Source: Tyzzerella sp. (GTDB taxonomy: Bacteria > Bacillota > Clostridia > Lachnospirales > Lachnospiraceae). From it: 64,000 nucleotides of DNA. The notes below the pieces were generated by a model, which worked only from the letters and a program-made list of their open reading frames with translations, searched no databases and was not told the DNA's origin. The position numbers were made by a program, and so were the translations under genes. The stretch covers positions 43,409-107,408 of the forward strand of contig JAFTWA010000019.1 in assembly GCA_017465565.1 (NCBI GenBank), given 5' to 3'. Below are positions 1 through 64,000 of the stretch, piece by piece (the first letter of the stretch is position 1; the number at the start of each line of letters is the position of its first letter).

Positions 1-59
1 GCCTGGGCTTTGATAGCCTCAGCAATTCCTTTGTCGTCTTCTATAATCAATATTTTCAT
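1..59 (-). CDS. response regulator, N-terminus only (partial)
   Basis: The gene runs off the left edge; only about 19 codons are visible. They read MKILIIEDDKGIAEAIKAQ, which is the first beta strand and acidic pocket (EDD) of a CheY-like receiver domain, most often seen in OmpR-family two-component response regulators. An AAGGTGAG ribosome site lies upstream of the ATG. The output domain is outside the window, so DNA-binding class and target cannot be stated. Confidence 0.75.
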   Translation of the reverse strand, partial: MKILIIEDDKGIAEAIKAQ

Positions 60-114
60 CACTGTTCTCACCTTTTCAAATCACACTAAATTTACTTAGT
101 AGATTTAGAAACAA

Positions 115-666
115 TCAGTTATTACTCCAAAAATCGACCGGTTCATAATCCTGCAATTTTGCAAGAAATCCTTTCTGTTCTAACTCTTTCTGAATTATAT
201 CCAATGTCCTCTCATCTTCCGCGATAATCGTATGATAGTGATAATCTGACGTTAAGTTCTTCAAGTTCTTAGATTTACCACTAGAAATATCCTCCATGAA
301 TTTACGTACATCTCTTCGTGATTTGATATTCATACCAACCTTAATCACACCATACACCTTATGGTACACAAATACATCTTCTACTTTTCCCCCTAAATCC
401 ACAAACAGATTCAACTCTTCCTCTACCTGTGCATCCGTATGAATCACTTTAAACACACGGCTCACTTCTTTCGCGCTATGAAGAACATATCCCCGATTTG
501 TAGATATCACATCAACTCCATTCGCACGAATCAAAGCCATATCCTGCACAATAATCTGCCTGCTGACATAGAGCTGCTTTGCCAAATCAGTACCGGGAAT
601 CGGTTCTACACTGTTCTTTAATATTTTGAGAATCTGTTTTCTTCTTTCCTGTCCACTTAATGCCAT
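115..666 (-). CDS. niaR: NiaR-type niacin-responsive repressor (HTH + 3H domain)
   Basis: A 183-residue protein with an N-terminal winged helix of the HTH_11 type (about residues 8-60) and a C-terminal 3H domain (about 75-175). The 3H family is named for conserved histidines; here HTD with a following EEE and an HYH motif are in place, consistent with the metal and nicotinic acid pocket known in Thermotoga NiaR. It is the last gene of the nadA-nadB-nadC-niaR operon, 18 bases after nadC. Known NiaR proteins repress NAD synthesis genes when niacin is plentiful, so this is probably an autoregulated local repressor acting at the palindrome upstream of nadA. An AAAGGT ribosome site precedes the ATG. 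Confidence 0.88.
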   Translation of the reverse strand: MALSGQERRKQILKILKNSVEPIPGTDLAKQLYVSRQIIVQDMALIRANGVDVISTNRGYVLHSAKEVSRVFKVIHTDAQVEEELNLFVDLGGKVEDVFVYHKVYGVIKVGMNIKSRRDVRKFMEDISSGKSKNLKNLTSDYHYHTIIAEDERTLDIIQKELEQKGFLAKLQDYEPVDFWSNN

Positions 667-684
667 TCTTACTACATTACCTTT

Positions 685-1539
685 CTAAACTGCATGAAGA
701 TTCTTGAGCGAAATATCCATAATTGGTGCAGAATGTGTTAACGCACCACTTGATATATAGTCTACACCCAGGTCAGTCAGTTTTTCAATGTTTTCTCTCG
801 TAACATTTCCAGATACTTCTGTCTCTGCTCTGCCGTCGATAAAATCCATCGCTTCTTTAATCTGTTCATGGCTCATATTGTCAAGCATGATAATATCAGC
901 CCCGGCTTCCACCGCTTCTTTTACCATATCAAGTGTCTCAACTTCAACTTCAATCTTACGAACAAATGGGGCATACTCTTTCGCCATCTGTACTGCTGCT
1001 TTCACACTTCCTGCTGCCCCGATATGGTTATCCTTTAACAATACACCATCTGACAGATTGTATCTATGATTATTTCCTCCGCCGATTCTGACAGAGTACT
1101 TTTCGAAAATACGATTATTCGGCGTTGTTTTTCTTGTATCTAAAAGTTTTGTTTTCGTGTCTTTAAGGAGCGATGCCACAGAATATGTATATGTTGCGAT
1201 TCCGCTCATTCGCTGTAAGTAATTGAGTGCTGTTCTTTCCCCGCAGAGTAAAACGCGAATGTCTCCACGCAATTTCCCTACTAATTGTCCATTTTTTACC
1301 TCATCCCCGTCTTCTACGTAGAATTCAGCTTTTGTGTTTTCGTCCAGTAAAGTAAACACTCGTTCAAATACTTGTAATCCGCATATAATTCCATCTTGTT
1401 TGCAAATCAAATCTACTTCGCCGATTTGTGGTTTTTTCATTATACAATTTGCAGATACATCCTCGCTTGTAATATCCTCTTTCAGTGCACTGAGAATTAG
1501 TGGGTCTACATTTAATTTTAAAGTTACTTGATCGTACAT
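685..1539 (-). CDS. nadC: nicotinate-nucleotide pyrophosphorylase (carboxylating)
   Basis: A 284-residue quinolinate phosphoribosyltransferase. It converts quinolinate and PRPP to nicotinate mononucleotide, CO2 and pyrophosphate in the cytoplasm, the third step of de novo NAD synthesis. Recognisable are the DTRKTTP segment, RIGGGNNHRYNLSDG and LLKDNH, which form the active-site barrel, and the EVEVE and MLDNMS strands later on. Length is normal. The start is set by GAGGAGAAGAAAA just before the ATG and overlaps the end of nadB by 16 bases, indicating translational coupling. Confidence 0.95.
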   Translation of the reverse strand: MYDQVTLKLNVDPLILSALKEDITSEDVSANCIMKKPQIGEVDLICKQDGIICGLQVFERVFTLLDENTKAEFYVEDGDEVKNGQLVGKLRGDIRVLLCGERTALNYLQRMSGIATYTYSVASLLKDTKTKLLDTRKTTPNNRIFEKYSVRIGGGNNHRYNLSDGVLLKDNHIGAAGSVKAAVQMAKEYAPFVRKIEVEVETLDMVKEAVEAGADIIMLDNMSHEQIKEAMDFIDGRAETEVSGNVTRENIEKLTDLGVDYISSGALTHSAPIMDISLKNLHAV

Positions 1540-2831
1540 TTTTCTTCTCCTCTTTTCTTTGATTTTTCTATTTCTAATTTAACTAACCCGCGATACTCTT
1601 CCTGTATCTTTTTCACATCGAGATACTGTTGAATATCCACGTGTTCTATTATTTCATTATTGCGTTTCACTGACGCCATGTTTTTTATCATATCCTGAGC
1701 GGCACGCTTGGCAAATACGAGACATTCCAACAAAGAGTTGCTTGCCAGACGATTTTTTCCGTGTACGCCGTTGCAGGCAGTTTCGCCCACCGCATACAGC
1801 TGCTCCATGGTCGTCTTGCTCTGATAATCAACTTTCACTCCACCCATGAAATAGTGCTGGGCTGGCACTATCGGAATACACTCTTTTGTAACATCATACC
1901 CCATTTTCTTGCAATGCTCAATAATATTAGGAAAATGTTCCTTCAGCTCCTTTTCCGGAATTGTCCGCAAATCCTCCCAGACAAATTCTGTTCCATCCTT
2001 CTCCATCTGTTTCCAAATCTCTATAGTTAGCAAATCACGCGGAAGCAGTTCGTTGACAAACCGATTTCCATTTTTATCTCTTAGTACCGCACCTTCTCCT
2101 CTTACGGATTCGGAAATCAGAAAACTTCTATCTTCCTCTGCATATAAGGTAGTCGGATGAATCTGCACATAATGAACATCCTTCAGTGCAATACCATGTT
2201 TGATTGCAATTGCCAAAGCATCCCCTGTCAAATGATTGTAATTTGTAGAATGTTTATACAAGCCACCGACCCCACCAGTAGCCAGTACCGTATAATCTGC
2301 TTCGACTACCTCTAGCATTCCATCCTCTTTCTGAATCACCGCCCCGTAACAGACATTCTCTGCTTCCACAATATCAATCAGTGTTGTATGTTCAAGAATC
2401 GTAATATTTGACTGTTCTTTTGCCTTTTTAAGCAGTGTGCTGGTTATTTCCTTTCCTGTTACATCTTCATGATAAATGATTCTTTTTTGGGAATGAGCTC
2501 CTTCTCTGGTAAATACCAGATTACCATTTTCATCTTTCTGAAAATCTGCACCATATGACAGTAAATCCTTCACCACATCCGGCGAAGAACGAATCATAAT
2601 CTCCACAGAAACTCTGTCATTTTCGTAATGACCTGCTTTTAATGTATCTTCAAAAAAACTTTCGTAGTCGCTCTCATCTCTCAGCATACACATGCCACCC
2701 TGAGCCAGATGCGAATCATTACTTTCCGCATCCGACTTTGTAATTATCGTTATTCTTTTGTTTTGTGGAAGATTCAATGCACAATATAATCCTGCGCACC
2801 CGCTTCCTACTATTAAAATATCTGTTCTCAT
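1524..2831 (-). CDS. nadB: L-aspartate oxidase
   Basis: A 435-residue flavoprotein oxidising L-aspartate to iminoaspartate, the first step of de novo NAD synthesis; the product is passed to NadA. The N-terminal GSGCAGLY dinucleotide-binding motif (residues 7-14) and the GKNRLASNSLLE motif near residue 360 are typical of the succinate dehydrogenase/fumarate reductase flavoprotein superfamily. The protein is somewhat short compared with the enterobacterial enzyme (about 540), as is common in Firmicutes where the C-terminal helical part is reduced. Its ATG overlaps the nadA stop codon. Confidence 0.94.
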   Translation of the reverse strand: MRTDILIVGSGCAGLYCALNLPQNKRITIITKSDAESNDSHLAQGGMCMLRDESDYESFFEDTLKAGHYENDRVSVEIMIRSSPDVVKDLLSYGADFQKDENGNLVFTREGAHSQKRIIYHEDVTGKEITSTLLKKAKEQSNITILEHTTLIDIVEAENVCYGAVIQKEDGMLEVVEADYTVLATGGVGGLYKHSTNYNHLTGDALAIAIKHGIALKDVHYVQIHPTTLYAEEDRSFLISESVRGEGAVLRDKNGNRFVNELLPRDLLTIEIWKQMEKDGTEFVWEDLRTIPEKELKEHFPNIIEHCKKMGYDVTKECIPIVPAQHYFMGGVKVDYQSKTTMEQLYAVGETACNGVHGKNRLASNSLLECLVFAKRAAQDMIKNMASVKRNNEIIEHVDIQQYLDVKKIQEEYRGLVKLEIEKSKKRGEEKCTIK

Positions 2832-3733
2832 CTTGCAAGCTCCAGCATCCTTTCTAGAGGAATCAAAGCTTTTTTCTGCATTTCTTCCCCTACCATCACT
2901 ACATTGTTCTCATTTTCCAACACATCAAGCACTTTTTCTAATGTCACAAATTTCATATCAGTGCAAATCTGATCTTTCGACATTGTATAAAATTTTTTCT
3001 CCGGATTCTGCTTCTTTAATTCATAAAGAACCCCTATCTCTGTTCCGATAATGTACTCTTCGTTTCCATCTTTCGCAACAAACTCTATGATTCCAGAAGT
3101 ACTTCCTATATAGTCTGCTTCATCTAAAAGCTCTTTCGTACATTCCGGATGTACCAGAAATTTAGCTTTAGGATGCTTCTTCTTCTCACTTAGCACTTCT
3201 TCTTTCGTCATTGCTGCGTGAATTGGACAGTAACCATCATTCAATATTATATTTTTTTCTGGAAGCTGTTCCTTTACATAGCGGCCAAGATTTCCATCTG
3301 GAATAAAGAAAATATTCTTATTCGGCAGATTCTTTATTACCTTTATTGCATTAGCTGATGTCACACACACATCAGAGTAGGTTTTAATCTCTGCCGTGGA
3401 ATTAATATAACAAACCACTGCCAGATCAGCATATTTATTCTTGAGTTCCGCTATCCTTTCTAAATTAACCATATGTGCCATTGCACAATCCGCTTTTGCA
3501 TCTGGCATAAGCACCTTTTTGTCTGGATTCAATATGGCAGCACTTTCTCCCATGAAAGAAACACCGCAGAACACAATGATATTTGCATCTGTGTTTTTTG
3601 CAATCTTGCTTAAATAGTAAGAATCTCCTATGTAATCTGCGATTTCCTGTACCTCATCCGGTACGTAATAGTGTGCCAGAATAACAGCATTCTTTTTTTC
3701 TTTTAACTGTTTGATTCTTTCTGCTATCAACAT
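2828..3733 (-). CDS. nadA: quinolinate synthase
   Basis: A 301-residue [4Fe-4S] enzyme that condenses iminoaspartate with dihydroxyacetone phosphate to quinolinate. The three cluster cysteines are visible in CGVSFMGE, HPECTKE and QICTDMK. I place the start at the ATG at 3733 because GGAGG sits five bases upstream. An in-frame ATG at 3763 lies only six bases from the -10 box, at or before the expected transcript start, and so is unlikely to be used. First gene of the NAD operon. Confidence 0.94.
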   Translation of the reverse strand: MLIAERIKQLKEKKNAVILAHYYVPDEVQEIADYIGDSYYLSKIAKNTDANIIVFCGVSFMGESAAILNPDKKVLMPDAKADCAMAHMVNLERIAELKNKYADLAVVCYINSTAEIKTYSDVCVTSANAIKVIKNLPNKNIFFIPDGNLGRYVKEQLPEKNIILNDGYCPIHAAMTKEEVLSEKKKHPKAKFLVHPECTKELLDEADYIGSTSGIIEFVAKDGNEEYIIGTEIGVLYELKKQNPEKKFYTMSKDQICTDMKFVTLEKVLDVLENENNVVMVGEEMQKKALIPLERMLELAR

Positions 3734-3768
3734 GTTTTCCTCCACTCTTTTTTTAATCAACATGTCGT

Positions 3769-3798
3769 ATTATAGCACTCGACTTGCCATATGACAAG
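3769..3798 (-). promoter_or_regulatory. nad operon promoter with overlapping palindrome (candidate NiaR operator)
   Basis: Reading on the minus strand, TTGTCA (3792-3797) and TATAAT (3769-3774) are separated by 17 bases, a near-ideal sigma-A promoter. The -35 box lies inside a 16-base palindrome (3783-3798, CTTGYCATATGRCAAG, one mismatched pair). A repressor bound there would block RNA polymerase. Since niaR is the last gene of the operon, NiaR is the obvious candidate; that assignment is inference. Confidence 0.75.
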
Positions 3799-3868
3799 AC
3801 AGATGTTAAATCTACTGTAAATTTTTTTGACTGCTGCTAATCTTGTAAGTAAAAAATACTTTCCATAC

Positions 3869-3898
3869 AAAAAAGCGCCGCTCTGTAAAGCGACGCCT
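3869..3898 (-). terminator. rho-independent terminator of the lipoprotein gene
   Basis: On the minus strand an 8-bp GC-rich stem (GCGTCGCT paired with AGCGGCGC, one G-U pair, 6-base loop) is followed by six T. It lies just after the lipoprotein gene ending at 3928 and separates it from the nad promoter. Confidence 0.88.
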
Positions 3899-3927
3899 TC
3901 TATACTAATGTTTTATTCAATTTTATT

Positions 3928-4617
3928 CTACAGAACTTCTGTTGTCTGAATTGCAATTGTAATTGCATCAAGAACATCCTGTTTCTGTGTGTCGTCATAA
4001 TATGTTCCGATGTAAGATACAAGATTTCCATCAACAATTGCATAAACCTGAATCTGATTTGTATTTGGAGCATTTAATAAGGTGTCTCTGTTCTGGTCCA
4101 CCCAGTCCTGTGTATACAATCCAGCCTCCACAATATATTCCAAATACTCTTCTGTGTAATCCATAGTGCTTTCAATGTAAATTACGATTTCATCATTGAA
4201 TGTACGCAGTTCTGAGACAGGGAATGTCATCCAGTCGCCAGCTTCTCCCATTCCTTCCATCAGCTGCTTCCTGTTTTCCTCTTCTATCTCTTGTCCTTCA
4301 GGATATTTACCATTTACAGTAGTCACAACGCTGACTGTATATTCATCCTCCCATGTTTCAGTCAGTGCGATACCCAGGTTTTGCATCTGCTCCCAGTGAT
4401 GCCATTTTGTCGAATCGAAAGAAATCTTTACAGTATCGTTTTGTGCCGATCCAAGTGTAACAGATTCTGGATTGACTGCATCTATTGCTGTGTATGCTGG
4501 CTCCTTTTCTTTCTCCTGCTCTTTATCCTTGTCTTCGCTGCTTCCGCAGCCAGCCAGAGAAGTTACGAACAATACAGATGCAAGAAAAAATCCCATAGCC
4601 TTTTTCCAATTTTTCAT
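3928..4617 (-). CDS. predicted lipoprotein of unknown function
   Basis: A 229-residue protein with a type II signal peptide: positively charged start, hydrophobic core and lipobox LAGC, giving lipidated Cys24. A charged linker rich in K, E and D follows, then a globular domain of about 180 residues that I do not recognise. It should sit on the outer face of the membrane. It stands alone, with its own terminator downstream and a gap of about 110 bases to the gene before it, so context says little about its role. Confidence 0.8.
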   Translation of the reverse strand: MKNWKKAMGFFLASVLFVTSLAGCGSSEDKDKEQEKEKEPAYTAIDAVNPESVTLGSAQNDTVKISFDSTKWHHWEQMQNLGIALTETWEDEYTVSVVTTVNGKYPEGQEIEEENRKQLMEGMGEAGDWMTFPVSELRTFNDEIVIYIESTMDYTEEYLEYIVEAGLYTQDWVDQNRDTLLNAPNTNQIQVYAIVDGNLVSYIGTYYDDTQKQDVLDAITIAIQTTEVL

Positions 4618-4725
4618 AATCCTAAGTCCCCTTTCTTTTTTGAGTATTGTATCAAAACAACTGGCAATTTTTTCTACTAATTTAGGGGAAAAATACGTAG
4701 ACTTTTCATTAAAATAAATATGATG

Positions 4726-5184
4726 TTATTCTACTGCCTCTATATCATAAAGAGGCTGCTCGTCTTCGTTAATGAGCATTTCATTTACTTTGTCAATATC
4801 GTATATTTTTTGACCCAGAGCTACAATTAGTAAAACATCTCTTTTGATTTTGGTATATAACTCATTCATTCCATATAATTTTAATGCACGTTGAGTTTGC
4901 TTCAAACTCATTTCCATGGCAAAGCATATGCATAAAATTTTGTCACGGTTCGTTGTATGTACTTCACCAGTCAAAAGCTTATAACCATATTTTTGTGGAA
5001 GATTTGCGCGGATTAAAACATCTTGTCTTTTTAAATTTTTCTGAACGAACAGGATGTCCAAATAGTTCGAAAAAGAAGGCGTACCCTCGCTAAAGTTTTC
5101 CTGCAAATATCCTTTTAACTCTGATGGACTGGTCTGTTTTAATGTATTCATTAAATTGTTTGTGCTTTTTTCAAAAATTGTCAT
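4726..5184 (-). CDS. small helical protein divergent from a Ser/Thr kinase
   Basis: A 152-residue soluble, helix-rich protein that I do not assign to a family. The middle part (about 30-110: FSNYLDILFVQKNL, PQKYGYKLLTGEV, RDKILCICFAMEMSLKQTQRAL) is spaced like a degenerate XRE-type helix-turn-helix, so a regulatory role is possible. It is transcribed divergently from the kinase gene at 5266 across 81 bases, an arrangement often meaning a regulator or substrate of the kinase. An AGAGGAA ribosome site lies nine bases upstream of the ATG. Confidence 0.7.
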   Translation of the reverse strand: MTIFEKSTNNLMNTLKQTSPSELKGYLQENFSEGTPSFSNYLDILFVQKNLKRQDVLIRANLPQKYGYKLLTGEVHTTNRDKILCICFAMEMSLKQTQRALKLYGMNELYTKIKRDVLLIVALGQKIYDIDKVNEMLINEDEQPLYDIEAVE

Positions 5185-5265
5185 CTGTGGTTTCCTCTTT
5201 TCTAAACTACAGGTATATTATATAATAAATCAGATAAAAAAGAAACTTTGATTTACGGAGGTTCT

Positions 5266-6321
5266 ATGCTTTTAGAAAATCAATATCCCCTTTCTACATA
5301 TCAAGATATTACTCCTCTTTGCAAGAATGGACATGTTATGTTGGTACAAAATGAGCGGGATGGAAAACTCTATGTAAAAAAACAATTACTTTGTTACAAT
5401 TTGGATGTTTACTTGCATTTGCAAAAGAATCCAGTTAATAATACTCCGAATATTTATGGAATCTATCAAAAAGAGGCCTCTTCTTCGGAAGACAATAACA
5501 ACCTAATTGTTATTGAAGAATATTTGCCTGGTTCTACACTGGAAGAGCTTCTTGTGCAAAACGGCTGTTTTTCCGAAATGGAAACCATCGATATTGCTAT
5601 GCAATTATGCAAAATTTTGATGGAACTGCATAAATCAAATCCCTCTATTATTCATAGAGATATCAAACCATCTAATTTGTTGATTTCTCCAGAAAAAACA
5701 GTCTATTTACTAGACTTTAATGCTGCTAAGCCAACAAGTACATCCATAGGCAGGGATACCACTCTTTTGGGAACTGCCGGCTTTGCAGCCCCAGAGCAGT
5801 ATGGCTTTTCTGCCTCTTCTCCTCAGACAGACATTTATGCCGTCGGAGTATTAATTAATACACTGCTTATCGGCAAGCTTCCATCGGAACAAATTGCTAA
5901 TGGAAAATTAAAGCGTGTAATTCTCCACTGCCTGGAAATAAATCCGAAGGACCGTTACCACAATGTAAAAGAACTGTATTATGCGTTAAAACGTGTTCGT
6001 GATGTATATTCCGAATTACTGCCTCCAGGCTTTCGTACCATGTGTTTGTATAAAATGTTAATTGCACTGGCCGGATATGCTTTCATCATTGCAGTGACCG
6101 TTTCTACGGAAATACTTGCATTTTTGTTTATCGGCATTCTAACTGTTGCTTTTTACTGTAATTATTTACATATACGGGACAAACTTCCTTTGATAAATTC
6201 TCAACATAAAGCTTTGCGAATCATCGGATTCGTTCTTGCGCCTTTTATAATCTATTGGGGTGCTGTCATACTGATAGTCCTTTTTGAAGCAATAGTCTCG
6301 ATTCGTGTCTTTAATATATAA
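5266..6321 (+). CDS. membrane-anchored Ser/Thr protein kinase (PknB-like)
   Basis: A 351-residue eukaryote-type kinase. The kinase domain covers about residues 15-240: VKK (38-39) as the ATP lysine, HRDIKPSN (130-137) as the catalytic loop, and GTAGFAAPEQYG as activation and APE segments. The metal-binding DFG motif reads DFN (150-152). Two hydrophobic segments near 265-310 and one near 330-350 anchor the protein; no PASTA or other extracellular sensor domain is present. The start is the ATG at 5266 with GGAGG four bases before it; a TTG 18 bases upstream is less likely. Substrate unknown. Confidence 0.85.
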   Translation: MLLENQYPLSTYQDITPLCKNGHVMLVQNERDGKLYVKKQLLCYNLDVYLHLQKNPVNNTPNIYGIYQKEASSSEDNNNLIVIEEYLPGSTLEELLVQNGCFSEMETIDIAMQLCKILMELHKSNPSIIHRDIKPSNLLISPEKTVYLLDFNAAKPTSTSIGRDTTLLGTAGFAAPEQYGFSASSPQTDIYAVGVLINTLLIGKLPSEQIANGKLKRVILHCLEINPKDRYHNVKELYYALKRVRDVYSELLPPGFRTMCLYKMLIALAGYAFIIAVTVSTEILAFLFIGILTVAFYCNYLHIRDKLPLINSQHKALRIIGFVLAPFIIYWGAVILIVLFEAIVSIRVFNI

Positions 6322-6324
6322 AAA

Positions 6325-6360
6325 CCTCAAAATGAGACTGTTTTCAGACTCATTTTGAGG
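6325..6360. terminator. perfect 12-bp hairpin between convergent genes
   Basis: CCTCAAAATGAG (6325-6336) and its exact complement (6349-6360) flank a 12-base loop. On the minus strand the stem is followed by TTTTTATAT, so it terminates best in that direction. On the plus strand it can still act after the kinase gene. Confidence 0.7.
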
Positions 6361-6500
6361 CTTAAATATCTAATTATCTTTCCTGCCCTGTTCTGATTTT
6401 CTCTTGATTTCACAGATGGAAAACTTCCCAAAATCAATATTTTCGATTTTTCATCATAAACCGGCTCAAATGTATGGGTTATATTTTGATATTCTTGCAT
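6327..6500 (-). pseudogene. DNA-deoxyinosine glycosylase, N-terminal remnant
   Basis: The first 30 or so residues (HTFEPVYDE, KILILGSFPSVKSRE) match the start of the uracil/hypoxanthine-DNA glycosylase family related to Mug. The expected continuation, with the catalytic region and about 120 more residues, is missing; after SRE the frame runs into unrelated codons and the terminator hairpin. The start keeps a good ribosome site (AGGAG). This is best read as an internal deletion leaving a 5' stub. A short protein from it should not be active. Confidence 0.65.
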
Positions 6501-6530
6501 GATAAATCTCCTAAAATCCAATCTTGAATG

Positions 6531-7019
6531 CTAATCCGCATTTCCACCAATTGGATTCACTTTGCCACTGTATTCCGTAACAGTAAGCTTAATAACCGCA
6601 GTGCGTGGCACTACTGCTTTGTTATATTCGAAATTACGAGTTCTCTCATCACGATTCATGATGATATCGATTCCTTTGAATTTATCCTCGCCTTCTAAGA
6701 ATTCGATATCAGCTTTACCCATAACACATTTATATCTCATAGTAACATCTTTCACCTTGTGAATGAGTTCCATCTTATGTCCGCAGTCCATTTCAAAAGA
6801 ACATACACCATTCTTCTTCATCAATTCATACTTACGCCCTGCCATAGCTCCATGCAAATAAAAATAAATTTGCTCGTCTTCAATCACATACGCGAAATTC
6901 AATGGAACAATATACGGATAAATGTCATCATCAACTAAACCTATTCTAATAATCTCGCACTCATCGATGATTTGTTTTATCACTTCAAAATCTTTTACTT
7001 CTCTATCTTTTCTTCTCAT
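6531..7019 (-). CDS. pyridoxamine 5'-phosphate oxidase family protein (Nim-like flavoprotein)
   Basis: A 162-residue protein with the FMN-binding split-barrel fold: DREVKDFEVIKQIIDE and an IRIGLVDDDIYPYIVPLNFAY strand pair at the start, YFYLHGAMAGRKYELM in the centre, and VVPRTAVIKL near the end. Family members include nitroimidazole reductases and various FMN or heme binding proteins; the actual substrate cannot be told from sequence. I choose the ATG at 7019 because GGGAGGC precedes it. The longer open frame upstream overlaps the next gene and lacks conservation. Confidence 0.8.
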   Translation of the reverse strand: MRRKDREVKDFEVIKQIIDECEIIRIGLVDDDIYPYIVPLNFAYVIEDEQIYFYLHGAMAGRKYELMKKNGVCSFEMDCGHKMELIHKVKDVTMRYKCVMGKADIEFLEGEDKFKGIDIIMNRDERTRNFEYNKAVVPRTAVIKLTVTEYSGKVNPIGGNAD

Positions 7020-7051
7020 AATCTGCCTCCCATATTTATTTGCCTCTTTTT

Positions 7052-7726
7052 CTATATAATGCCAAACAAAATTAATCCAACTGTATTTATTGCAAAGTTC
7101 GCACACATATGTACCAACCACGATGGATAAATATTTTCGCATTTCTCATTCAAGAAATTGAAAATGCATCCGCCAAGAAACAACCCCAGCATTGCTAATA
7201 TATAAATAAAAATATTGAACCAGCCACTTGTCATTCCCACATGATACAAGGCAAACATTGCAGAACTGAATATGTAAGCAAATTTTTTACTTACCTCCTG
7301 CTTCAGTATTAGAAATGCAAATCCGCGGAAGAAAAACTCCTCCAGTAATGAATTTACAAATGAGATATAAACCGCCACATATATAAAATTGTCTGCAGTA
7401 ACACCTATACCGGAGGTCAAAGAATCTTTGATTTCTGATAAGTTAATATAAGCTCCAAATACAAAGTAGGCTGCCATAATAACTACAAAAACCCCAGTTC
7501 CCAGCAGTAGTGCCAATAAGAAATCCTTTTTCTTTGGTACAAACAGTTTTTTTAAATATACATCTTTGCCTTTATAAATCAGGAAATATATCATCGGTAT
7601 CAGCAAAAATAATACAATCTTTATAATGGATTTGTATAAGTATGGCGGTAATATTACCCCATCAACGAAACACATCACTAACGTTGAAAATATTACCGAT
7701 GCAGTAACATAATTCTTTGCACTCAT
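7052..7726 (-). CDS. CPBP family intramembrane metalloprotease
   Basis: A 224-residue polytopic membrane protein of the CAAX protease/bacteriocin-processing (Abi) family. The three family motifs are visible: EEFFFRGF, the histidine in LYHVGM, and HMCANFAIN (HxxxN). Roughly seven hydrophobic segments. The ATG at 7726 is preceded by GGAGGAG; a longer reading from 7771 has a poorly spaced site. Proteins of this family act in peptide maturation or self-immunity; no bacteriocin gene was seen nearby. Confidence 0.85.
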   Translation of the reverse strand: MSAKNYVTASVIFSTLVMCFVDGVILPPYLYKSIIKIVLFLLIPMIYFLIYKGKDVYLKKLFVPKKKDFLLALLLGTGVFVVIMAAYFVFGAYINLSEIKDSLTSGIGVTADNFIYVAVYISFVNSLLEEFFFRGFAFLILKQEVSKKFAYIFSSAMFALYHVGMTSGWFNIFIYILAMLGLFLGGCIFNFLNEKCENIYPSWLVHMCANFAINTVGLILFGII

Positions 7727-8280
7727 GCGAACTCTCCTCCGTAAGTACTTCTCTTTGACATCTTTAATCATTACTTTAATAGATAATCTCCTCTTTGTAA
7801 AAATTCAGTTATTCACAACTTTACGAAATTGGAATTTGTGGATGTAATTGCTTCGAGTTTTGAACTGATTTGCTGACTTCTGAGGTCTGCTTGGTTTAAC
7901 AACGCCTAGATTCCTAAAAATATTCACATCTATCTGTCGTATTTTCAATTTGAAACTGTTGTCGGGCAGACAGAAGTTTACTTTATAATATTTATAGACG
8001 CTTATTTTAAGCAAATGTGCGCGTTTTTGGTATGTTTGCGTGTAATTTCAACACTTTCTGACATATAGAATTATTTTTTTTAATATTTCTAGGCGTTTTT
8101 GTGTCGTAACATGACCGAATATTGACGTCTAGAAAAGGGCTTTTATATGTTTCTGTATGACAAAGCTAAATATTTTTTAGCTAAGTTGGTCTCGGCTCCC
8201 GCAAATTACTTCAAGTCCAAATAATTGAAGGGATGCAAACACAACAATACCAATAGATGCAATAAATCTAACAGCCAAAA
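7727..8280. other. 550-bp stretch without a supported gene
   Basis: This holds the 5' region of the CPBP gene and AT-rich sequence. A 69-codon minus-strand frame (7805-8014) has no ribosome site and no recognisable family. A 33-codon hydrophobic frame (8177-8278, minus) starts with TTG just after the GNAT gene stop; it could be a short membrane peptide or a gene remnant, but support is weak. No tRNA or clear terminator seen. Confidence 0.5.
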
Positions 8281-8781
8281 TCAATATTCCCCTGTATTTC
8301 TAACTTTTTGAAATGCCAGACGCTCATCCCCATCCGCCAGATAAATAATGCCACAATAACAAAAACCATTCTTCTTTAATGTATTCTGCATTACTGCATT
8401 ATCATGGTGTGTATCTATTTTTAAATTGCCACATTGCTCAAACGCCCAGTTCAGGCAAAAACTACCGACACCTTTTACAGTGCCAGCAGAAGCAATTCTA
8501 TGAACCACGCCGTAAGGCTCATCATTCATCCATGCGCCATCATATATCTTAACATAAGTAGGATCTACGCCTTCCAAATAATAAAATGTTGCTGCTATTA
8601 CGCCATCTTCAACGCACACATAGCTGTGACCATTTTTTATATCTTCCTCTATGGTTTCCCGCGCCGGCTTTGATGTTCCCCATTGATTTGGATTCCCTTG
8701 CTCCGCCATAAACTTTCTGGCACGGGCAAATATTTTCATGATGTCATCTAATTCTGAAATACTGGCTTTTCTAACTTCCAT
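8281..8781 (-). CDS. GNAT family N-acetyltransferase
   Basis: A 166-residue acetyltransferase. The pattern is typical: SELDDIMKIFARARKFM at the start, YVCVEDGVIAATFYY as the central beta strands, and IDTHHDNAVMQNTLKKNGF as the terminal acetyl-CoA region with the common N-x-x-L-x-K-x-G-F signature. Acceptor substrate unknown. AGAGGAAAG precedes the ATG, and the gene follows the broken methyltransferase by 23 bases, so they may once have been co-transcribed. Confidence 0.82.
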   Translation of the reverse strand: MEVRKASISELDDIMKIFARARKFMAEQGNPNQWGTSKPARETIEEDIKNGHSYVCVEDGVIAATFYYLEGVDPTYVKIYDGAWMNDEPYGVVHRIASAGTVKGVGSFCLNWAFEQCGNLKIDTHHDNAVMQNTLKKNGFCYCGIIYLADGDERLAFQKVRNTGEY

Positions 8782-8804
8782 CTTACTTTCCTCTTACTTC
8801 TAAA

Positions 8805-9651
8805 TTAATTTTCAAGCTTCTGGGCCACACATTCCATATGCCGATTGTCTGTACCACAGCATCCGCCCCATATTTTAATTCTACTAACTTCACGCAATCT
8901 TATCATCTCGTCGGCGAATACATCTGGTTCTGAACACTTCAAATCAACAGAATTGTCTAATTCTGCGTAAGATAGTGGTGACGTATTTGCTTGGATTCCC
9001 CAGAATCGTTCTTTAACTATTTGATTGTCATTAAATGGTTGAGCCAACGCTTCAATTACAATACTTGGATGAACACAGTTTGACATATAACAAGCAGGTG
9101 CAACCTTTGTTATTTTATCAATATATTGTATAGCATCTGCTATGGTTGTTCCATCAATCAGCTTTCCATCCTTTTGAATTGTGAAACTAATAATGTAAGG
9201 TAATCCCGTAGATTCCATCGCTCTCGCCATGCCTGCCGCCTCAGATAATACTGGCATAATTCCTGCATAAAGGAAATCTGCCTTTGCATCCCATAAGACC
9301 GCCAACATACATTTCAATTCCGCTATTCTTTTGCATATTTCTCAAAAAATTAACATTGTCCGCAATAATCGAATCTGGACAATCTGCGCATTGCACTCTC
9401 TCGTAGTTTGCACGTCGAGTTGGAGTTGTCGCTATAAATGGCAGCTTATATTTGCGTGCTATATCAATATATTCATTCCATAAATTTGCTAGAGCAACAG
9501 CACCTTTTTCATCATAAATCAGCTTTGCCATCGCAACATGCTCATCAAAAGTTAATCCATATTCTCGCTTTAGGCGTTCCCCAAGAGCGCCTTCCATAAG
9601 TATATTATTATTTCGTTTTATACATTTTCTGAAATTTGTAGTTGCGCTCAT
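8805..9651 (-). pseudogene. homocysteine S-methyltransferase family, disrupted
   Basis: Two overlapping frames make up one gene. The 5' part (9651 to about 9280) carries the family start (LMEGALGERL) and PFIATTPTRRANYERV and ends in YVGGLMGCKG. The 3' part carries KADFLYAGIMPV, the zinc cysteine motif GGCCGTD and the C-terminus. Between GGLMGC and the KADFLYAG segment family members have roughly 30 more residues, so a short deletion plus frameshift has occurred near 9260-9300. The broken enzyme would have moved a methyl group from S-methylmethionine or SAM to homocysteine. Confidence 0.72.
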
Positions 9652-9669
9652 TATAATTGCTCCAATCTT

Positions 9670-10146
9670 CTAAACAACAATATCCTTCAATTCAAAATTT
9701 ACTACCTTCTTCAAATTCTCCAAAGAAACCTGAACCTGATAGCCGATTTTCCCTGCACTAAATATAATCGTATCAAAATTCTCAGCCGACACATCAATTG
9801 TGGTTTTAAATTGTTTCTTCATTCCAATTGGAGAACAGCCGCCATGAATATATCCTGTTAATGGCAAAAGTTCTTTTGACTTAATCATACTAATGTTTTT
9901 TTCACCAACTGCTTTCGCAGCTTTTTTCAAATCTAATTCTTTGTTAACTGGAATCACGAAAACGAAATTATTTTTTGAACTCCCAATTGTAACTAACGTT
10001 TTAAACACTTGATTAGGATTTTGATTTAAAACACTTGCAACCTCAATACCGCTAGTAACTCCTGAATCCACATAATTATAGCTTTCATACGGAATCTTCT
10101 TTTGCTCCAGCACGCGCATCACATTTGTCTTTTCATTCTTACTCAT
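9670..10146 (-). CDS. ybaK: Cys-tRNA(Pro)/Cys-tRNA(Cys) deacylase, YbaK/EbsC type
   Basis: A 158-residue editing-domain protein that hydrolyses mischarged aminoacyl-tRNA in trans. Seen are the VMRVLEQKKIPYESYNY start, the QVFKTLVT strand, the KELDLKKAAKAVG helix with its catalytic lysine region, and the conserved GGCSPIGMKK loop. Length is normal. It overlaps the preceding HIT gene by eight bases (ATGAGTAA), so the two are translationally coupled. Confidence 0.92.
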   Translation of the reverse strand: MSKNEKTNVMRVLEQKKIPYESYNYVDSGVTSGIEVASVLNQNPNQVFKTLVTIGSSKNNFVFVIPVNKELDLKKAAKAVGEKNISMIKSKELLPLTGYIHGGCSPIGMKKQFKTTIDVSAENFDTIIFSAGKIGYQVQVSLENLKKVVNFELKDIVV

Positions 10147-10615
10147 AATTAACTAACCCAACTAATTTTTCCAACTCTTCAAGTAATTTTGATTTCATTA
10201 TATCTAATTCTACATCAGAAGGACGATTATCATCGCTATACATTTTTTCCATTGGATACCACCAAACTGGTCCTTTTCCGTTATTTCCATAGTTTTCTAT
10301 GTCACCACTTACTCTTGGAAATAAATGCCAATGCAGATGTGTATCTCCATTTCCTAGCAACTCATAGTTCATTTTCTCTGCACCAAAAGCATTTGCCACT
10401 GCTTCTGCTACAATAGACATTTCCTCTAAAAATCTCATTTTTACAGAATGGTCTAACTGAAACAATTCTGTTTTATGCTCTTTACAAAGAAATAAAGAAT
10501 AGCCTTTAAAATGCTGATTATCTCCAACAACTACATAACCTGTTTCTAATTCTTTTACGAAATAAGGATTATTGCCATCTTTAATCATCTTAATCCTGTC
10601 ACAAATAAAGCACAT
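10139..10615 (-). CDS. HIT family nucleotide-binding protein
   Basis: A 158-residue protein with the histidine triad HLHWHLFPR (HxHxHxx, about residue 95) that binds nucleotide phosphates. An N-terminal CxxC (CFIC) pair may bind zinc with later residues. The family hydrolyses nucleoside phosphoramidates or dinucleoside polyphosphates; the exact substrate is open. GGAGGTCAATT precedes the ATG, and the gene overlaps ybaK. Confidence 0.9.
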   Translation of the reverse strand: MCFICDRIKMIKDGNNPYFVKELETGYVVVGDNQHFKGYSLFLCKEHKTELFQLDHSVKMRFLEEMSIVAEAVANAFGAEKMNYELLGNGDTHLHWHLFPRVSGDIENYGNNGKGPVWWYPMEKMYSDDNRPSDVELDIMKSKLLEELEKLVGLVNYE

Positions 10616-10648
10616 AATTGACCTCCATTATACATCTCAAGATTTTCC

Positions 10649-11191
10649 TTATAATCTTTTCATCATCCAATATACATCTGCATATGTACCATCTTTATAC
10701 TTCATATTATTAGGCATTGTTCCATAAATCTCAAACCCCATTTTTTTATACAAGGCAATTGCTCTCTCATTGTCTGCCACAACCTCCAGTTCGATTTGTT
10801 CCAATCCCTTTTCCTTTGCTACTGCAACTAACTTTTCAATCATTGCCCGCCCAATACCCATTCCTGTGTATTTCTGAAAAAGGGCTATTCCCATCCTGGC
10901 ACGATGTCTATATCTACTTAAATCCATCCCCATGAGAGAACAATTTCCAACATATTCCCCATCTAGAAAACCTATAATTAGCAAATTACTTTCAGAGTTG
11001 TTATTTTTTTTAATAAATTCCTTTTCTTGCTCTAATGTAAGTGTAATTTCTTCTGGCTCTTTCACGAGAAACCTTGTCTCACCGCATGTCACACGCAAAT
11101 AATCCAGAAGCATCTCTGCATCATCCTCAGTGGCATTGCGAAGTAACACTTCATGTCCTCTTACATTTACTATCTCTTCATTAATACGCAT
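10649..11191 (-). CDS. GNAT family N-acetyltransferase
   Basis: A 180-residue acetyltransferase. The strand-helix pattern is clear: VLLRNATEDDAEMLLDYL at the start, YRHRARMGIALFQKYTGMG with the GIGRAMIEKL pyrophosphate loop (Q/R-x-x-G-x-G/A type), and NERAIALYKKMGFEIYG at the end. It resembles small-molecule and protein N-acetyltransferases of the RimI/YhhY group. An AAAAGGAG site precedes the ATG. It stands upstream of the HIT-ybaK pair with 33 bases between. Confidence 0.85.
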   Translation of the reverse strand: MRINEEIVNVRGHEVLLRNATEDDAEMLLDYLRVTCGETRFLVKEPEEITLTLEQEKEFIKKNNNSESNLLIIGFLDGEYVGNCSLMGMDLSRYRHRARMGIALFQKYTGMGIGRAMIEKLVAVAKEKGLEQIELEVVADNERAIALYKKMGFEIYGTMPNNMKYKDGTYADVYWMMKRL

Positions 11192-11405
11192 TCTCTCAAC
11201 TCCTTTTCATTCTCAACTATAGGAGAATTGTAACATTCTCTTCTTCTTTTGTCTATTCTATCGGCAACGCTATTAACGTTAATCCCAATGGATTCAAGAT
11301 TTCATCCTTTTTCGAATTAACAACATAAAAATCAAGTAACTTCCATTTCTTTCTCTCCTTTCTACTAAGTTAGTACCAAAAAGTGTCTGTTCGTTACAAA
11401 ATATA

Positions 11406-11414
11406 TGATATAAT
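11406..11414 (+). promoter_or_regulatory. extended -10 promoter of the acetyltransferase gene
   Basis: TGATATAAT is an extended -10 element (TG one base before TATAAT) about 70 bases before the start at 11484. No good -35 box is seen at 16-18 bases, as is common with extended -10 promoters. Confidence 0.5.
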
Positions 11415-11483
11415 GGTTTTATTATATATTACCATTACTCTAGGTTTTTAGGTAAATAATTTATCTACAAGGAGACTAAAGCT

Positions 11484-12086
11484 ATGAACATAAAAGAAAA
11501 AATGCACAACTGCCAGCTATATTATCCTAGCGGCGAAGAAATCATGAAAGAACAGACCGCATGCCTTGAAAAACTCTATGATTTCAACGCAACCCGTCCA
11601 CTTGAAGGTGAAAAACGTACTAAAATGCTAAAAGAAATGTTTGCGGAAATCGGTGACGACTGCTATATCGAACCACCTCTGCATTCCAATTGGGGCGGAC
11701 ATCATGTACATTTTGGTAAAAATGTATATGCAAATTTCAATCTGACACTTGTTGATGACACACATATTTATGTAGGTGACTACACTATGTTCGGCCCAAA
11801 TGTCATTGTTGCCACCGCTGGACATCCTATCTTACCTGAGCTTCGCCAGCAAGGCTATCAGTACAATGCCCCTGTTCACATTGGAAAGAACTGCTGGATT
11901 GGCGCCGGGGTTATCATAGTTCCTGGCGTGACCATAGGTGATAATGTTGTAGTTGGCGCAGGCAGTATTGTTACAAAGGATTTGCCAGACAATGTAGTGG
12001 CAGTTGGAAATCCATGTAAAGTACTGCGTGAAGTCAACGAACACGACAGGGAATACTATTTTAAGAATCACAAAATAGACCTGTAA
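11484..12086 (+). CDS. maltose/galactoside O-acetyltransferase-like protein
   Basis: A 200-residue left-handed beta-helix acetyltransferase. The N-terminal helical maltose-acetyltransferase domain (residues 1-60) is followed by hexapeptide repeats (about 70-185): DDCYIEPP, NVYANFNLTLVDDTHIYVGD, the catalytic TAGHPI histidine, and the NCWIGAGVIIVPGVTIGDN run. It transfers acetyl from acetyl-CoA to a sugar hydroxyl in the cytoplasm. Maa and LacA cannot be separated by eye. AAGGAG precedes the ATG. Confidence 0.88.
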   Translation: MNIKEKMHNCQLYYPSGEEIMKEQTACLEKLYDFNATRPLEGEKRTKMLKEMFAEIGDDCYIEPPLHSNWGGHHVHFGKNVYANFNLTLVDDTHIYVGDYTMFGPNVIVATAGHPILPELRQQGYQYNAPVHIGKNCWIGAGVIIVPGVTIGDNVVVGAGSIVTKDLPDNVVAVGNPCKVLREVNEHDREYYFKNHKIDL

Positions 12087-12095
12087 ACACAATAA

Positions 12096-12139
12096 TGCTG
12101 TCACATTTGCGATAAAATCGTAAATATGACAGCACTTTT
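12096..12139 (+). terminator. rho-independent terminator
   Basis: A 17-bp stem with a few G-U pairs (TGCTGTCA pairing with TGACAGCA at the base) and a 5-base loop is followed by CTTTTC. It ends the acetyltransferase transcript and lies between convergent genes. Confidence 0.8.
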
Positions 12140-13324
12140 CTAATTGGTGGCTGTTTCAATAGCCATTATAATCTTTTCCGCAGCTTCTAGACTTCCTCCG
12201 CATTTATAGAAACTCTCGGCAATAGTCTTTACATTCTTCTTATAAACTGAACTACGAATCACTTCTTCAACCGCATTCCTAATAGAAGTCACTGTATTTG
12301 ATTTCAAATAAACTCCAGCACCCAGTTCATTCACACGATATGCCACACCCTTTTGCTCATTTGTTTGAGGGAACATAACGAGTGGCACTTGGTAATATAA
12401 GGCCTCATTCACGCTATTCATTCCACAATGAGTAATAAAGACATCAGCCCTTTGTAAGATTTCTATTTGATTCACACTTGCAAAAATTTCTATATTACTC
12501 GAAATTCCTTTAAAAGCAGACAAATCAACCGTATTTCCGACTGACATAATCACTTTCATTTCAGAATCTTTAAACGCCTCTATACAATTCAAATAAAATG
12601 GCATCATTTGATTGTTTACTGTTCCCAGCGAAATATAAACTGTCTTAACGTCATCTCTTGCCACTTCATAATCCAACTTAGCAATAGAAGGACCAACGAA
12701 AGAGTATTTATCTGAAAAGGTTTCACTACATGGCTGAAATTCTGGAGATGTATAGACAATCGTATTCGTCTCGTTATCATTTTGAATAATATCTAAAACA
12801 TTTCGGACAGGATACCCTTTCTCCTGCAATTTCTTAATATGCCTTTTTGCCTTAGACATTTGAAATAGCACCTTAATAAGTCCCCATATACTTTGCTTCA
12901 TAATCTTAGACGAGTACTGATTAAATGCAAAAGTCGTCGTTGAAGAAACAAATGGTATATCTAACTTAAGTGCAATGAGCTTACCCCATAATGCCATGGA
13001 ATCTGCAACAATACAATCTGGCTGCCATGCTTTCATGTCTTCGAGAAGAGCTTCGTCCATGGCGAGCGTGGAATTTACAAGGACTTCAACAGCAAAATCG
13101 ATGTCCGTTGCAATTCTCTTGCCATCCTTCGGTGATAGCTGCTCTTGGCAATCATACCGGTCGCATGAGATGAATACAGCACCAGTAGTTTCGATTTTTT
13201 CTTTCATCATGTCATAGGAATAGTATCGCACTTCATGCCCTAGTCTGATTAATTCTTTTACAACTTCAAGTGTTGGATTAGTGTGCCCATGTGCCGGGAT
13301 ACAAAAGAAAGCTATTTTACTCAT
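12140..13324 (-). CDS. MGT-family (macrolide/UDP-sugar) glycosyltransferase
   Basis: A 394-residue GT-B enzyme of family GT1. The N-terminal acceptor domain starts with IAFFCIPAHGHTNPTLEV; the C-terminal nucleotide-sugar domain has ITHCGMNSVNEALYYQVP and the PQTNEQ segment that binds the UDP-sugar. Relatives glycosylate macrolides, terpenoids or flavonoids; the acceptor here is unknown. The ATG at 13324 overlaps the stop of the regulator gene (ATGAGTAA) and has GGAGA eight bases upstream, so the pair forms a tightly coupled operon and the enzyme is probably under that regulator. Confidence 0.85.
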   Translation of the reverse strand: MSKIAFFCIPAHGHTNPTLEVVKELIRLGHEVRYYSYDMMKEKIETTGAVFISCDRYDCQEQLSPKDGKRIATDIDFAVEVLVNSTLAMDEALLEDMKAWQPDCIVADSMALWGKLIALKLDIPFVSSTTTFAFNQYSSKIMKQSIWGLIKVLFQMSKAKRHIKKLQEKGYPVRNVLDIIQNDNETNTIVYTSPEFQPCSETFSDKYSFVGPSIAKLDYEVARDDVKTVYISLGTVNNQMMPFYLNCIEAFKDSEMKVIMSVGNTVDLSAFKGISSNIEIFASVNQIEILQRADVFITHCGMNSVNEALYYQVPLVMFPQTNEQKGVAYRVNELGAGVYLKSNTVTSIRNAVEEVIRSSVYKKNVKTIAESFYKCGGSLEAAEKIIMAIETATN

Positions 13325-13745
13325 TGTTTTCATCTCCATTTTGCATTTGATTTAACATCTCTAATATAGCTGCCTCTTTAATGATAGCCAGCCCTTGCTC
13401 TTCATCTCCCAGTATCACTAATCTTTCACCTGGATTTATGTCAAATACCTTTCTCGCTTTATACGGAATCACAATCTGCCCCTTATCTCCAACTGTGACC
13501 ATACCGAAAATATGCTTCCCTTTTGGAGGAACATTCAGTTTGTAATCTTTTTGGGAATAGTTAACAAGCGAATCCAGTGTAACGTCATATAACTCTGCTA
13601 ACTGGGCACATTTTTCTATATCTGGTAAGGTTTCTCCGTTCTCCCACTTTGCCAATGCCTGACGAGAAACTCCAACTTTCTCAGCCACCTCTTCCTGCGT
13701 AAATTGATTTAGTTTTCGCAATGAATATAAGTTATCACTAATCAA
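13317..13745 (-). CDS. XRE-family regulator with AbrB-like domain
   Basis: A 142-residue protein. Residues 3-60 form a Cro/CI-type HTH (LRKLNQFTQEEVAEKVGVSR then QALAKWENGE). Residues about 85-130 (MVTVGDKGQIVIPYKARKVF, then DINPGERLVILGD) match the SpoVT/AbrB swapped-hairpin DNA-binding fold. I set the start at the TTG at 13745, seven bases after GGTGG; upstream in-frame ATGs lack a site. It is co-transcribed with the glycosyltransferase and its promoter region borders the fold-back element, which may affect expression. Confidence 0.83.
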   Translation of the reverse strand: MISDNLYSLRKLNQFTQEEVAEKVGVSRQALAKWENGETLPDIEKCAQLAELYDVTLDSLVNYSQKDYKLNVPPKGKHIFGMVTVGDKGQIVIPYKARKVFDINPGERLVILGDEEQGLAIIKEAAILEMLNQMQNGDENNE

Positions 13746-13906
13746 AGTAATCCCACCTTTGTTATGTTTTTTTACATTATACATTATCAAGGCGGGGTTA
13801 TCTATCAACAAAAAATAACATAAATCCCAATAGATGTTATAATTTGTTGCATATGAAATATAAAAAGAGGCTGTTGCAAAATAAAAATCATAATATGCGA
13901 TTTTAT

Positions 13907-13932
13907 CCACCACTTTTTGTGGTGGTTTTTTT
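13907..13932 (+). terminator. inward-facing terminator in left arm of fold-back element
   Basis: CCACCAC, a 5-base loop of T and GTGGTGG are followed by seven T. It stops transcription entering the element from the left. Confidence 0.85.
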
Positions 13933-14507
13933 GTGTAAACACAAGAAATTGAAGGGCAGCTTTCCATATGCAATATTTTTGATGTTCCACGGATGAAAAT
14001 TCTTTGTTTTGAGCAGATTTTCCTCCTTTTTTAGGCCGTATTTTCCGTATACAAGATAATTGGCTTCTGACGTTAAAGTTTTGAGGCAAAATCTATGCAT
14101 AGTGAAGAAGATTTTTTACATATGGAAAATGAATCTTTTTAAAATATTTCAGCAACCTTCATCCGTAGAAGTACATCTGCAGTCTTTCGTTGATTTTCTT
14201 ACAACCTTGTGAGACAAAAAGTCAGTTGTTCAAAGCTCGTTCAAACAGTCACAAATTTCCGAGGCAAAATATGCGTTCAAATTCTGGCTGTGCGTTTGCA
14301 AAAAGATTCATTTTCCATATGTAAAAAATCTTCTTCACTATGCATAGATTTTGCCTCAAAACTTTACCGTCAGAAACCAATTATCTTGTATACGGAAAAT
14401 ACGGCCTAAAAAAGGAGGAAAATCTACTCAAAACTAGGAATTTTCATCTGCGGAACATCAAAAATATTGCATATGGAAAGCTGCCCTTCAATTTCTTGTG
14501 TTTACAC

Positions 14508-14534
14508 AAAAAAACCACCACAAAAAGTGGTGGA
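14508..14534 (-). terminator. inward-facing terminator in right arm of fold-back element
   Basis: The mirror copy of the left-arm hairpin; on the minus strand it ends in a run of T. It lies just downstream of prfA and so also serves as the terminator of the rho-to-prfA gene block. Confidence 0.85.
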
Positions 14535-14607
14535 TAAAATCGCATATTATGATTTTTATTTTCTCTTTATTTTTGCAATAGCCCCTTTATTATATTTCAC
14601 GTTCGTG

Positions 14608-15678
14608 CTATTCGTTCATCTTTGCCAATTTCGCTGCCTGATCTGCTGCAATAAGGCTATCGATAATCTCATCCAAATCCCCATTCATAACACTGTCAAT
14701 CTTATACAATGTCAATTTAATTCTGTGCTCTGTCACACGTCCTTGTGGGAAGTTGTATGTTCTAATCTTTTCTGAACGGTCGCCAGTACCAATCTGGCTT
14801 CTTCTAGCCTCTGCTTCTGCAGATTGTTGTTTTTCCAATTCTAATTCATACAGTTTCGAACGCAGCAAGCGGAAGGCTTTTTCTTTGTTCTGTAATTGTG
14901 ATTTTTCTGTCTGGCTGTAGATTACGATTCCAGTTGGATAGTGGGTCAAACGTACCGCTGAGTCGGTTGTGTTGACACACTGTCCACCGTTACCTGAAGC
15001 ACGCATTACGTCGATACGGATATCCTTTTCGTCGATTACTACGTCTACTTCCTCAGCCTCTGGCATTACAGCTACTGTAATTGTTGATGTATGGATACGT
15101 CCGCCTGATTCTGTTTCAGGAACACGTTGTACACGGTGAACACCACTTTCATATTTCATTCTTGAATAAACGCCCTGACCGCTTATCATGAATACAACTT
15201 CTTTGAACCCGCCGATTCCGTTCTCACTCAGTGAAATCATCTCAACTTTCCAGCGTCTGCTTTCCGCATAGTGTACATACATACGGTAAACTTCTGCTGC
15301 AAATAATGCAGATTCATCTCCACCAGCACCTGCACGGATTTCAACCATGATGTTCTTATCATCGTTAGGGTCCTTTGGAAGGAGTAAGATTTTTAATTCC
15401 TGTTCTAACTCTTCCACGCGCTTCTTTGACTCATATAATTCTTCTTTTGCAAGCTCTCGCATTTCTTCGTCAGATTCCATCTCAAGCATCTCTTCGCTGT
15501 CTACGATTGCCTGCTTTGCATTCTTATATTCTGTATATGCTTCAACGAGTGGAGCAAGGTCTGATTGCTCCTTCATTAATTTACGAAAACGGTTTGGGTC
15601 ATTCGCCACGTCTGGCTCTTGTAACTCATTCATGAGCTCATCATAACGAATTAGTAAATCGTCTAATTTATCAAACAT
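14608..15678 (-). CDS. prfA: peptide chain release factor 1
   Basis: A 356-residue class I release factor that reads UAA and UAG and triggers peptidyl-tRNA hydrolysis. The catalytic GGQ is present in [10 protein letters not shown] (near residue 230), as are [10 protein letters not shown] and the [12 protein letters not shown] segment. Length is normal. GGAGGAAATAAC precedes the ATG. It follows prmC, whose product methylates the GGQ glutamine, the usual gene pairing. Confidence 0.97.
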
Positions 15679-15723
15679 GTTATTTCCTCCATATTTACCT
15701 ATCTATAAATAGTCATACTCTTA

Positions 15724-16554
15724 TTAATTGTACACGCCAAAGACCACTCGGTCAAGACCTGCCAAGTCCTTTTTCACAGTTACTTTTGCAAACCCTGCCT
15801 CTTCCATAAGGCATTTCACATCGTTTCCCTGGTCGTGTCCGATTTCAAAATACAACTTACCCTCTTTTTTTAAATATTTTGGACTCTCCTCTACAATCTT
15901 TCGATAGAAATAAAGTCCATCTTCCTTTCCGTCTAATGCAAGAAATGGGTCATGAAATTTCACTTCCTCTTTCAGTTCCTCAATGACTGCTGTGCGGATA
16001 TATGGCGGATTGGAAACAATCACATCATATTTCCCTTCTACATTTGCAAATAAATCGCTTTGCAAAAGTGTCACATCTGCTCTCAGTTTCTCTGCATTAC
16101 GGTACGCCACTTTAAGTGCCTCTTCTGAAATATCAACGCCAGTTCCTGCAATATCTTTTCCCAATTTACAAAGACTGATGAGAATACATCCGGAACCCGT
16201 ACACATATCAAGCACCTTCATCCCCGGCTCAAGTACGTCGAGCACACTTTCTACCAGCACTTCCGTATCCTGTCTTGGCACAAGCACATGCTCATTCACA
16301 CAGAATTCCAGTCCCATAAATTCCTGCACGCCTGTAATGTGTTGTAATGGAATGTGGCTTGCCCGTGTTACCAAGTATGCCTTGTACTGTTTTTCCTGCT
16401 CCGAAGACATTTCCTCATTCACACGGAGAAAATACATAGCCCGGCTGATTCCTGTTACGAACTCAAGCAAATACCACGCATCTAAAACGGCATCTTGGAT
16501 TTCTGCATTTTTCAGTTGTTCCTGCCCATATTCATAAGCTTCTCGTAGTGTCAT
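15724..16554 (-). CDS. prmC: release factor glutamine N5-methyltransferase
   Basis: A 276-residue SAM-dependent methyltransferase with an N-terminal helical release-factor-binding domain and a Rossmann domain: VLDMCTGSGCILISL is motif I and SNPPYI is the catalytic NPPY. It methylates the GGQ glutamine of RF1/RF2; prfA is the next gene. I start at the ATG at 16554, nine bases after GGAG, which places it directly after the DUF1385 stop codon. Confidence 0.95.
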   Translation of the reverse strand: MTLREAYEYGQEQLKNAEIQDAVLDAWYLLEFVTGISRAMYFLRVNEEMSSEQEKQYKAYLVTRASHIPLQHITGVQEFMGLEFCVNEHVLVPRQDTEVLVESVLDVLEPGMKVLDMCTGSGCILISLCKLGKDIAGTGVDISEEALKVAYRNAEKLRADVTLLQSDLFANVEGKYDVIVSNPPYIRTAVIEELKEEVKFHDPFLALDGKEDGLYFYRKIVEESPKYLKKEGKLYFEIGHDQGNDVKCLMEEAGFAKVTVKKDLAGLDRVVFGVYN

Positions 16555-16555
16555 T

Positions 16556-17482
16556 TTAGTGCTCTCCAAAATTTTCTTTTAAGTATCCTTTCCAGTCAAA
16601 TACTTCTTCCACCGCTTTAATCGCAACTTCAATCATATCGTCTGTAGGCTCTTTTGTTGTCAGATTCTGCATTGCAAGACCCGGCTTACTAAGTAGTCCG
16701 ATAATCGGATTTTCACTGCTTCCTGCAAGCTTGATTAACTCGTAAGAAATTCCTGCAATCACTGGAAGTAACGCGATACGAAGCACCACACGTAAAATCG
16801 GAGACTCTACTGTAATAAAGAAGCAGACAATGATACTTACAAACATGACAAAGAATAAGAAGCTGGTTCCGCAGCGTTTGTGCTGCTTTGAACTTTTTCT
16901 TACATTTTCTACATTTAATTCCATTCCGTGTTCAATGCAGTTGATACACTTGTGCTCTGCTCCATGATACATAAATGTTCTCTGGATGTCCTTCATTTTA
17001 GAAACTGCCAATATATAGCCGATAAATAATGCAATGCGCACCACAGATTCTAAAACAGTTCTGAGGAATCTTGATGGAATGATTCCTTTAAATAAACTAG
17101 AAATAAAGTATGGAAGCACCATGAAAAGTCCAAGTGCAATTACCACAGAGGCAATCATTGTGATTGTCATAATCAGGTCTTCCTTCTTTTGCTGCTTTTC
17201 TGCTTCTTCCTTTGTGAGAACAATATCTGTCTCCTCTTCTTCATAAAAGCTGGCAGAAAACATCAGTGTTTTCATTCCAAGCACCAAAGAATCTATAAAA
17301 TTAAATACACCTCTTACAAATGGGATTTTTGTAAGCTTCTCCCATTTGACGATGCTCTTATATTCGTCTACCTGAACTTCAATTTCACCATCTGGCTTTC
17401 TGACTGCAACGGCATAGTTCGAACCATTTTTCATCATAATGCCTTCCAGCAGCGCCTGGCCTCCTATATTCGATGATTTCAT
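16556..17482 (-). CDS. yqhQ: DUF1385 membrane protein (YqhQ-like)
   Basis: A 308-residue membrane protein of unknown function conserved in Firmicutes. It starts IGGQALLEGIMM, the family signature, and has HGAEHKCINCIEHG in the middle and about four hydrophobic segments (around 95-125, 135-160, 215-235, 240-260). It sits in the standard order rpmE, DUF1385, prmC, prfA. Start taken at the ATG at 17482 behind AGAGGGTG. Confidence 0.88.
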   Translation of the reverse strand: MKSSNIGGQALLEGIMMKNGSNYAVAVRKPDGEIEVQVDEYKSIVKWEKLTKIPFVRGVFNFIDSLVLGMKTLMFSASFYEEEETDIVLTKEEAEKQQKKEDLIMTITMIASVVIALGLFMVLPYFISSLFKGIIPSRFLRTVLESVVRIALFIGYILAVSKMKDIQRTFMYHGAEHKCINCIEHGMELNVENVRKSSKQHKRCGTSFLFFVMFVSIIVCFFITVESPILRVVLRIALLPVIAGISYELIKLAGSSENPIIGLLSKPGLAMQNLTTKEPTDDMIEVAIKAVEEVFDWKGYLKENFGEH

Positions 17483-17534
17483 AATCAACACCCTCTTTCG
17501 AATATCTGAAAAGATTATCCTGCTGATAATCAAA

Positions 17535-17563
17535 ACGGGTTGAAGTATTGAACCTCAACCCGT
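17535..17563 (-). terminator. rho-independent terminator after rpmE
   Basis: On the minus strand ACGGGTTGA and TCAACCCGT form a 9-bp stem, followed by TTTTG. It lies between rpmE and the DUF1385 gene and could limit read-through. Confidence 0.75.
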
Positions 17564-17577
17564 ATGTTTGAATCTTA

Positions 17578-17778
17578 TTATTGCATTCCGTATTTTTTGT
17601 TAAATTTATCAACACGACCACGAGCTTGAGTAGCTTTTTGTTGTCCTGTGTAGAATGGATGACATTTTGCACAGATTTCTACGTGGATTGATTCTTTTGT
17701 AGATCCTGTTACGAATGTATTTCCACAGTTACATGTTACAGTCGCTTGATGATATGTTGGATGGATTCCTTCTCTCAT
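17578..17778 (-). CDS. rpmE: 50S ribosomal protein L31, zinc type
   Basis: A 66-residue ribosomal protein. It begins [20 protein letters not shown] and keeps the zinc cysteines CNC and CAKC, so it is the zinc-binding (C+) form. GAGGTGAAAATA before the ATG decides the start; a longer open frame upstream is not used. Downstream of rho as usual. Confidence 0.96.
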
Positions 17779-17899
17779 TATTTTCACCTCTTCATTATTT
17801 TTTCGCGATTGCCAACCGCGATTAGGTTCGCCTTTTCTAAACAGCTTTGTTATTGTATCATAGATACATCTGTTTTGCAAGTTTTTCTTAGACTATTTT

Positions 17900-19198
17900 C
17901 TAAAAGATTTTTGATTTCATTACCTTTTCCACAAACTCAGCATTATTTTCTGTGCGTGCGAACATATTTAAAATATTTTCTACTGCTTCATCTGGTCTCA
18001 TGCCATTAAGCGCTTTTCGCATATTGTAAACAGCATCCTGCTCTGCCTGTGTAAGAAGTAAGTCGTCTCTTCTTGTACCAGATTTTGGAATATCGATTGC
18101 AGGGAATACACGTTTTTCCTGTAATTTTCTATCCAGAATGAGTTCCATGTTACCAGTTCCCTTGAATTCTTCGTAAATTACATCGTCCATCTTACTTCCT
18201 GTATCAACCAATGCAGTTGCAAGAATTGTTAGGCTTCCGCCCTCTCTCATATTTCTCGCAGCACCGAAGAAACGCTTTGGCATATGGAGTGCTGCCGGGT
18301 CAAGACCACCTGATAAAGTACGCCCACTTGGTGGAACTGTCAGATTGTATGCTCTTGCAAGTCTAGTAATACTATCCAGAAGAATGATAACATCCTTCTT
18401 ATGCTCTACAAGACGTTTTGCACGCTCAATTACCATTTCTGAAACACGCTTGTGGTGTTCAGGCAATTCATCAAATGTAGAGTAAATTACTTCTACATTA
18501 TCTCCAATAATCGCTTCCTTAATGTCTGTTACTTCTTCTGGACGTTCGTCAATCAGAAGAATCAAAATGTGCATCTCTGGATTATTCTTAAGCACTGCCT
18601 GTGCAACCTGTTTTAAAAGTGTTGTCTTACCTGCTTTCGGTGGTGACACAATCATACCACGCTGACCTTTTCCGATTGGAGACAAGAGGTCTACGATACG
18701 CATAGCCGTACTGCTCTTTCCGTTTTCCAGGCGGAGTCTTTCATCTGGGAAGATTGGAGTCATGTCCTCGAAATTCGCTCTCTGTGTTGCTTCTGCAGTT
18801 GTAAAACCATTAATTTTTGTCACATATAATAATGCACAGAACTTCTCTGTCGGTGCTTTCACCCTTGTATTACCTGTGATAATATCACCAGTCTTCAACC
18901 CGAATCTACGGATTTGTGAAGGTGCTACATACACATCGTTTTCTCCCGGAAGATAATTAGCACTTCTGATAAATCCATATCCATCAGGAAGCACTTCCAA
19001 AATTCCATGTGCCAATTCGCCGCTGTCAAGCTGGTCAATATTAACGGTCCCTGCTGCTTTTACCTTATCTTTCTCATCCTGTTCCAACATTGCTTCAATT
19101 ACTTCTGCTTTTTTCATAGTGCTTGTACCTTTGATATCGCGCGCTTTCGCAAGGTCTCGAAGCGTTGCCAGCGGAAGAGACTCATATTTTTCTCTCAT
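17900..19198 (-). CDS. rho: transcription termination factor Rho
   Basis: A 432-residue RNA helicase. Domains in order: Rho N-terminal helical domain ([13 protein letters not shown]), cold-shock-like primary RNA site ([12 protein letters not shown]), and RecA-like ATPase with Walker A (PPKAGKTT), Walker B ([17 protein letters not shown]) and the Q/R loops (SGGLDPAAL). It unwinds RNA and releases transcripts. The insertion seen in some high-GC Rho proteins is absent. Start at the ATG at 19198 behind GAAAGGG. A TATAAT (19277-19282, minus) lies about 80 bases upstream. Confidence 0.96.
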
Positions 19199-19384
19199 AT
19201 TTAAAACCCTTTCTTTATTCAATTCTTTTATCTGGGGATTCTGTCTTGATGTGACTAGTCGATTTTTTACTATGATATTATACAATATTTCTCAAAAAAA
19301 TCAAACTATTTTTTTCTGTTTGTTGATTTGATTTTTTAAGAATGTTATCATATAAAAATATAACAGATTAAAGGAATTGATTTC

Positions 19385-20335
19385 ATGAAACATTGGGGAG
19401 AAAAAAGATACTACTCTCTTGATTATTATATAAAAGAAACCTTCGGTGAAAAATTGTATAAGCTTTCTTTGGATGGCGGTATGACTTGCCCAAACCGTGA
19501 CGGCACTCTTGGAAATCGGGGCTGTATTTTCTGCAGTGTGGGCGGCTCTGGAGATTTTGCAGGCGACCGCAATATTTCCATCAAAGAACAATTAGAACAG
19601 GGACGACAGCTTGTGAAGCGCAAGCACAAAGGCTCCTCATATATTGCTTATTTTCAGGCATATACGAACACATACGCTCCTGTTTCTTATCTGGAAAAGA
19701 TTTTCATGGAAGCAATAGAAGAGCCAGATGTGAAGGTTTTATCCATTGCCACAAGACCAGACTGCCTCTCTTCTGATATTTTAGACTTGTTATCAAGACT
19801 GAATCAGATAAAGCCTGTCTGGGTAGAGCTTGGACTTCAGACGATTCATCCCGAAAGCGCAAAGTTCATCCGGCGCGGTTATGACCTTGACGTTTTTGAA
19901 AAATCGGTTTATGATTTGAAAAAGATTGGAGTTTCCATCATTGTCCACACAATTCTCTGTCTTCCAAATGAGACAGAAAAAGAAATGTTGGAGACGATAT
20001 ATTATTTAAATAAACTTCCGATTAATGGAATTAAATTACAATTATTGCATATATTGAAGAATACGGACTTAGCTGATTATTATGGAGACAAGCCATTCTT
20101 TCTGCCAAATCTGGAAGAATATCTGGAGCTTCTCGGGAAATTAGTTTCTCACCTCCGCCCAGACATTGTGATTCACCGTCTGACTGGAGATGGGCCAAAA
20201 TCACTCCTAATCGCTCCACTTTGGACTTCGAATAAGCGTCTGGTTCTGAATAGTATGCAAAAATATTTTAAAGATGCCGATATATGGCAAGGAAAGGAGT
20301 ATTTATGTCAGAAGCATTTACACTCTACAAATTGA
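19385..20335 (+). CDS. TIGR01212-family radical SAM protein (YhcC-like)
   Basis: A 316-residue radical SAM enzyme. The 4Fe-4S cysteines lie in CPNRDGTLGNRGCIFC (CxnCxxC), followed by VGGSGDF; IATRPDCL and WVELGLQTIH are the expected SAM-barrel segments. Substrate uncertain; the family is related to Elp3-like and tRNA-modifying enzymes. AAAGGAATTGATTTC precedes the ATG. It overlaps the next gene by 31 bases and is divergent from rho. Confidence 0.88.
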   Translation: MKHWGEKRYYSLDYYIKETFGEKLYKLSLDGGMTCPNRDGTLGNRGCIFCSVGGSGDFAGDRNISIKEQLEQGRQLVKRKHKGSSYIAYFQAYTNTYAPVSYLEKIFMEAIEEPDVKVLSIATRPDCLSSDILDLLSRLNQIKPVWVELGLQTIHPESAKFIRRGYDLDVFEKSVYDLKKIGVSIIVHTILCLPNETEKEMLETIYYLNKLPINGIKLQLLHILKNTDLADYYGDKPFFLPNLEEYLELLGKLVSHLRPDIVIHRLTGDGPKSLLIAPLWTSNKRLVLNSMQKYFKDADIWQGKEYLCQKHLHSTN

Positions 20336-20817
20336 TTATCTTATATATACTGGAAAAAGTTGATTTTCCACTTACCAATGGACAGATTTCAGAATTTATT
20401 TTAGATAAAGGATACACAAATTACTTCACACTTCAGCAGACACTTTCCAGCATGGTAGAGGCTGGATTTATTCGTGAAGAATCTACGCACAATCGTACAT
20501 TGTATCATTTAACAGAAGAAGGGGCAGAGACCATTCAATTTTTCAAATCGAACATCTCTCCTGCGATTCGCGAAGATGTAGACTCTTTTATGAAGGAGAA
20601 AGCATATGATTTAAAAAATGAAGTTTCGGTGAAGGCAGACTACTATCCAAATCATGCAAATGAATATGATGTGCGTTGCCAGATTCTGGAGAACGGAGCT
20701 CCGATTATAGATTTAACGCTAGCAGTTCCTACCGAAGACGAGGCTGTTACTGTGGCCAATAATTGGAGCAAAAAGAATCAAGAAATCTATGCGAAAATTA
20801 TGGCAAGTTTGTTGTAA
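20305..20817 (+). CDS. DUF4364 family protein
   Basis: A 170-residue protein of the DUF4364 family. The N-terminal half looks like a winged helix (LYKLIILYILEKVDFPLTNG, then a helix and RTLYHLTEEG), so DNA binding is plausible; the C-terminal half is a small alpha/beta domain. AAAGGAG precedes the ATG inside the end of the radical SAM gene, showing translational coupling. Function unknown. Confidence 0.85.
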   Translation: MSEAFTLYKLIILYILEKVDFPLTNGQISEFILDKGYTNYFTLQQTLSSMVEAGFIREESTHNRTLYHLTEEGAETIQFFKSNISPAIREDVDSFMKEKAYDLKNEVSVKADYYPNHANEYDVRCQILENGAPIIDLTLAVPTEDEAVTVANNWSKKNQEIYAKIMASLL

Positions 20818-20834
20818 TTCCTTATCATACACGT

Positions 20835-20876
20835 AAAAAAGCCACATTCTCACTACCGATAAAATGTGGCTTTCTT
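20835..20876. terminator. bidirectional terminator
   Basis: AGCCACATT and AATGTGGCT form a 9-bp stem with a 14-base loop; T-rich on the plus side and an A6 run (T on the minus strand) on the other. It separates convergent genes. Confidence 0.8.
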
Positions 20877-20890
20877 ACTTTCTCTATATC

Positions 20891-21883
20891 TTATTTTCCT
20901 TCAAACATCTGCTTCAAACGCAAATTCTCAGCTTCGAGTTCAGCCACTTTCTTTTTCGTATCACTCAACTCTGCTTTTGTTTCTGTTAACTCCATCTTGG
21001 TTTCCGTTAACTCTGTCTTGGTTTCCGTTAACTCTGTCTTGGTTTCCGTTAACTCTGTCTTGGTTTCCGTTAACTCTGTCTTGGTTTCCGTTAACTCTGT
21101 CTTGGTTTCCGTCAACTCTGTCTTGGTTTCCGTTAACTCTGCTTCCGCTTTGATGCGTTCCTTTCTAGCTGCCTCCATGGCAATTTCTTCTTCTCTTTTC
21201 ATCATTCTCATATAGGCTAATGACACCTCCGAATCCCGCTTCACACATTCCACCATTTCGTGAATTTCTTTTAATGTTTCATTTCGGGCATTTTGCATTC
21301 TCGAGTCTTTCATGTAATAGAGAAGTTCGCCGAGTTCCTTTGTCGGATGTCCTTCTGTACCATTCGTGTAAAGAAATATGGTCCTAGCTCCATCGTCATA
21401 AGACATATCTGGCTTTTCTATACAACGATTCTGGATCGTATAAACCATACGGTTATAACCAAACGGATCAAACGGCATAATCATAATCACAATTACATCT
21501 TTTAGTGCACGATAATCCGCTCCACTTTCCAAACTTCCAATATCGATCTTAGAATGATAGAATCTCACTCTTCTTGGCAATGCTTCAACCTTTTCCTCAT
21601 TGTCTTTCTGCTCTGGTTCGATGTCACATATTGTAGCGCTTTCGTGATATTCTTCACCGTCAAGTTCTTCCTCCAGATAAACATCCAATCTCGCTCCGTG
21701 CTTATCTGTATCACTTCCATAATAGACCTTTTGTGGCACCACCTTCAACTTCTTGAAATCCTTGCCCAAAATAATTTTTAATAATTTCTTGCTGAATTTT
21801 TCTCCAAACTTTGGATGATTTACCAATGTAAACATTAAAAAATCATCAAGTAAATTGAGTTCCTCCAGTTTTCTTCTGTGCAT
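20891..21883 (-). CDS. Rpn/PD-(D/E)XK nuclease family protein with heptad-repeat tail
   Basis: About 330 residues. The N-terminal 200 residues match the PD-(D/E)XK nuclease family once labelled putative transposases (Rpn, recombination-promoting nucleases): LLDDFLMFTLVNHPKFGEKF, GARLDVYLEEE and the ICDIEPEQKDN strand supply acidic active-site residues. A charged helix follows, then seven or eight units of ELTETKT forming a predicted coiled coil, and a short leucine-rich end. The second ATG (21883), eight bases after AGGAG, is the better start. No IS ends flank it, so it is a domesticated or stand-alone copy. Confidence 0.82.
   Translation of the reverse strand: MHRRKLEELNLLDDFLMFTLVNHPKFGEKFSKKLLKIILGKDFKKLKVVPQKVYYGSDTDKHGARLDVYLEEELDGEEYHESATICDIEPEQKDNEEKVEALPRRVRFYHSKIDIGSLESGADYRALKDVIVIMIMPFDPFGYNRMVYTIQNRCIEKPDMSYDDGARTIFLYTNGTEGHPTKELGELLYYMKDSRMQNARNETLKEIHEMVECVKRDSEVSLAYMRMMKREEEIAMEAARKERIKAEAELTETKTELTETKTELTETKTELTETKTELTETKTELTETKTELTETKMELTETKAELSDTKKKVAELEAENLRLKQMFEGK
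21000..21146 (-). repeat. 21-bp tandem repeat coding for a coiled coil
   Basis: Six near-identical 21-base units and one partial copy, each giving one TETKTEL heptad. Only one unit differs by a single base (T to C). Degenerate copies flank both sides. Repeat number can change by slippage without breaking the reading frame. Confidence 0.92.
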
Positions 21884-22083
21884 ACGCATAACTCCTTTCC
21901 TATGATGGCAAAGGCATCACGTATGCTAGAACTTCTTACTTTCCGCTGCCTCCGCCATGTTTTTAAGTATTCATATGGGGGATTAGCAACCGAATGGTTA
22001 AGAACTTTCCCAGATATGTAATTTTATTATAGTCTCATCAGGAATATATGTCAATATACTCAAATCTTAAAATTTACTTAGGA

Positions 22084-22560
22084 TTATTTTCTAAGTACTT
22101 CTTCAAAGAAATCTGTTGTACCCGTATTAGCTATTTCATAACGCTTAAAAATACTCGGTTCATCGTCAGGAAAAAAGTCAAAAATCAACAGTTCATCCCC
22201 ATAAAATTCCAAAGAAGCAGTTTCTCGGCCATCCTCATCCATAAACTGAACATAATATCTGATACTAGATTTAAATGGAATCGGAGCAGTTCCTTTGTTT
22301 ACCAACTCCAGTTCCTCCAAAATATTATAAAATCTTTCTGTCTCATCACTCGTCAGAAAAACCGGTTCCGAAAGAACTGTCATTCCTGAGTCAGTGCTGT
22401 CAGTACTTTTTCTTTTTTCTACGCTTATCTGATTTATATTACTATTTTCAAGATAAGAAACTAGCTTTTGACTATGGCTGGGTTGAGATAATTTATATAT
22501 AAACAAGAAAACAATTGAACCCCAAATAATGATTAGAATGATTTTCTTCCATAACTTCAT
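22084..22560 (-). CDS. single-pass membrane protein of unknown function
   Basis: About 158 residues from the ATG at 22560 (GGAG 12 bases upstream). One N-terminal transmembrane helix (KIILIIIWGSIVFLFIYKL) is followed by an exposed alpha/beta domain that contains PVFLTSDETERFYNILEELE, YYVQFMDEDG and LEFYGDELLIFDF. No family recognised. It stands alone in an accessory stretch. Confidence 0.68.
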   Translation of the reverse strand: MKLWKKIILIIIWGSIVFLFIYKLSQPSHSQKLVSYLENSNINQISVEKRKSTDSTDSGMTVLSEPVFLTSDETERFYNILEELELVNKGTAPIPFKSSIRYYVQFMDEDGRETASLEFYGDELLIFDFFPDDEPSIFKRYEIANTGTTDFFEEVLRK

Positions 22561-22698
22561 AAACCTATTATCTCCTTCCACGTACATCAAACTAACATCC
22601 ATGCCTTTCTTATACATCTATATAAAGATTATAATATTATTCATTCTTTACAACAAGCATCAAATCACTTATTGCAAATCTTTCTGTTAAATTAGAAA

Positions 22699-22732
22699 TC
22701 GTCTGTGTGCCGAACAATCAGCACACAGACGA
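22699..22732 (-). terminator. 12-bp perfect hairpin
   Basis: TCGTCTGTGTGC and its exact complement around a 10-base loop; on the minus strand ATTTCTAATTT follows. Possibly the terminator of the gene fragment at 22825. Confidence 0.5.
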
Positions 22733-22824
22733 CTAATATGTTTACGAACACATCCTATAGAAGAGAATGGCATATTACAAAAAGCCAAATCAAAACAACA
22801 ACCGTAACAAAAATTGTACAATAC

Positions 22825-23094
22825 TTAATTATTTGAATACAAGAAGTTTGTTTCAACATTAGATACTCTATCAGTCTCCGTATCAACACTTCTCTCTATT
22901 GTAGGGGCATTATCCATTGTAAAACTCCAACCTACTCCACCGCTTATCTCATCACCGAAATTCAGCCCCACATTAAAAGTAGTAGCTTTCGTACTATTTC
23001 CTGGTGCAGAATCTATGTATTCGTCTTCAGAATATGGCAATTGCATATTTACATATGCATCCGTTTCTTTATAACCAGTTGATTTTAACATCAT
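22825..23094 (-). pseudogene. fragment of a secreted or surface protein (C-terminal part)
   Basis: An 89-codon frame without ribosome site or signal peptide. Its sequence (TTFNVGLNFGDEISGGVGWS, FTMDNAPTIERSV) looks like the exported, Gly/Asn-rich end of a larger secreted protein. The 5' part is missing. It abuts, head to head, the chimeric secreted gene at 23160, so both may result from the same rearrangement. Family not identified. Confidence 0.45.
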
Positions 23095-23159
23095 ATTCGT
23101 TTTTGGAAATTTATTATACTTTAATCGGAAATATTTTTACTTACGAAAGGAAGAAATCC

Positions 23160-24053
23160 ATGAAACGAATTCAAAAATGTGCTCTGTTATCAATATTGAC
23201 ATTAGTTCTAATATTTGCAAATACATCTCTTTCATTTGCATCCGAATCATCAGTATCGGCAACTTATAACTTGCCAAAAGGAGGAACTCAGATTTTTTTT
23301 ATTGAAAATAAAAATGGTGAAATTGATGAGATTATCATTGAAAAATTAGAAAATAATACAAGAGTAGCTGATGACACATATCATGTATATTACAAAACAA
23401 GTAACTGGACTGCTGGATTCTATTTGAAAATTCTAAACAACAAAATCATGAGTATCTCTTCTCCTTATCACAGTGTGAACAGAGGTACCATATCAAATAC
23501 TTTTTTCCATTTAAACAGTCATTATGAGCAGACGGGGCTATCCAAGTCCGCATTAGGCAGTTATGAATCTGACGATTACAAGGACATCAGCCACTATGCC
23601 CTTAACAAACTGGCAGATTTTTATGGCGTGACCACGGACTATCTGCTGGCAAGGGCTGAAATCATGGAAAAGTATCAGCCGGGAGAACATGACAAGGACA
23701 CCTATCTTCTGCAAGCCGCCCATGTCAACGAGGGCGATTATTTCAGTAGCCGAGTACATAATGACATTGACGGCATTATGGAAGATTTACGAGAAGCCCA
23801 TCGTGGCAGAAGTGACGGCGCACCAAAGACTTCCGTTGCGGAAGAACTGAAACGGGATTTGGAAGAAGTGGCAAACTTCGAGGGCAGCCGTGTAGAACAG
23901 CTTTTGATGATATACTGCAAGCAGACCAAGCTCCGCTACAATAAGCTGACCGAAGAAGAAAAACAATGGCTCGTCCGTATCATGCAGAAGTCTGAACTGA
24001 TGAAAAGCCATACTCTTCAAAGAGGAAAAAAAAAAGAAATAGATTCACATTGA
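23160..24053 (+). pseudogene. chimera: DUF5626-like secreted protein fused to a conjugative-element HTH regulator
   Basis: One 297-codon frame made of two unrelated parts. Residues 1-121 have a signal peptide (ALLSILTLVLIFANTSLSFA) and a beta-rich domain resembling DUF5626 secreted proteins. From residue about 123 (TGLSKSALGSYES) it is the recognition helix and C-terminus of an XRE regulator typical of clostridial integrative conjugative elements (HYALNKLADFYGVTTDYLL onward, ending near QRGKKK). The GC content rises sharply at about 23525. The frame stays open, so an exported hybrid could be made, but the HTH half has lost its first helices. AAAGGAAG precedes the ATG. Confidence 0.7.
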
Positions 24054-24140
24054 GACGAAATGAAAGAGTTTGCGGCCAGATTTGCAGGAATCTATTTTCC
24101 AAACTTCTGAACGAAGTCAACGACCAAACGAAAACTCCAT

Positions 24141-24176
24141 AACACACAAAGAGGTCACCGAGCCTCTTTGTGTGTT
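24141..24176 (+). terminator. 14-bp perfect hairpin after the chimeric gene
   Basis: AACACACAAAGAGG and its complement around an 8-base loop. No clear T run, so termination is uncertain. Confidence 0.5.
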
Positions 24177-24210
24177 ATGCGTATACGCAATTAGATTTTA
24201 CTCTTACCAA

Positions 24211-24256
24211 AGAGCAGCAACAATCTCTTATGATATTGTTGCTGCTCTTTCTTTAA
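24211..24256 (+). terminator. strong rho-independent terminator
   Basis: AGAGCAGCAACAAT and its exact complement (14 bp, 10-base loop) followed by TTCTTT. It marks the end of the plus-strand unit and faces the gene ending at 24298. Confidence 0.85.
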
Positions 24257-24297
24257 GGGATTTTTCATATCCCATCCGTATTTATACTTCTAATCTA

Positions 24298-26087
24298 TTA
24301 GTTTCTAACTACTATTTTTGTTAAATAAATTCCCGCTAACGCAAACATACAAATCACAGCCCAAAGCATTATCATATTTGTATCACCTGTCTCAGGAGCC
24401 TTTGTATCTTCTAATTCCTTTCCAGTATTATCTTCCACATCGTCGCCTGTCGCGTCGTCTTTCACAGCACCACCTGTTGTGTCATCTTCTTCATCTGCTA
24501 CATATTTTTCTATGCCTGGCATTGTCCATTCATTATTTAAAATTTCATCGCATGGAAGATAGATACGGAAGTAAAGTTTGAAACCTTCTTCGCCAACCGG
24601 AAGCCAGTTAGGATATTTTTCTGTATCTGCTGGTGCTTCTTTCGCAACATAGATATCGATTGTTCCATCTGCATTATAAACTACGTTACGGTCGTTGATA
24701 CAGTAGCGGTTTTCTTCATTTGCAATCAAGTATTGATCGGTTCCATAAGCTGTGATAGACCAGAAACCAAAACCATTATGCTTATTTAATAATTCCAGCT
24801 GTTCTGCATCAATATGAATTACATATGCATTTTCACCGGTCAATGCTTCGCCTGCCTCATCTGCTTCTGCTGCTGGATATATAGCCATTTCTGCTGGATT
24901 TGCACCAAATCCTGCCAATGCAATCAGGCAGCGAAATGCATATTCTGTACCATAATCACCGATTGGTTCTCCATAATAACTCCATACGCCATTGTCTTTT
25001 CTGAATTCAGAAGATCCTGCCACACAATTCTGTACGATATTCTTACGAATCCATCCATACAAGAGTGTCGTTGCGTCTGTACCAAATTTACTGCTGTCAA
25101 AATCAAGTCCCGGACCCACACCGATATATGAGAAAAGTTTCATTACTTCTGCATCTTCTGCTGCTGGTGGGTTAGAAATCATCAACTCATTTGCTCGGTC
25201 AAAAAATTCATCTACTGTCAAGTTATAAATCACATAATCTAAAGGAACGATACCATCATACTCTTCTTCATATTCACCTACGAGCGGTTGATCTTGTGTA
25301 CTATTCTTTAATTGTTCTAATGTATACATCTTCATCTGGTACTGAATTGTTCGAGTGATGAGCCAACCATCTTTATCGTTATTTTCATCGTCTCCACATA
25401 CAGTACGACCTAAAATCCAAACCATATTTGTAGGACACTTAACTTCAATCATTCCTGTCGGAATTTCGCCTTCAAAGTTTGGTCCTGTGAAAATATATGT
25501 TGTTCTTGATTCAAGTTCATTACATTCGATAATATCGATTGTATTACTGTAAGCATCCATAGCCTGCATGATGCAGAAACGATCTGTCTTAGGAAGTTCC
25601 ACAATAACCGCCGTTTTACTCAAGTCTAAAAATGCCTGGCTGTAGAGTGTATCTACGTTCGGAAGCACAATATCTTTTGCATTTGCATCTGCAAATGCTG
25701 GTACATGTACAAATTGATTCGTTGGTGCCTGTGTATATGTAGCAGCCTCAGTATTTGTAACTTTTTCTGCTGTCACATCCATAAGTACCAGTGGAAACGC
25801 ATACATATATGCCTGATTCATAAGACCAAGAATATTGATCTCACAGCATGTGCATACTCCAACTTCATTTAATGTGTGATTATGTGCTGCTACGTATTCT
25901 GTAGCGCCACATTTTCCACATACTTTCTGTGATAATTCACCATTCGGAACTTTTACAGTACAGATTTTGCATACGTATTCATGTTTGCAAGTTGTAGTGC
26001 TGGTTTCTTCTGCCAATACTGGTGTGGCTACTACGGAAAAAAGCATTACCATTGCTAAAACAGTAGTCATTATTTTTTTATTTTCAT
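24298..26087 (-). CDS. cell-surface DUF1254/DUF1214 protein, start region frameshifted
   Basis: About 595 residues, exported. Order: signal peptide (TTVLAMVMLFSVVATPVLA), a Cys-rich stretch with four CxxC-type pairs, a DUF1254 domain (about 90-230), a DUF1214 domain (about 400-520), an acidic linker, and a sortase-like end (APETGD, hydrophobic helix, VVRN). The domains are found in proteins of unknown function. The ATG at 26087 with GGAG reads MKIKK and then TAA; one more A in the A7 tract would join it to ATGACTACTG at 26070. So either the internal ATG is used or the gene is slippage-controlled. It follows the branching enzyme gene directly. Confidence 0.78.
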
Positions 26088-26088
26088 C

Positions 26089-28068
26089 TCAATTCGTCTC
26101 CTTTAACACGATCGCAGTACGAGTAGGAATATATAATTCCACATAATACTGATCATTAAATTTTTTTACTGGGTATGTCATATGCGCCACCCTTCCATCT
26201 CCGCCATATCTGAAATCATCACTACAAAGAGCAACGGTATAATCTGCACCTTTTGGAACAGGGACAAGTACATTTGTCAAAGACTGACTTGAACTAAAGT
26301 TAAACGCAAAAAGTAGTCCATTACGATAGAATACAATTGTCTTTTCTGGTGCTTTATACAGAACAAGGTCAGCCATTCTCTGTTCAAAAATGCGACTCTC
26401 TTTTGCCTGCTTAATCATATCTTTATCAAAATCACCTAACCATCTATATTTTAAGTCCTTATTATGATATAGACTCCATTGACGGCGACAATAGTGGAAA
26501 CTCCATCCATTTCCTTCACGTGGGAAATCAATCCATTCCGGATGTCCAAATTCATTCCCCATGAAGTTAAGATACGCTTCTCCTCCGCCGGCCAAAGTGA
26601 AAAGACGAATCATTTTGTGGAGTGCGACAGCGCGGTCGATCACAGGATTATGGCAGTCTCTGTTCATATCGGTGTACATAGCAGCATCTGCAAGCCGGAA
26701 GATCATCGTCTTGTCTCCAACAAGTGCCTGATCATGACTTTCTACATAAGATACCGTTCCTTCCCCCGGACGTCTTAAGCACATATCGCCCCACATAGCT
26801 CCGATATCCCATTCTACGTCTTGTTTTTCCTTTACTGTGCGGATCCACATATCCGGAAGACCCATGGCAAGACGATAATCGAAACCGATACCGCCATCTT
26901 CGATAGGAAGACACATACCAGGCATACCGGACATATCCTCTGATATGGTGATTGCTTTAGGATTTACCTGACGAATCAGCTCATTCGCAAGCTGAAGATA
27001 GGTAATTGCTTCTACATCTGTATTCTCTGAAAAATATTTATTATTATTGTCAAAGGATACTCCTAATCCATGGTCGTAATAAAGCATGGATGTAACTCCG
27101 TCAAAACGGAACCCGTCAAAATGATACTCTGTCATCCAGAATTTCAAGTTGGAAAGAAGAAAGTGAATCACTTCATCTTTTCCGTAGTTAAAACATTTTG
27201 TTTTCCATGCAGGATGCTCGCCCTTCTCACCATCATGGAAGAACTGCCATGTAGTTCCATCAAACATATTGATGCCTTCTGCTGTATTTTTAACAGCGTG
27301 GGAGTGAACCACATCAAGAAGCACACGGATTCCCATTTTGTGAGCTTTGTTAATTAAATATTTTAAATCTTCTGGTTTTCCAAACCAACTTGATGCAGCG
27401 TAGAAGTTAGATACCTGATATCCAAAGCTTCCATAGTAAGGATGCTCCATAATAGCCATGAGCTGGATTGTGTTGTAGCCGCATTCTTTAATCCATGGTA
27501 AAGTTTTATCAGCAAATTCGCGGTAAGTACTAACTTTACCGTCTTCCTGAGACATACCCACATGCGCTTCATATATGTAAAGAGAATCTTCCGGTTCAAA
27601 ATTCTGGTCTGTCCATTCAAATACTTTTTTGTCATCCACTACTTCAGCAGTCCAGACAATCGTTTTTGGATCCTGCACGACTCTTTTTGCATAAAGAGGA
27701 ATGTGTTCTGTACGAGTCATATTGACATCAACAATTGTTTTGACTTTACATCCGTCCCATAATGTTTTCTCTGGAAGTTTTAACTCCCAGATACCATTTT
27801 CCAATCTCTTCATTGGGTGTTCAGTCCAATGCCAATTATTAAATTCTCCTGTCAGATAGAGCTGATAGGCATTTGGCGCCCATTCTCGATAAACCCAGCC
27901 ATCATCTACATGATGTATGCCGAAGTAGTCATGAGCATTGGCAAAATCACTTAATGTCATTTTATCACCTAAAAGGCGCCATTTAGTATGATGATAAAGA
28001 TGCATACGAAGATCGATGTCACCTGAAAAAGGCATCAATTGTGGGTTTAATTCCAAAATTCTATACAT
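26089..28068 (-). CDS. glgB: 1,4-alpha-glucan branching enzyme (GH13)
   Basis: A 659-residue enzyme that moves oligoglucan chains to alpha-1,6 positions in glycogen. It has a CBM48-like N-terminal domain (WVYREWAPNAYQLYLTGEFN), a TIM barrel with nucleophile in DGFRFDGVTSM, the acid in ISEDMSGMPG, and ESHDQALVGDKT, and a C-terminal beta domain. The sequence is closer to eukaryotic branching enzymes than to E. coli GlgB. AGGAGG before the ATG at 28068. A TetR-like gene is divergent. A second copy lies at 45132-47126. Confidence 0.93.
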   Translation of the reverse strand: MYRILELNPQLMPFSGDIDLRMHLYHHTKWRLLGDKMTLSDFANAHDYFGIHHVDDGWVYREWAPNAYQLYLTGEFNNWHWTEHPMKRLENGIWELKLPEKTLWDGCKVKTIVDVNMTRTEHIPLYAKRVVQDPKTIVWTAEVVDDKKVFEWTDQNFEPEDSLYIYEAHVGMSQEDGKVSTYREFADKTLPWIKECGYNTIQLMAIMEHPYYGSFGYQVSNFYAASSWFGKPEDLKYLINKAHKMGIRVLLDVVHSHAVKNTAEGINMFDGTTWQFFHDGEKGEHPAWKTKCFNYGKDEVIHFLLSNLKFWMTEYHFDGFRFDGVTSMLYYDHGLGVSFDNNNKYFSENTDVEAITYLQLANELIRQVNPKAITISEDMSGMPGMCLPIEDGGIGFDYRLAMGLPDMWIRTVKEKQDVEWDIGAMWGDMCLRRPGEGTVSYVESHDQALVGDKTMIFRLADAAMYTDMNRDCHNPVIDRAVALHKMIRLFTLAGGGEAYLNFMGNEFGHPEWIDFPREGNGWSFHYCRRQWSLYHNKDLKYRWLGDFDKDMIKQAKESRIFEQRMADLVLYKAPEKTIVFYRNGLLFAFNFSSSQSLTNVLVPVPKGADYTVALCSDDFRYGGDGRVAHMTYPVKKFNDQYYVELYIPTRTAIVLKETN

Positions 28069-28174
28069 TGAAATACCTCCTAATATATAATCTTTTTCAA
28101 GCTGATTCCACAAAATAATGGACATCAGTTGTTTTTCTAATTATAATAATAATCGGATAAAATTATAATGTCCA

Positions 28175-28198
28175 CCAACGATTTTCTGCATCCGTTGG
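28175..28198. promoter_or_regulatory. inverted repeat between glgB and the TetR gene (candidate operator)
   Basis: CCAACG and CGTTGG separated by 12 bases. On the minus strand it touches a TGGACA that could be the glgB -35 box. TetR proteins often bind such sites in divergent promoters; the link is inference. Confidence 0.3.
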
Positions 28199-28241
28199 AT
28201 AAACAACTTATCGTCAATTCCGTTGTTTTTTGGAGGTTTAT

Positions 28242-28775
28242 ATGGATAAAAGAATTGAAAAAACAGAAAAAGCAATCAAAGAAGCCTTTATGGAACTTCG
28301 TAAAATAAAACCTTTAGAAAAAATTTCAATTAAAGAATTGTGTGAAATGGCATATATCAATAAGTCTACATTTTATTCACACTATGAAAATATTTACGCA
28401 TTATCAGATGCAATAGAATATGAAACGGTTCTCTCAATCGTCTCAAGTGTTCCTAAGGATTTAGATTATACCTTTACCAACCCTGAACTATTTACACGAG
28501 AGGTCACCTTAGCATTTGCCAAGCATATGCCGCAAATCAAAATTATGTTCTCCGGCAAGAACCAAACTCACCTGGCAAGCCATTTAGAAATAATTATTAA
28601 AAAATTAATTTATGCAAAATATCCTGAATATGAAAATGATATTGAAAAAAACATTCTACTCTCTTACTGTATTCATGGTGCCTACAATGCCAGTCTTAGT
28701 AATCCAACTGCGGATCCTACTACCATCATTCGTGTTTTGGAAAATGCAGTTAAGGCATTGAAACCTTTATACTAA
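28242..28775 (+). CDS. TetR/AcrR family regulator
   Basis: A 177-residue regulator. The N-terminal HTH is clear (EKAIKEAFMELRKIKPLEKI, SIKELCEMAYINKSTFYSHY), followed by a helical ligand domain resembling the TetR C-terminal domain found in Firmicutes. The ATG at 28242 with GGAGG is preferred over the TTG 12 bases upstream. Divergent from the branching enzyme, which it may control together with the DUF1254 gene. Confidence 0.85.
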   Translation: MDKRIEKTEKAIKEAFMELRKIKPLEKISIKELCEMAYINKSTFYSHYENIYALSDAIEYETVLSIVSSVPKDLDYTFTNPELFTREVTLAFAKHMPQIKIMFSGKNQTHLASHLEIIIKKLIYAKYPEYENDIEKNILLSYCIHGAYNASLSNPTADPTTIIRVLENAVKALKPLY

Positions 28776-29152
28776 ATAAAAGCACTATTTTTCTATATAT
28801 TTTATTATAGCCAGGTGTCATATGTCAGATGCGGTGATTGAAGAGTTCTATTGAAGAGATTCAAACAAACAATTAGCTTCCACTTTTGTGGTCAATAGCA
28901 AATCCATTAGAACCAGTCAACAGTCAAGATGAGCAGCGTATTGCATACGCTGCCGTTGACAGCTTCGGCTGTCTTTGCAAAATGTAATCAAGGCGGGTAA
29001 GCCCTAAAATGGCTTCCCGCCCATTTCAATTTTGAGGACAAGTTGTCCCGAAGTTCGTTCACGCTGCGAAAGACGGGAGCTTCCATATACGCCCTGTCTG
29101 CCGATAGAAAACTGATGCCATCCAGTTCTCCATCCTTGCCCCGAAAATACAA
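28776..29152. other. mobile-element debris, no intact gene
   Basis: About 380 bases. It holds a GC-rich hairpin (28992-29021, GGCGGG...CCCGCC) and a minus-strand frame that reads FRGKDGELDGIS and ends at 28988, which may be a piece of a conjugative-element gene. No start signals. The GC content differs from its neighbours. Confidence 0.4.
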
Positions 29153-29198
29153 AACAGGCACAGCCTTCATCTTTCAAGTGATGAAGGCTGTGCCTGTT
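29153..29198 (-). terminator. 19-bp perfect hairpin inside the tnpV remnant
   Basis: AACAGGCACAGCCTTCATC and its exact complement around an 8-base loop; TTTTGTATTTTC follows on the minus strand. It contains the stop codon of the truncated tnpV frame and is very stable. Confidence 0.75.
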
Positions 29199-29412
29199 CA
29201 TTCACATCTGCAAGATATGACCACAGTTCGCAGGATAATATCAGCTCATTATATCTCGCCGGATATTTTTCTTTCAGAAATTCCCTATGCAATCGTCCAA
29301 ACTTTCCGATAGGGCGATTTTCCTCCGGCAATTTCAAATCCGGGATGTAATAATCCCCGACCAATACATAATCAATTCCGTTTTCTGTCTTTCTCTGTTT
29401 CAGTTCGTTCAT
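29167..29412 (-). pseudogene. TnpV-like transposon protein, C-terminally truncated
   Basis: The frame begins MNELKQRKTENGIDYVLVGD, the start of TnpV, a small protein of clostridial Tn4451-type mobilisable transposons, and keeps GKFGRLHREFL and the LWSYLADVNEQAQ segment. It then ends in a hairpin; the last 40 or so residues of the family are missing. GGAGGTAATGAAC precedes the ATG. Relic of a past transposon. Confidence 0.75.
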
Positions 29413-29478
29413 GTTCATTACCTCCATGTTTTGTTTATGGCAAGTAATGTGTAAGCGTGGGTTTGTGGTGTGGTATCT

Positions 29479-29613
29479 TTAACTTTGGCATACTCCTGTT
29501 TCCCACTGTGAAATTGCCTGACGGGAAACTCCTAAAGATTCTGCTACCTTTGTTTGTGATAAGTTATTTTTTTCCCTTAATTCTTTTAATTTTATGTAAA
29601 GTCGTTTTCGCAT
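29479..29613 (-). pseudogene. short XRE HTH protein, probably truncated
   Basis: A 44-codon frame starting two bases after the rarA stop. It contains a whole Cro/CI HTH (LKELREKNNLSQTKVAESLG, VSRQAISQWETG) and stops right after it. Full members continue for at least 20 residues, so this is probably a stub cut by the neighbouring insertion, though a functional mini-repressor cannot be excluded. Confidence 0.55.
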
Positions 29614-29614
29614 T

Positions 29615-30937
29615 TTATATCTCTCTACTCCTCAGTCTCTCTAACCTCTCCTTAATTCCCTTCTCATGCCCTATCTCCGTCGGCTCATAGAACCTTGCAT
29701 CCTTTATCTCATCCGGCAGATACTGCTGCTTCACATAATGTTCTGGATAGTCATGCGCATACTTATACCCGATTCCACGTCCCAGATTTGCTGAGCCCTT
29801 ATAATGTGCATCCTGCAAATGGACAGGAACCGTCGTCTTCACATTTTTCACATTATCCATCGCAGCGAAAATCGCATTGCACGCTGCATTGCTCTTCGGT
29901 GCGCTGGCAATATAAGTTGCTGCCTGTGCCAAAATAATCTGTGCTTCCGGCATACCTACGCGCTCTACAGCCTGACTTGCTGATACTGCCACTGTCAGTG
30001 CATATGGATCTGCATTTCCCACATCTTCTGATGCACAAATCATCATTCTTCTTGCAATGAATTTGATATCTTCTCCTGCGTAAAGCATCTTCGCAAGATA
30101 ATAAACGGCTGCATCTGGGTCGGAACCACGCATGCTTTTAATAAATGCTGAAATCGTATCATAGTGGTTGTCGCCTGTTTTATCATAACGCACCACACGC
30201 TTTTGAATACATTCCTGCGCTACGTCAATTGTAATATGTATCTTACCGTCTTCACTTCTCTCAGTTGTGAGAACTCCAAGTTCAATGGCATTCAATGCAT
30301 TTCTTGCATCTCCACCTGCAATATCTGCAAGAAACTCCAACGCTTCCTCATCTATCTCTGCACGATAGCTGCCCATACCTTTCACATTGTCATACACCGC
30401 ACGTTTCAAAAGAATCTTAATGTCATCTTTTGAAAGTGGCTGTAATTCAAAAATACTCGAACGGGAAATCAAAGCCCCATTTACTTCAAAGTAAGGATTC
30501 TCTGTGGTTGCACCGATGAGAATGAGTGTCCCATCTTCCACAAATGGAAGGAGATAATCCTGCTGTCCTTTATTAAAGCGATGAATCTCATCTACGAAAA
30601 GAATAGTCTTCTTTCCGTACATTCCCCTGTTATCTTTCGCCTTCTGCACCACTTCTTCCATGTCCTTCTTGCCGGCAACGGTCGCATTAATCTGCTGGAA
30701 CTCGGCACTCGTGGTATTTGCAATTACCTTTGCAAGGGTCGTTTTCCCTGTACCCGGCGGTCCATAGAAAATCAGTGACCCCAGCTTGTCTGCCTTAATG
30801 GCACGATATAACAATTTATCCTTCCCAATGATATGCTGCTGCCCCACCACTTCATCCAGCGTCGTCGGACGAAGTCTCGACGCCAATGGCGACTCTTTAT
30901 CTGCTTTTTGTTCTCGCATATAATCAAATAAATCCAT
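29615..30937 (-). CDS. rarA: replication-associated recombination protein A (RarA/MgsA)
   Basis: A 440-residue AAA+ ATPase related to clamp loaders that acts at stalled forks. Walker A GPPGTGKTTL (about 60-69), Walker B ILFVDEIHRFN, sensor 1 IGATTENP, then lid and tetramerisation domains ending in GHEKGIKERL. Length normal. AAGGAG precedes the ATG. Followed downstream by the HTH stub. Confidence 0.95.
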   Translation of the reverse strand: MDLFDYMREQKADKESPLASRLRPTTLDEVVGQQHIIGKDKLLYRAIKADKLGSLIFYGPPGTGKTTLAKVIANTTSAEFQQINATVAGKKDMEEVVQKAKDNRGMYGKKTILFVDEIHRFNKGQQDYLLPFVEDGTLILIGATTENPYFEVNGALISRSSIFELQPLSKDDIKILLKRAVYDNVKGMGSYRAEIDEEALEFLADIAGGDARNALNAIELGVLTTERSEDGKIHITIDVAQECIQKRVVRYDKTGDNHYDTISAFIKSMRGSDPDAAVYYLAKMLYAGEDIKFIARRMMICASEDVGNADPYALTVAVSASQAVERVGMPEAQIILAQAATYIASAPKSNAACNAIFAAMDNVKNVKTTVPVHLQDAHYKGSANLGRGIGYKYAHDYPEHYVKQQYLPDEIKDARFYEPTEIGHEKGIKERLERLRSREI

Positions 30938-30950
30938 TTTTAAACGCTCC

Positions 30951-31670
30951 TTATTCTACTCCTGCAATATCGCGAATGACCTCTCCTGCAATCAGAAGTC
31001 CTGCAACTGGCGGCACAAAGGAAATGCTTCCCGGAAGTGCTCTTCGCATTCCCTTATCTTCCCCGGTCTCCTTATCCGAAGTATTGATTGGTTTTTCTTC
31101 AGAATACAATACCTTCAAATGATGGATACCCCGGTTTTTCAATTCCTTTCGCATCACCTTACAAAGCGGACATACAGAAGTCTTCGAAATATCTGCAATC
31201 TTAAACATCTCTGGGTGAAGCTTATTTCCAGTTCCCATACAGCTAATAATTGGAATATTCTTTTCTCTCGCATAGGATGCCAGCGCCAGCTTTGCAGTCA
31301 CAGTATCAATTGCATCTATAATATAATCTACTTTTCTTTCAAATATTTCCGAAAGATTTTCTGGTAAAACAAATTTCTCATACGTAATCACATCTGTCAG
31401 CGGGCTTATGTCCAGGATACGGTCTTTCATAAGCTTTGTCTTATACTCGCCAACTGTGCTGTGATAGGCAATAGACTGACGGTTGATATTCGTCACACTC
31501 ACCCTGTCATTATCCACCAGAATCAATGTTCCTACACCACTTCTTGCAAGGGCTTCAATACAGTGGGAGCCTACGCCGCCTACACCGAGCACCATAACAG
31601 CTGCATTTTTCAGACGATTTAGTCCTTCTTCTCCGATTAAGAGCTCTGTTCTAGAAAATTCATTTACCAT
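30951..31670 (-). CDS. tcdA: tRNA threonylcarbamoyladenosine dehydratase (ThiF/HesA superfamily)
   Basis: A 239-residue E1-like enzyme that cyclises t6A37 in tRNA to ct6A using ATP. GVGGVGSHCIEALARSG is the nucleotide-binding loop; DNDRVSVTNINRQ, DAIDTVTAK and the SVCPLCKVMRKEL segment follow the family. It lies 13 bases upstream of rarA. The ATG at 31670 with AGAGGA is preferred over a longer frame. Confidence 0.9.
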   Translation of the reverse strand: MVNEFSRTELLIGEEGLNRLKNAAVMVLGVGGVGSHCIEALARSGVGTLILVDNDRVSVTNINRQSIAYHSTVGEYKTKLMKDRILDISPLTDVITYEKFVLPENLSEIFERKVDYIIDAIDTVTAKLALASYAREKNIPIISCMGTGNKLHPEMFKIADISKTSVCPLCKVMRKELKNRGIHHLKVLYSEEKPINTSDKETGEDKGMRRALPGSISFVPPVAGLLIAGEVIRDIAGVE

Positions 31671-31798
31671 AGTCAATCCTCTTTCCTTTGATGTTGTTAT
31701 CATATCATTTTTTCCTGTTTTCGTCACTAGTTTTCCCCTTGCATATCTATTTTATTGATGTTAGAATTGTCCTGTATGTTTTTAGAAGGAGGAAATTT

Positions 31799-33163
31799 AT
31801 GTCAGATACAGTAGTAAAAGAAAATAAGATGGGCGTCATGCCTATTCCAAAATTATTGATTTCTATGTCCCTGCCAATGGTTGTTTCCATGCTTGTGCAG
31901 GCTCTATACAATATTGTTGACAGTATGTTCGTTGCGCAGTTAAACGAAGCGGCCCTTACTGCCGTTTCCCTCGCTTTCCCAGTACAGAACCTGATGATTG
32001 CAGTTGCTTCTGGTACAGGTGTTGGTATCAATGCACTACTTTCTAGAAGCCTTGGAGAAAAGAAATTAGACGATGCGAACAAAATTGCTGCTAACGGCGT
32101 GTTTCTTGCACTTATAAGCGCTGTTGTCTTTGCTGTGCTCGGATTATTTGGCTCGCGCTTATTCTTTGCACTTCAGACAGATGATGCACAGATTATTGAG
32201 TACGGTACACAGTATATGTCCGTTATCACAATTGCATCTATCTTTATTTTCCTGCAAATCACTTACGAACGACTCTTACAGTCAACAGGAAAAACAATTT
32301 TTAACATGATTACTCAGGGAACTGGTGCGATTATCAACATCATCTTAGACCCAATCATGATTTTTGGATGGTTTGGTTTCCCAGCCATGGGTGTGACTGG
32401 TGCTGCGGTTGCTACCGTTACCGGACAATGTATTGCCGTACTTTTAGGCGTATTTTTCCATAACAAATACAACAAAGAAATCACCGTAAAAGCCAGAGGC
32501 TTCAAACCAAACGGACAAACCATCAAAAACATTTACAAAATCGGTGTTCCATCGATTATTATGCAGTCAATTGGTTCCCTTACAACCTTTGCCATGAACA
32601 ACATTCTATTAATGTTCTCATCAACTGCCGCTACAGTATTCGGTGTATACTTCAAGCTGCAAAGCTTCATTTTCATGCCTGTATTCGGTCTTACAAACGG
32701 TATGATTCCAATTGTAGCTTACAACTATGGGGCACGTAATAAGAAACGTATTTATGATACGCTCAAACTGAGTATCTACATCGCTGTTGGTATTATGCTT
32801 ATCGGCGTTGCGGTATTCCAATTATTCCCTGCAACACTGCTATTGCTCTTTGACGCATCAGAACACATGCTGGCAATAGGTGTTCCAGCCCTGCGGGCAA
32901 TCAGCTTAAGCTTTGTATTTGCAGGATTCTGTATTGTTTCAAGTTCCATGTTCCAGGCACTTGGAAATGGAGTGTACAGCTTAATCATGTCAGCATGCAG
33001 GCAGTTACTGGTTATCATTCCAGTGGCTTATATATTTGCAATCACCTTGGGACTGGATGCTGTATGGTATTCATATCCAATTGCAGAAATTGTTTCTGTA
33101 GTTATCTGTATTGTCTTGCTAAAACGAATCATGTCACAGAAACTCAAACATTTGGAAGATTAA
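31799..33163 (+). CDS. MATE family efflux transporter
   Basis: A 454-residue transporter with twelve predicted membrane helices in two halves. The N-terminus (PIPKLLISMSLPMVVSMLVQ, ALYNIVDSMFV) is classic for Na+/H+-coupled multidrug exporters of the DinF/NorM group. GAAGGAGG precedes the ATG. Divergent from tcdA. Substrate unknown. Intact, in contrast to the broken MATE gene near 52 kb. Confidence 0.92.
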   Translation: MSDTVVKENKMGVMPIPKLLISMSLPMVVSMLVQALYNIVDSMFVAQLNEAALTAVSLAFPVQNLMIAVASGTGVGINALLSRSLGEKKLDDANKIAANGVFLALISAVVFAVLGLFGSRLFFALQTDDAQIIEYGTQYMSVITIASIFIFLQITYERLLQSTGKTIFNMITQGTGAIINIILDPIMIFGWFGFPAMGVTGAAVATVTGQCIAVLLGVFFHNKYNKEITVKARGFKPNGQTIKNIYKIGVPSIIMQSIGSLTTFAMNNILLMFSSTAATVFGVYFKLQSFIFMPVFGLTNGMIPIVAYNYGARNKKRIYDTLKLSIYIAVGIMLIGVAVFQLFPATLLLLFDASEHMLAIGVPALRAISLSFVFAGFCIVSSSMFQALGNGVYSLIMSACRQLLVIIPVAYIFAITLGLDAVWYSYPIAEIVSVVICIVLLKRIMSQKLKHLED

Positions 33164-33168
33164 TTTGT

Positions 33169-33229
33169 GGTTTTCATCGGGCCATGGGGCATATACAATT
33201 TTTTCATCTCCCCAGGCCCTGAAACCACC
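33169..33229. repeat. imperfect inverted repeat after the MATE gene
   Basis: GTGGTTTTCATCGGGCC and GGCCCTGAAACCAC pair imperfectly around a T-rich centre. It directly precedes the strong terminator and may be a second hairpin of the same 3' end. Confidence 0.45.
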
Positions 33230-33267
33230 TGAAATTCTTGATTTTTAGGGCTATTTGTCCATGCGAG

Positions 33268-33332
33268 CAAAAAACAAGCTCCCAGGCCCCGCTTTATCGC
33301 AAAAAGCGGGACCTGGGAGCACAATTTTTTTC
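33268..33332. terminator. strong bidirectional terminator
   Basis: GCTCCCAGGCCCCGCTT (33278-33294) pairs with 33304-33320 with one G-U pair; T runs lie on both sides. It separates the convergent MATE and serpin genes and is unusually GC-rich for this genome. Confidence 0.9.
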
Positions 33333-33381
33333 TATATGGAATTTACTCCAGTTTCGTATCTTCCATCACAGCCATAGATTC

Positions 33382-34620
33382 CTATTCTACACTCATCACA
33401 GTTCCCATAAAGATTGGAATATTCGACTCACAGTCAATAATCATATAGACAAATGGCCGGTCAAGCCTTACTTCTTTCATCTCCTCTGGTTCTCTCAAAG
33501 ACGTTTCTTTTGCTATCTCCACTATAGTTGCTGCCCCAGCTTCCGTCCCTTTTTCATCCACCTCAAGAAATGTCTTATGAAGCACTCTGTTAATTACCAG
33601 ATTATAGCCTGGCGGTACTTCACCGATTCCGGAGAAATCTGCCGCTTCCGCATAAAAGGCATTCTTCATTCCCATATCAATCAGCACCTGGCTCATCTCA
33701 ATATCAAATTCACTTTCAAACTTTGGAATTACTGCATTCACCTTCACTTCTTCGGAATTTTCCAGCATTGTATGAAGTGCTTCTCCCGTTAAAGATGCCA
33801 CATAATCAGACACGGTGATTCCTTCTTTTGGAAGCAGTGCTGCAAAAGCATACTTCTGGTCCTTATAGTATTTTATCAATCCTGTCGCATTTTCATCTTC
33901 CAAATACTGATATTCTTCCGAGCGCATCATGTCTGCAGGCTGCATTGTACCATCTTCCTGTGTAAACACGTCCTCCCATATCTGGTTTTCTTTGTAAATC
34001 TCATCCCACTCTGCGTCGAAAGCCAGCGCATTTACCAGATACATCACTGCATCTTCTGGTATTTCATCCAAAATATTTTGAATACGCTCTTTTGTCTTGT
34101 CACTTACCCATCCATTGATTTCTTTCAATGTAGTTTTGTCAAACGGTGCTTCATAAATTCCTGCTTCATAATAATCTGCATTCGTCTGTAAAAATGCTTC
34201 ATTGACTTTAAACTCTTCATCCTGCTTAAACCAAATCGCATTGGCAAGATGGAGTTCATATTTTTCATCCTCAGGCAGTGCCTCCATATATGCATGTAAA
34301 AATTCATTTAAATCAGAAACAGAAAGACCAAAGACCTCCTCCATCTGTGCCAACGTTTCTTCCTCCGCACCATTTGCTGTCATAGCAAGTGCAGTAAGTA
34401 CCGATATTGGTGAAATCAAAGTGTTTTTCGTCTCATCCAGACTGCTTTGGAATAATCTCACACCAAAGTCCGTAACAGAAGCCTCTTTACTTACGTCCAG
34501 ATTCGTATTCACCTTATTCCTCTCTACATCATCCATCAAATTGCCGCTTGGCTCCTGCGCATTACAGCCAGCAAGCAAAAGAATCATAATTAGTACGGTC
34601 GCTAATAGCCTTCTTTTCAT
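33382..34620 (-). CDS. serpin family lipoprotein
   Basis: A 412-residue serine protease inhibitor of the serpin fold, lipidated at Cys19 (lipobox LLAGC) and thus displayed on the cell surface. The family shutter and breach regions are seen (NTLISPISVLTALAMTANGA; ISPIS, MYLVNALAFDAEW). The hinge of the reactive loop reads EKGTEAGAAT, small residues as needed for loop insertion, followed by IVEIAKETSLREPEE; the scissile bond should lie near AKETS. FVYMIIDCESNIPIFMGTV is the usual C-terminal strand. Likely targets are host or microbial proteases in the gut; inference. Confidence 0.92.
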   Translation of the reverse strand: MKRRLLATVLIMILLLAGCNAQEPSGNLMDDVERNKVNTNLDVSKEASVTDFGVRLFQSSLDETKNTLISPISVLTALAMTANGAEEETLAQMEEVFGLSVSDLNEFLHAYMEALPEDEKYELHLANAIWFKQDEEFKVNEAFLQTNADYYEAGIYEAPFDKTTLKEINGWVSDKTKERIQNILDEIPEDAVMYLVNALAFDAEWDEIYKENQIWEDVFTQEDGTMQPADMMRSEEYQYLEDENATGLIKYYKDQKYAFAALLPKEGITVSDYVASLTGEALHTMLENSEEVKVNAVIPKFESEFDIEMSQVLIDMGMKNAFYAEAADFSGIGEVPPGYNLVINRVLHKTFLEVDEKGTEAGAATIVEIAKETSLREPEEMKEVRLDRPFVYMIIDCESNIPIFMGTVMSVE

Positions 34621-34704
34621 GTTATTTCCTCCCTTCCATGGTCTCTACTCTTATAGACGACAGAAGGCAGCGCATTCTATCAAATCGCTGCCTCATTGTG
34701 TAAA

Positions 34705-35820
34705 TTAATAAAGTGAACGGTAAATTTCTTCCATAATCTCTACATCAAATTTTACATAGCTTTGGTTCAAAAGTCTCTGTTGTCCTGCATCGCAGCTTTC
34801 TGCAAATACTCTTGCTTCTTCCGGTTTCATACCATATTCGCGAAGTGGTTTCTTTGTAATAATCTTCCCTAACACATTTGCCAGTTCATCGTACACCACA
34901 CCCACTTCACATCCAAGCACATCAGCAAGAAACTCATTTAACTCCACCAAACCTCCGTCTGGCTTCAGTTCTGTATACTTCTGGAATACTGCTACGAGGA
35001 ACTGATAGTTCGCTTCACCGTGGGCCACATGATAAGTACCACTGAGCGGATAAGACATGGCATGCACTGCTCCCGTCCCCGCATTTCCAAAGGCGATTCC
35101 TGCCAGATTACTTGCAACCAGAAAATCTCCAAGAAGAGATTTTCTCACTTCCTCGCCGCCTTCAATCACCTTTTTAAATCCGCCTAAAATCATCGCCATC
35201 GCTTCTTTACTGAACATTCTTGTATAGCGGTTTGCCTTTGGCGAAACGTAAGATTCAATGGCGTGAATAAATGCATCAATAGCGCTTGTTGCAAAGAAAT
35301 GATATGGGAGCTTTTCCAGAAGCTCAGGAATTAAAACTGCATAGTCCGCATAAATCTTGTCATCTGCAAGACCAAGCTTTGTTCCAAGTTCCGTCAACTC
35401 CACAATTGAAACATTCGACACCTCGGAACCCGCACCACAAGTCGTTGGAACAGCAATCAGCTCGCGTTTACGAATGAGCTCTGTCTTTCTCTGATAAATA
35501 TCAGCCGCACATGCATCCGTGTCTAATACGAGAATTTTTGCCATATCAATCACTGCACCGCCGCCAATCGCGATAATTCGGTTACAATCTAATTTCCTAA
35601 AATCTTCTAGGAGTGCATTGAGCATAACATCTGTTGGCTCACTTTTCCCATAGTCTGTCTTAAAGCGAACCTCAGCTCCCTCACAGAGCCCCGCAAAATA
35701 GCCCTCATAAATAGACTTACTTGCCAAGATGAAATCGCCTTTCCCAATCGAAAATTCCTTTACAAATTCTGCCGCAGTTGCATACTGCTGTACCTGTGGC
35801 TTCTCCTGAAATACTTTCAT
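34705..35820 (-). CDS. iron-containing alcohol dehydrogenase, 4-hydroxybutyrate dehydrogenase-like
   Basis: A 371-residue group III Fe-dependent dehydrogenase. AIGGGAVIDMAK is the NAD-binding motif; DAFIHAIESYVS and GAVHAMSYPLSGTYHVAHGEAN carry the metal histidines. Length and features agree with 4-hydroxybutyrate dehydrogenase of clostridia, which reduces succinate semialdehyde; no other genes of that pathway are nearby, so the substrate is not certain. The ATG at 35820 follows the flavin reductase stop by one base. Confidence 0.75.
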   Translation of the reverse strand: MKVFQEKPQVQQYATAAEFVKEFSIGKGDFILASKSIYEGYFAGLCEGAEVRFKTDYGKSEPTDVMLNALLEDFRKLDCNRIIAIGGGAVIDMAKILVLDTDACAADIYQRKTELIRKRELIAVPTTCGAGSEVSNVSIVELTELGTKLGLADDKIYADYAVLIPELLEKLPYHFFATSAIDAFIHAIESYVSPKANRYTRMFSKEAMAMILGGFKKVIEGGEEVRKSLLGDFLVASNLAGIAFGNAGTGAVHAMSYPLSGTYHVAHGEANYQFLVAVFQKYTELKPDGGLVELNEFLADVLGCEVGVVYDELANVLGKIITKKPLREYGMKPEEARVFAESCDAGQQRLLNQSYVKFDVEIMEEIYRSLY

Positions 35821-35821
35821 A

Positions 35822-36406
35822 CTATTTTTTCTTAGCTCCCTTTTTCTTCTTAATACTATATCCAAACGTGCCTATCGGCTCTCCAAGACTTCTATACTCT
35901 CCATGAGAATAAGCCAAAAGCCCTGTATCATTGAGACAGAATTTACCAGTCTCATTCATGTACTCCTCGCTCACCTGCACAGATACCACTTCTGCCATAA
36001 ACATGTGATGACTGCCAAGTTCTCTCACTTCTGTCACCTTACATTCGATATTCACTGGACACTCTTCAATAATCGGTGCGTAGGAAAGTTCGTTTGCTTT
36101 CCCCTTTGTAAGCCCTGTCTCTTTCCATTTATCTACGTCTCTTCCCGAACGCACACCACAATAATCTGTCGCGTTCACAAGCGCTTCCGTCGTCAGATTT
36201 ACAACAAACTCTCCCGATTCTTTTATAAGATCGTAAGAGTATCGTTCCGGGCGTACCGAGATGTACAGCATAGCCGGATTCGTACAAATAGTTCCCGTCC
36301 ATGCTATTGTAATAATATTTGTTTTGCCTTCCTTGTCTCCCGCACTAACCATAACCGCCGGGAGTGGATACACCATATTTCCTGGTTTCCAAGTCTGTTT
36401 TGCCAT
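35822..36406 (-). CDS. flavin reductase family protein
   Basis: A 194-residue FMN-binding split-barrel protein of the DIM6/NTAB flavin reductase family: MVYPLPAVMVSAGDKEGKTN, TIAWTGTICTNPAMLYISVR and ESGEFVVNLTTEALV. It may supply reduced flavin or act as an NADH:FMN oxidoreductase. TAGGAGAG precedes the ATG. Operon with the dehydrogenase downstream and the pyrophosphatase gene nine bases upstream. Confidence 0.87.
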   Translation of the reverse strand: MAKQTWKPGNMVYPLPAVMVSAGDKEGKTNIITIAWTGTICTNPAMLYISVRPERYSYDLIKESGEFVVNLTTEALVNATDYCGVRSGRDVDKWKETGLTKGKANELSYAPIIEECPVNIECKVTEVRELGSHHMFMAEVVSVQVSEEYMNETGKFCLNDTGLLAYSHGEYRSLGEPIGTFGYSIKKKKGAKKK

Positions 36407-36415
36407 ATTACTCTC

Positions 36416-38065
36416 CTATTGCTGTAATGAAACTACGAAAGCTGGAATCAGCTGCTTCTTGCGGGATACAACACCTGCAAGATGCACATCCTCAATATCT
36501 GTTGGAAGGTCAAAGGCTTCAATTACCTGCTCTTTTGCACCCTTTCCATAACATAATAGCTCCGTAGATTCTTCAATAATATTTGTCAACATGAAGAAAA
36601 TCATGTCTAATCTCTGTGAATTGCTTGCCTCTTTCATGTAAGGCAGAATACGTTCTTTGATTTCCTGTAATTCTTCTGCATTCATAGAGTTAATTTGTCC
36701 AACGCCAAATTTCACATCACCCACTGTAAAGCGTTTGAAATCCTGGAAGAAGACTTCCTCTGTCGTCTTGCCTCTCAGATTGCTTCCTGCCTGGAACATA
36801 TTCTGAGCCAATTCTTCCATATTAACCCCTGCAATTTTAGCAAGCTCCTCCGCTGTCATACGGTCAATCCAGGTTGAGGTAGGAGAACGGAACAGCAGGG
36901 TGTCTGAAATAATTGCAGAACAGAGCAGACCTGCCGTTATTTTATCCGGTACAATCTTATGCTCCTTATACATATCGTAGATGATGGTTGCCGTACATCC
37001 CACTGGCTGGTTTCTAAAATAAACTGGTCCAACCGTTTCCAGGCTTCCGAGTCTGTGGTGATCGATGATTTCCAGAATCTCTGCCTCATCAATTCCATCT
37101 ACCGCCTGCGTTTTTTCATTGTGGTCTACCAGAATCACCTGTTTTTTACTTGCATCCATGAGTCGACGACTGGAAATAAGTCCATAAAAGTTGCCTTTTT
37201 TATCAAGCACTGGGAAATCTCGTGTACGTTTCTTCGCCATAACATCTTTAATCGTCTCTACATAATCTGATGTATTAAAAATGGTAAGACCATCCTTTTC
37301 CATGAAATGTTTTACTGGAATACTCTGGTTAATCAATCTGGATACAGTAAACGTATCATGAGGAGTTGTAATAACTACAATGTCTCGTTCCTCGGCAAGC
37401 TTGCTGATGACTTTAGCAGCCTTTGCATCCTGACAAATAACAATACAGCTTGCGTTCAATTCTATCGCACAAAGCTGTGCCTCATAACGGTTTCCTAATA
37501 TAACTAAATCATTTTCCTCTATGTAGCTTTCCATCAAATCAGGGCTGGATGCCGCAACTGCAACTTTTCCGCTCATAAAATATGCATGAGGATTTCCGAT
37601 GACCACTTTGCCATCCAGCGTATTTGCGATATTTTGATACTGCGTTTTTGCCTCTGCCAAAATATGACTGTCATATACATCCATGTATGACATCGCAATG
37701 TCCCCTGTTGTAATAACCCCTTCCAGCTTCTGGTCTCTCGTGACTGCAATTGTATAAACATTTTGCTCTTTCATCATTGCCCATGCTTCTTTAATGGAAG
37801 TATTGCTCTTGATCCCCGGCATACGGTTCACATCTACGTCCTTCACCTGAAGATGTACATTCGAAAGCAGCTTTGGTGCTTCCACCCCAAAATAATCCAA
37901 TACATACTGCGTCTCTTCATTCAGCATACCGGCACGCCTTGCTATATATTTGCCCTCTGAAATCTGTTTCTTCAGGTTCGCGTATGCTATCGCAGAACAG
38001 ATAGAGTCTGTATCTGGATTTTTATGGCCTACAACATATACTTTTTTTGTTTCATTATTTCCCAT
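36416..38065 (-). CDS. ppaC: CBS-domain manganese-dependent inorganic pyrophosphatase (family II)
   Basis: A 549-residue enzyme hydrolysing pyrophosphate. The catalytic DHH domain starts GHKNPDTDSICSAIAYA (residues 13-29); a regulatory insert of about 250 residues with two CBS domains and a DRTGG domain, which bind adenine nucleotides, precedes the second catalytic part EIIDHHRLGSLE; a DHHA2 domain ends the protein (FQDFKRF, RQ-type substrate region). Nucleotide control by AMP/ADP (inhibition) and diadenosine polyphosphates (activation) is known for such forms. GAGGTGACACT precedes the ATG. Confidence 0.93.
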   Translation of the reverse strand: MGNNETKKVYVVGHKNPDTDSICSAIAYANLKKQISEGKYIARRAGMLNEETQYVLDYFGVEAPKLLSNVHLQVKDVDVNRMPGIKSNTSIKEAWAMMKEQNVYTIAVTRDQKLEGVITTGDIAMSYMDVYDSHILAEAKTQYQNIANTLDGKVVIGNPHAYFMSGKVAVAASSPDLMESYIEENDLVILGNRYEAQLCAIELNASCIVICQDAKAAKVISKLAEERDIVVITTPHDTFTVSRLINQSIPVKHFMEKDGLTIFNTSDYVETIKDVMAKKRTRDFPVLDKKGNFYGLISSRRLMDASKKQVILVDHNEKTQAVDGIDEAEILEIIDHHRLGSLETVGPVYFRNQPVGCTATIIYDMYKEHKIVPDKITAGLLCSAIISDTLLFRSPTSTWIDRMTAEELAKIAGVNMEELAQNMFQAGSNLRGKTTEEVFFQDFKRFTVGDVKFGVGQINSMNAEELQEIKERILPYMKEASNSQRLDMIFFMLTNIIEESTELLCYGKGAKEQVIEAFDLPTDIEDVHLAGVVSRKKQLIPAFVVSLQQ

Positions 38066-38201
38066 AGTGTCACCTCATTTTTTCTTAATTATAGGTTGCC
38101 ATTTTTGAAATAGTTTGTCAAATATTTTCAGATATTTCTATGTTCAAATTTAAAAAATATGTTATACTAGGAGCATCTTAGAAAAGTGCGAGGTATACTA
38201 C

Positions 38202-38870
38202 ATGAGCGAAGAGTTATTACAGACAGAAACAATGGCAGATTTTGAAGAACATTTTGACGATGCTAATCCATGGAACCGTGTTGCGGACTACATGGAAAAG
38301 AAGACAGTGCTTTCAGTAAAGATTGAAGGCATCGTAAATGGCGGCGTTATTGCAATGGTGGAAGGTATCCGCGGATTTATCCCAGCCTCTCAGTTATCAT
38401 TGTCTTACGTTGAAAATTTAGAAGATTACTTACTCCAGGAGATTGAAGTTCAAGTAATTGAGGCAGAGCAGGCAGAAAACCGTTTAATCTTATCTGCACG
38501 TGGTATCTTAAAAGAAAAAGAAAGAAAAGCAAAAGAGGCATTACTTGCAAGCGTAAAAGTGGATTCTGTTTTAAAAGGAACCGTGGAAAGCCTGCAATCT
38601 TACGGTGCTTTTATCCGCTTAGAAAATGGTCTTTCAGGACTGGTTCATATTTCACAAATTTCTGACAAGAGAATTAAAACTCCTGGTGATGTACTAGAAA
38701 CTGGACAGGAAGTCGATGTGAAAGTAATTGGTATTAAGGATGGAAAGATCAGCCTTAGTATGAAGGCGTTAATTGAGCCAGAGGAAGAAGTTGTGGAAGA
38801 GGTTGAAATTCCAGCAGCAGAAAATATTGGGACAAGCCTTGGCGATTTATTCAAAAACATCAAACTTTAA
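38202..38870 (+). CDS. S1 RNA-binding domain protein (ribosomal protein S1-like)
   Basis: A 222-residue protein with two S1 domains, about 38-103 (KIEGIVNGGVIAMVEGIRGF) and 122-188 (KGTVESLQSYGAFIRLENGL, SGLVHISQI), and an acidic end. Short relative of RpsA as found in clostridia; binds RNA and may aid translation. A TATACT box (38163-38168) lies about 35 bases upstream. Ribosome site weak (GCGAGG). Confidence 0.88.
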   Translation: MSEELLQTETMADFEEHFDDANPWNRVADYMEKKTVLSVKIEGIVNGGVIAMVEGIRGFIPASQLSLSYVENLEDYLLQEIEVQVIEAEQAENRLILSARGILKEKERKAKEALLASVKVDSVLKGTVESLQSYGAFIRLENGLSGLVHISQISDKRIKTPGDVLETGQEVDVKVIGIKDGKISLSMKALIEPEEEVVEEVEIPAAENIGTSLGDLFKNIKL

Positions 38871-38890
38871 ACTTTTCCCCCCTAATAAAA

Positions 38891-38930
38891 TGACGAATTA
38901 AATCCACCATTTATAGGATTTAATTCGTCA
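38891..38930. terminator. 15-bp perfect hairpin
   Basis: TGACGAATTAAATCC and its exact complement with a 10-base loop. AT-rich and followed by AAATTTAATTT. It lies between the convergent S1 gene and the membrane protein gene and can act both ways. Confidence 0.7.
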
Positions 38931-38948
38931 AATTTAATTTGCAATTGT

Positions 38949-39362
38949 TTAACATTTCCCTTTATAATATTTTTTATAGATATGTATTATTGCTATAATA
39001 AACAACGATACTAATATGAAACATAACCAAATAAGTGCCCCATAGTGTAAATGCAATCTCCATACCTGTTCTGCACTCGTTTTTTCAGTAATTAACTTCA
39101 TATTCTCCTGTTTGATCCAACTTCCTAAATATTCACCCACAAAAATACCTATAAAATTAGCCACCGACAATATACATGCATATATTTTTTTGTCAAGAAA
39201 AACAAACAAAACCACCAATAACCAAACATAATAATATGTATCATCCGCAGTCCATTTAAAAAGATAGGCCTCTCTAAAAATCGTTGTCGAAAGAACATAC
39301 AATATCCCAAACGGAATAAGCATTATCAAACTCCAAATTATTTTCCTTAACATTTTGCTCAT
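38949..39362 (-). CDS. small four-helix membrane protein, partner of the peptidase gene
   Basis: A 137-residue protein with four hydrophobic helices (about 8-28, 40-55, 58-75, 105-130). No family recognised; it resembles small uncharacterised membrane proteins. It begins three bases after the secreted peptidase stop without a strong ribosome site of its own, so the two are coupled. An immunity or anchoring role is only a guess. Confidence 0.7.
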   Translation of the reverse strand: MSKMLRKIIWSLIMLIPFGILYVLSTTIFREAYLFKWTADDTYYYVWLLVVLFVFLDKKIYACILSVANFIGIFVGEYLGSWIKQENMKLITEKTSAEQVWRLHLHYGALIWLCFILVSLFIIAIIHIYKKYYKGKC

Positions 39363-39365
39363 ATT

Positions 39366-40481
39366 CTATTGCACCCAATATTCTGTTGTACTAACCCATC
39401 CTGAGCCGGTATTTGCTTTATAAAACACGTCAATACTATCATCCCATCCGTTTACAATCCTCATATATCTTCCAGTTCCTCCATAATCACGATATCCCAC
39501 GGCAATTACCCAATGCCAGTCAAGCAAAGAATTCTCTAATAATACTCCACATGGATGGTCTTTAGAAATCGCATCTATTATTCCCGCATATGTTAATACA
39601 CTACTACTTTTAAGTGTATACCCTCTATCAGAAAAGAATTTTTTTGCATTTCCCGCAATAGTCACTTCTGGACCATCACCTACAATGTCATAAACTTCCA
39701 TAAAAGTATTATAATTTGTTCCCACCTTCAAATTTGAGTGACCACGCTCAGCAAAGTACAATGCTAAATTAGTAATAGCTACTGCTCCACAATGATTATT
39801 TGCAAAAGAGTTAAAGTCCCCTGTTGTTACCCAATCTGTAAGTGCTGCTTCTATTATAATATCTGTATCATAGCTACCAGAAGGCATATCAAGCCAATCT
39901 ATAAATCCATAATCTCCTGCGCTTCGAGAAAGATTATTTATTGATACGTTTTCTTTTATTTTAGTAAGATGTGAAACTGCAGTCTCATCTGTCTCATTAA
40001 GTTCTGGATAATATGCATATATATCCCTCTGTTGAGTTAAACGCTTAGTTCCTATTTTTTTATCTAAATTGTAGATTTCTGTAGGATTATTGTAAATAAT
40101 ATGTGGTTTTATATCACTCTCTAAAATTTGTTCTATTATAGCATTTCTTCCTCTTCCGAATTCAATAACTGTAGGATTATTACAATTATTATTTACAACA
40201 GCATATCCATCAGGATTAAACGTTGCATAAAATGCCACTGTACTACCATTTTCATTGTAGAGCGGAATTACTTTTCCAACTGTTGATTTATCTGTCAAGA
40301 CGCTATCCTCTTGATTTACACCATTCAAAAACGAACTTGTAATAAGTAATACCTCTAAAATATCGAGAGTATTTTTTGTATTATCAGCAGCGTATGAGAC
40401 CGACGAAAAAGAAAAGATATTAATTACAATAATTGAAACAGCAAGTAAAATGGCCTGGATTTTCTTTATTTTCTTCATCAT
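39366..40481 (-). CDS. secreted papain-like (C39-type) cysteine peptidase
   Basis: A 371-residue exported protein with a Sec signal peptide (KIQAILLAVSIIVINIFSFS...SYAA) and no anchor. A propeptide-like region of about 170 residues precedes a papain-fold domain with catalytic Cys in NNHCGAVAITNLALY, His in WHWVIAVGY and Asn/Asp in VNGWDD. Such enzymes in Firmicutes degrade host or bacterial proteins; target unknown. The ATG at 40481 is chosen for AAAGGAGAATGC upstream. Confidence 0.78.
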   Translation of the reverse strand: MMKKIKKIQAILLAVSIIVINIFSFSSVSYAADNTKNTLDILEVLLITSSFLNGVNQEDSVLTDKSTVGKVIPLYNENGSTVAFYATFNPDGYAVVNNNCNNPTVIEFGRGRNAIIEQILESDIKPHIIYNNPTEIYNLDKKIGTKRLTQQRDIYAYYPELNETDETAVSHLTKIKENVSINNLSRSAGDYGFIDWLDMPSGSYDTDIIIEAALTDWVTTGDFNSFANNHCGAVAITNLALYFAERGHSNLKVGTNYNTFMEVYDIVGDGPEVTIAGNAKKFFSDRGYTLKSSSVLTYAGIIDAISKDHPCGVLLENSLLDWHWVIAVGYRDYGGTGRYMRIVNGWDDSIDVFYKANTGSGWVSTTEYWVQ

Positions 40482-40822
40482 GCATTCTCCTTTCAAAACC
40501 TCTTTACAATTCTATTATCAAACCTTTCTTTCAAAACATTGAAACCAACACCTTTCATTCAATCCCGACCTTACACGAGCCCTTAATCAACTATATTGTA
40601 TCAATACCTGTAGTTTCAGTCAATAATTATCTGATAATTCATTTGTTTTTTTTAAATATTCAGTTATATTTTCTCTGAAATTTCCCGCTTTGAATGCATG
40701 CTTCTAGAAATTGAAAGAATGACGAAATACAAAGCTGTTTACGAATGCAAAAAAAGGAAAGATGTAAAACGCTACACACCCTTCCCTATTTTTCCCGCTT
40801 TTGAGTACTGCTTTACTCCTGT
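40482..40822. other. 340-bp AT-rich intergenic region
   Basis: It carries the upstream region of the secreted peptidase gene and the 3' end of the next unit. An 81-codon plus-strand frame lacks a ribosome site. I see no clear terminator, RNA gene or repeat. Confidence 0.5.
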
Positions 40823-41071
40823 CTATTCGTCAAATCCAACTACTAGATAAAATCCCCTCTCGGTCTCCCGGATTTCATTGATAATTCCCTTATCGGACTT
40901 AATTCTCTGGTTGCTGCGGTAGATGCCCGACATCGCCACAGAAGGTTCCACAATATAACTGAAAAGGCTGCCGTTCACTCTCTCGGTAACCTTCACTTCC
41001 TGCCCTTCTACAACCAGTCCTTTTCGCTCCATTTTAAATAATTCTTCACGCATACTGCTCTCTTCTTCCAT
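40823..41071 (-). CDS. small hypothetical protein
   Basis: An 82-residue protein (or 76 from an internal ATG at MREELFKMERKGL) with alternating beta-type residues (VVEGQEVKVTERVNGSLFSY). It ends EIRETERGFYLVVGFDE. No family recognised. It follows the DUF975 gene by two bases and is the last gene of the PHP-DUF975 operon. Confidence 0.62.
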   Translation of the reverse strand: MEEESSMREELFKMERKGLVVEGQEVKVTERVNGSLFSYIVEPSVAMSGIYRSNQRIKSDKGIINEIRETERGFYLVVGFDE

Positions 41072-41073
41072 AA

Positions 41074-41847
41074 TTATACATTAAAGTTCATACCATCCTG
41101 GAATACAGGTCCAACTCCTGGAAGCTCGCCTGGCATAACAACGCCTCTTTGAATCCCTTCTGCTTTTATTGCTGAATAGAACTCTGCCATAGTTGCATGT
41201 ATGTATGGATTTACATAGAAAATATTAAGCATTCCCATAGTAAGAGCACCTAAGAGATTCCATCCGAAGAATGACAATTCAAGAACGAAAGCCTCCATCT
41301 TATGGCCATCCATCATATCACGGCTCATTTGAAATACACGGTCTTTATCCAAATCTGAATTCTCTGCCAAAATGAATGGCACCAGCATATAAGAATAAGC
41401 TTTCACAATACCTGGAATAATGAATAACAATGACCAGCCAAAGATATAAAGCTCTCTTAAGAACATGATCCACACATTTGTACCATATCTTCCTTCTTTA
41501 AAGCCATAGAAAATTTGTCCCACGTCTGTTTTATGTTCTCTGTTTTCTAAAAAATAACGGTTACATCCAACAGTCACTATATTCGATAATAGAATGCTGA
41601 CGCATAACCCTACAAGAATTGCTATCAGGGTCATTGCCCCAAACATATAAACCAAATAACCAGGAATTCCACCCGCAAAGGAATCCGCTCCTGTCGTTTG
41701 CGAATCCGCTTCAAAATTAAACTCGATTCCGCCGCCTGCTACACCACCGCCAAGCAGCATTGCGATTACACTTACCGCAACACAGGTCCAGTAGTTTCGT
41801 TTAAATGCAATTTTTGCATTTTCTTTTAACAATTGTCTTGTCCACAT
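41074..41847 (-). CDS. DUF975 family membrane protein
   Basis: A 257-residue integral membrane protein of the DUF975 family, starting RQLLKENAKIAFKRNYW as usual, with about six helices. LLFIIPGIVKAYSYMLVPFI and ILAENSD with the later MSRDMMDGHK are the family core. Function unknown. AGGAGGACAAAATT precedes the ATG. Confidence 0.87.
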   Translation of the reverse strand: MWTRQLLKENAKIAFKRNYWTCVAVSVIAMLLGGGVAGGGIEFNFEADSQTTGADSFAGGIPGYLVYMFGAMTLIAILVGLCVSILLSNIVTVGCNRYFLENREHKTDVGQIFYGFKEGRYGTNVWIMFLRELYIFGWSLLFIIPGIVKAYSYMLVPFILAENSDLDKDRVFQMSRDMMDGHKMEAFVLELSFFGWNLLGALTMGMLNIFYVNPYIHATMAEFYSAIKAEGIQRGVVMPGELPGVGPVFQDGMNFNV

Positions 41848-41859
41848 AATTTTGTCCTC

Positions 41860-42687
41860 CTATGCCTTATAACTAGCCAAATATTCTATCTCGATTGGAT
41901 CAATTGCAGTCATTGGATTTTCTAAAGTCGATTTTCTTCTTCGCTGCCTGCGTTTCATCAGCTCACCTGCTGTATTGTAAACCCAAAATGAATATACTAA
42001 AATCTTATTTGCCTTGCCCAGCTTATCCTTCAGGGTCTTATTATACAACATTCCACCTGCTTCAATTTGTGGTTTCTTACGAAACAGAGAAATCAACTCT
42101 GTCTCACAGGTAACATATTCCGGAAGCTCCGTATAGCCCATTCCCACGGCCGTCGGATTATGCGCATCGCTGCCGCCAATTCCTATCTTTCCATACTTAC
42201 TTGCCAGCTTTGCAGCCTTCTCATTCGACTCTAACGGCTCACATGCATTAAATACCTCTACAAAGTCAAACCGCTTCATAATCTCTGGATTCTTATAAAA
42301 TCTTTTTGTATTCGTAAAGCTCATATACGGTTCTCCACATGGATGGGCCGGACCTAAAATTCCGCCATTGGCATGTACCAAATCAATCAGCACAGACACT
42401 GGCAGCCCCTTGAGTTCCAGAAGACGCATCTTCACACCCTGTGGCATAATCACAAGAATATGACCTCCATCCCGGGTGTCATACTCGATTCCTTTCAGCA
42501 CCACAAAATCCTCGTGAACCTTGTCCTTCATATTCTTCTTCCAGTAACGATACGCATTATAAGTATCGTGATCTGTAATCAGCATACCATCGAAACCATT
42601 TGCCTTTAAAATTGTTATATATTCATCCAGACTAACCTTGCTGTCTGGCGAGCCTTCTTTTACATGACAGTGCATATCTAGTTTCAT
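41860..42687 (-). CDS. PHP domain metal-dependent hydrolase
   Basis: A 275-residue PHP phosphoesterase. Metal ligands are visible: DMHCHVKEGS (HxH), TDHDTY, GPAHPCGEPY and GGSDAHNP. It resembles YciV-like 5'-phosphatases and histidinol phosphatase-like enzymes, but the substrate is unclear. GGAGGAAGACTTT precedes the ATG at 42687. First gene of a three-gene operon with its own promoter. Confidence 0.87.
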   Translation of the reverse strand: MKLDMHCHVKEGSPDSKVSLDEYITILKANGFDGMLITDHDTYNAYRYWKKNMKDKVHEDFVVLKGIEYDTRDGGHILVIMPQGVKMRLLELKGLPVSVLIDLVHANGGILGPAHPCGEPYMSFTNTKRFYKNPEIMKRFDFVEVFNACEPLESNEKAAKLASKYGKIGIGGSDAHNPTAVGMGYTELPEYVTCETELISLFRKKPQIEAGGMLYNKTLKDKLGKANKILVYSFWVYNTAGELMKRRQRRRKSTLENPMTAIDPIEIEYLASYKA

Positions 42688-42721
42688 AAAGTCTTCCTCC
42701 TTTATGACATACTTTATTTTT

Positions 42722-42750
42722 ATTATACAACTGCATTTGAAAACTCGCAA
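42722..42750 (-). promoter_or_regulatory. sigma-A promoter of the PHP operon
   Basis: TTGCGA (42745-42750) and TATAAT (42722-42727) with a 17-base spacer on the minus strand, about 35 bases from the start codon. Confidence 0.75.
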
Positions 42751-42779
42751 TGTAATTTCTTGGTTATAGAATAATTTTC

Positions 42780-43637
42780 TTAATGGGGCTTAAATCCCTG
42801 TCCACGCACCTGATTCGCTTCCATTGTGACCAGGAAAGCAGACGGGTCCACTTCTTTCACCGCCTTGTGCACCATATGCATCTGCTTATTGTTGCATGCA
42901 CACATTACCACTTCTTTATCCTGCTTTGAATAGCTTCCTTCACCCCTCAGAATAGTAGCTCCCCTGCTTGTCAAAGCATCTATCCGCTCTGCCACATCAT
43001 ACCCATGCTCTGTCACAACCAGTGTAAGTTTTCCTGCATCCAGTCCATACATTACCTTATCTACTACCACAGATAAAAGATAACTTCCAATCAGACCATA
43101 AATAATTCTATCGATATTACCGCCCATTAATAAACCGCCAATGAGTACAATAGTACAATCCATAACAATAATAATTTTCCCGAGTGACAGATGTGGCCTC
43201 AGCTTACGAACTGCCATTACAATAAAATCTGCGCCGCCTGTGGAAGTATCCCGCATATAGATAAGCGCATAGCCAAGCCCTGAAATAAGCCCCATGCAAA
43301 TACACGACAGCATTAAATCCCCCTCATACACTGGCAGTAAGGGAGCTAGAATATCCATAGAAAATGTAGCTATTGCCATCGTTTTCAGTGTTTTCAGAAA
43401 AAAAGTTCTTCCGAGTAGTTTATAGCATATCAAAATGATTGGAATGTTTAACAACACTGTCATAATCCCAATCGGAATGTCAAAAAAGTGATAAAAAATA
43501 AGTGCAATCCCAGAAATCCCTGCAACAGGAAACTCTGATGCTGCCGCAAAATTGTATACCCCTATTGCAATCAGTAAACCGCCCGCAAAGTCCATTAGCA
43601 AATCAACTGCAATTTCTTTCGTTTTCCTAATACCCAT
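42780..43637 (-). CDS. YitT family membrane protein
   Basis: A 285-residue protein with five or six helices of the YitT_membrane family (VDLLMDFAGGLLIAIGVYNF) and a C-terminal cytoplasmic DUF2179 domain (RGATILRGEGSYSKQDKEVV). Function unknown; possibly a transporter. GAGGATGAGGAT precedes the ATG. Confidence 0.9.
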   Translation of the reverse strand: MGIRKTKEIAVDLLMDFAGGLLIAIGVYNFAAASEFPVAGISGIALIFYHFFDIPIGIMTVLLNIPIILICYKLLGRTFFLKTLKTMAIATFSMDILAPLLPVYEGDLMLSCICMGLISGLGYALIYMRDTSTGGADFIVMAVRKLRPHLSLGKIIIVMDCTIVLIGGLLMGGNIDRIIYGLIGSYLLSVVVDKVMYGLDAGKLTLVVTEHGYDVAERIDALTSRGATILRGEGSYSKQDKEVVMCACNNKQMHMVHKAVKEVDPSAFLVTMEANQVRGQGFKPH

Positions 43638-43652
43638 ATCCTCATCCTCCTA

Positions 43653-43700
43653 CAAAAAAGAGCACTTACAAATTATAACAATATAATTCGCAAATGCTCT
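43653..43700 (-). terminator. rho-independent terminator after the PurF-like gene
   Basis: AGAGCAYTTRCRAATTATA forms a 19-bp stem with a few mismatches against its mirror, followed by six T on the minus strand. It isolates the YitT gene from the glgB/PurF-like operon. Confidence 0.8.
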
Positions 43701-43705
43701 TCTTT

Positions 43706-45118
43706 CTATTCTTTCCCGTTAAAACAGTACGTACAAAGCTTACATGGCTCTATACCAATTGATGCAATCAAATCATCAAGACGATGAAAACGAAGTGTTG
43801 TAAAATTCTGCTGTTTACGAATTTCTTCCACCAGCTTTGCATAACGCTCTGTATTTGGATCTGCATATTCATCTAATACATTATCTGCATTATCTCCCTC
43901 AATTTCTTTAATAATACGGCGCGAAATCAAATCCAAATCTGAATTTGAGCGCGAGAAATTGAGATACTTGCATCCATATAATAATGGCGGGCAGGCAGGT
44001 CTTACGTGCACTTCCTTGGCTCCGCTATTATATAAGAACTCTGTTGTCTCACGCAGCTGTGTTCCACGCACAATAGAGTCATCAATTAATAAGAGACTCT
44101 TATCTTCAATCAGACTTGGAACCGGAATTAATTTTCTCTTCGCAACCAGATTTCTCTGCGCCTGGCTTGTTGGCATGAAAGAACGTGCCCATGTTGGTGT
44201 ATATTTGATAAATGGTCTTGCATACGGAACGCCCGACTCATTTGCATATCCAATCGCATGCGCAATTCCGGAATCCGGAACACCTGCCACCATGTTAGGG
44301 ATCACATCATCTTCCTGGTCACGTTTTGCAAGCATACTGCCACATTTGTAGCGCATTTCTTCCACATTTACGCCCTCATAAGAGGAAGTTGGATAACCAT
44401 AATATACCCACAAGAATGAACACATCTTCATCTCTTTCTGGGCTTCTGAAAGCACTTCTATGCCATCTGCTGTGAAAAATACAATTTCAGCCGGACCAAG
44501 CTCTTTATATTGATGATACCCCAAACTCTTAAATGCAAAATTTTCAAAAGATGCACAGTATCCGTCTTCTTTTTTACCAATAATTAAAGGAGTTCTTCCA
44601 TAACGGTCTCTTGCAGCGTAAATTCCGTCTTTTGTCATCAGCAATAGGGTCATAGAACCATCTACAACTTCCTGCACATATTTGATACCGTCTACAATAG
44701 TGTCCTTTTTGCAAATCAAAGAAGCAATTAATTCTGTAGCATTAATCTTTCCGCCACTCATTTCCTGAAAATGTGTATGACCATTTTCATATATCATTTT
44801 CAAAACTTCGTCCCGGTTATGAATTTTTCCTACTGTTGCAATTGCAAAGCTTCCCAAATGCGACTGAATGAGCAACGGTTGTGGTTCATAGTCTGAAATA
44901 CAACCAATTCCGATATTTCCCTGCATTTCATTCACATCTTTGTCAAATTTTGTACGGAATGGAGAGTTTTCAATATTGTGAATTGCACGGCTGAAGCCCT
45001 GCTCACTGCATGTTGCCATTCCACCACGTCTTGTTCCTAAATGCGAATGATAGTCAACGCCATAAAATAAGTCTAATACACAGTCGGTCTTAGACGCGAC
45101 ACCAAAAAATCCACCCAT
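43706..45118 (-). CDS. amidophosphoribosyltransferase-like protein lacking the N-terminal cysteine
   Basis: A 470-residue PurF homologue. PurF normally opens with MCGIxG, where Cys is the glutaminase nucleophile; here the start is MGGFFGVASK, with Gly at that place. AGAAGGAG lies properly before this ATG, so the start is not misplaced. The phosphoribosyltransferase half is kept (LLLIDDSIVRGTQLRET as PRPP motif, HVRPACPPLLYGCKY). The end has EPCKLCTYC. It should not use glutamine; it may use ammonia or be a regulator. Operon with glgB 13 bases upstream. Confidence 0.85.
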   Translation of the reverse strand: MGGFFGVASKTDCVLDLFYGVDYHSHLGTRRGGMATCSEQGFSRAIHNIENSPFRTKFDKDVNEMQGNIGIGCISDYEPQPLLIQSHLGSFAIATVGKIHNRDEVLKMIYENGHTHFQEMSGGKINATELIASLICKKDTIVDGIKYVQEVVDGSMTLLLMTKDGIYAARDRYGRTPLIIGKKEDGYCASFENFAFKSLGYHQYKELGPAEIVFFTADGIEVLSEAQKEMKMCSFLWVYYGYPTSSYEGVNVEEMRYKCGSMLAKRDQEDDVIPNMVAGVPDSGIAHAIGYANESGVPYARPFIKYTPTWARSFMPTSQAQRNLVAKRKLIPVPSLIEDKSLLLIDDSIVRGTQLRETTEFLYNSGAKEVHVRPACPPLLYGCKYLNFSRSNSDLDLISRRIIKEIEGDNADNVLDEYADPNTERYAKLVEEIRKQQNFTTLRFHRLDDLIASIGIEPCKLCTYCFNGKE

Positions 45119-45131
45119 TATTTTTCTCCTT

Positions 45132-47126
45132 CTATCTGCTTTCTTCCTTCAATACAACCACTGTTCTTGCTGGTAAGTAGCATGTAAATCCTATCGTACC
45201 ATTCAGTGTTCTCTTTGCTTCGTATACATATTCCTTATCCACTCTGCCATGACCACCAAAAGCAGTATCGTCAGACGAAAGAACTACTTTATACTTTCCT
45301 TCTTTGGCTACTGGAATATAATATTGCTCAAAAGATTTTGTTGGATGGAAATTAAAAGCAAATACTACTTTTCCTTTGTTATAAATGATTGTCTTATCAT
45401 CTTGTCCCATCCATCTGTTTTCAGGTTTCTTACTAAGGAGACGTTCTCTTCTAATTAAGTGAATCATCTCTTGATCAAATTCATTGAGTTCATGGTAATG
45501 AAGGGTTGTATCTTCTACCAGATTCCACTGACGTCTGCAATAGTGGTGACTCCAGCCATTACCTTCTCTTGGGAAATCAATCCATTCTGGATGTCCAAAT
45601 TCATTGCCCATGAAGTTAAGATATCCTTCCCCTGCCAATGTAGAAGTCAGCAGACGAATCATTTTGTGGAGTGCAAGACCCCTGTCAATTACTGGAGTTC
45701 TTTCACCAAATTTGCTCATGCCAGTGTACATTTCTGCGTCGCACAGGCGGAACATAATCGTCTTATCACCAACTAATGCCTGGTCATGGGATTCTGCATA
45801 ACCGATATTCTTTTCTTTTGGTCTGCGGTTTGTAAGCTCATACCAAATCTTGTGAATATCCCAGTATTCGTCTGGTGTCTCTTTTAATATCTTAATCCAA
45901 AGGTCTGGTACACCCATTGATAAACGATAATCAAATCCGATACCGCCATCCTCAATCTTGATACACATACCCGGCATACCTGACATATCCTCTGCGATTG
46001 AAATTGCTTTTGGATTCACTTCATGAATCAATTCATTTGCCAATTGCAAATATGTAATCGCCTCTACATCTGTGTTCAATGAGAAATACATGCTGTAATC
46101 TGTAAATGCGCTTCCAAGCCCATGGTCATTGTATAACATAGATGTCACACCATCAAAACGGAATCCATCAAAGTGGAACACATCCATCCAATATTTAATA
46201 TTAGATAACAAGAAATGAAGTACTTGATTTTTTCCGTAATTGAAGCATTTTGTTCCCCACGCACTGTGGTCTCCCTTTGGACCATCATGGAAATACTGAT
46301 ATTCTGTACCATCAAATTGGTTGATACCTTCGTTTGTATTCTTGACAGCATGGGAATGTACCACGTCCAGTAATACACAAATTCCCATCTCATGTGCTTT
46401 GTTAATCAGCTCTTTCAGTTCATGGCTATATCCATAACGCGAAGAAGCCGCAAAGAAATTTGATACCTGATATCCAAATGAACCGTAATATGGATGCTCC
46501 ATAATAGCCATAATCTGGATTGTGTTATATCCTAATTTCTTAATTCTTGGCAAAGTCAATTCCATGAATTCTTTATAGCTTCCAACATCATATTTTTCCT
46601 GCGCCATGCCAATATGGCACTCGTAGATAAGCGGAGTCTGTGGTATCTTGAATTTCTCATCGGTCCATGGGAATGGAGCAAATGTTTCTTCAATCTCTGC
46701 ACAGAAGGTGCGGTCCTCAACATTCTGCACTACTCTTGTCGCATAAGAAGGGATTCTGCGTAATTCTTGTCCATTGTGAATCACAACAGCCTGAACCTTC
46801 TGCCCTACTTTCAAAGCATCTTTCCCTTTCAGCTCTACTTCAAAAACATCGTTTTCAAGTCGTTTCATTGGACAACTTCTTGCATCCCAGTTATTAAAGT
46901 CACCGGTAAGATACATTGCTTCTGCTGCTGGTGCCCACTCACGGTATACCCAGCCTTTTTTTGTACGATGGAAACCATAATATTGATATCCGTTAGCAAA
47001 ATCCGCAATACTTTTTGATTCTCCTAACAGTTCTTTTCTCTTTTTTTCATAATTATCCATTCGCAGATTGATATCCTGCTCATAATCCTTAAGATAAGGG
47101 TCAATTTTTAAAATTTTATATGACAT
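45132..47126 (-). CDS. glgB: 1,4-alpha-glucan branching enzyme (GH13), second copy
   Basis: A 664-residue paralogue of the enzyme at 26089, with the same layout: N-terminal CBM48-like domain (WVYREWAPAAEAMYLTGDFN), barrel with DGFRFDGVTSM, IAEDMSGMPG and ESHDQALVGDKT, and C-terminal beta domain. Both are of the eukaryote-like type. GAGGAGGAAGCT before the ATG at 47126 fixes the start. Co-transcribed with the PurF-like gene. Confidence 0.94.
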   Translation of the reverse strand: MSYKILKIDPYLKDYEQDINLRMDNYEKKRKELLGESKSIADFANGYQYYGFHRTKKGWVYREWAPAAEAMYLTGDFNNWDARSCPMKRLENDVFEVELKGKDALKVGQKVQAVVIHNGQELRRIPSYATRVVQNVEDRTFCAEIEETFAPFPWTDEKFKIPQTPLIYECHIGMAQEKYDVGSYKEFMELTLPRIKKLGYNTIQIMAIMEHPYYGSFGYQVSNFFAASSRYGYSHELKELINKAHEMGICVLLDVVHSHAVKNTNEGINQFDGTEYQYFHDGPKGDHSAWGTKCFNYGKNQVLHFLLSNIKYWMDVFHFDGFRFDGVTSMLYNDHGLGSAFTDYSMYFSLNTDVEAITYLQLANELIHEVNPKAISIAEDMSGMPGMCIKIEDGGIGFDYRLSMGVPDLWIKILKETPDEYWDIHKIWYELTNRRPKEKNIGYAESHDQALVGDKTIMFRLCDAEMYTGMSKFGERTPVIDRGLALHKMIRLLTSTLAGEGYLNFMGNEFGHPEWIDFPREGNGWSHHYCRRQWNLVEDTTLHYHELNEFDQEMIHLIRRERLLSKKPENRWMGQDDKTIIYNKGKVVFAFNFHPTKSFEQYYIPVAKEGKYKVVLSSDDTAFGGHGRVDKEYVYEAKRTLNGTIGFTCYLPARTVVVLKEESR

Positions 47127-47243
47127 AGCTTCCTCCTCTGACATATGAAATCTAAATGTTGTATTACAATCATTCTCATTTTACACTATTTGTCCATGTT
47201 AATAAATAAAAAAATTTATAAAATAAAAAGAATTTTTCGGATA

Positions 47244-47272
47244 TTGTAACAACTTGGAAAATAGAATATAAT
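47244..47272 (+). promoter_or_regulatory. sigma-A promoter of the 341-aa hypothetical gene
   Basis: TTGTAA (47244-47249) and TATAAT (47267-47272) with a 17-base spacer, about 40 bases before the GTG start. Confidence 0.75.
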
Positions 47273-47314
47273 GATTATGTATATACTTATTTACAGAAGA
47301 AAGTTGGTGACACC

Positions 47315-48340
47315 GTGAAACTTACGCAAAACGACAATTATAAAGTGGCATTGGAAATAACTGGATGCAACGGCATGGAGTATCCATTTTATTCTTCTAA
47401 AATTGTAGAATGCAACAACCTGGAACTGCTGCATGCAATTCTGACCTGTGGTATGCCTTCTCAGTTTTTATCTCCATGGCATCACGAAAAAAGAACGCAG
47501 GAATTCATTTCAAAGATTTCCATGGTTGAGACAAATCTCACAGCCAGCGACGGATATCTGATCAAATCGCCTGCGACAGAGTACCTGGATGCAAGTGAAA
47601 AAAGTGTTAACGCCTACTATTTAGGCTTAATCTTCACAAAATTATTCAGCATGAAAGAGTTTGATATCGATTATTTCCTGCATACCTCTTTATTTGAGCA
47701 AGTTTACGGAAAAGAGGCCTTCACATGCAGTGGCCGCAAAAAACCAGCTTTTGTAGGATATAAAAAATCAAAGGACGAATGGAGCATCTGGGAATCTACC
47801 GGAAGGCGTGACCATGCACCAAAAGCCCTTGACGATGCCTATAATCAAGTACTTGCCATCAAAAATGTAAATGGTCAGGCACCGGGCTATGCAATGGCAT
47901 GTATGACCTATTTTGACACCAAGCACGGGGAGCTGCAGGGAATCTTACGCAATGCTGCCGTAGGCAAGAAAGCGGATATCATCTTTGATAAGGAACAATT
48001 CCTTACATTATACTATCGTCACATCTGCGAGATTTTCGATGAATCGCTTCGCCGCAAACCATTCGATAGTGTAATCGACTATATTGATGGTTATTTAGAA
48101 ATTGAATTAGAGCTCTTTGGATTAAATATTGACAGCTCTGACAAAGACGAATATCTGAGAAAAAGACGTATCAAGCTTGGCGTACCAAAAGATATCCTTG
48201 GATATTTCCAATATAACAAGGGGCGCTTTACAGAGGATGACACGATTACTGCGATTGTAGAGAATTTACAGGTAAACACGGATTTTCAAGATAAGAATTT
48301 CTTTATGGGCAGAGATGGTATATATTTCCGCATTATATAA
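47315..48340 (+). CDS. conserved hypothetical protein
   Basis: A 341-residue soluble protein without signal peptide or membrane segment, starting with GTG. I do not recognise a domain. The composition is ordinary, with mixed alpha/beta pattern and short motifs such as FLSPWHHEKRTQEFI, WESTGRRDHAPKALDDAY and GVPKDILGYFQYNKGRFTED. It has its own promoter and is divergent from glgB. Confidence 0.75.
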   Translation: MKLTQNDNYKVALEITGCNGMEYPFYSSKIVECNNLELLHAILTCGMPSQFLSPWHHEKRTQEFISKISMVETNLTASDGYLIKSPATEYLDASEKSVNAYYLGLIFTKLFSMKEFDIDYFLHTSLFEQVYGKEAFTCSGRKKPAFVGYKKSKDEWSIWESTGRRDHAPKALDDAYNQVLAIKNVNGQAPGYAMACMTYFDTKHGELQGILRNAAVGKKADIIFDKEQFLTLYYRHICEIFDESLRRKPFDSVIDYIDGYLEIELELFGLNIDSSDKDEYLRKRRIKLGVPKDILGYFQYNKGRFTEDDTITAIVENLQVNTDFQDKNFFMGRDGIYFRII

Positions 48341-48344
48341 AAAC

Positions 48345-48373
48345 TTGACAAAACTGGAAATATATAATATATT
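48345..48373 (+). promoter_or_regulatory. promoter of the DUF6465 gene
   Basis: A consensus TTGACA (48345-48350) and TATATT (48368-48373), 17 bases apart. It starts just after the stop of the gene upstream. Confidence 0.7.
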
Positions 48374-48420
48374 AAATCGGTGATTTCAGAAGTTTAGAAA
48401 TTATAGGAGGTATTATCATT

Positions 48421-48621
48421 ATGGCAAAGACATCTTTATTCGTTGAATACAACGGAAATCAAGTAGAAGATAAAGCAATCGTTGCTGCTGTTAAAAAAGA
48501 GTGGACAGAAGCTGGTAATAAAGTTGGTGACATCAAGACTATGGAATTGTATGTTAAACCAGAAGAAGCTGCTGTTTACTACGTAATTAACGAAACAGAA
48601 TCTGGAAAAGTAAATTACTAA
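48421..48621 (+). CDS. DUF6465 family small protein
   Basis: A 66-residue protein of the DUF6465 family (KTSLFVEYNGNQVEDKAIVA start, MELYVKPEEAAVYYVIN core), common in clostridia and of unknown function. TAGGAGGTATTATCATT gives a strong ribosome site; with the consensus -35 box this suggests high expression. Confidence 0.85.
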   Translation: MAKTSLFVEYNGNQVEDKAIVAAVKKEWTEAGNKVGDIKTMELYVKPEEAAVYYVINETESGKVNY

Positions 48622-48627
48622 TCAATT

Positions 48628-48852
48628 ATGAACCCATTAGATTTGATGCAGTTTAAAAGACTTTGGGATGAATTTACTGGACGACATCCAAAATTTCCAT
48701 TGTTTTTAAATGCAGTCGCACAAAATGGAATCACAGAAGGGACTATCATCGAGGTACAAATCAAAAGACCGGATGGCAAAGAGTTCTCTTCAAATCTCAA
48801 ACTCTCGAAAGAAGATATGGAATTATTCCAGAAAATGAAAGATATGAGATAA
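48628..48852 (+). CDS. small hypothetical protein
   Basis: A 74-residue protein (LMQFKRLWDEFTGRHPKFPL start; GTIIEVQIKRPDGKEFSSNL core), probably helix-strand. It follows the DUF6465 gene by six bases and shares its terminator. No known function. Confidence 0.75.
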   Translation: MNPLDLMQFKRLWDEFTGRHPKFPLFLNAVAQNGITEGTIIEVQIKRPDGKEFSSNLKLSKEDMELFQKMKDMR

Positions 48853-48859
48853 TACATAA

Positions 48860-48899
48860 AGAGCTATCGCACTAATTTCTTAGTGTGACAGCTCTTTTG
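48860..48899 (+). terminator. rho-independent terminator
   Basis: AGAGCTATCGCACTAA pairs with TTAGTGTGACAGCTCT with a four-base loop, followed by TTTTGTTTTG. Confidence 0.88.
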
Positions 48900-48917
48900 T
48901 TTTGTTCATATAAATCC

Positions 48918-49619
48918 TTAATACGCAAGCGCTTCTTCACGAGTAAGCCAGAAATGGATTCCTGTAGTAGAATCCTGCCATCTGTCCTCATTAAAATCCA
49001 GCACTTCCACCCACTGCCCTTTCCGGTAAACGAAGTTCTCATCTACCAGCGACCACGCCTCCTCATATTGTTCCTTGTAATCAAAACTCTTGATGGTCAA
49101 CACCTTAGCTTTGCTACATCTGCAGGAATTTCTTGTAGCAGAAGTCCGCTTCGCATCTGCGGGAATCAAGAGCTGAACCAACCGATTCCCAAAACACTTC
49201 TTATACCCTAAAAACGGCCCCGTCTCAGGACAATGAAGTTTAAACCACTTTGTTTCTTCGTTATGAATAATGCCATCCAGTTTGGCATATTCCAGCACTG
49301 CTGCAAACAGGTCTGCGCCTTCAATATTGGCATCTGTCAAATCATTGTACCGCATAGCGACTGTCTTTAGATTTGCATATTTCAAATTTGCTCCTCGAAA
49401 AGTACATTCCTCACACCATGCATTCTCCAGACTGCTATAGCTTAAATTCGCCTTGTCAAAACAGACATTCCGAAAGGTGCTGAGTGAAAAATCCATGCAT
49501 CTTAAATCCCATCCACTTAAATCGGCGTCTTTGAGCTCAATTTCCCCTACTTGGTACATTTTTCCCGAGGTCCGTTCTGCCATCATCTTTTTCAATTCTT
49601 CTACGGTAATCTCTCTCAT
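48918..49619 (-). CDS. pentapeptide repeat protein with DUF5758-like end
   Basis: A 233-residue protein. Residues about 28-115 are pentapeptide repeats (ADLSG, ANLSY, ANLKY, ANIEGADLF), a right-handed beta helix. The C-terminal 100 residues contain KVLTIKSFDYKEQYEEAWS and IHFWLTREEALAY, typical of proteins that carry a DUF5758-type domain. Role unknown. GGAGGTGTGTC precedes the ATG. Confidence 0.82.
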   Translation of the reverse strand: MREITVEELKKMMAERTSGKMYQVGEIELKDADLSGWDLRCMDFSLSTFRNVCFDKANLSYSSLENAWCEECTFRGANLKYANLKTVAMRYNDLTDANIEGADLFAAVLEYAKLDGIIHNEETKWFKLHCPETGPFLGYKKCFGNRLVQLLIPADAKRTSATRNSCRCSKAKVLTIKSFDYKEQYEEAWSLVDENFVYRKGQWVEVLDFNEDRWQDSTTGIHFWLTREEALAY

Positions 49620-49652
49620 GACACACCTCCAAGTACTGGGTTTGCAATTCTG

Positions 49653-50096
49653 CTATGTCTGCACCTCTGCTCCACACTCCATACAATATGGAATATTCGG
49701 GTCACATTCCATTCCACATATCGGACAATATTTAATATTATCCTGCTCCTTTGTATCAACAATTCCGGTCTCAATCCCTTCACGAAGCTTCTCTATTACT
49801 GCTGCCGCGTAGCCATTGATTTTCTTATTCTGTTGGCTAACTTCCATAGTCGGATACGACTCTTGTAAACTTTTTAATATCTTTTGAAACTTTTTCACAT
49901 CTTCAAACACTAGTGTAACATTATATACTTGGTCACTTTTTACAATCAGTGTAATATTACGAAGCTCCTCACAGTGAAGACAGGCGTAAATTTCTTTCAC
50001 CGCAACACTTGTCTTATTTTCAATAATCAGATTCTGTTCCCCGAATTCTATTGTCTGGAATTGCTGAGGTTTTTTATTAACAATACAGTAATTCAT
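49653..50096 (-). CDS. zinc-ribbon protein of unknown function
   Basis: A 147-residue protein with a beta-rich N-terminal domain resembling a PH-like fold and a C-terminal zinc ribbon CPICGMECDPNIPYCMECGA (two CxxC). It begins three bases after the esterase stop and precedes the pentapeptide gene by 33 bases. Function not known. Confidence 0.72.
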   Translation of the reverse strand: MNYCIVNKKPQQFQTIEFGEQNLIIENKTSVAVKEIYACLHCEELRNITLIVKSDQVYNVTLVFEDVKKFQKILKSLQESYPTMEVSQQNKKINGYAAAVIEKLREGIETGIVDTKEQDNIKYCPICGMECDPNIPYCMECGAEVQT

Positions 50097-50099
50097 CTT

Positions 50100-50936
50100 C
50101 TAAAATCCCATCATCTTAAGCCATGATTTCATATCGTCCACCCATTTTCCTGCGCGGGCGGCCTTCGCATTCAATGGCTCTACGTATACTTGGTCATCCG
50201 CAATGGATAAGCCATGTGCTCCGAATGGATAAATATGTAATTCAAATGGTATCTTGTGTTCGCGAAGTGCTTTTGCATACAATAAACTATTTTCTACCGC
50301 AACAAGCTCGTCTTCCGCTGTGTGCCACAAAAATGTAGGCGGCGTTTTATCTGACACAACAAGGTGGCAAGAAACACCTTTTTCTTCCAAATCTACTGGT
50401 GTATGCCCGCCGACAAAAGTATTTACGGTTCCTGCATGTGTGTATTTAGGGTCTGCAGTGATAACTGGATAGCTTAGAATACTTGCCTGTACAGGTTTGC
50501 TTTCTGGAAACATCTCACGCACCTCTGGACAATCATATCTATTTGAATATTGCGCCGCACAATGCCCACCTGCTGAAAAACCAATAATAGCCACTCTTGA
50601 CGCATCTGCGTGCCATTCCTCTGCATATTTATGAATCAATTCCATCGCCCCTGCAACCTCACGCAATTGCTGCGGGAAGCCATGTGGATTTACTGAGTAT
50701 TTTACGACAAACACGCGGTAGCCCTGTGGAAGGAATTGCATTGCAATCACATCACCCTCACGCTCACTTGTATAGCCATATCCGCCGCCTGGGCACACCA
50801 CGATGCACGGGAACTTCTTATCACCTAAATTATGCTCCATGATTGTATCTGGAATGTAGCAGTCTACATAAGCATTACATCCGTTTTCTCCCAGCTGTGG
50901 AAAATGGTCTTTTAAATAAATTTTCTCAAATTTCAT
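50100..50936 (-). CDS. alpha/beta hydrolase (acetyl-xylan esterase-like)
   Basis: A 278-residue esterase. The oxyanion region VCPGGGYGYTSEREGD, the nucleophile GFSAGGHCA, the Asp in TPPTFLWHTAEDELV and the His in YPFGAHGLS form a full catalytic set. It is cytoplasmic (no signal peptide) and resembles BD-FAE type esterases that deacetylate sugars. GGAGGAGACTAAC precedes the ATG at 50936. Confidence 0.87.
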   Translation of the reverse strand: MKFEKIYLKDHFPQLGENGCNAYVDCYIPDTIMEHNLGDKKFPCIVVCPGGGYGYTSEREGDVIAMQFLPQGYRVFVVKYSVNPHGFPQQLREVAGAMELIHKYAEEWHADASRVAIIGFSAGGHCAAQYSNRYDCPEVREMFPESKPVQASILSYPVITADPKYTHAGTVNTFVGGHTPVDLEEKGVSCHLVVSDKTPPTFLWHTAEDELVAVENSLLYAKALREHKIPFELHIYPFGAHGLSIADDQVYVEPLNAKAARAGKWVDDMKSWLKMMGF

Positions 50937-51172
50937 GTTAGTCTCCTCCATAATAGTTGTTACCCCTATTGTAGCCCTTTACACAAAAAAAGAAAAGGGA
51001 TTTCTACCCTTTTTCTTCTAAATCCATAACTGCCAATAGAGCCAACTGGTTAAGATTTGGCTAAGATTCACCAAGATTTAACTAAGAAACCTTTACTTTC
51101 ATTTATTCCTCCTTTTTTTCTGCTAGAATGTACTCAATTTCGAAAAATATCACATCGAGGAGGAATAAAGTG

Positions 51173-51316
51173 ATGAATATATTAATCTACCCTATTGTAA
51201 TTTTGTATGCTATTCTAGGCGGAGGCACTACCATTGCTATCACTGGATATTTATTTGTAGTACTTGCCCAGAAAATTGCAAGAAAAATCAAATACGGCGC
51301 TTCGCTGTACGGCTAG
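51173..51316 (+). CDS. 47-residue single-helix membrane peptide
   Basis: A short frame with GAGGAGG six bases before its ATG, one hydrophobic helix of about 27 residues (ILIYPIVILYAILGGGTTIA) and a basic tail (KIARKIKYG). The strong ribosome site and following terminator support expression. Function unknown; too short for usual gene callers. Confidence 0.65.
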   Translation: MNILIYPIVILYAILGGGTTIAITGYLFVVLAQKIARKIKYGASLYG

Positions 51317-51353
51317 ACAATTCTTTGTAACATAATAGATTTTCACTTCGTCA

Positions 51354-51388
51354 AAATTCCCTTACGAATTCGTGAGGGGATTTCTTCT
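51354..51388 (+). terminator. rho-independent terminator
   Basis: AAATTCCCTTACG pairs with CGTGAGGGGATTT (one or two mismatches), loop AATT, then CTTCTT. It ends the small membrane peptide transcript. Confidence 0.75.
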
Positions 51389-51495
51389 TAAACCTAATTA
51401 AGTTCTTTTACTGTGTTTCCAGTTTATTGCTTTTCAGCGAGAGCCGCTTGTACTGTTGTAAATCACGGGTGGTACACCGGATGTCTCTTCTTTAG

Positions 51496-52271
51496 TTACA
51501 CTTTACCTAAATGTTTTAAGCATTTGCTTGGAAGCTTATTATTCATCGTCAAAGCAAAAATAATTGTCACAACCGCACTTGCTGTAGAAGCAAAAAATGC
51601 TGTCAGAAACACACCGTTCAGTTGCCATATCGGTGTAAGAATAAATAGAAATCCAATCGGAAACACAAGCGTACCAAAGAACGATGTAAGCAAGGAACGC
51701 ACAGGACATTCAAGTGCCGTAAAGAATGATGAAAAGCACATATCTACCCATCCTGTAATGTAAGAAATCGAGAACAATTTCATGCCCACAATGCTAACTG
51801 TTAGAAGTTCTGTGTCTTCTGGTTTAACAAACATAGGAGCGACATATTGACCAACAAGCATCATAAAAAGTAATGATGCAATAGAAAGAACGATTGCTCC
51901 AAAAACCATTCGCTTAAAGATTGCTTTTACCCTGTCCATAAGCCCTGCACCGTAACAATAACTGATAGCAGGTTGAAGTGCATCGCACATGCCAAACACA
52001 AGGATACCAATAATATTGTCTACGTACATAATGACCGAGAAGGCGGCCAAACCTGTTGTTCCACCGTATTTGAGCAGAAAGAAATTGTATGCCAAGGCCA
52101 TAATAGATACAGAAATATTGCTAAAGAACTCGCTCGAACCATTAGCAAGAATGTGAAAAAATACGGACGAAGATACTTTACCTGCGGCATAGTACAAATC
52201 CATTCTTTTGCCATGAAACATCCAAAGAGTAACTTTGTTGGTGGCATTTTCTTGAAAATCTCGGAATCCAT
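51496..52271 (-). pseudogene. MATE transporter with large internal deletion
   Basis: The ATG at 52271 with GAGGAGG reads MDSEIFKKMPPTKLLFG, the start of a MATE pump. The frame is then lost, and a second frame from about 52210 carries the C-terminal half (AAGKVSSSVFFHILANGSSEF to the end), with about six helices. Some 190 residues in the middle are missing. It cannot be a working transporter, although its promoter and structured leader are intact. Last in the B12 locus but with its own promoter. Confidence 0.8.
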
Positions 52272-52284
52272 ATTAACCTCCTCA

Positions 52285-52418
52285 AAAACAAAAACTCGGC
52301 CATTACACTTCTGTAATAACCGAGCTCACTCGACATCTTATCCAACAGGCGGCCTGCAAGCATTGTGCTTACTATCCCCTACACTACGGTGTACTGTCCT
52401 CCGATGACCTATTTCTTT
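52285..52418 (-). promoter_or_regulatory. structured 5' leader with terminator, candidate attenuator of the MATE gene
   Basis: About 150 bases lie between the promoter and the ATG at 52271. The leader has an internal inverted repeat (ACAGTACACC, GTAGTGT) and ends in a strong hairpin (52295-52324: CTCGG..ATTACA, loop GAAG, TGTAAT..CCGAG) followed by TTTTTGTTTTT, directly before the ribosome site. A terminator in that place implies conditional read-through by a riboswitch, leader peptide or antiterminator. I could not match the aptamer to a known class. Confidence 0.65.
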
Positions 52419-52424
52419 TTGCTA

Positions 52425-52453
52425 ATTGTAGTGCCATTTATCATACTTGTCAA
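52425..52453 (-). promoter_or_regulatory. consensus sigma-A promoter of the MATE leader
   Basis: TTGACA (52448-52453), 17-base spacer, TACAAT (52425-52430) on the minus strand. It makes the MATE gene independent of the riboswitch-controlled operon. Confidence 0.8.
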
Positions 52454-52539
52454 GTCATTCGACAAATTCAAGCATGTTTAATCCATTATACCATACGTCC
52501 ATTCATCTTCAGCTAAAAATCCAGCAATGGAAAATATGC

Positions 52540-55185
52540 TTATTCCACCAAACCATATTTAACCTTGATACGATCCATTTTTTCAAGCATCGGTTCAGCG
52601 GCCATCATAATAAAGAGTGCCGTTCCAAAGGCATGAACAAGGTCCATTGGAAGTCCCGTAATGTAATAAGCAAACAAGATTTCTAGTGTTATACTTTCAG
52701 CGGACACCATAAAAGCAGCAGCAGGGTTCATAATACCACCATAAATAATAACAGCGGCAAAGGCACCGAACACTGCAAGAGAAACGCGGGTTCTGCGAAG
52801 CCATCCTTTCTTAAAAAGAACACCTGCAAGAAAGCCGATAATCCCCATCGCAAACATCTGCCACGGTGTCCAAGGACCTTGTGAAAAAAGCATATTGGAT
52901 GTAAGCATTGTAACAGCCCCTACCAGAAATCCTGTTTCACCGCCGAAAGCTACACCTGCGATAATTGTAAGGGCAAGTACGGGTTTGAACTGTGGCAACA
53001 TAAAGAATAAACTTCTACCAGCAATACCAATAGCGCAAAGAACGGCTATGGTAACAAGCTCCCTGGCCTTTGGTTTTCTCCCTTCAAACACGAGCACAAA
53101 AGGCATCATACATTCAAACAACACCAAAAGTGCTACAAGATTATATTGTCGATCATCTAAATAGAAAATTCCAGCAAATATGGTAAGCGGAATGAATAGT
53201 AATATAGCAAATGATGCCGCGATAGTTCGTTTACTTAAATTCCGTTTTTCTCTTGGAGTTTGCACCACAAGTGGTGGTTCACTTCGCCGTCCAATGGCAA
53301 ACAAGAAGACGGATAGTGCTACAAAAAGAACAAGGTAAAGTGAAAGTTGTTCTTTTCCCTCTGAGCTAATACCAGAAACATTTACAAAGGCAGATAAATC
53401 AGTAATACCCGTTGCATATAAGAATACGCCAACTGCTACAAGTCCCGAAATCAGCGCAAGTATTTTGCGCCATAGTATGAGTGGCTGCGGCTTAAAGTTT
53501 ACACTTCTTGGCATAGGTTCAGGCAAAGGTAACACCTCTTTTGAAGTATACTCTTTCTTCTTGACCGTTCCACCACAACAGGAAACGATATCCTCCACCG
53601 TTACCGCTTTCGGGATTACATGACGCGCCATACGGTTTGCAGGAGTCGTATAAAAACTGTTACCCGAAAAGAATTCACGGGGAGTACCTTCTGCCACGAT
53701 ACTTCCATCAAAAAACAGACCGCAACGGTGAGCGTATTCCGTGCAGAAAGTAACATCGTGGCTTACCATTAAGACTGTTACGCCCTGTTCTGTCAAATTG
53801 TTTATAATATCGGCAAAATTCACTTTGAACTCAGCATCAAAACCCTTGGTTGGCTCGTCTAAAAGGAGAATATCTGGTGCAGTAAGTAACACTTTAGCAA
53901 GTGCAGTCCTTTGCTGTTCGCCACCCGAAATGTCATAAGGATGACGGTCAAGAAACGTTTCAAGGTCACAAAGTGCAACAACACGTGCAACTTGTTTATC
54001 CTTTTTTTCTTTCGATACTTTTACTTCCCTCAACGTCTCGTATAGTTCCTCTCGTACTGTTCGCTTCACAAAAAGTGACTGTGGATTTTGTGGAAGCATC
54101 CCAATCTTGCCATTTGTGTGAACGGTACCTCGATAGGCTAAGCGGAGTCCTGAAACAACTTTCAGTGATGTTGTTTTGCCTGCACCATTACCACCGAGTA
54201 TGGCATAAAATTCGCCTCTATGCAATGCGAGAGAAAACCCTTTCACAACATCTGGCAAATCCTTTTCATAACGGAACCAGATTTCCTTACATTCCAAGGA
54301 TATTTCATCACCATAACAATATTCTGATTTTTCAGCCAATGGTAAAATTGGCTTTTCTCTTTTTCGTGCAGTCAAGAAATCACTACCGTCACGAACGGTA
54401 AGGGGACAAGCAAGGTCGGTTTCCAATCCGGCCCACACTCTCATTGCCGTTGGCATCGCAAGAAACATGCCACTATCTTTATCGCGTAAATGAAACCCTA
54501 CCTTTTCAGGTGTATCGTCACAAACAAGTTTGCCGTTTTCCATTACAATCACTCTTGTAGCAAACGGGAATGCTTCCTCTAGACGATGTTCAGTCAGAAT
54601 CACAGTAATACCTAGCTCACGGTTGATTTTTCCAAGTAATGCCAAGAATTCCGAGGCAGCGATAGGATCAAGCTGTGTTGTAGGTTCGTCAAGCACCAAA
54701 ATCTTCGGGCTCATCGCCATGACCGAGGCAAGACTCAAAAGTTGCTTTTGACCACCCGAAAGTTCGGTCACATTTTTATAAAACCAATTTTCTATACCAA
54801 AAAAAGCTGCAACCTCTGCAACACGCCGACGAATCGTAGGTGTATCATATCCTAAACTCTCAAGGCCAAAAGCCAACTCGTGCCACACCTTGTCGGTTAC
54901 AACTTGATTTTCGGGTGACTGCAAAACAAAACCAATCTCCTGTGACTGAATACGCTCATCCGTTTCCACGAGATCTTTTCCGTTAAAAAAAATTCTCCCC
55001 GAAAGAACGCCATGAGGTGTCAGACAAGTTTTGAAGTGGCGAAGTAGTGTTGATTTCCCACATCCTGAAGGACCACAAAGAATCAAAAATTCGCCCTGTG
55101 AAACTTGAAAGGAGATATTATTAAGCGCTTTATTCTCTTGTTCTGGATAAGAAAAACTCACATTTCTGAAATTAAAGTTTTCCAT
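52540..55185 (-). CDS. fused ECF transporter: two EcfA ATPases plus S component
   Basis: An 881-residue fusion. First ATPase, residues about 1-230 (GPSGCGKST, LSGGQKQLLSLASVMA, ILVLDEPT); second ATPase, about 290-520 (GGNGAGKTT, ISGGEQQRTALAKVLL, ILLLDEPT); S component, about 620-881, with eight or so helices (AVLCAIGIAGRSLFFMLPQF, GGETGFLVGAVTMLTSNMLF). ECF systems take up vitamins; the cobalamin riboswitch at the operon head points to corrinoids. GGAGGAGAGAAA before the ATG at 55185, inside the end of ecfT. All three parts in one chain is unusual, since most ECF S components are separate. Confidence 0.88.
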   Translation of the reverse strand: MENFNFRNVSFSYPEQENKALNNISFQVSQGEFLILCGPSGCGKSTLLRHFKTCLTPHGVLSGRIFFNGKDLVETDERIQSQEIGFVLQSPENQVVTDKVWHELAFGLESLGYDTPTIRRRVAEVAAFFGIENWFYKNVTELSGGQKQLLSLASVMAMSPKILVLDEPTTQLDPIAASEFLALLGKINRELGITVILTEHRLEEAFPFATRVIVMENGKLVCDDTPEKVGFHLRDKDSGMFLAMPTAMRVWAGLETDLACPLTVRDGSDFLTARKREKPILPLAEKSEYCYGDEISLECKEIWFRYEKDLPDVVKGFSLALHRGEFYAILGGNGAGKTTSLKVVSGLRLAYRGTVHTNGKIGMLPQNPQSLFVKRTVREELYETLREVKVSKEKKDKQVARVVALCDLETFLDRHPYDISGGEQQRTALAKVLLTAPDILLLDEPTKGFDAEFKVNFADIINNLTEQGVTVLMVSHDVTFCTEYAHRCGLFFDGSIVAEGTPREFFSGNSFYTTPANRMARHVIPKAVTVEDIVSCCGGTVKKKEYTSKEVLPLPEPMPRSVNFKPQPLILWRKILALISGLVAVGVFLYATGITDLSAFVNVSGISSEGKEQLSLYLVLFVALSVFLFAIGRRSEPPLVVQTPREKRNLSKRTIAASFAILLFIPLTIFAGIFYLDDRQYNLVALLVLFECMMPFVLVFEGRKPKARELVTIAVLCAIGIAGRSLFFMLPQFKPVLALTIIAGVAFGGETGFLVGAVTMLTSNMLFSQGPWTPWQMFAMGIIGFLAGVLFKKGWLRRTRVSLAVFGAFAAVIIYGGIMNPAAAFMVSAESITLEILFAYYITGLPMDLVHAFGTALFIMMAAEPMLEKMDRIKVKYGLVE

Positions 55186-56069
55186 TTTCTCTCCTCCTTC
55201 CAATTCATTATGACAGGTGTTATACAAAGAACGAAATAAACAAAATAAAAAGGTATGGTTGTCATATTCAGTAAAGCATATCGGATATTCGGGAAGTAGC
55301 GAAAACCAAAAGCCATTTGCATCGTTCCCGCAAGCAGAAACAGTCCACAAAACGAAAACCAAATCAACGAATATTTGTCGCGCTCGTCAAAACGATAAAT
55401 GGAAAAAGCGCTTCGCCCTTTCAGCCCATACCCCCGGCTTTTCATACTGTCAGCTGTTTCAATGGCATTTTCAAGCGCCCAAGTAATCATAATTGAAAAA
55501 ATAGCAATGGCCGTTTTGGTTCTACTCCAAAGACTACCACTGTAAATATCTCTGCCAATACTTCGTTGTGCTTCCGCTACAGTAGCCATCTGAGTTTTAA
55601 ACTTCGGGACAAAGCGAAGGGACATGCTAAGCACCAGCGATAAAGCAGGAATTACCTTGCCGAACAAATAAATAAATTTATCCGATGTCATCACACGATT
55701 AAAAGATGTGAACCATAGAAGTAATGTTACAAGCATTGTGCCCGCCGAGAATCCGTATAAGATGCTCTCCAGAGTAAGTGGGTTGCCATTACTGAAATAA
55801 AGTAATGTAGTGGTTCCTTCGTGGTTAAATGCCGGATTGATAAATGCAGTTAAAAGCACCATCGGCAAACAATACTTCAGTAAAAACAGCACACTTTTTT
55901 TACCTGTAGTACTTACTGAGTATGTAATCGCACAAACAAGAGCAATCCCTTGCGCCAGCGGATGTGTAAGCACAAGGGAAAATCCTATCACTAATGCAAA
56001 ATAAAGAAAATTTATAAGCGGATGATACGCTGCGAAACTGTCACGCATAGTTATTTCATCCAATCGCAT
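55158..56069 (-). CDS. ecfT: EcfT energy-coupling membrane protein
   Basis: A 303-residue transmembrane protein of the CbiQ/EcfT family with six to seven helices. Conserved coupling helices appear around AEAQRSIGRDIYSG and DSMKSRGYGLKGR, the second of the two Ala-Arg-Gly type motifs that contact the ATPases. It overlaps its neighbours on both sides by 19-28 bases, so it is expressed together with the fused EcfA-S protein. Confidence 0.9.
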   Translation of the reverse strand: MRLDEITMRDSFAAYHPLINFLYFALVIGFSLVLTHPLAQGIALVCAITYSVSTTGKKSVLFLLKYCLPMVLLTAFINPAFNHEGTTTLLYFSNGNPLTLESILYGFSAGTMLVTLLLWFTSFNRVMTSDKFIYLFGKVIPALSLVLSMSLRFVPKFKTQMATVAEAQRSIGRDIYSGSLWSRTKTAIAIFSIMITWALENAIETADSMKSRGYGLKGRSAFSIYRFDERDKYSLIWFSFCGLFLLAGTMQMAFGFRYFPNIRYALLNMTTIPFYFVYFVLCITPVIMNWKEERKWKTLISEM

Positions 56070-57181
56070 CCTATATCTTTACCAAGATTACAGGTGTATC
56101 GCCATTCTACTTTTTCACCATCCGCCAATTGATAACGCGAACATCCATAATTCGGATACCAACCATTTACACGATACATCCACCCTGAAAGTTCTCCGCA
56201 ATCAAATTCATATAGATTATGGATTCCCTCGATATAAGCACTGTTATATATCGGTGTCCACGAAGATTCCAAATGAATCCCTTTTTCCTTACATACACGC
56301 TGAAGCACGTCAAAAACCGATTCCCCCTCATAGAAGGTAACGGTTGTAGGTGCTAAAATTACACCATTGGAAGGAATTAGTTCACGCTTATCAGAATCAA
56401 GGTCTTTTAAGTTGTTAAGTATTGTGGAACACTCAATAGAAAAAGTACAAGTGTAGCTTTTTTTATTATTGATTTCCTGATTCTCTGGTTCTACCGGCAA
56501 AGGCTTGCCTTCGGGAACGGGGTCCGTTTTGTATTTATCCTGATCAGTGGCATTGCCGTCTGAATAAACACGATTATCTGAATCCTTTACGTCGGTAAGA
56601 TAATCATCTGTTTTATTTGTTCCACCAGCATTTTGTTCAGTGTTCTCGGATGAGTTTGTTTCTGTTGAAGAAGCGCTTTCCGAAAACTTGGTGTCATCAG
56701 GTAAAATCTCACATACAGCAACAATCTTATGTACCGATATGTTCAAGATACTCGTCTTACTACCGGTAATCGAAACTGAATACACATGGTTATCTCCTGC
56801 ATAAGCAATGGCGCTATCTGCTGTCCACTTTTCATTCAAATGAATAGAAAGGAGTGCCGGAAACCCGAAATCCTCCGTCTCTGCAAAGGTAATCTTAAGC
56901 CCTGTTTCAGTTTTATTTAAATCAAGAGACAAATTAACATCTCTTGTTTTTTCAAGGTCGCTTCCAAAAACAGTCCACTCATATTTAATGCCGTTGGATT
57001 CGCCAGTTAAGATGGCAATGGCGTTATTGTCTTTCATCTTATCAAGTATACTCTTTTCAATGATTCCATTTTCCGGAATCGCTATCGGCTCTTTTAAATC
57101 CACCTGTGCAAAACTTCCGTCACAAGCCGTAAAAGACAACAAAATAACAATAGTTATGATTAAACTTATGATTCGTTTCAT
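56051..57181 (-). CDS. DUF4430 lipoprotein, probable corrinoid-binding
   Basis: A 376-residue lipoprotein (lipobox FTAC, Cys20). A beta-rich middle part and an Asn/Ser/Glu linker (about 165-235) precede a C-terminal DUF4430 domain (FYEGESVFDVLQRVCKEKGI, SGWMYRVNGWYPNYGCSRYQ, LADGEKVEWRYTC), the fold of the C-terminal part of intrinsic factor and transcobalamin. It should sit outside the cell, facing the ECF transporter encoded next to it. GGAGAATAAT precedes the ATG. Confidence 0.85.
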   Translation of the reverse strand: MKRIISLIITIVILLSFTACDGSFAQVDLKEPIAIPENGIIEKSILDKMKDNNAIAILTGESNGIKYEWTVFGSDLEKTRDVNLSLDLNKTETGLKITFAETEDFGFPALLSIHLNEKWTADSAIAYAGDNHVYSVSITGSKTSILNISVHKIVAVCEILPDDTKFSESASSTETNSSENTEQNAGGTNKTDDYLTDVKDSDNRVYSDGNATDQDKYKTDPVPEGKPLPVEPENQEINNKKSYTCTFSIECSTILNNLKDLDSDKRELIPSNGVILAPTTVTFYEGESVFDVLQRVCKEKGIHLESSWTPIYNSAYIEGIHNLYEFDCGELSGWMYRVNGWYPNYGCSRYQLADGEKVEWRYTCNLGKDIGCDWMK

Positions 57182-57183
57182 TA

Positions 57184-57795
57184 TTATTCTCCCATCACAA
57201 TCTTGCCGTTTCTCACCTTTAAGGTACCACGTGTCATGGCAAGGCTTTCATTTTCGTCCGATGCCGCAAATACAGCATCTTCAAAAATCAAGTCATACAC
57301 ATCTCCACTGCGGACACTTCCTCGCAAGCGAAATCTCAGCCTTAGCACAACGTTATCTTCCTCAGCAAGAAGTTCTTTGCTGAAAGCATTTTTGCCACCA
57401 GTAGTATCAAGGTACATAATATTAATTTTTCCTGTCTTGTTGCATTGTTCTGGGTTACAACTCCACTCAGGTAATGTCTGCCCTATATCGTTCCCTTCGT
57501 TACGGATGAATACATTTCCTTCTTCCACACCAACAAATTCCAAACGCGAAGAATCAAAGGCTATACTCATGCTCGCCGCAGGATAAATAGCTTCTCCAAA
57601 CGATGAAATTGACATATCAAGCAGAATTTCTTCCGTCTCTTGAATGCTGATTTTATGTGGTGTTTCTATAGTGAGTGTAGGAATCTTCTTAACAATCTTA
57701 TCCCAATTCATAAAAAGAAGAAAAACTATCAGTAAAAGTAGTAAAACTACAACTCCTATACCGATAAAAAGTTTCTTTTTTGTTTTTGAATTCAT
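57184..57795 (-). CDS. membrane-anchored cohesin-like protein
   Basis: A 203-residue protein with an N-terminal membrane helix (LFIGIGVVVLLLLLIVFLLF) and an exposed beta-sandwich of about 150 residues: EEILLDMSISSFGEAIYPAA, FDSSRLEFVGVEEG, GKINIMYLDTTGG, VVLRLRFRLRG and YDLIFEDAVFAAS. The pattern is that of cohesin domains, which bind dockerins. The adjacent gene upstream encodes a dockerin. I infer that it tethers that protein to the membrane. AGGAG precedes the ATG at 11 bases. Confidence 0.72.
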   Translation of the reverse strand: MNSKTKKKLFIGIGVVVLLLLLIVFLLFMNWDKIVKKIPTLTIETPHKISIQETEEILLDMSISSFGEAIYPAASMSIAFDSSRLEFVGVEEGNVFIRNEGNDIGQTLPEWSCNPEQCNKTGKINIMYLDTTGGKNAFSKELLAEEDNVVLRLRFRLRGSVRSGDVYDLIFEDAVFAASDENESLAMTRGTLKVRNGKIVMGE

Positions 57796-57814
57796 TGTTC
57801 TTTTGCTCCTGTTG

Positions 57815-60583
57815 CTATTCGTTTGTACTTAAGGTTGTTGCTTTGGTAACAATCATATATTCGCTACCATCCACAAATGCTTCAACAATGCCTAAAGCAT
57901 CAAAGGTGTTAATTCGACTGTCGCTATTTACATTGAGCGCCAAAATCTCATCATCAGAAGGTGTCTCTGTCTTACGAAGCCATGTGTCAACTGCAGCAAG
58001 TGCATCCTGTGCGTTGATTACTCCATCGCCATTTGCATCACCAAAAGTAATCTCGCTTGCGGTATTGTCTGTCAATGTAAAGTTTGCCTTCTTTGCAAAC
58101 TGTGCCATATCAATCGAAGCATCTACTAAAGCCACATAAGTAGAAACACCTGCAGCTTCAGAAATTTCTTTACTGTACTTGAATTCGTATGCATTTGTGC
58201 CATCACTGTATGTAAGTTTGGTGGCATTTTCTATTCCAACTACCGATACGGCAACTGCCTTTTTACCATACGGAATGAGGTCAATATCATCACCAACATA
58301 CAAGCAAACTGCACTGTAAGAAATACCCTTAACAACATCCACAGAACCTGTCGCACTCTCAGTATCCACAACAATCATCGCATTTTCATCTGTAGAATCC
58401 GAAGATAACTTAATAGACATTCCACTAAGATTCATATTTAGTTTATCTCCTTCATTTACAGAGTCCACACGGAAGGTGACCGTAAAGAACTGTCCAGGAA
58501 ATGCATTGCCGCTAACCGTAAGACTGCTATGATTATTGGCATCAAAGTAAACCACGCGGTGTTTTCCGGTATCTGCTTCAAGATTGTAATTTACTGTACC
58601 TCCGTTAAGACGGTTTCCTGCAGTAACTCCAGTTACACTAAGTCCATCAGGAACATTCATAATAAAGTCAATAAGCTTATAGCCTGCCGTATTGTCCCAC
58701 TGGTCAAGACTAATCGTAGCGTTAAATGTTTTACCAATATCATCGGTAATTTCAGCTGGAAGCCCAAGAGTCGCCTTCGGTTTTCCTGCGACAATCTCTG
58801 CCTTATCTGCAAAACTTACATCTGACATATCATAAAGAGCAGTTTTACTATTCATGAAACGGTTATAGGCAACAAGCGCATAGCAAGCCTGATCGGTAGC
58901 CATACCATTTGCAGTTCCTGCAGCAACATGTTTAAAAGCAGCTTCTTCTTCAATGTAATGTGTCAAAAGTGCATCTACAACAGACTTGCCGTTTTTAACA
59001 AAACGCCTATCCGTATCCGGATTAAATCCCCAAGTAGTTGATGCAACGATTACTTGTGCACAACTTTCAGAGTTGGCATCGCCAAAAGAACTATACGTTC
59101 CATCTGCATTTTGAATATTAGAAAGACAAGCAAATGCCTCGTCCGCTGCGGTTGCTACACTTTCTTGACTCTTATATGGATAAAGAGCCTGCAATACCAT
59201 AGCAGTCACATCTGGGTCAGATGCTGTGCCACTAAGCGCCCACCCGCCATCGGAAAGTTGTTTACTTAAAATATGGTCAATGCATTGCTGACGAATCGTA
59301 ATGTCCGTAGTTTGATAGTCATTCGTGTCTAAAGCAATTAGCGCCCAGATAACACCGTTAAGCCCTTGCTTTTTAATCCAATTAAAATCATCGTAAGGCG
59401 TAATAAGGTTCCAATCTCCAACAGCAGTCGCATCTTTTCCTATAGCAGAAAGTGCAACAATTAAACGAGAGTTATCAGTAGATTTTGATTTGTGAAGTGC
59501 ACCGTTTTGTAATGTTACGGAAGATGCTGTTCCATTGACAGTCTCCACGATGCGATTATAATAATCAGCAAAATATGCATGATCCTTTGCAAAATACTCA
59601 CCACGAGCAAGGCCAAGTACCGTCCATTCACCCGCATTGGTTCCAAAAGCAGGAGCTGAAACCGTAGCTGCAAGCTGTGCCATAGTAGCATTCAACACAC
59701 CACTAACATCCTGTGGCTGACGAGGAGTGTCCTGTGCGGTTACTGTAACAACCGCACATGTCGGAGAAGAAACAATATCCTCCATATTCTCTGCACCGTA
59801 TCCACCATCACACCATAAATACCATGTTCCTGCTGTTGGAAATGTGATAGTTCCTTCCCCACTACTGTCGGTAGTAACACTTCCGGCAGCCTCTCCAACA
59901 CTTGTGCCATAATATACTTCGTATCCAGCTTCGTCATAAACAGCAGCTTCTGAACCCATCGCCGAGTAAGAACGAACCAATTTAAAATTCAGTTCGTCAC
60001 CACTGTCTACACTATAATTATGGGTAAAATTACCTTCATCATCTGCAAAATAGTGGAATCCGGTTGCGCTATCACTATAGAAAGCCCAACTCGTATAACC
60101 GGCAACATCCAAGAAGTCGCCAGCTTGTAAAACAAGCTGATCTGCAGTAACTCCCCAACCATTTACTTCTGGATAGATTCCATTGTAGTAATACATTAAA
60201 TTGCAATCTTCGAATCCAAACAATCCCGACTCAAAGAAAATACTTCCTGCACCACCCGAAACAGAAACTGTAGAAAAATCTCCACCTAGAATTGTTTCAT
60301 GAGTGTATATGTAAAGATGAACAGCAGTGATATCATAGTTACCATCGCCGTCGCCGTCATAAAGATAGTCACTTAGTCCGTAATTATTTAAATCGATGGT
60401 GGCAAGCTCTGATAGTGGCACTGTCGCATAAGCCACAGTATTCCCGTTTTGATCTGTGACAAATTGTCCGTCATAACTGACAGAAATATAAACATTTTCA
60501 CTTTCAGTGGCAAATATAGTCGAAGGTATCATTGTAAACACCATTACAATGGCGAGTAAAATGCTTAAAATTCTCTTTTTCAT
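57815..60583 (-). CDS. secreted intrinsic-factor-like protein with cohesin and dockerin
   Basis: A 922-residue exported protein. Order: signal peptide (1-25); beta domain with DUF4430-like LMYYYNGIYPEVNGWGV (about 100-210); an Ig-like segment (215-290); an alpha/alpha toroid (about 305-610; FNWIKKQGLNGVIWALIALD, QLSDGGWALSGTASDPDVTA, QNADGTYSSF) as in transcobalamin/intrinsic factor and prenyltransferase-like folds; a cohesin-like domain (655-790); and a dockerin (862-915) with Ca2+ loops DANGDGVINAQD and NVNSDSRINTFD. No membrane anchor. Likely a corrinoid-binding protein held on the surface by the neighbouring cohesin. AAGGAGACACTTGTA precedes the ATG. Confidence 0.85.
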   Translation of the reverse strand: MKKRILSILLAIVMVFTMIPSTIFATESENVYISVSYDGQFVTDQNGNTVAYATVPLSELATIDLNNYGLSDYLYDGDGDGNYDITAVHLYIYTHETILGGDFSTVSVSGGAGSIFFESGLFGFEDCNLMYYYNGIYPEVNGWGVTADQLVLQAGDFLDVAGYTSWAFYSDSATGFHYFADDEGNFTHNYSVDSGDELNFKLVRSYSAMGSEAAVYDEAGYEVYYGTSVGEAAGSVTTDSSGEGTITFPTAGTWYLWCDGGYGAENMEDIVSSPTCAVVTVTAQDTPRQPQDVSGVLNATMAQLAATVSAPAFGTNAGEWTVLGLARGEYFAKDHAYFADYYNRIVETVNGTASSVTLQNGALHKSKSTDNSRLIVALSAIGKDATAVGDWNLITPYDDFNWIKKQGLNGVIWALIALDTNDYQTTDITIRQQCIDHILSKQLSDGGWALSGTASDPDVTAMVLQALYPYKSQESVATAADEAFACLSNIQNADGTYSSFGDANSESCAQVIVASTTWGFNPDTDRRFVKNGKSVVDALLTHYIEEEAAFKHVAAGTANGMATDQACYALVAYNRFMNSKTALYDMSDVSFADKAEIVAGKPKATLGLPAEITDDIGKTFNATISLDQWDNTAGYKLIDFIMNVPDGLSVTGVTAGNRLNGGTVNYNLEADTGKHRVVYFDANNHSSLTVSGNAFPGQFFTVTFRVDSVNEGDKLNMNLSGMSIKLSSDSTDENAMIVVDTESATGSVDVVKGISYSAVCLYVGDDIDLIPYGKKAVAVSVVGIENATKLTYSDGTNAYEFKYSKEISEAAGVSTYVALVDASIDMAQFAKKANFTLTDNTASEITFGDANGDGVINAQDALAAVDTWLRKTETPSDDEILALNVNSDSRINTFDALGIVEAFVDGSEYMIVTKATTLSTNE

Positions 60584-60600
60584 TACAAGTGTCTCCTTTT

Positions 60601-60828
60601 TTATTTGATATTTTTTGTAACTTTTTTACGTTTCTTTGATTTTTTAGGCATGACCTTTGCTTCCTTTAATCCAGCCGCCTCTAATGCTCTCGGCCAAGGT
60701 CCCAAAAATGCTTTTAAGCGGGAACGAGTAATCTCATCAAAATCCTCTTTTTTCGGAAGTCGTCCCAATTCTTCTGCCTTCTGGCACAAAAGCCCTACCG
60801 CCCAGTTCTTTTTGTCTTCTGATATCAC
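60601..60828 (-). CDS. small basic protein with HNH-associated repeat
   Basis: About 75 residues, first gene of the operon behind the riboswitch. The core (LGRLPKKEDFDEITRSRLKA, FLGPWPRALEAAGL) resembles the helical DNA-binding repeat found in homing-endonuclease-associated proteins; the tail is strongly basic (KKSKKRKK). The GTG at 60828, seven bases after GGAGG, fits better than the ATG at 60834, which is too close to the site. Its link to corrinoid uptake is unknown. Confidence 0.65.
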   Translation of the reverse strand: MISEDKKNWAVGLLCQKAEELGRLPKKEDFDEITRSRLKAFLGPWPRALEAAGLKEAKVMPKKSKKRKKVTKNIK

Positions 60829-60847
60829 TCTCATCCCTCCTTTACAA

Positions 60848-60885
60848 CAAAAAATACTCTTTCAACCCATCAGGCCAAAAGAGTA
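60848..60885 (-). terminator. second leader terminator, next to the ribosome site
   Basis: TACTCTTT and AAAGAGTA form an 8-bp stem with a 15-base loop, then TTTTTTG on the minus strand, ending just before AAAGGAGG. Either a back-up terminator or a translation-blocking structure. Confidence 0.65.
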
Positions 60886-60936
60886 CAATCGATTTACAAC
60901 AAGGCAACACAAATAACACTTTGAGTATTTTGCAAA

Positions 60937-60992
60937 CAAAAAAAGAATGCGTCACCCAAAGCCAACACGTGGCTATAAATCGGTTGCACTCT
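60937..60992 (-). terminator. riboswitch expression-platform terminator
   Basis: On the minus strand AGAGTGC and GCATTCT pair around an inner hairpin (GCCACGTGTTGGC); seven T follow. It lies about 25 bases after the aptamer and is the likely switch point when cobalamin is bound. Confidence 0.7.
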
Positions 60993-61014
60993 TCTCACCA
61001 AAGTTTGTGTTGAA

Positions 61015-61205
61015 CCAAAAAATATGGCAGGTCTCCTGACTTATGATGTGGTAAACCAAGTTACCCCAGGGCATTCCTTCTCAAAACACCAGCATTGCTA
61101 CCCAATGTTTCAATGGAAATATGTCTCCTTCATCAATTACAGTAATGGCGGTTGTTCCGGAATCAAACCGGATTCCCTTTTCGTCTACTAAGTTCACAAC
61201 TGTTC
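61015..61205 (-). promoter_or_regulatory. cobalamin riboswitch
   Basis: The aptamer is recognised by its conserved pieces on the minus strand, in order: AAGGGAATCCGGTT, ATTCCGGAACAACCGCC, ATTACTGTAA, GATGAAG, and the B12 box GTCAGGAGACCTGCC (61026-61040). In known cases adenosylcobalamin or related corrinoids bind and shut off the downstream genes. It stands at the head of the operon for the secreted toroid protein, cohesin, DUF4430 lipoprotein and ECF transporter, which supports a corrinoid substrate. Confidence 0.93.
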
Positions 61206-61247
61206 AAACCATATCTTTCTTAATTTACTATTCAATTCACGCTGGTA

Positions 61248-61275
61248 ATTATACCATATTTTTCATACATTGCAA
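61248..61275 (-). promoter_or_regulatory. promoter of the cobalamin riboswitch operon
   Basis: TTGCAA (61270-61275), 16-base spacer, TATAAT (61248-61253) on the minus strand, about 40 bases before the aptamer. Confidence 0.75.
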
Positions 61276-61347
61276 TATAAAAAAACAAATATAATTCTAG
61301 TATTTTTTAACAAAATATATTTGAACAGTTGAGCTGAAAGAATATGT

Positions 61348-61389
61348 TAAAAACAACCAGTGACAAGGTGATTTACTGTCGCTGGTTGT
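61348..61389 (-). terminator. terminator of the ABC exporter operon
   Basis: On the minus strand ACAACCAGCGACA and TGTCACTGGTTGT form a 13-bp stem (one wobble pair), then TTTTTAAC. It separates the exporter genes from the riboswitch operon. Confidence 0.87.
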
Positions 61390-61393
61390 CTCT

Positions 61394-62067
61394 TTATGAT
61401 TGCATTTTACTTTTTTTCGAATCGTTTTTTAGGTTCTTTTTTATCTCGTATATCACATCTGCCATATCCGCTACTTCAGGTGAGTGAGTAACAATAATAA
61501 CACATTTCCCCATTTCTGCCAGATTCTTAAAGATACCCATAATCTCATTCTGTGTTTCTCCATCCAGATTTCCAGTTGGTTCATCTGCAAGAATGATGTT
61601 CGGGTCATAAGAAAGTGCTCTTGCAATGGCAACTCGTTGTTGCTGGCCGCCCGATAATTTCAGAATTCTTCTGTCAGCTTCATCTCTGTCTAAGCCAACT
61701 TTTTCCAAGAGTTCATATGCCCTTTCTTTCTTATCCTTTTCTTTCATTCCCGAAATTTCCATAGATAATACTACATTTTCTACCGCTGTAAATTTTGAAA
61801 GCAGGTTGAAATTCTGAAAAATAACACCAACAAACTTACTCCTAAAATCATATTTATTTTGGCAACATCTTGGTCTTTATAATAGATTTTACCTGCTACA
61901 GGCTCCGCAAGTCCTGAAAGGAGAGACAGCATAGTGGTCTTTCCCGAACCAGATTTTCCTACAATGGCGTAAATTGTTCCTGCTTCAAAATCAAAGGATA
62001 TATTGCTTAATACATTTCGTCTTTTGTCATACGAATAACAAATATTTTCTATTTTTAATAATGCCAT
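61394..62067 (-). pseudogene. MacB-type ABC transporter ATPase, single-base frameshift
   Basis: Two frames complete one LolD/MacB-like ATPase of about 224 residues. The 5' part has Walker A GKSGSGKTT; the 3' part has LSGGQQQRVAIARAL, Walker B IILADEP and the H-loop VTHS. Near 61855, after the VAKI codons, one base is missing; restoring it gives a clean join through YDFRSKFVGVIFQNFNLLSK, including the Q-loop. As it stands the product stops after about 95 residues. Confidence 0.82.
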
Positions 62068-62085
62068 TTCAAAGTCTCCTTTCTC

Positions 62086-63722
62086 TTAATCTCTATTTGC
62101 AAGTATCTTTAACGGATCATATCTCGTGATAAATATGACAGATGCCGCACTTGCGACTAATGCCAATAGTACACCAATACCAAGCAACTTCAACAATACA
62201 CCTAAATCCGTCGCAGATGACACCTCTTGCACATAACTTGCTGCGTTGCTCATAAATCCATCCGGTATATTTTCTATATCTGGCATAGATGGCATACCAC
62301 CCGACATACTGCCTCGGTCAAAATTGGTGTCTCTACCAAATGCTTCTCCGTCATTCTCACTTTGACTTTGCTGTGCTTCTATCTGTGAAGCAAGAAGGCT
62401 GTTTGTAACAGGCACGGATGTAACAGCCCCAATTCCGCCACCAATGACAACAAAAGCAATGGTTACGATTAAAGTTTCCAACACAAACTGCATAGAAACA
62501 TTTCTCTTTTTCATTCCGATTGCAGTAAGTACACCAACTTCATATTTACGTTCTCTTACATTAAAGATATTTAAAACCACCAGAATAATACCACCAATTG
62601 CAAATACTACAATCAAGAAATACATAGACATCTGGCTCAGATTTTCGAGTGGTAACAGACTATTTTCATATTGTGTAATGTCGCTTGAGCTTATGGTATA
62701 GTCTTCTGATAGTCCAGCCTCATATACACCGGTAGAGAATAATTCGTAATCTTCTACCGTTGCAAACACATAGGTTCCGGAAGTCTGTTTCGGCAGAGCA
62801 GTTGTTGTTGTAATTCCGGTCTCCTCGTCTGTGGTTTCTACTGCATTTTCTGAAGATGTAGTAACAATCGCATCCAACGCATTATAACTTAAGTAAATTT
62901 GATTTGCCGCATCTGATGAGGCAGAAAATCCTTGCATAAATCCGCCACTTGTCACGGTAGACTGAGAATTATTATATGTGCCAACCACTTCTAATTCATA
63001 AACTTCTTCTTCATCATTCGGATTCACAATTGTTATAGTGTCTCCTACATTAATATCGTTATATGTAGCAAGTTCATCTGTAATAATACAATGGTATTCT
63101 TTTGTACCTTCCTCAAACACATTACCGTCAACAATCGTACATGTTCCATCTAAGAAACTTTCCATGGCTTCATCACTGCTGTAACCCACAAGGGTGAAAT
63201 CGCCTTGTTCCCCCATTGAACCGAATTCAAATCCTTTTCCACCCGGCATTCCCATACCAAAATCGCCAAAGCCTTCCATTCCAATATCCTCTGATTCTGC
63301 TTCATCATCCGAACCAGAATTAGTAACAGGATCCAACTCAGAACCATTTATGGATACCGACATGGTATAGTAGAAGGATTTTACAGAATCCACTCTACAT
63401 ATGTTTCCATTTCTTCTATCGTCAGTTCTTTTATTGCATTCATATTTTGCGTAAAGGAGTCTCTGTCAAAAGAAGATCTTTCGCCTTCGCTGTTTGGTTG
63501 CATGTTTTCTCGTATATCTGACATCATCGCACTTCTGTCTATGGATATTTGAGCTGTAATTGAAATACCTTCCATTGTAGCACCCCTCGCATCTTCAGCG
63601 GCGTTTCTGATAGACAAGCCGATACACGCAGCCACAGATATAACCAGCACAATGATTCCAATCAGTATGTTTCTTCCTTTAGATCTTGCGATGCTTTTTA
63701 AAGCATTCTTAAAAATATACAT
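62086..63722 (-). pseudogene. MacB-like FtsX-type permease, single-base frameshift
   Basis: One permease of about 545 residues in two frames. The 5' part (63722 to 63381) has MYIFKNALKSIARSKGRNIL and the first membrane helix, and stops after EEMETYVE. The 3' part (to 62086) starts at DSVKSFYYTMSV and has the periplasmic-type MacB core, a Gly/Met-rich loop, and three C-terminal helices of the FtsX domain (ending TRYDPLKILANRD). Adding one base near 63393 rejoins them. AAAGGAAAAAT precedes the ATG. With the ATPase it forms an exporter operon of unknown cargo, now broken twice. Confidence 0.82.
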
Positions 63723-63911
63723 ATTTTTCCTTTCCAATTATGATCTTTTAATATTTTATCTTTTGAATTTGTCTAAATATTGTTTAATTTATGTTAATTT
63801 TGTGAATTCGCAAAGATTGTAACGAATGTGGAATAATAAACTAAAAATCCCCTTACGAATTATGGTGTGCGCCCCGTCAAGTAGACAAGTAAAAAAATAT
63901 AAAGTTTTTGT

Positions 63912-63940
63912 GTTGCCCGGTATATGCCGGGCAACATTTT
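63912..63940. terminator. hairpin at the IS end
   Basis: GTTGCCCGG and CCGGGCAAC around a 6-base loop; ATTTTT follows on the plus strand and AAAAA-rich sequence on the other side. Placed just after the transposase stop, it can end the transposase transcript and block entry from outside. Confidence 0.8.
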
Positions 63941-64000
63941 TATGCTGCTAATAATTGTTTTTGGTAAAATTCCATCGGTGTTAGGATTCCGAGTCCACGC
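63940..64000 (-). CDS. IS3-family transposase, C-terminal end (partial)
   Basis: The last 19 codons read RGLGILTPMEFYQKQLLAA and stop. The LTPMEFY segment is typical of the C-terminus of IS3/IS150-group transposases with a DDE integrase core. The catalytic part is outside the window. Confidence 0.75.
   Translation of the reverse strand, partial: RGLGILTPMEFYQKQLLAA

Follow-up and report, generated by a model that had tools for sequence, protein, structure and literature searches.

A cobalamin-riboswitch operon of a Tyzzerella species combines a toroid–dockerin protein, a membrane cohesin and a CbrT-like ECF transporter: a putative corrinoid scavenging system

Introduction

Bacterial proteins with an alpha/alpha toroid and a transcobalamin-type SLBB domain, encoded in CbiO/CbiQ operons, were predicted by Burroughs et al. 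in 2007 to be B12 scavengers, and were proposed as the source of animal transcobalamin (PMC1796856). Intrinsic factor and transcobalamin likewise pair an alpha/alpha toroid with a beta-grasp SLBB domain (PMC1796856), and the C-terminal domain of vertebrate TCN proteins also goes by the name DUF4430 (PMC4350170). On the transport side, the structure 6FNP is that of ECF-CbrT, and CbrT of Lactobacillus delbrueckii is predicted to share a single ECF module with other S components (PMC5997447). Among Bacteroides a capture protein has been worked out: BtuG, a seven-bladed beta-propeller lipoprotein that partners the outer-membrane transporter BtuB (PMC6143338). For Gram-positive gut bacteria, the account given in a 2020 review is confined to btuFCD homologs and the ECF transporter of L. 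delbrueckii (PMC6977713), so extracellular B12 capture in these organisms appears to be little described.

The locus considered here lies in a window of 64,000 nucleotides from a Tyzzerella sp. (contig JAFTWA010000019.1), the whole stretch of DNA that was analysed. It resembles the systems of Burroughs et al. in having both domains, predicted to be extracellular, in an operon with CbiO-like ATPases and a CbiQ-like (EcfT) permease, and in the role proposed for it (PMC1796856). It differs in that its toroid and canonical SLBB domain sit on separate proteins that are proposed to be tethered. The main text of the 2007 paper has 0 occurrences of cohesin and dockerin, and those portions of it that were available mention neither riboswitches nor CbrT (PMC1796856). 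A preliminary description of this DNA knew of no described system of its composition. The core had in fact been predicted, whereas no publication was found with the cohesin-dockerin tether, which is a new, recurring and testable addition to that core.

An operon behind a cobalamin riboswitch

Five tightly packed genes stand behind a B12 riboswitch (Table 1), and the composition claimed for the operon is confirmed by ORF calls, Rfam, Pfam and family profiles. Gaps of 19 nt (922-aa/203-aa) and 2 nt (203-aa/376-aa) are followed by overlaps of 19 nt (376-aa/303-aa) and 28 nt (303-aa/881-aa). The riboswitch call, too, is borne out: RF00174, at 83.2 bits against a gathering score of 31.5, is the sole Rfam match above gathering score in the window, and lies on the coding strand 425 nt upstream of the 922-aa gene. 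The stretch has seven promoter-like sites where shuffled versions average 3.3, a weak excess by itself, but one of them is found just upstream of the riboswitch. Counting both strands, there are three terminator-like hairpins where shuffles average 0.7, and the one about 120 nt past the aptamer is a possible expression platform. Between riboswitch and 922-aa gene sits a small HNH_repeat ORF that the preliminary description lacked; phmmer detected ORFs similar to it in 12 of the 18 leaders of relatives that were usable.

Table 1. Features of the operon and its leader, in window coordinates
Feature	Position	Strand	Basis
Promoter-like site TTGCAA-16-TATAAT, TG before second hexamer	61248..61275	-	Pattern scan
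Cobalamin riboswitch aptamer RF00174	61009..61228	-	Rfam match; expression control inferred from riboswitch class
Terminator-like hairpin, 15 pairs, 4 G-C, then T run	60854..60886	-	Pattern scan
77-aa small protein with HNH_repeat (homing endonuclease associated repeat)	60601..60834	-	PF18780, E 1.9e-10
922-aa secreted protein	57815..60583	-	ORF; signal peptide by eye
Alpha/alpha toroid domain, residues 289-612	58748..59719	-	Family profile A1, Pfam in relatives
Inner cohesin-like domain, residues 614-765	58289..58744	-	Pfam Cohesin, borderline
Conserved spacer module before dockerin, residues 766-843	58055..58288	-	Present in all 22 spacer-dockerin operons
Dockerin, residues 848-905, two calcium-loop repeats	57869..58042	-	PF00404 Dockerin_1
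203-aa membrane-anchored cohesin	57184..57795	-	PF00963, E 6.3e-7
376-aa protein with C-terminal DUF4430 (transcobalamin-type SLBB), residues 286-363	56051..57181	-	PF14478, E 1.8e-17
EcfT, 303 aa	55158..56069	-	Family profile A7
EcfA-EcfA-S fusion, 881 aa	52540..55185	-	ABC_tran in two stretches, ECF_trnsprt (Pfam)
CbrT-like S part of fusion	about 53103-52540	-	PDB match 6FNP_A

The transporter and its likely ligand

At E 1 or better, Pfam matches nothing in the 303-aa protein itself, and its assignment comes from its family: the 22-member profile A7 matches solved EcfT chains (E 1.3e-15), and CbiQ is matched in 14 of the 22 members, the window's own protein not among them. The 881-aa frame is the first ATG of a longer, TTG-started frame of 940 aa. 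The only PDB match of its S part, scanned as 52540-53100, at E 10 or better is chain A of 6FNP (E 5.3e-7), a sequence kinship with the B12 S component CbrT. With EcfT, two EcfA and a CbrT-related S component, the operon appears to encode a CbrT-type ECF transporter. These are the parts of L. delbrueckii ECF-CbrT (PMC5997447, 6FNP); unlike there, EcfA, EcfA and S form one polypeptide, and genes for extracellular proteins share the operon.

Could the ligand be something other than B12? L. delbrueckii CbrT transports cobinamide as well as cobalamin (PMC5997447), and Burroughs et al. wrote of "B12 or its precursors" (PMC1796856), so a system might import only cobinamide or other corrinoid precursors, or cobalt, behind a riboswitch that merely tracks cobalamin status. 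This is decidedly unlikely given that both S components of the genome match only CbrT in the PDB and that the genome has B12-binding domains, with two PF02310 places above cut-off. GATase_3, with one partial match over cut-off (35.3 bits), is uninformative on the organism's own B12 synthesis because the family is also matched in all 14 of 14 control genomes.

The second of these S components is encoded with a DUF4430 protein at another B12-riboswitch locus, and its sole PDB match is again 6FNP (E 1.1e-6). A DUF4430 gene follows each of the genome's two cobalamin riboswitches, and at E 0.01 the genome gives no DUF4430 match beyond these two. Among 58 genomes chosen for their matches (5 from the genus and 53 from the family), 42 of the 82 DUF4430 matches listed, a count that leaves out weaker ones, have a same-strand riboswitch no more than 10 kb upstream.

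A toroid protein that ends in a dockerin

The 922-aa protein runs from a signal peptide through an N-terminal domain, the toroid, a borderline cohesin-like domain and a conserved spacer to the dockerin. Its toroid is recognized through its family: the Prenyltransferase toroid match of the single sequence (E 0.014) falls below the Pfam cut-off, but among the 31 alignment members SQHop_cyclase_C is matched in 24 and Prenyltrans in 21, and profile A1 matches squalene-hopene cyclase chains in the PDB (E 1.1e-14). As these cyclases are its best solved sequence relatives, the protein might be an enzyme, of squalene-cyclase/prenyltransferase type or corrinoid-modifying, rather than a carrier. That reading is scarcely credible for a protein that has a putative signal peptide, whose gene accompanies ECF genes behind B12 riboswitches and whose toroid is joined to DUF4430 in a single chain in several genomes. 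Its conserved motif is moreover [DE]-x-D-[MIV]-T, without the final acid of the cyclase motif DxDD.

At the C-terminus, Dockerin_1 is matched above cut-off at residues 848-897 (E 1.9e-6), and the profile match together with duplicated calcium loops identifies a type I dockerin. The loop residues D849, D860, D888 and D895 are invariant, with D in each of 29 dockerin rows.

The preliminary description had read the protein as toroid plus cohesin plus dockerin. The dockerin stands, but the inner cohesin is borderline: scanned alone (residues 613-765), the domain matches Pfam Cohesin at E 9e-5 with 23.1 bits, just under the 24.1-bit cut-off. Were it a working cohesin, it might bind the dockerin of the next molecule, so that toroid proteins form chains with the 203-aa cohesin as their base, a multivalent trap. 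Two of the 31 alignment members do have a Cohesin match (best E 2.3e-4). Such chains are nevertheless very improbable, as the domain gives 1.4% by hhalign against the 203-aa cohesin profile, and two relatives keep dockerin and cohesin with no inner domain (L181) or at most a partial one (L141). Two other regions tried as cohesins, the spacer and the N-terminal part of the lipoprotein, found no support (hhalign 0.1-0.2%). The N-terminal domain of the 922-aa protein was tried as a DUF4430 domain; this is unsupported for the window's clade (hhalign 7-8%), while in the two other subgroups of the toroid alignment the corresponding domain is DUF4430 at 99.7-99.8%.

The DUF4430 protein and the intrinsic factor plan

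The 376-aa protein is probably a lipoprotein, with a lipobox-like FTAC recognizable by eye. Its DUF4430 domain, together with the toroid, had been said to copy the two-domain plan of mammalian intrinsic factor and transcobalamin. The domain families and the prior literature agree with this, but the plan is not carried over as one alpha-then-beta chain: in the window the toroid and the canonical DUF4430 domain are on separate proteins, and the toroid shows no transcobalamin or intrinsic factor match. Close sequence kinship of the toroid with these proteins is unsupported, since profiles find squalene cyclases in the PDB and neither protein at E 10 or better. The link of DUF4430 to transcobalamin-2 is weak, at 82% by hhalign and E 0.59 in the PDB, the fifth of six matches, behind unrelated proteins. 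Some relatives do have toroid and DUF4430 in one chain (L047, L048, L053, L070, L071, L077, L089, L098). The likeness to intrinsic factor thus rests on domain family and prior literature, and a corrinoid sandwiched between the two domains would follow by analogy. The mammalian proteins differ from those of the window, which are bacterial, divided between two chains and, as proposed, membrane-tethered.

The membrane cohesin and the genome's other cohesins and dockerins

In the 203-aa protein Cohesin is matched above cut-off at residues 73-191, and 15 of 15 members of its alignment match at E 0.01 or better, while PDB matches of the family by profile search are weak (E 0.045-0.24). Its sequence reads as a lysine-rich N-terminus and a single N-terminal hydrophobic helix, which would probably place the cohesin domain outside the cell. 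The HMM search proposed as a check on the preliminary description matched cohesin, dockerin and DUF4430 alike, the first two above their Pfam cut-offs, so the lack of cohesin and dockerin matches that would have counted against it was not observed. The genome (88.6% complete) holds three cohesin matches, and five dockerin matches at four places. Beyond the operon there are two more cohesin places, either of which could provide the dockerin's partner instead, and three more dockerin places.

Cohesin and dockerin families with conserved calcium-loop residues, and a cohesin as cell-surface anchor, are features shared with cellulosomes and amylosomes. Unlike those complexes, the operon shows no glycosidase, CBM or multi-cohesin scaffoldin among the listed matches of its proteins, and the cargo is a putative vitamin-uptake protein.

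Dockerin and cohesin recur together

Relatives were searched with A2, a closer subset of the toroid alignment A1. The resulting sample of 140 toroid proteins leans towards close kin of the window because only the best 80 of at least 566 confirmed relatives (78 loci) were kept. It contains 136 different toroid sequences; L079/L107 and L097/L111 are duplicates, all without dockerin. A dockerin is present in 34 of the proteins, 22 of them with the conserved spacer before it, and absent from 106. A cohesin gene accompanies 21 of the 22 spacer-dockerin proteins, the exception being L134, whose sequence ends 66 nt past its gene, and none of the 106 without dockerin (same strand, within 7 kb). Absence here means that the models, at E 0.001, recognized no such gene among the ORFs called on that strand within 7 kb, so misses are possible: the cohesin gene of L142 was missed in this way and recovered by a six-frame scan of 15 loci, the other 14 giving none. 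L140 and L147, which have neither dockerin nor cohesin and match the spacer model because both were in its source alignment, were counted as without dockerin, as was L138, which breaks off ahead of the dockerin position. L112, L134 and L153 end at contig edges.

The spacer-dockerin and cohesin operons occur in records labelled Ruminococcus, Oscillospiraceae, Lachnospiraceae, Clostridium and Christensenellaceae. Scanning of all 21 relatives of this type revealed an upstream same-strand cobalamin or AdoCbl riboswitch in 17, or 17 of the 18 with sufficient upstream sequence, L128 barely (32.0 bits). Upstream sequence is shorter than 520 nt in L126, L137 and L181; the Rfam scan found no B12 riboswitch in L144 despite 9 kb upstream.

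The association is phylogenetically clustered, with 5 independent contrasts on supported branches. A tree-based sign test gave a median of 4 contrasts as expected and 0 against (median p 0.125). A hydrophobic helix within the last 80 residues, called by a simple hydropathy window, is present in none of the 34 dockerin-bearing proteins and 45 of the 106 without dockerin, suggesting an exchange of anchors; L139, in which the toroid shares 68% identity with that of the window, carries a helix of this kind, and no cohesin gene was found with it. In the sign test this swap is not significant either (median p 1), the contrasts being too few in both cases. Fisher p values for the two associations (1.7e-15 and 2.8e-7) take no account of relatedness and carry no evidential weight alone. 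In the window's type, dockerin and cohesin are inherited together, and the neighbourhood survey upholds the earlier idea that the two form a coherent pair, one that recurs in a setting of corrinoid uptake.

A tethered corrinoid trap

A model of B12-controlled corrinoid scavenging accounts for these observations and is held with moderate confidence. When cobalamin is low, the riboswitch would permit expression, as its class implies, and the 922-aa toroid protein would be secreted. Its dockerin, with the conserved spacer, would plug into the 203-aa membrane cohesin, in a calcium-dependent manner as in other dockerins, and the binder would therefore be held at the cell surface. The toroid may then take up a corrinoid, over which the lipoprotein's DUF4430 (SLBB) domain may close, much as the two domains, alpha and beta, do in intrinsic factor and transcobalamin. 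The ligand would be handed to the CbrT-like S component and imported by EcfT/EcfA-EcfA-S at the expense of ATP. Cohesin-dockerin would be one of several interchangeable tethers, with a C-terminal transmembrane helix or a toroid-DUF4430 fusion in its place in other relatives. As with Bacteroides BtuG, this would be surface-exposed B12 capture, putative here, alongside a transporter in gut bacteria (PMC6143338), with a toroid in place of the propeller.

Does the dockerin instead bind another scaffoldin, in a cellulosome- or amylosome-like complex, while the operon cohesin receives other dockerin proteins? Besides the further cohesin and dockerin places of the window's own genome, Ruminococcus bromii lends weight to this idea. 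The species has cohesin-bearing scaffoldins (PMC5814915) and toroid-dockerin ECF operons with no cohesin found nearby, a riboswitch being found in one of three strains. Its toroid proteins (L154, L166, L173) and those of similar records (L157, L162, L176, L153) end in a different dockerin subtype. In all, 12 dockerin-bearing toroid proteins, the three from R. bromii included, have no cohesin gene within 7 kb, though two are cut by contig ends. For the window's type another scaffoldin seems unlikely all the same: spacer-dockerin and operon cohesin occur together in 21 of 22 operons across several labelled taxa, and the operon proteins have no glycoside hydrolase or carbohydrate-binding domain among their listed Pfam matches.

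The tethered trap has a possible parallel. In three other genera, dockerin proteins with beta-propeller-type domains are encoded with cohesin proteins behind B12 riboswitches; the latter are anchored by a C-terminal hydrophobic helix, choline-binding repeats or an LPXTG-type anchor. As in BtuG, the architecture is of beta-propeller type in the dockerin-bearing proteins of the related G111, G167 and G222 operons. Tentatively, and with more doubt than belief, cohesin-dockerin docking may have been recruited at least twice, with toroid and with beta-propeller, as a general means of assembling B12 capture at the surface of gut Clostridia, and may plug the R. bromii binder into the amylosome scaffold, giving one surface machine for starch and vitamin.

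Significance

The operon provides a compact, expressible protein set with which to study extracellular B12 capture. If the tether functions in the proposed way, cohesin-dockerin docking would serve vitamin uptake, not polysaccharide digestion, in about twenty species-level records, and the origin of animal transcobalamin from B12 scavengers of Gram-positive bacteria, as proposed in 2007, would become testable with natural intermediates, the fused toroid-DUF4430 chains among them.

Organization of the operon and its proteins

The window (G000:C33:43409-107408, genome and contig; draft genome 88.6% complete) contains an operon that a preliminary description had composed of a cobalamin riboswitch, an intrinsic-factor-like toroid and DUF4430, cohesin and dockerin parts, and a fused ECF transporter; ORF calls, the riboswitch match and Pfam matches show that the operon with these named parts is real. 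Five genes come after the riboswitch and a 77-aa ORF. In order, they encode a secreted protein of 922 aa, a membrane protein of 203 aa, a lipoprotein of 376 aa, EcfT and an EcfA-EcfA-S fusion of 881 aa. Gaps of 19 and 2 nt separate the first three genes and the other two junctions overlap, so that the five can be read as a single operon. The HNH_repeat of the small ORF is a homing endonuclease associated repeat, and 12 of the 18 relatives with a usable leader carry a similar ORF there. Upstream of the operon, an ABC ATPase is broken into short ORFs of 95 and 122 aa, apparently because its frame is split or the assembly is wrong at this point.

Positions of features in the window, in a second locus of the same genome and in loci (L) of relatives
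Feature	Position	Strand	Remarks
Promoter-like site	61275-61248	-	consensus match only
Cobalamin riboswitch	61228-61009	-	83.2 bits
Terminator-like hairpin	60886-60854	-	consensus match only
77-aa HNH_repeat protein	60834-60601	-	between riboswitch and first of five genes
ABC ATPase, two short ORFs	61394-62067	-	upstream of operon
Second locus, L010	7732-6500	-	G000:C32; riboswitch, 133-aa DUF4430 protein, 168-aa S component
B12-riboswitch loci L106, L107, L108, L110			G111, G167, G222; dockerin beta-propeller-type proteins and cohesins
Three-gene row within L107	429-4964		MoxR-type AAA ATPase, DUF58 protein, transglutaminase-core protein
L112	2-7108	-	G107; riboswitch 34.5 bits

In the Pfam scan the 922-aa protein ends in a dockerin and the 203-aa protein contains a cohesin, each scoring above its cut-off; the lipoprotein carries DUF4430, and the fusion shows two stretches of ABC ATPase and an ECF S component. 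These cohesin and dockerin parts of the preliminary description therefore stand, but the inner domain of the 922-aa protein (residues 614-765) is a borderline cohesin, scoring 23.1 bits where the cut-off is 24.1. The calcium loops of the dockerin are kept, with D849, D860, D888 and D895 being D in 29 of 29 aligned rows. The toroid (residues 289-612) is weak in the single 922-aa sequence (Pfam E 0.014) and clear in its family: a 30-member profile matches squalene-hopene cyclase chains in the PDB at E 1.1e-14, and in a full-length alignment of 31 relatives SQHop_cyclase_C is found in 24. The 303-aa EcfT has no Pfam match as a single sequence, so its assignment comes from the family profile, which matches EcfT chains in the PDB (E 1.3e-15), a sequence also present in entry 6FNP.

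By reading of the sequences, the 922-aa protein has a signal peptide, the 376-aa protein a lipobox-like motif, and the 203-aa protein a lysine-rich N-terminus followed by a single hydrophobic helix, which by the positive-inside rule presumably places its cohesin outside the cell. The N-terminal part of the lipoprotein, about residues 21-240, gives nothing above the Pfam cut-off; the same part also turns up, in repeats, at the C-terminal end of toroid proteins in loci L046, L065, L088 and L091.

Recurrence of the cohesin-dockerin form

When 84,980 species genomes were searched for the toroid, at least 566 relatives were confirmed, of which the best 78 loci were taken. These and 82 stretches from the window's genome and from relatives gave a set of 140 toroid proteins, with two genes counted twice and 136 different toroid sequences. 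Dockerins of two types are present on 34 of the 140 proteins listed. In 22 of the 34, the window's included, a conserved spacer precedes the dockerin, and a cohesin gene lies alongside in 21 of these 22 listed operons; the count rose from 20 with the cohesin of L142 (E 1.4e-78), found outside the initial ORF calls, and the exception, L134, sits on a contig that ends 66 nt after the toroid gene. The remaining 12 listed proteins carry a dockerin without the spacer (L112 and L153 are cut by contig ends), and no nearby cohesin gene was found for them; three Ruminococcus bromii strains (L154, L166, L173) belong to this type. For none of the 106 listed toroid proteins that lack a dockerin was a cohesin gene found within 7 kb on the same strand.

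All five genes stand in the same order, the EcfA-EcfA-S fusion included, in records labelled Clostridia (L127, L131), Lachnospiraceae (L133), Ruminococcus (L135), Oscillospiraceae (L137) and others; many further records are truncated. EcfAA and S are separate genes in L149. Genes for toroid-dockerin, cohesin, DUF4430 and EcfT occur together in Clostridium simiarum (L160), Clostridium records L158 and L181, and Christensenellaceae L179.

The riboswitch also recurs. All 21 spacer-type relatives were scanned, and 17 have an upstream cobalamin or AdoCbl riboswitch, that of L128 barely over threshold (32.0 bits); of the four for which none was found, three offer less than 520 nt of upstream sequence, and L144 has 9 kb. 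The gene set of the preliminary description is thus a recurring one. Six operons of the spacer-less type were scanned along with L112, leaving out L148, L153, L174, L183 and L195. Three of the six were positive at 35.7-40.8 bits (L154, L157, L162), none was found upstream in L166 or L173, and L176 offers only 291 nt, without a riboswitch; one of the three R. bromii strains therefore has one.

A proposed tether for the toroid protein

What could the cohesin-dockerin pair be for? A hydrophobic helix within the last 80 residues is absent from all 34 listed dockerin-bearing toroid proteins and present in 45 of the 106 listed without a dockerin. Locus L139, whose toroid is 68% identical to the window's and whose start is cut by a contig end, has the C-terminal helix, and no cohesin gene was found there. 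On these grounds dockerin with cohesin, on the one hand, and the helix, on the other, are read as putative interchangeable tethers. On the toroid tree the dockerin label requires eight changes and the cohesin label nine, but the toroid proteins are related and supported branches leave only five independent dockerin contrasts, which limits the statistics: cohesin changes with dockerin in a median of four of the five and opposite in none (median p 0.125), and the helix goes opposite to dockerin in one or two, mostly with no difference (median p 1).

Loci in three other genera (G111, G167, G222) show a parallel arrangement. A riboswitch (44.5, 54.9 and 99.6 bits, respectively) is followed by secreted proteins whose domains are beta-propeller-type, cadherin-like and dockerin; cohesin proteins come next, and genes for DUF4430, toroid and ECF proteins lie farther along the same strand. 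In G111 the cohesin protein has a hydrophobic helix at its C-terminus, in G167 it has choline-binding repeats, and in G222 an LPXTG-type anchor (this last cohesin was detected by our own model, Pfam giving none at E 0.001), so the cohesin seems to be a cell-bound socket that may exist in several versions. The beta-propeller dockerin proteins may recall BtuG of Bacteroides. In L112, dockerins are found on both the toroid protein and the DUF4430 protein; the toroid protein has two full toroids, and its genome has 27 dockerin matches. Rows of proteins likened by size alone to the three-gene row in L107 occur in G005, G030, G167, G183 and G222. For the window's operon, we infer that docking, corrinoid binding and a sandwich mechanism may operate.

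Links to B12

The one PDB sequence matched by the S part of the 881-aa fusion is 6FNP chain A (E 5.3e-7). This structure is ECF-CbrT, for which transport of cobalamin and cobinamide has been demonstrated (PMC5997447). Cobalamin riboswitch and DUF4430 each match twice in the window's genome, and the matches pair up at two loci; two B12-binding places are also above cut-off there. At the second locus, L010, the DUF4430 protein has an N-terminal helix and the only PDB match of the S component is again 6FNP (E 1.1e-6), making a minimal pair after the riboswitch.

The survey covered 58 genomes, five of the genus (each matching the 922-aa protein) and a further 53 from the family that contain DUF4430 matches. 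They hold 105 cobalamin riboswitches, with none in 11 genomes. Among the matches listed, 42 of 82 DUF4430 genes lie within 10 kb downstream of a same-strand riboswitch, against a chance expectation of less than one by our own arithmetic, although several share an operon and so are not independent; counted from the riboswitch side, 36 of the 105 have a DUF4430 gene placed in this way. Three successive riboswitches, each followed by a DUF4430 protein, the last cut by the contig end, are seen at L120 (G177:C66). At L055 (G235:C17) a stretch of about 7 kb holds four, distributed over the two strands and close to genes for DUF4430, toroid and ECF proteins.

Relation to intrinsic factor and to described systems

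The SLBB superfamily was defined by Burroughs et al. 2007, who also described toroid-SLBB fusions of bacteria and operons containing CbiO and CbiQ; they predicted a role in scavenging B12 and suggested Gram-positive bacteria as the source from which animals obtained transcobalamin (PMC1796856). Our own tests add little to the claimed fold. A 55-member DUF4430 profile finds Transcobalamin-2 in the PDB at E 0.59, fifth of six matches (hhalign 82% against the fragment), and the toroid profiles match cyclases there, with no transcobalamin or intrinsic factor. Several relatives have toroid and DUF4430 in one chain, in the order of intrinsic factor, apparently with transmembrane helices between the domains. 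The two-domain plan proposed for the window holds as to the families present, but unlike in intrinsic factor toroid and DUF4430 lie on separate chains; profile comparison does not recognise DUF4430 in the N-terminal domain of the 922-aa protein, and does so in other subgroups of the alignment.

Among the papers listed in the literature searched, none was seen to describe a cohesin-dockerin pair in B12 uptake, an absence that is provisional because many journals fall outside the coverage. The main text of an R. bromii amylosome paper contains no B12, cobalamin, prenyltransferase or DUF4430, and reports very limited vitamin synthesis (PMC5814915); R. bromii is reported to be unable to make B12 (PMC6231298). 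A term search of the main text of a 2025 cellulosome review returned no vitamin, cobalamin or transporter (PMC12484212), and in a paper where cohesin and cobalamin both occur, the cohesin/dockerin proteins are regarded as adhesins (PMC10553843). The suggestion that no system of such composition had been described fails for the core and provisionally survives for the tether. The operon core is of a predicted kind, known since 2007 (PMC1796856); what makes this operon a variant that is new, recurring and open to direct test is the putative cohesin-dockerin tether with its tight co-inheritance, together with the predicted B12 riboswitch control and the link to CbrT.
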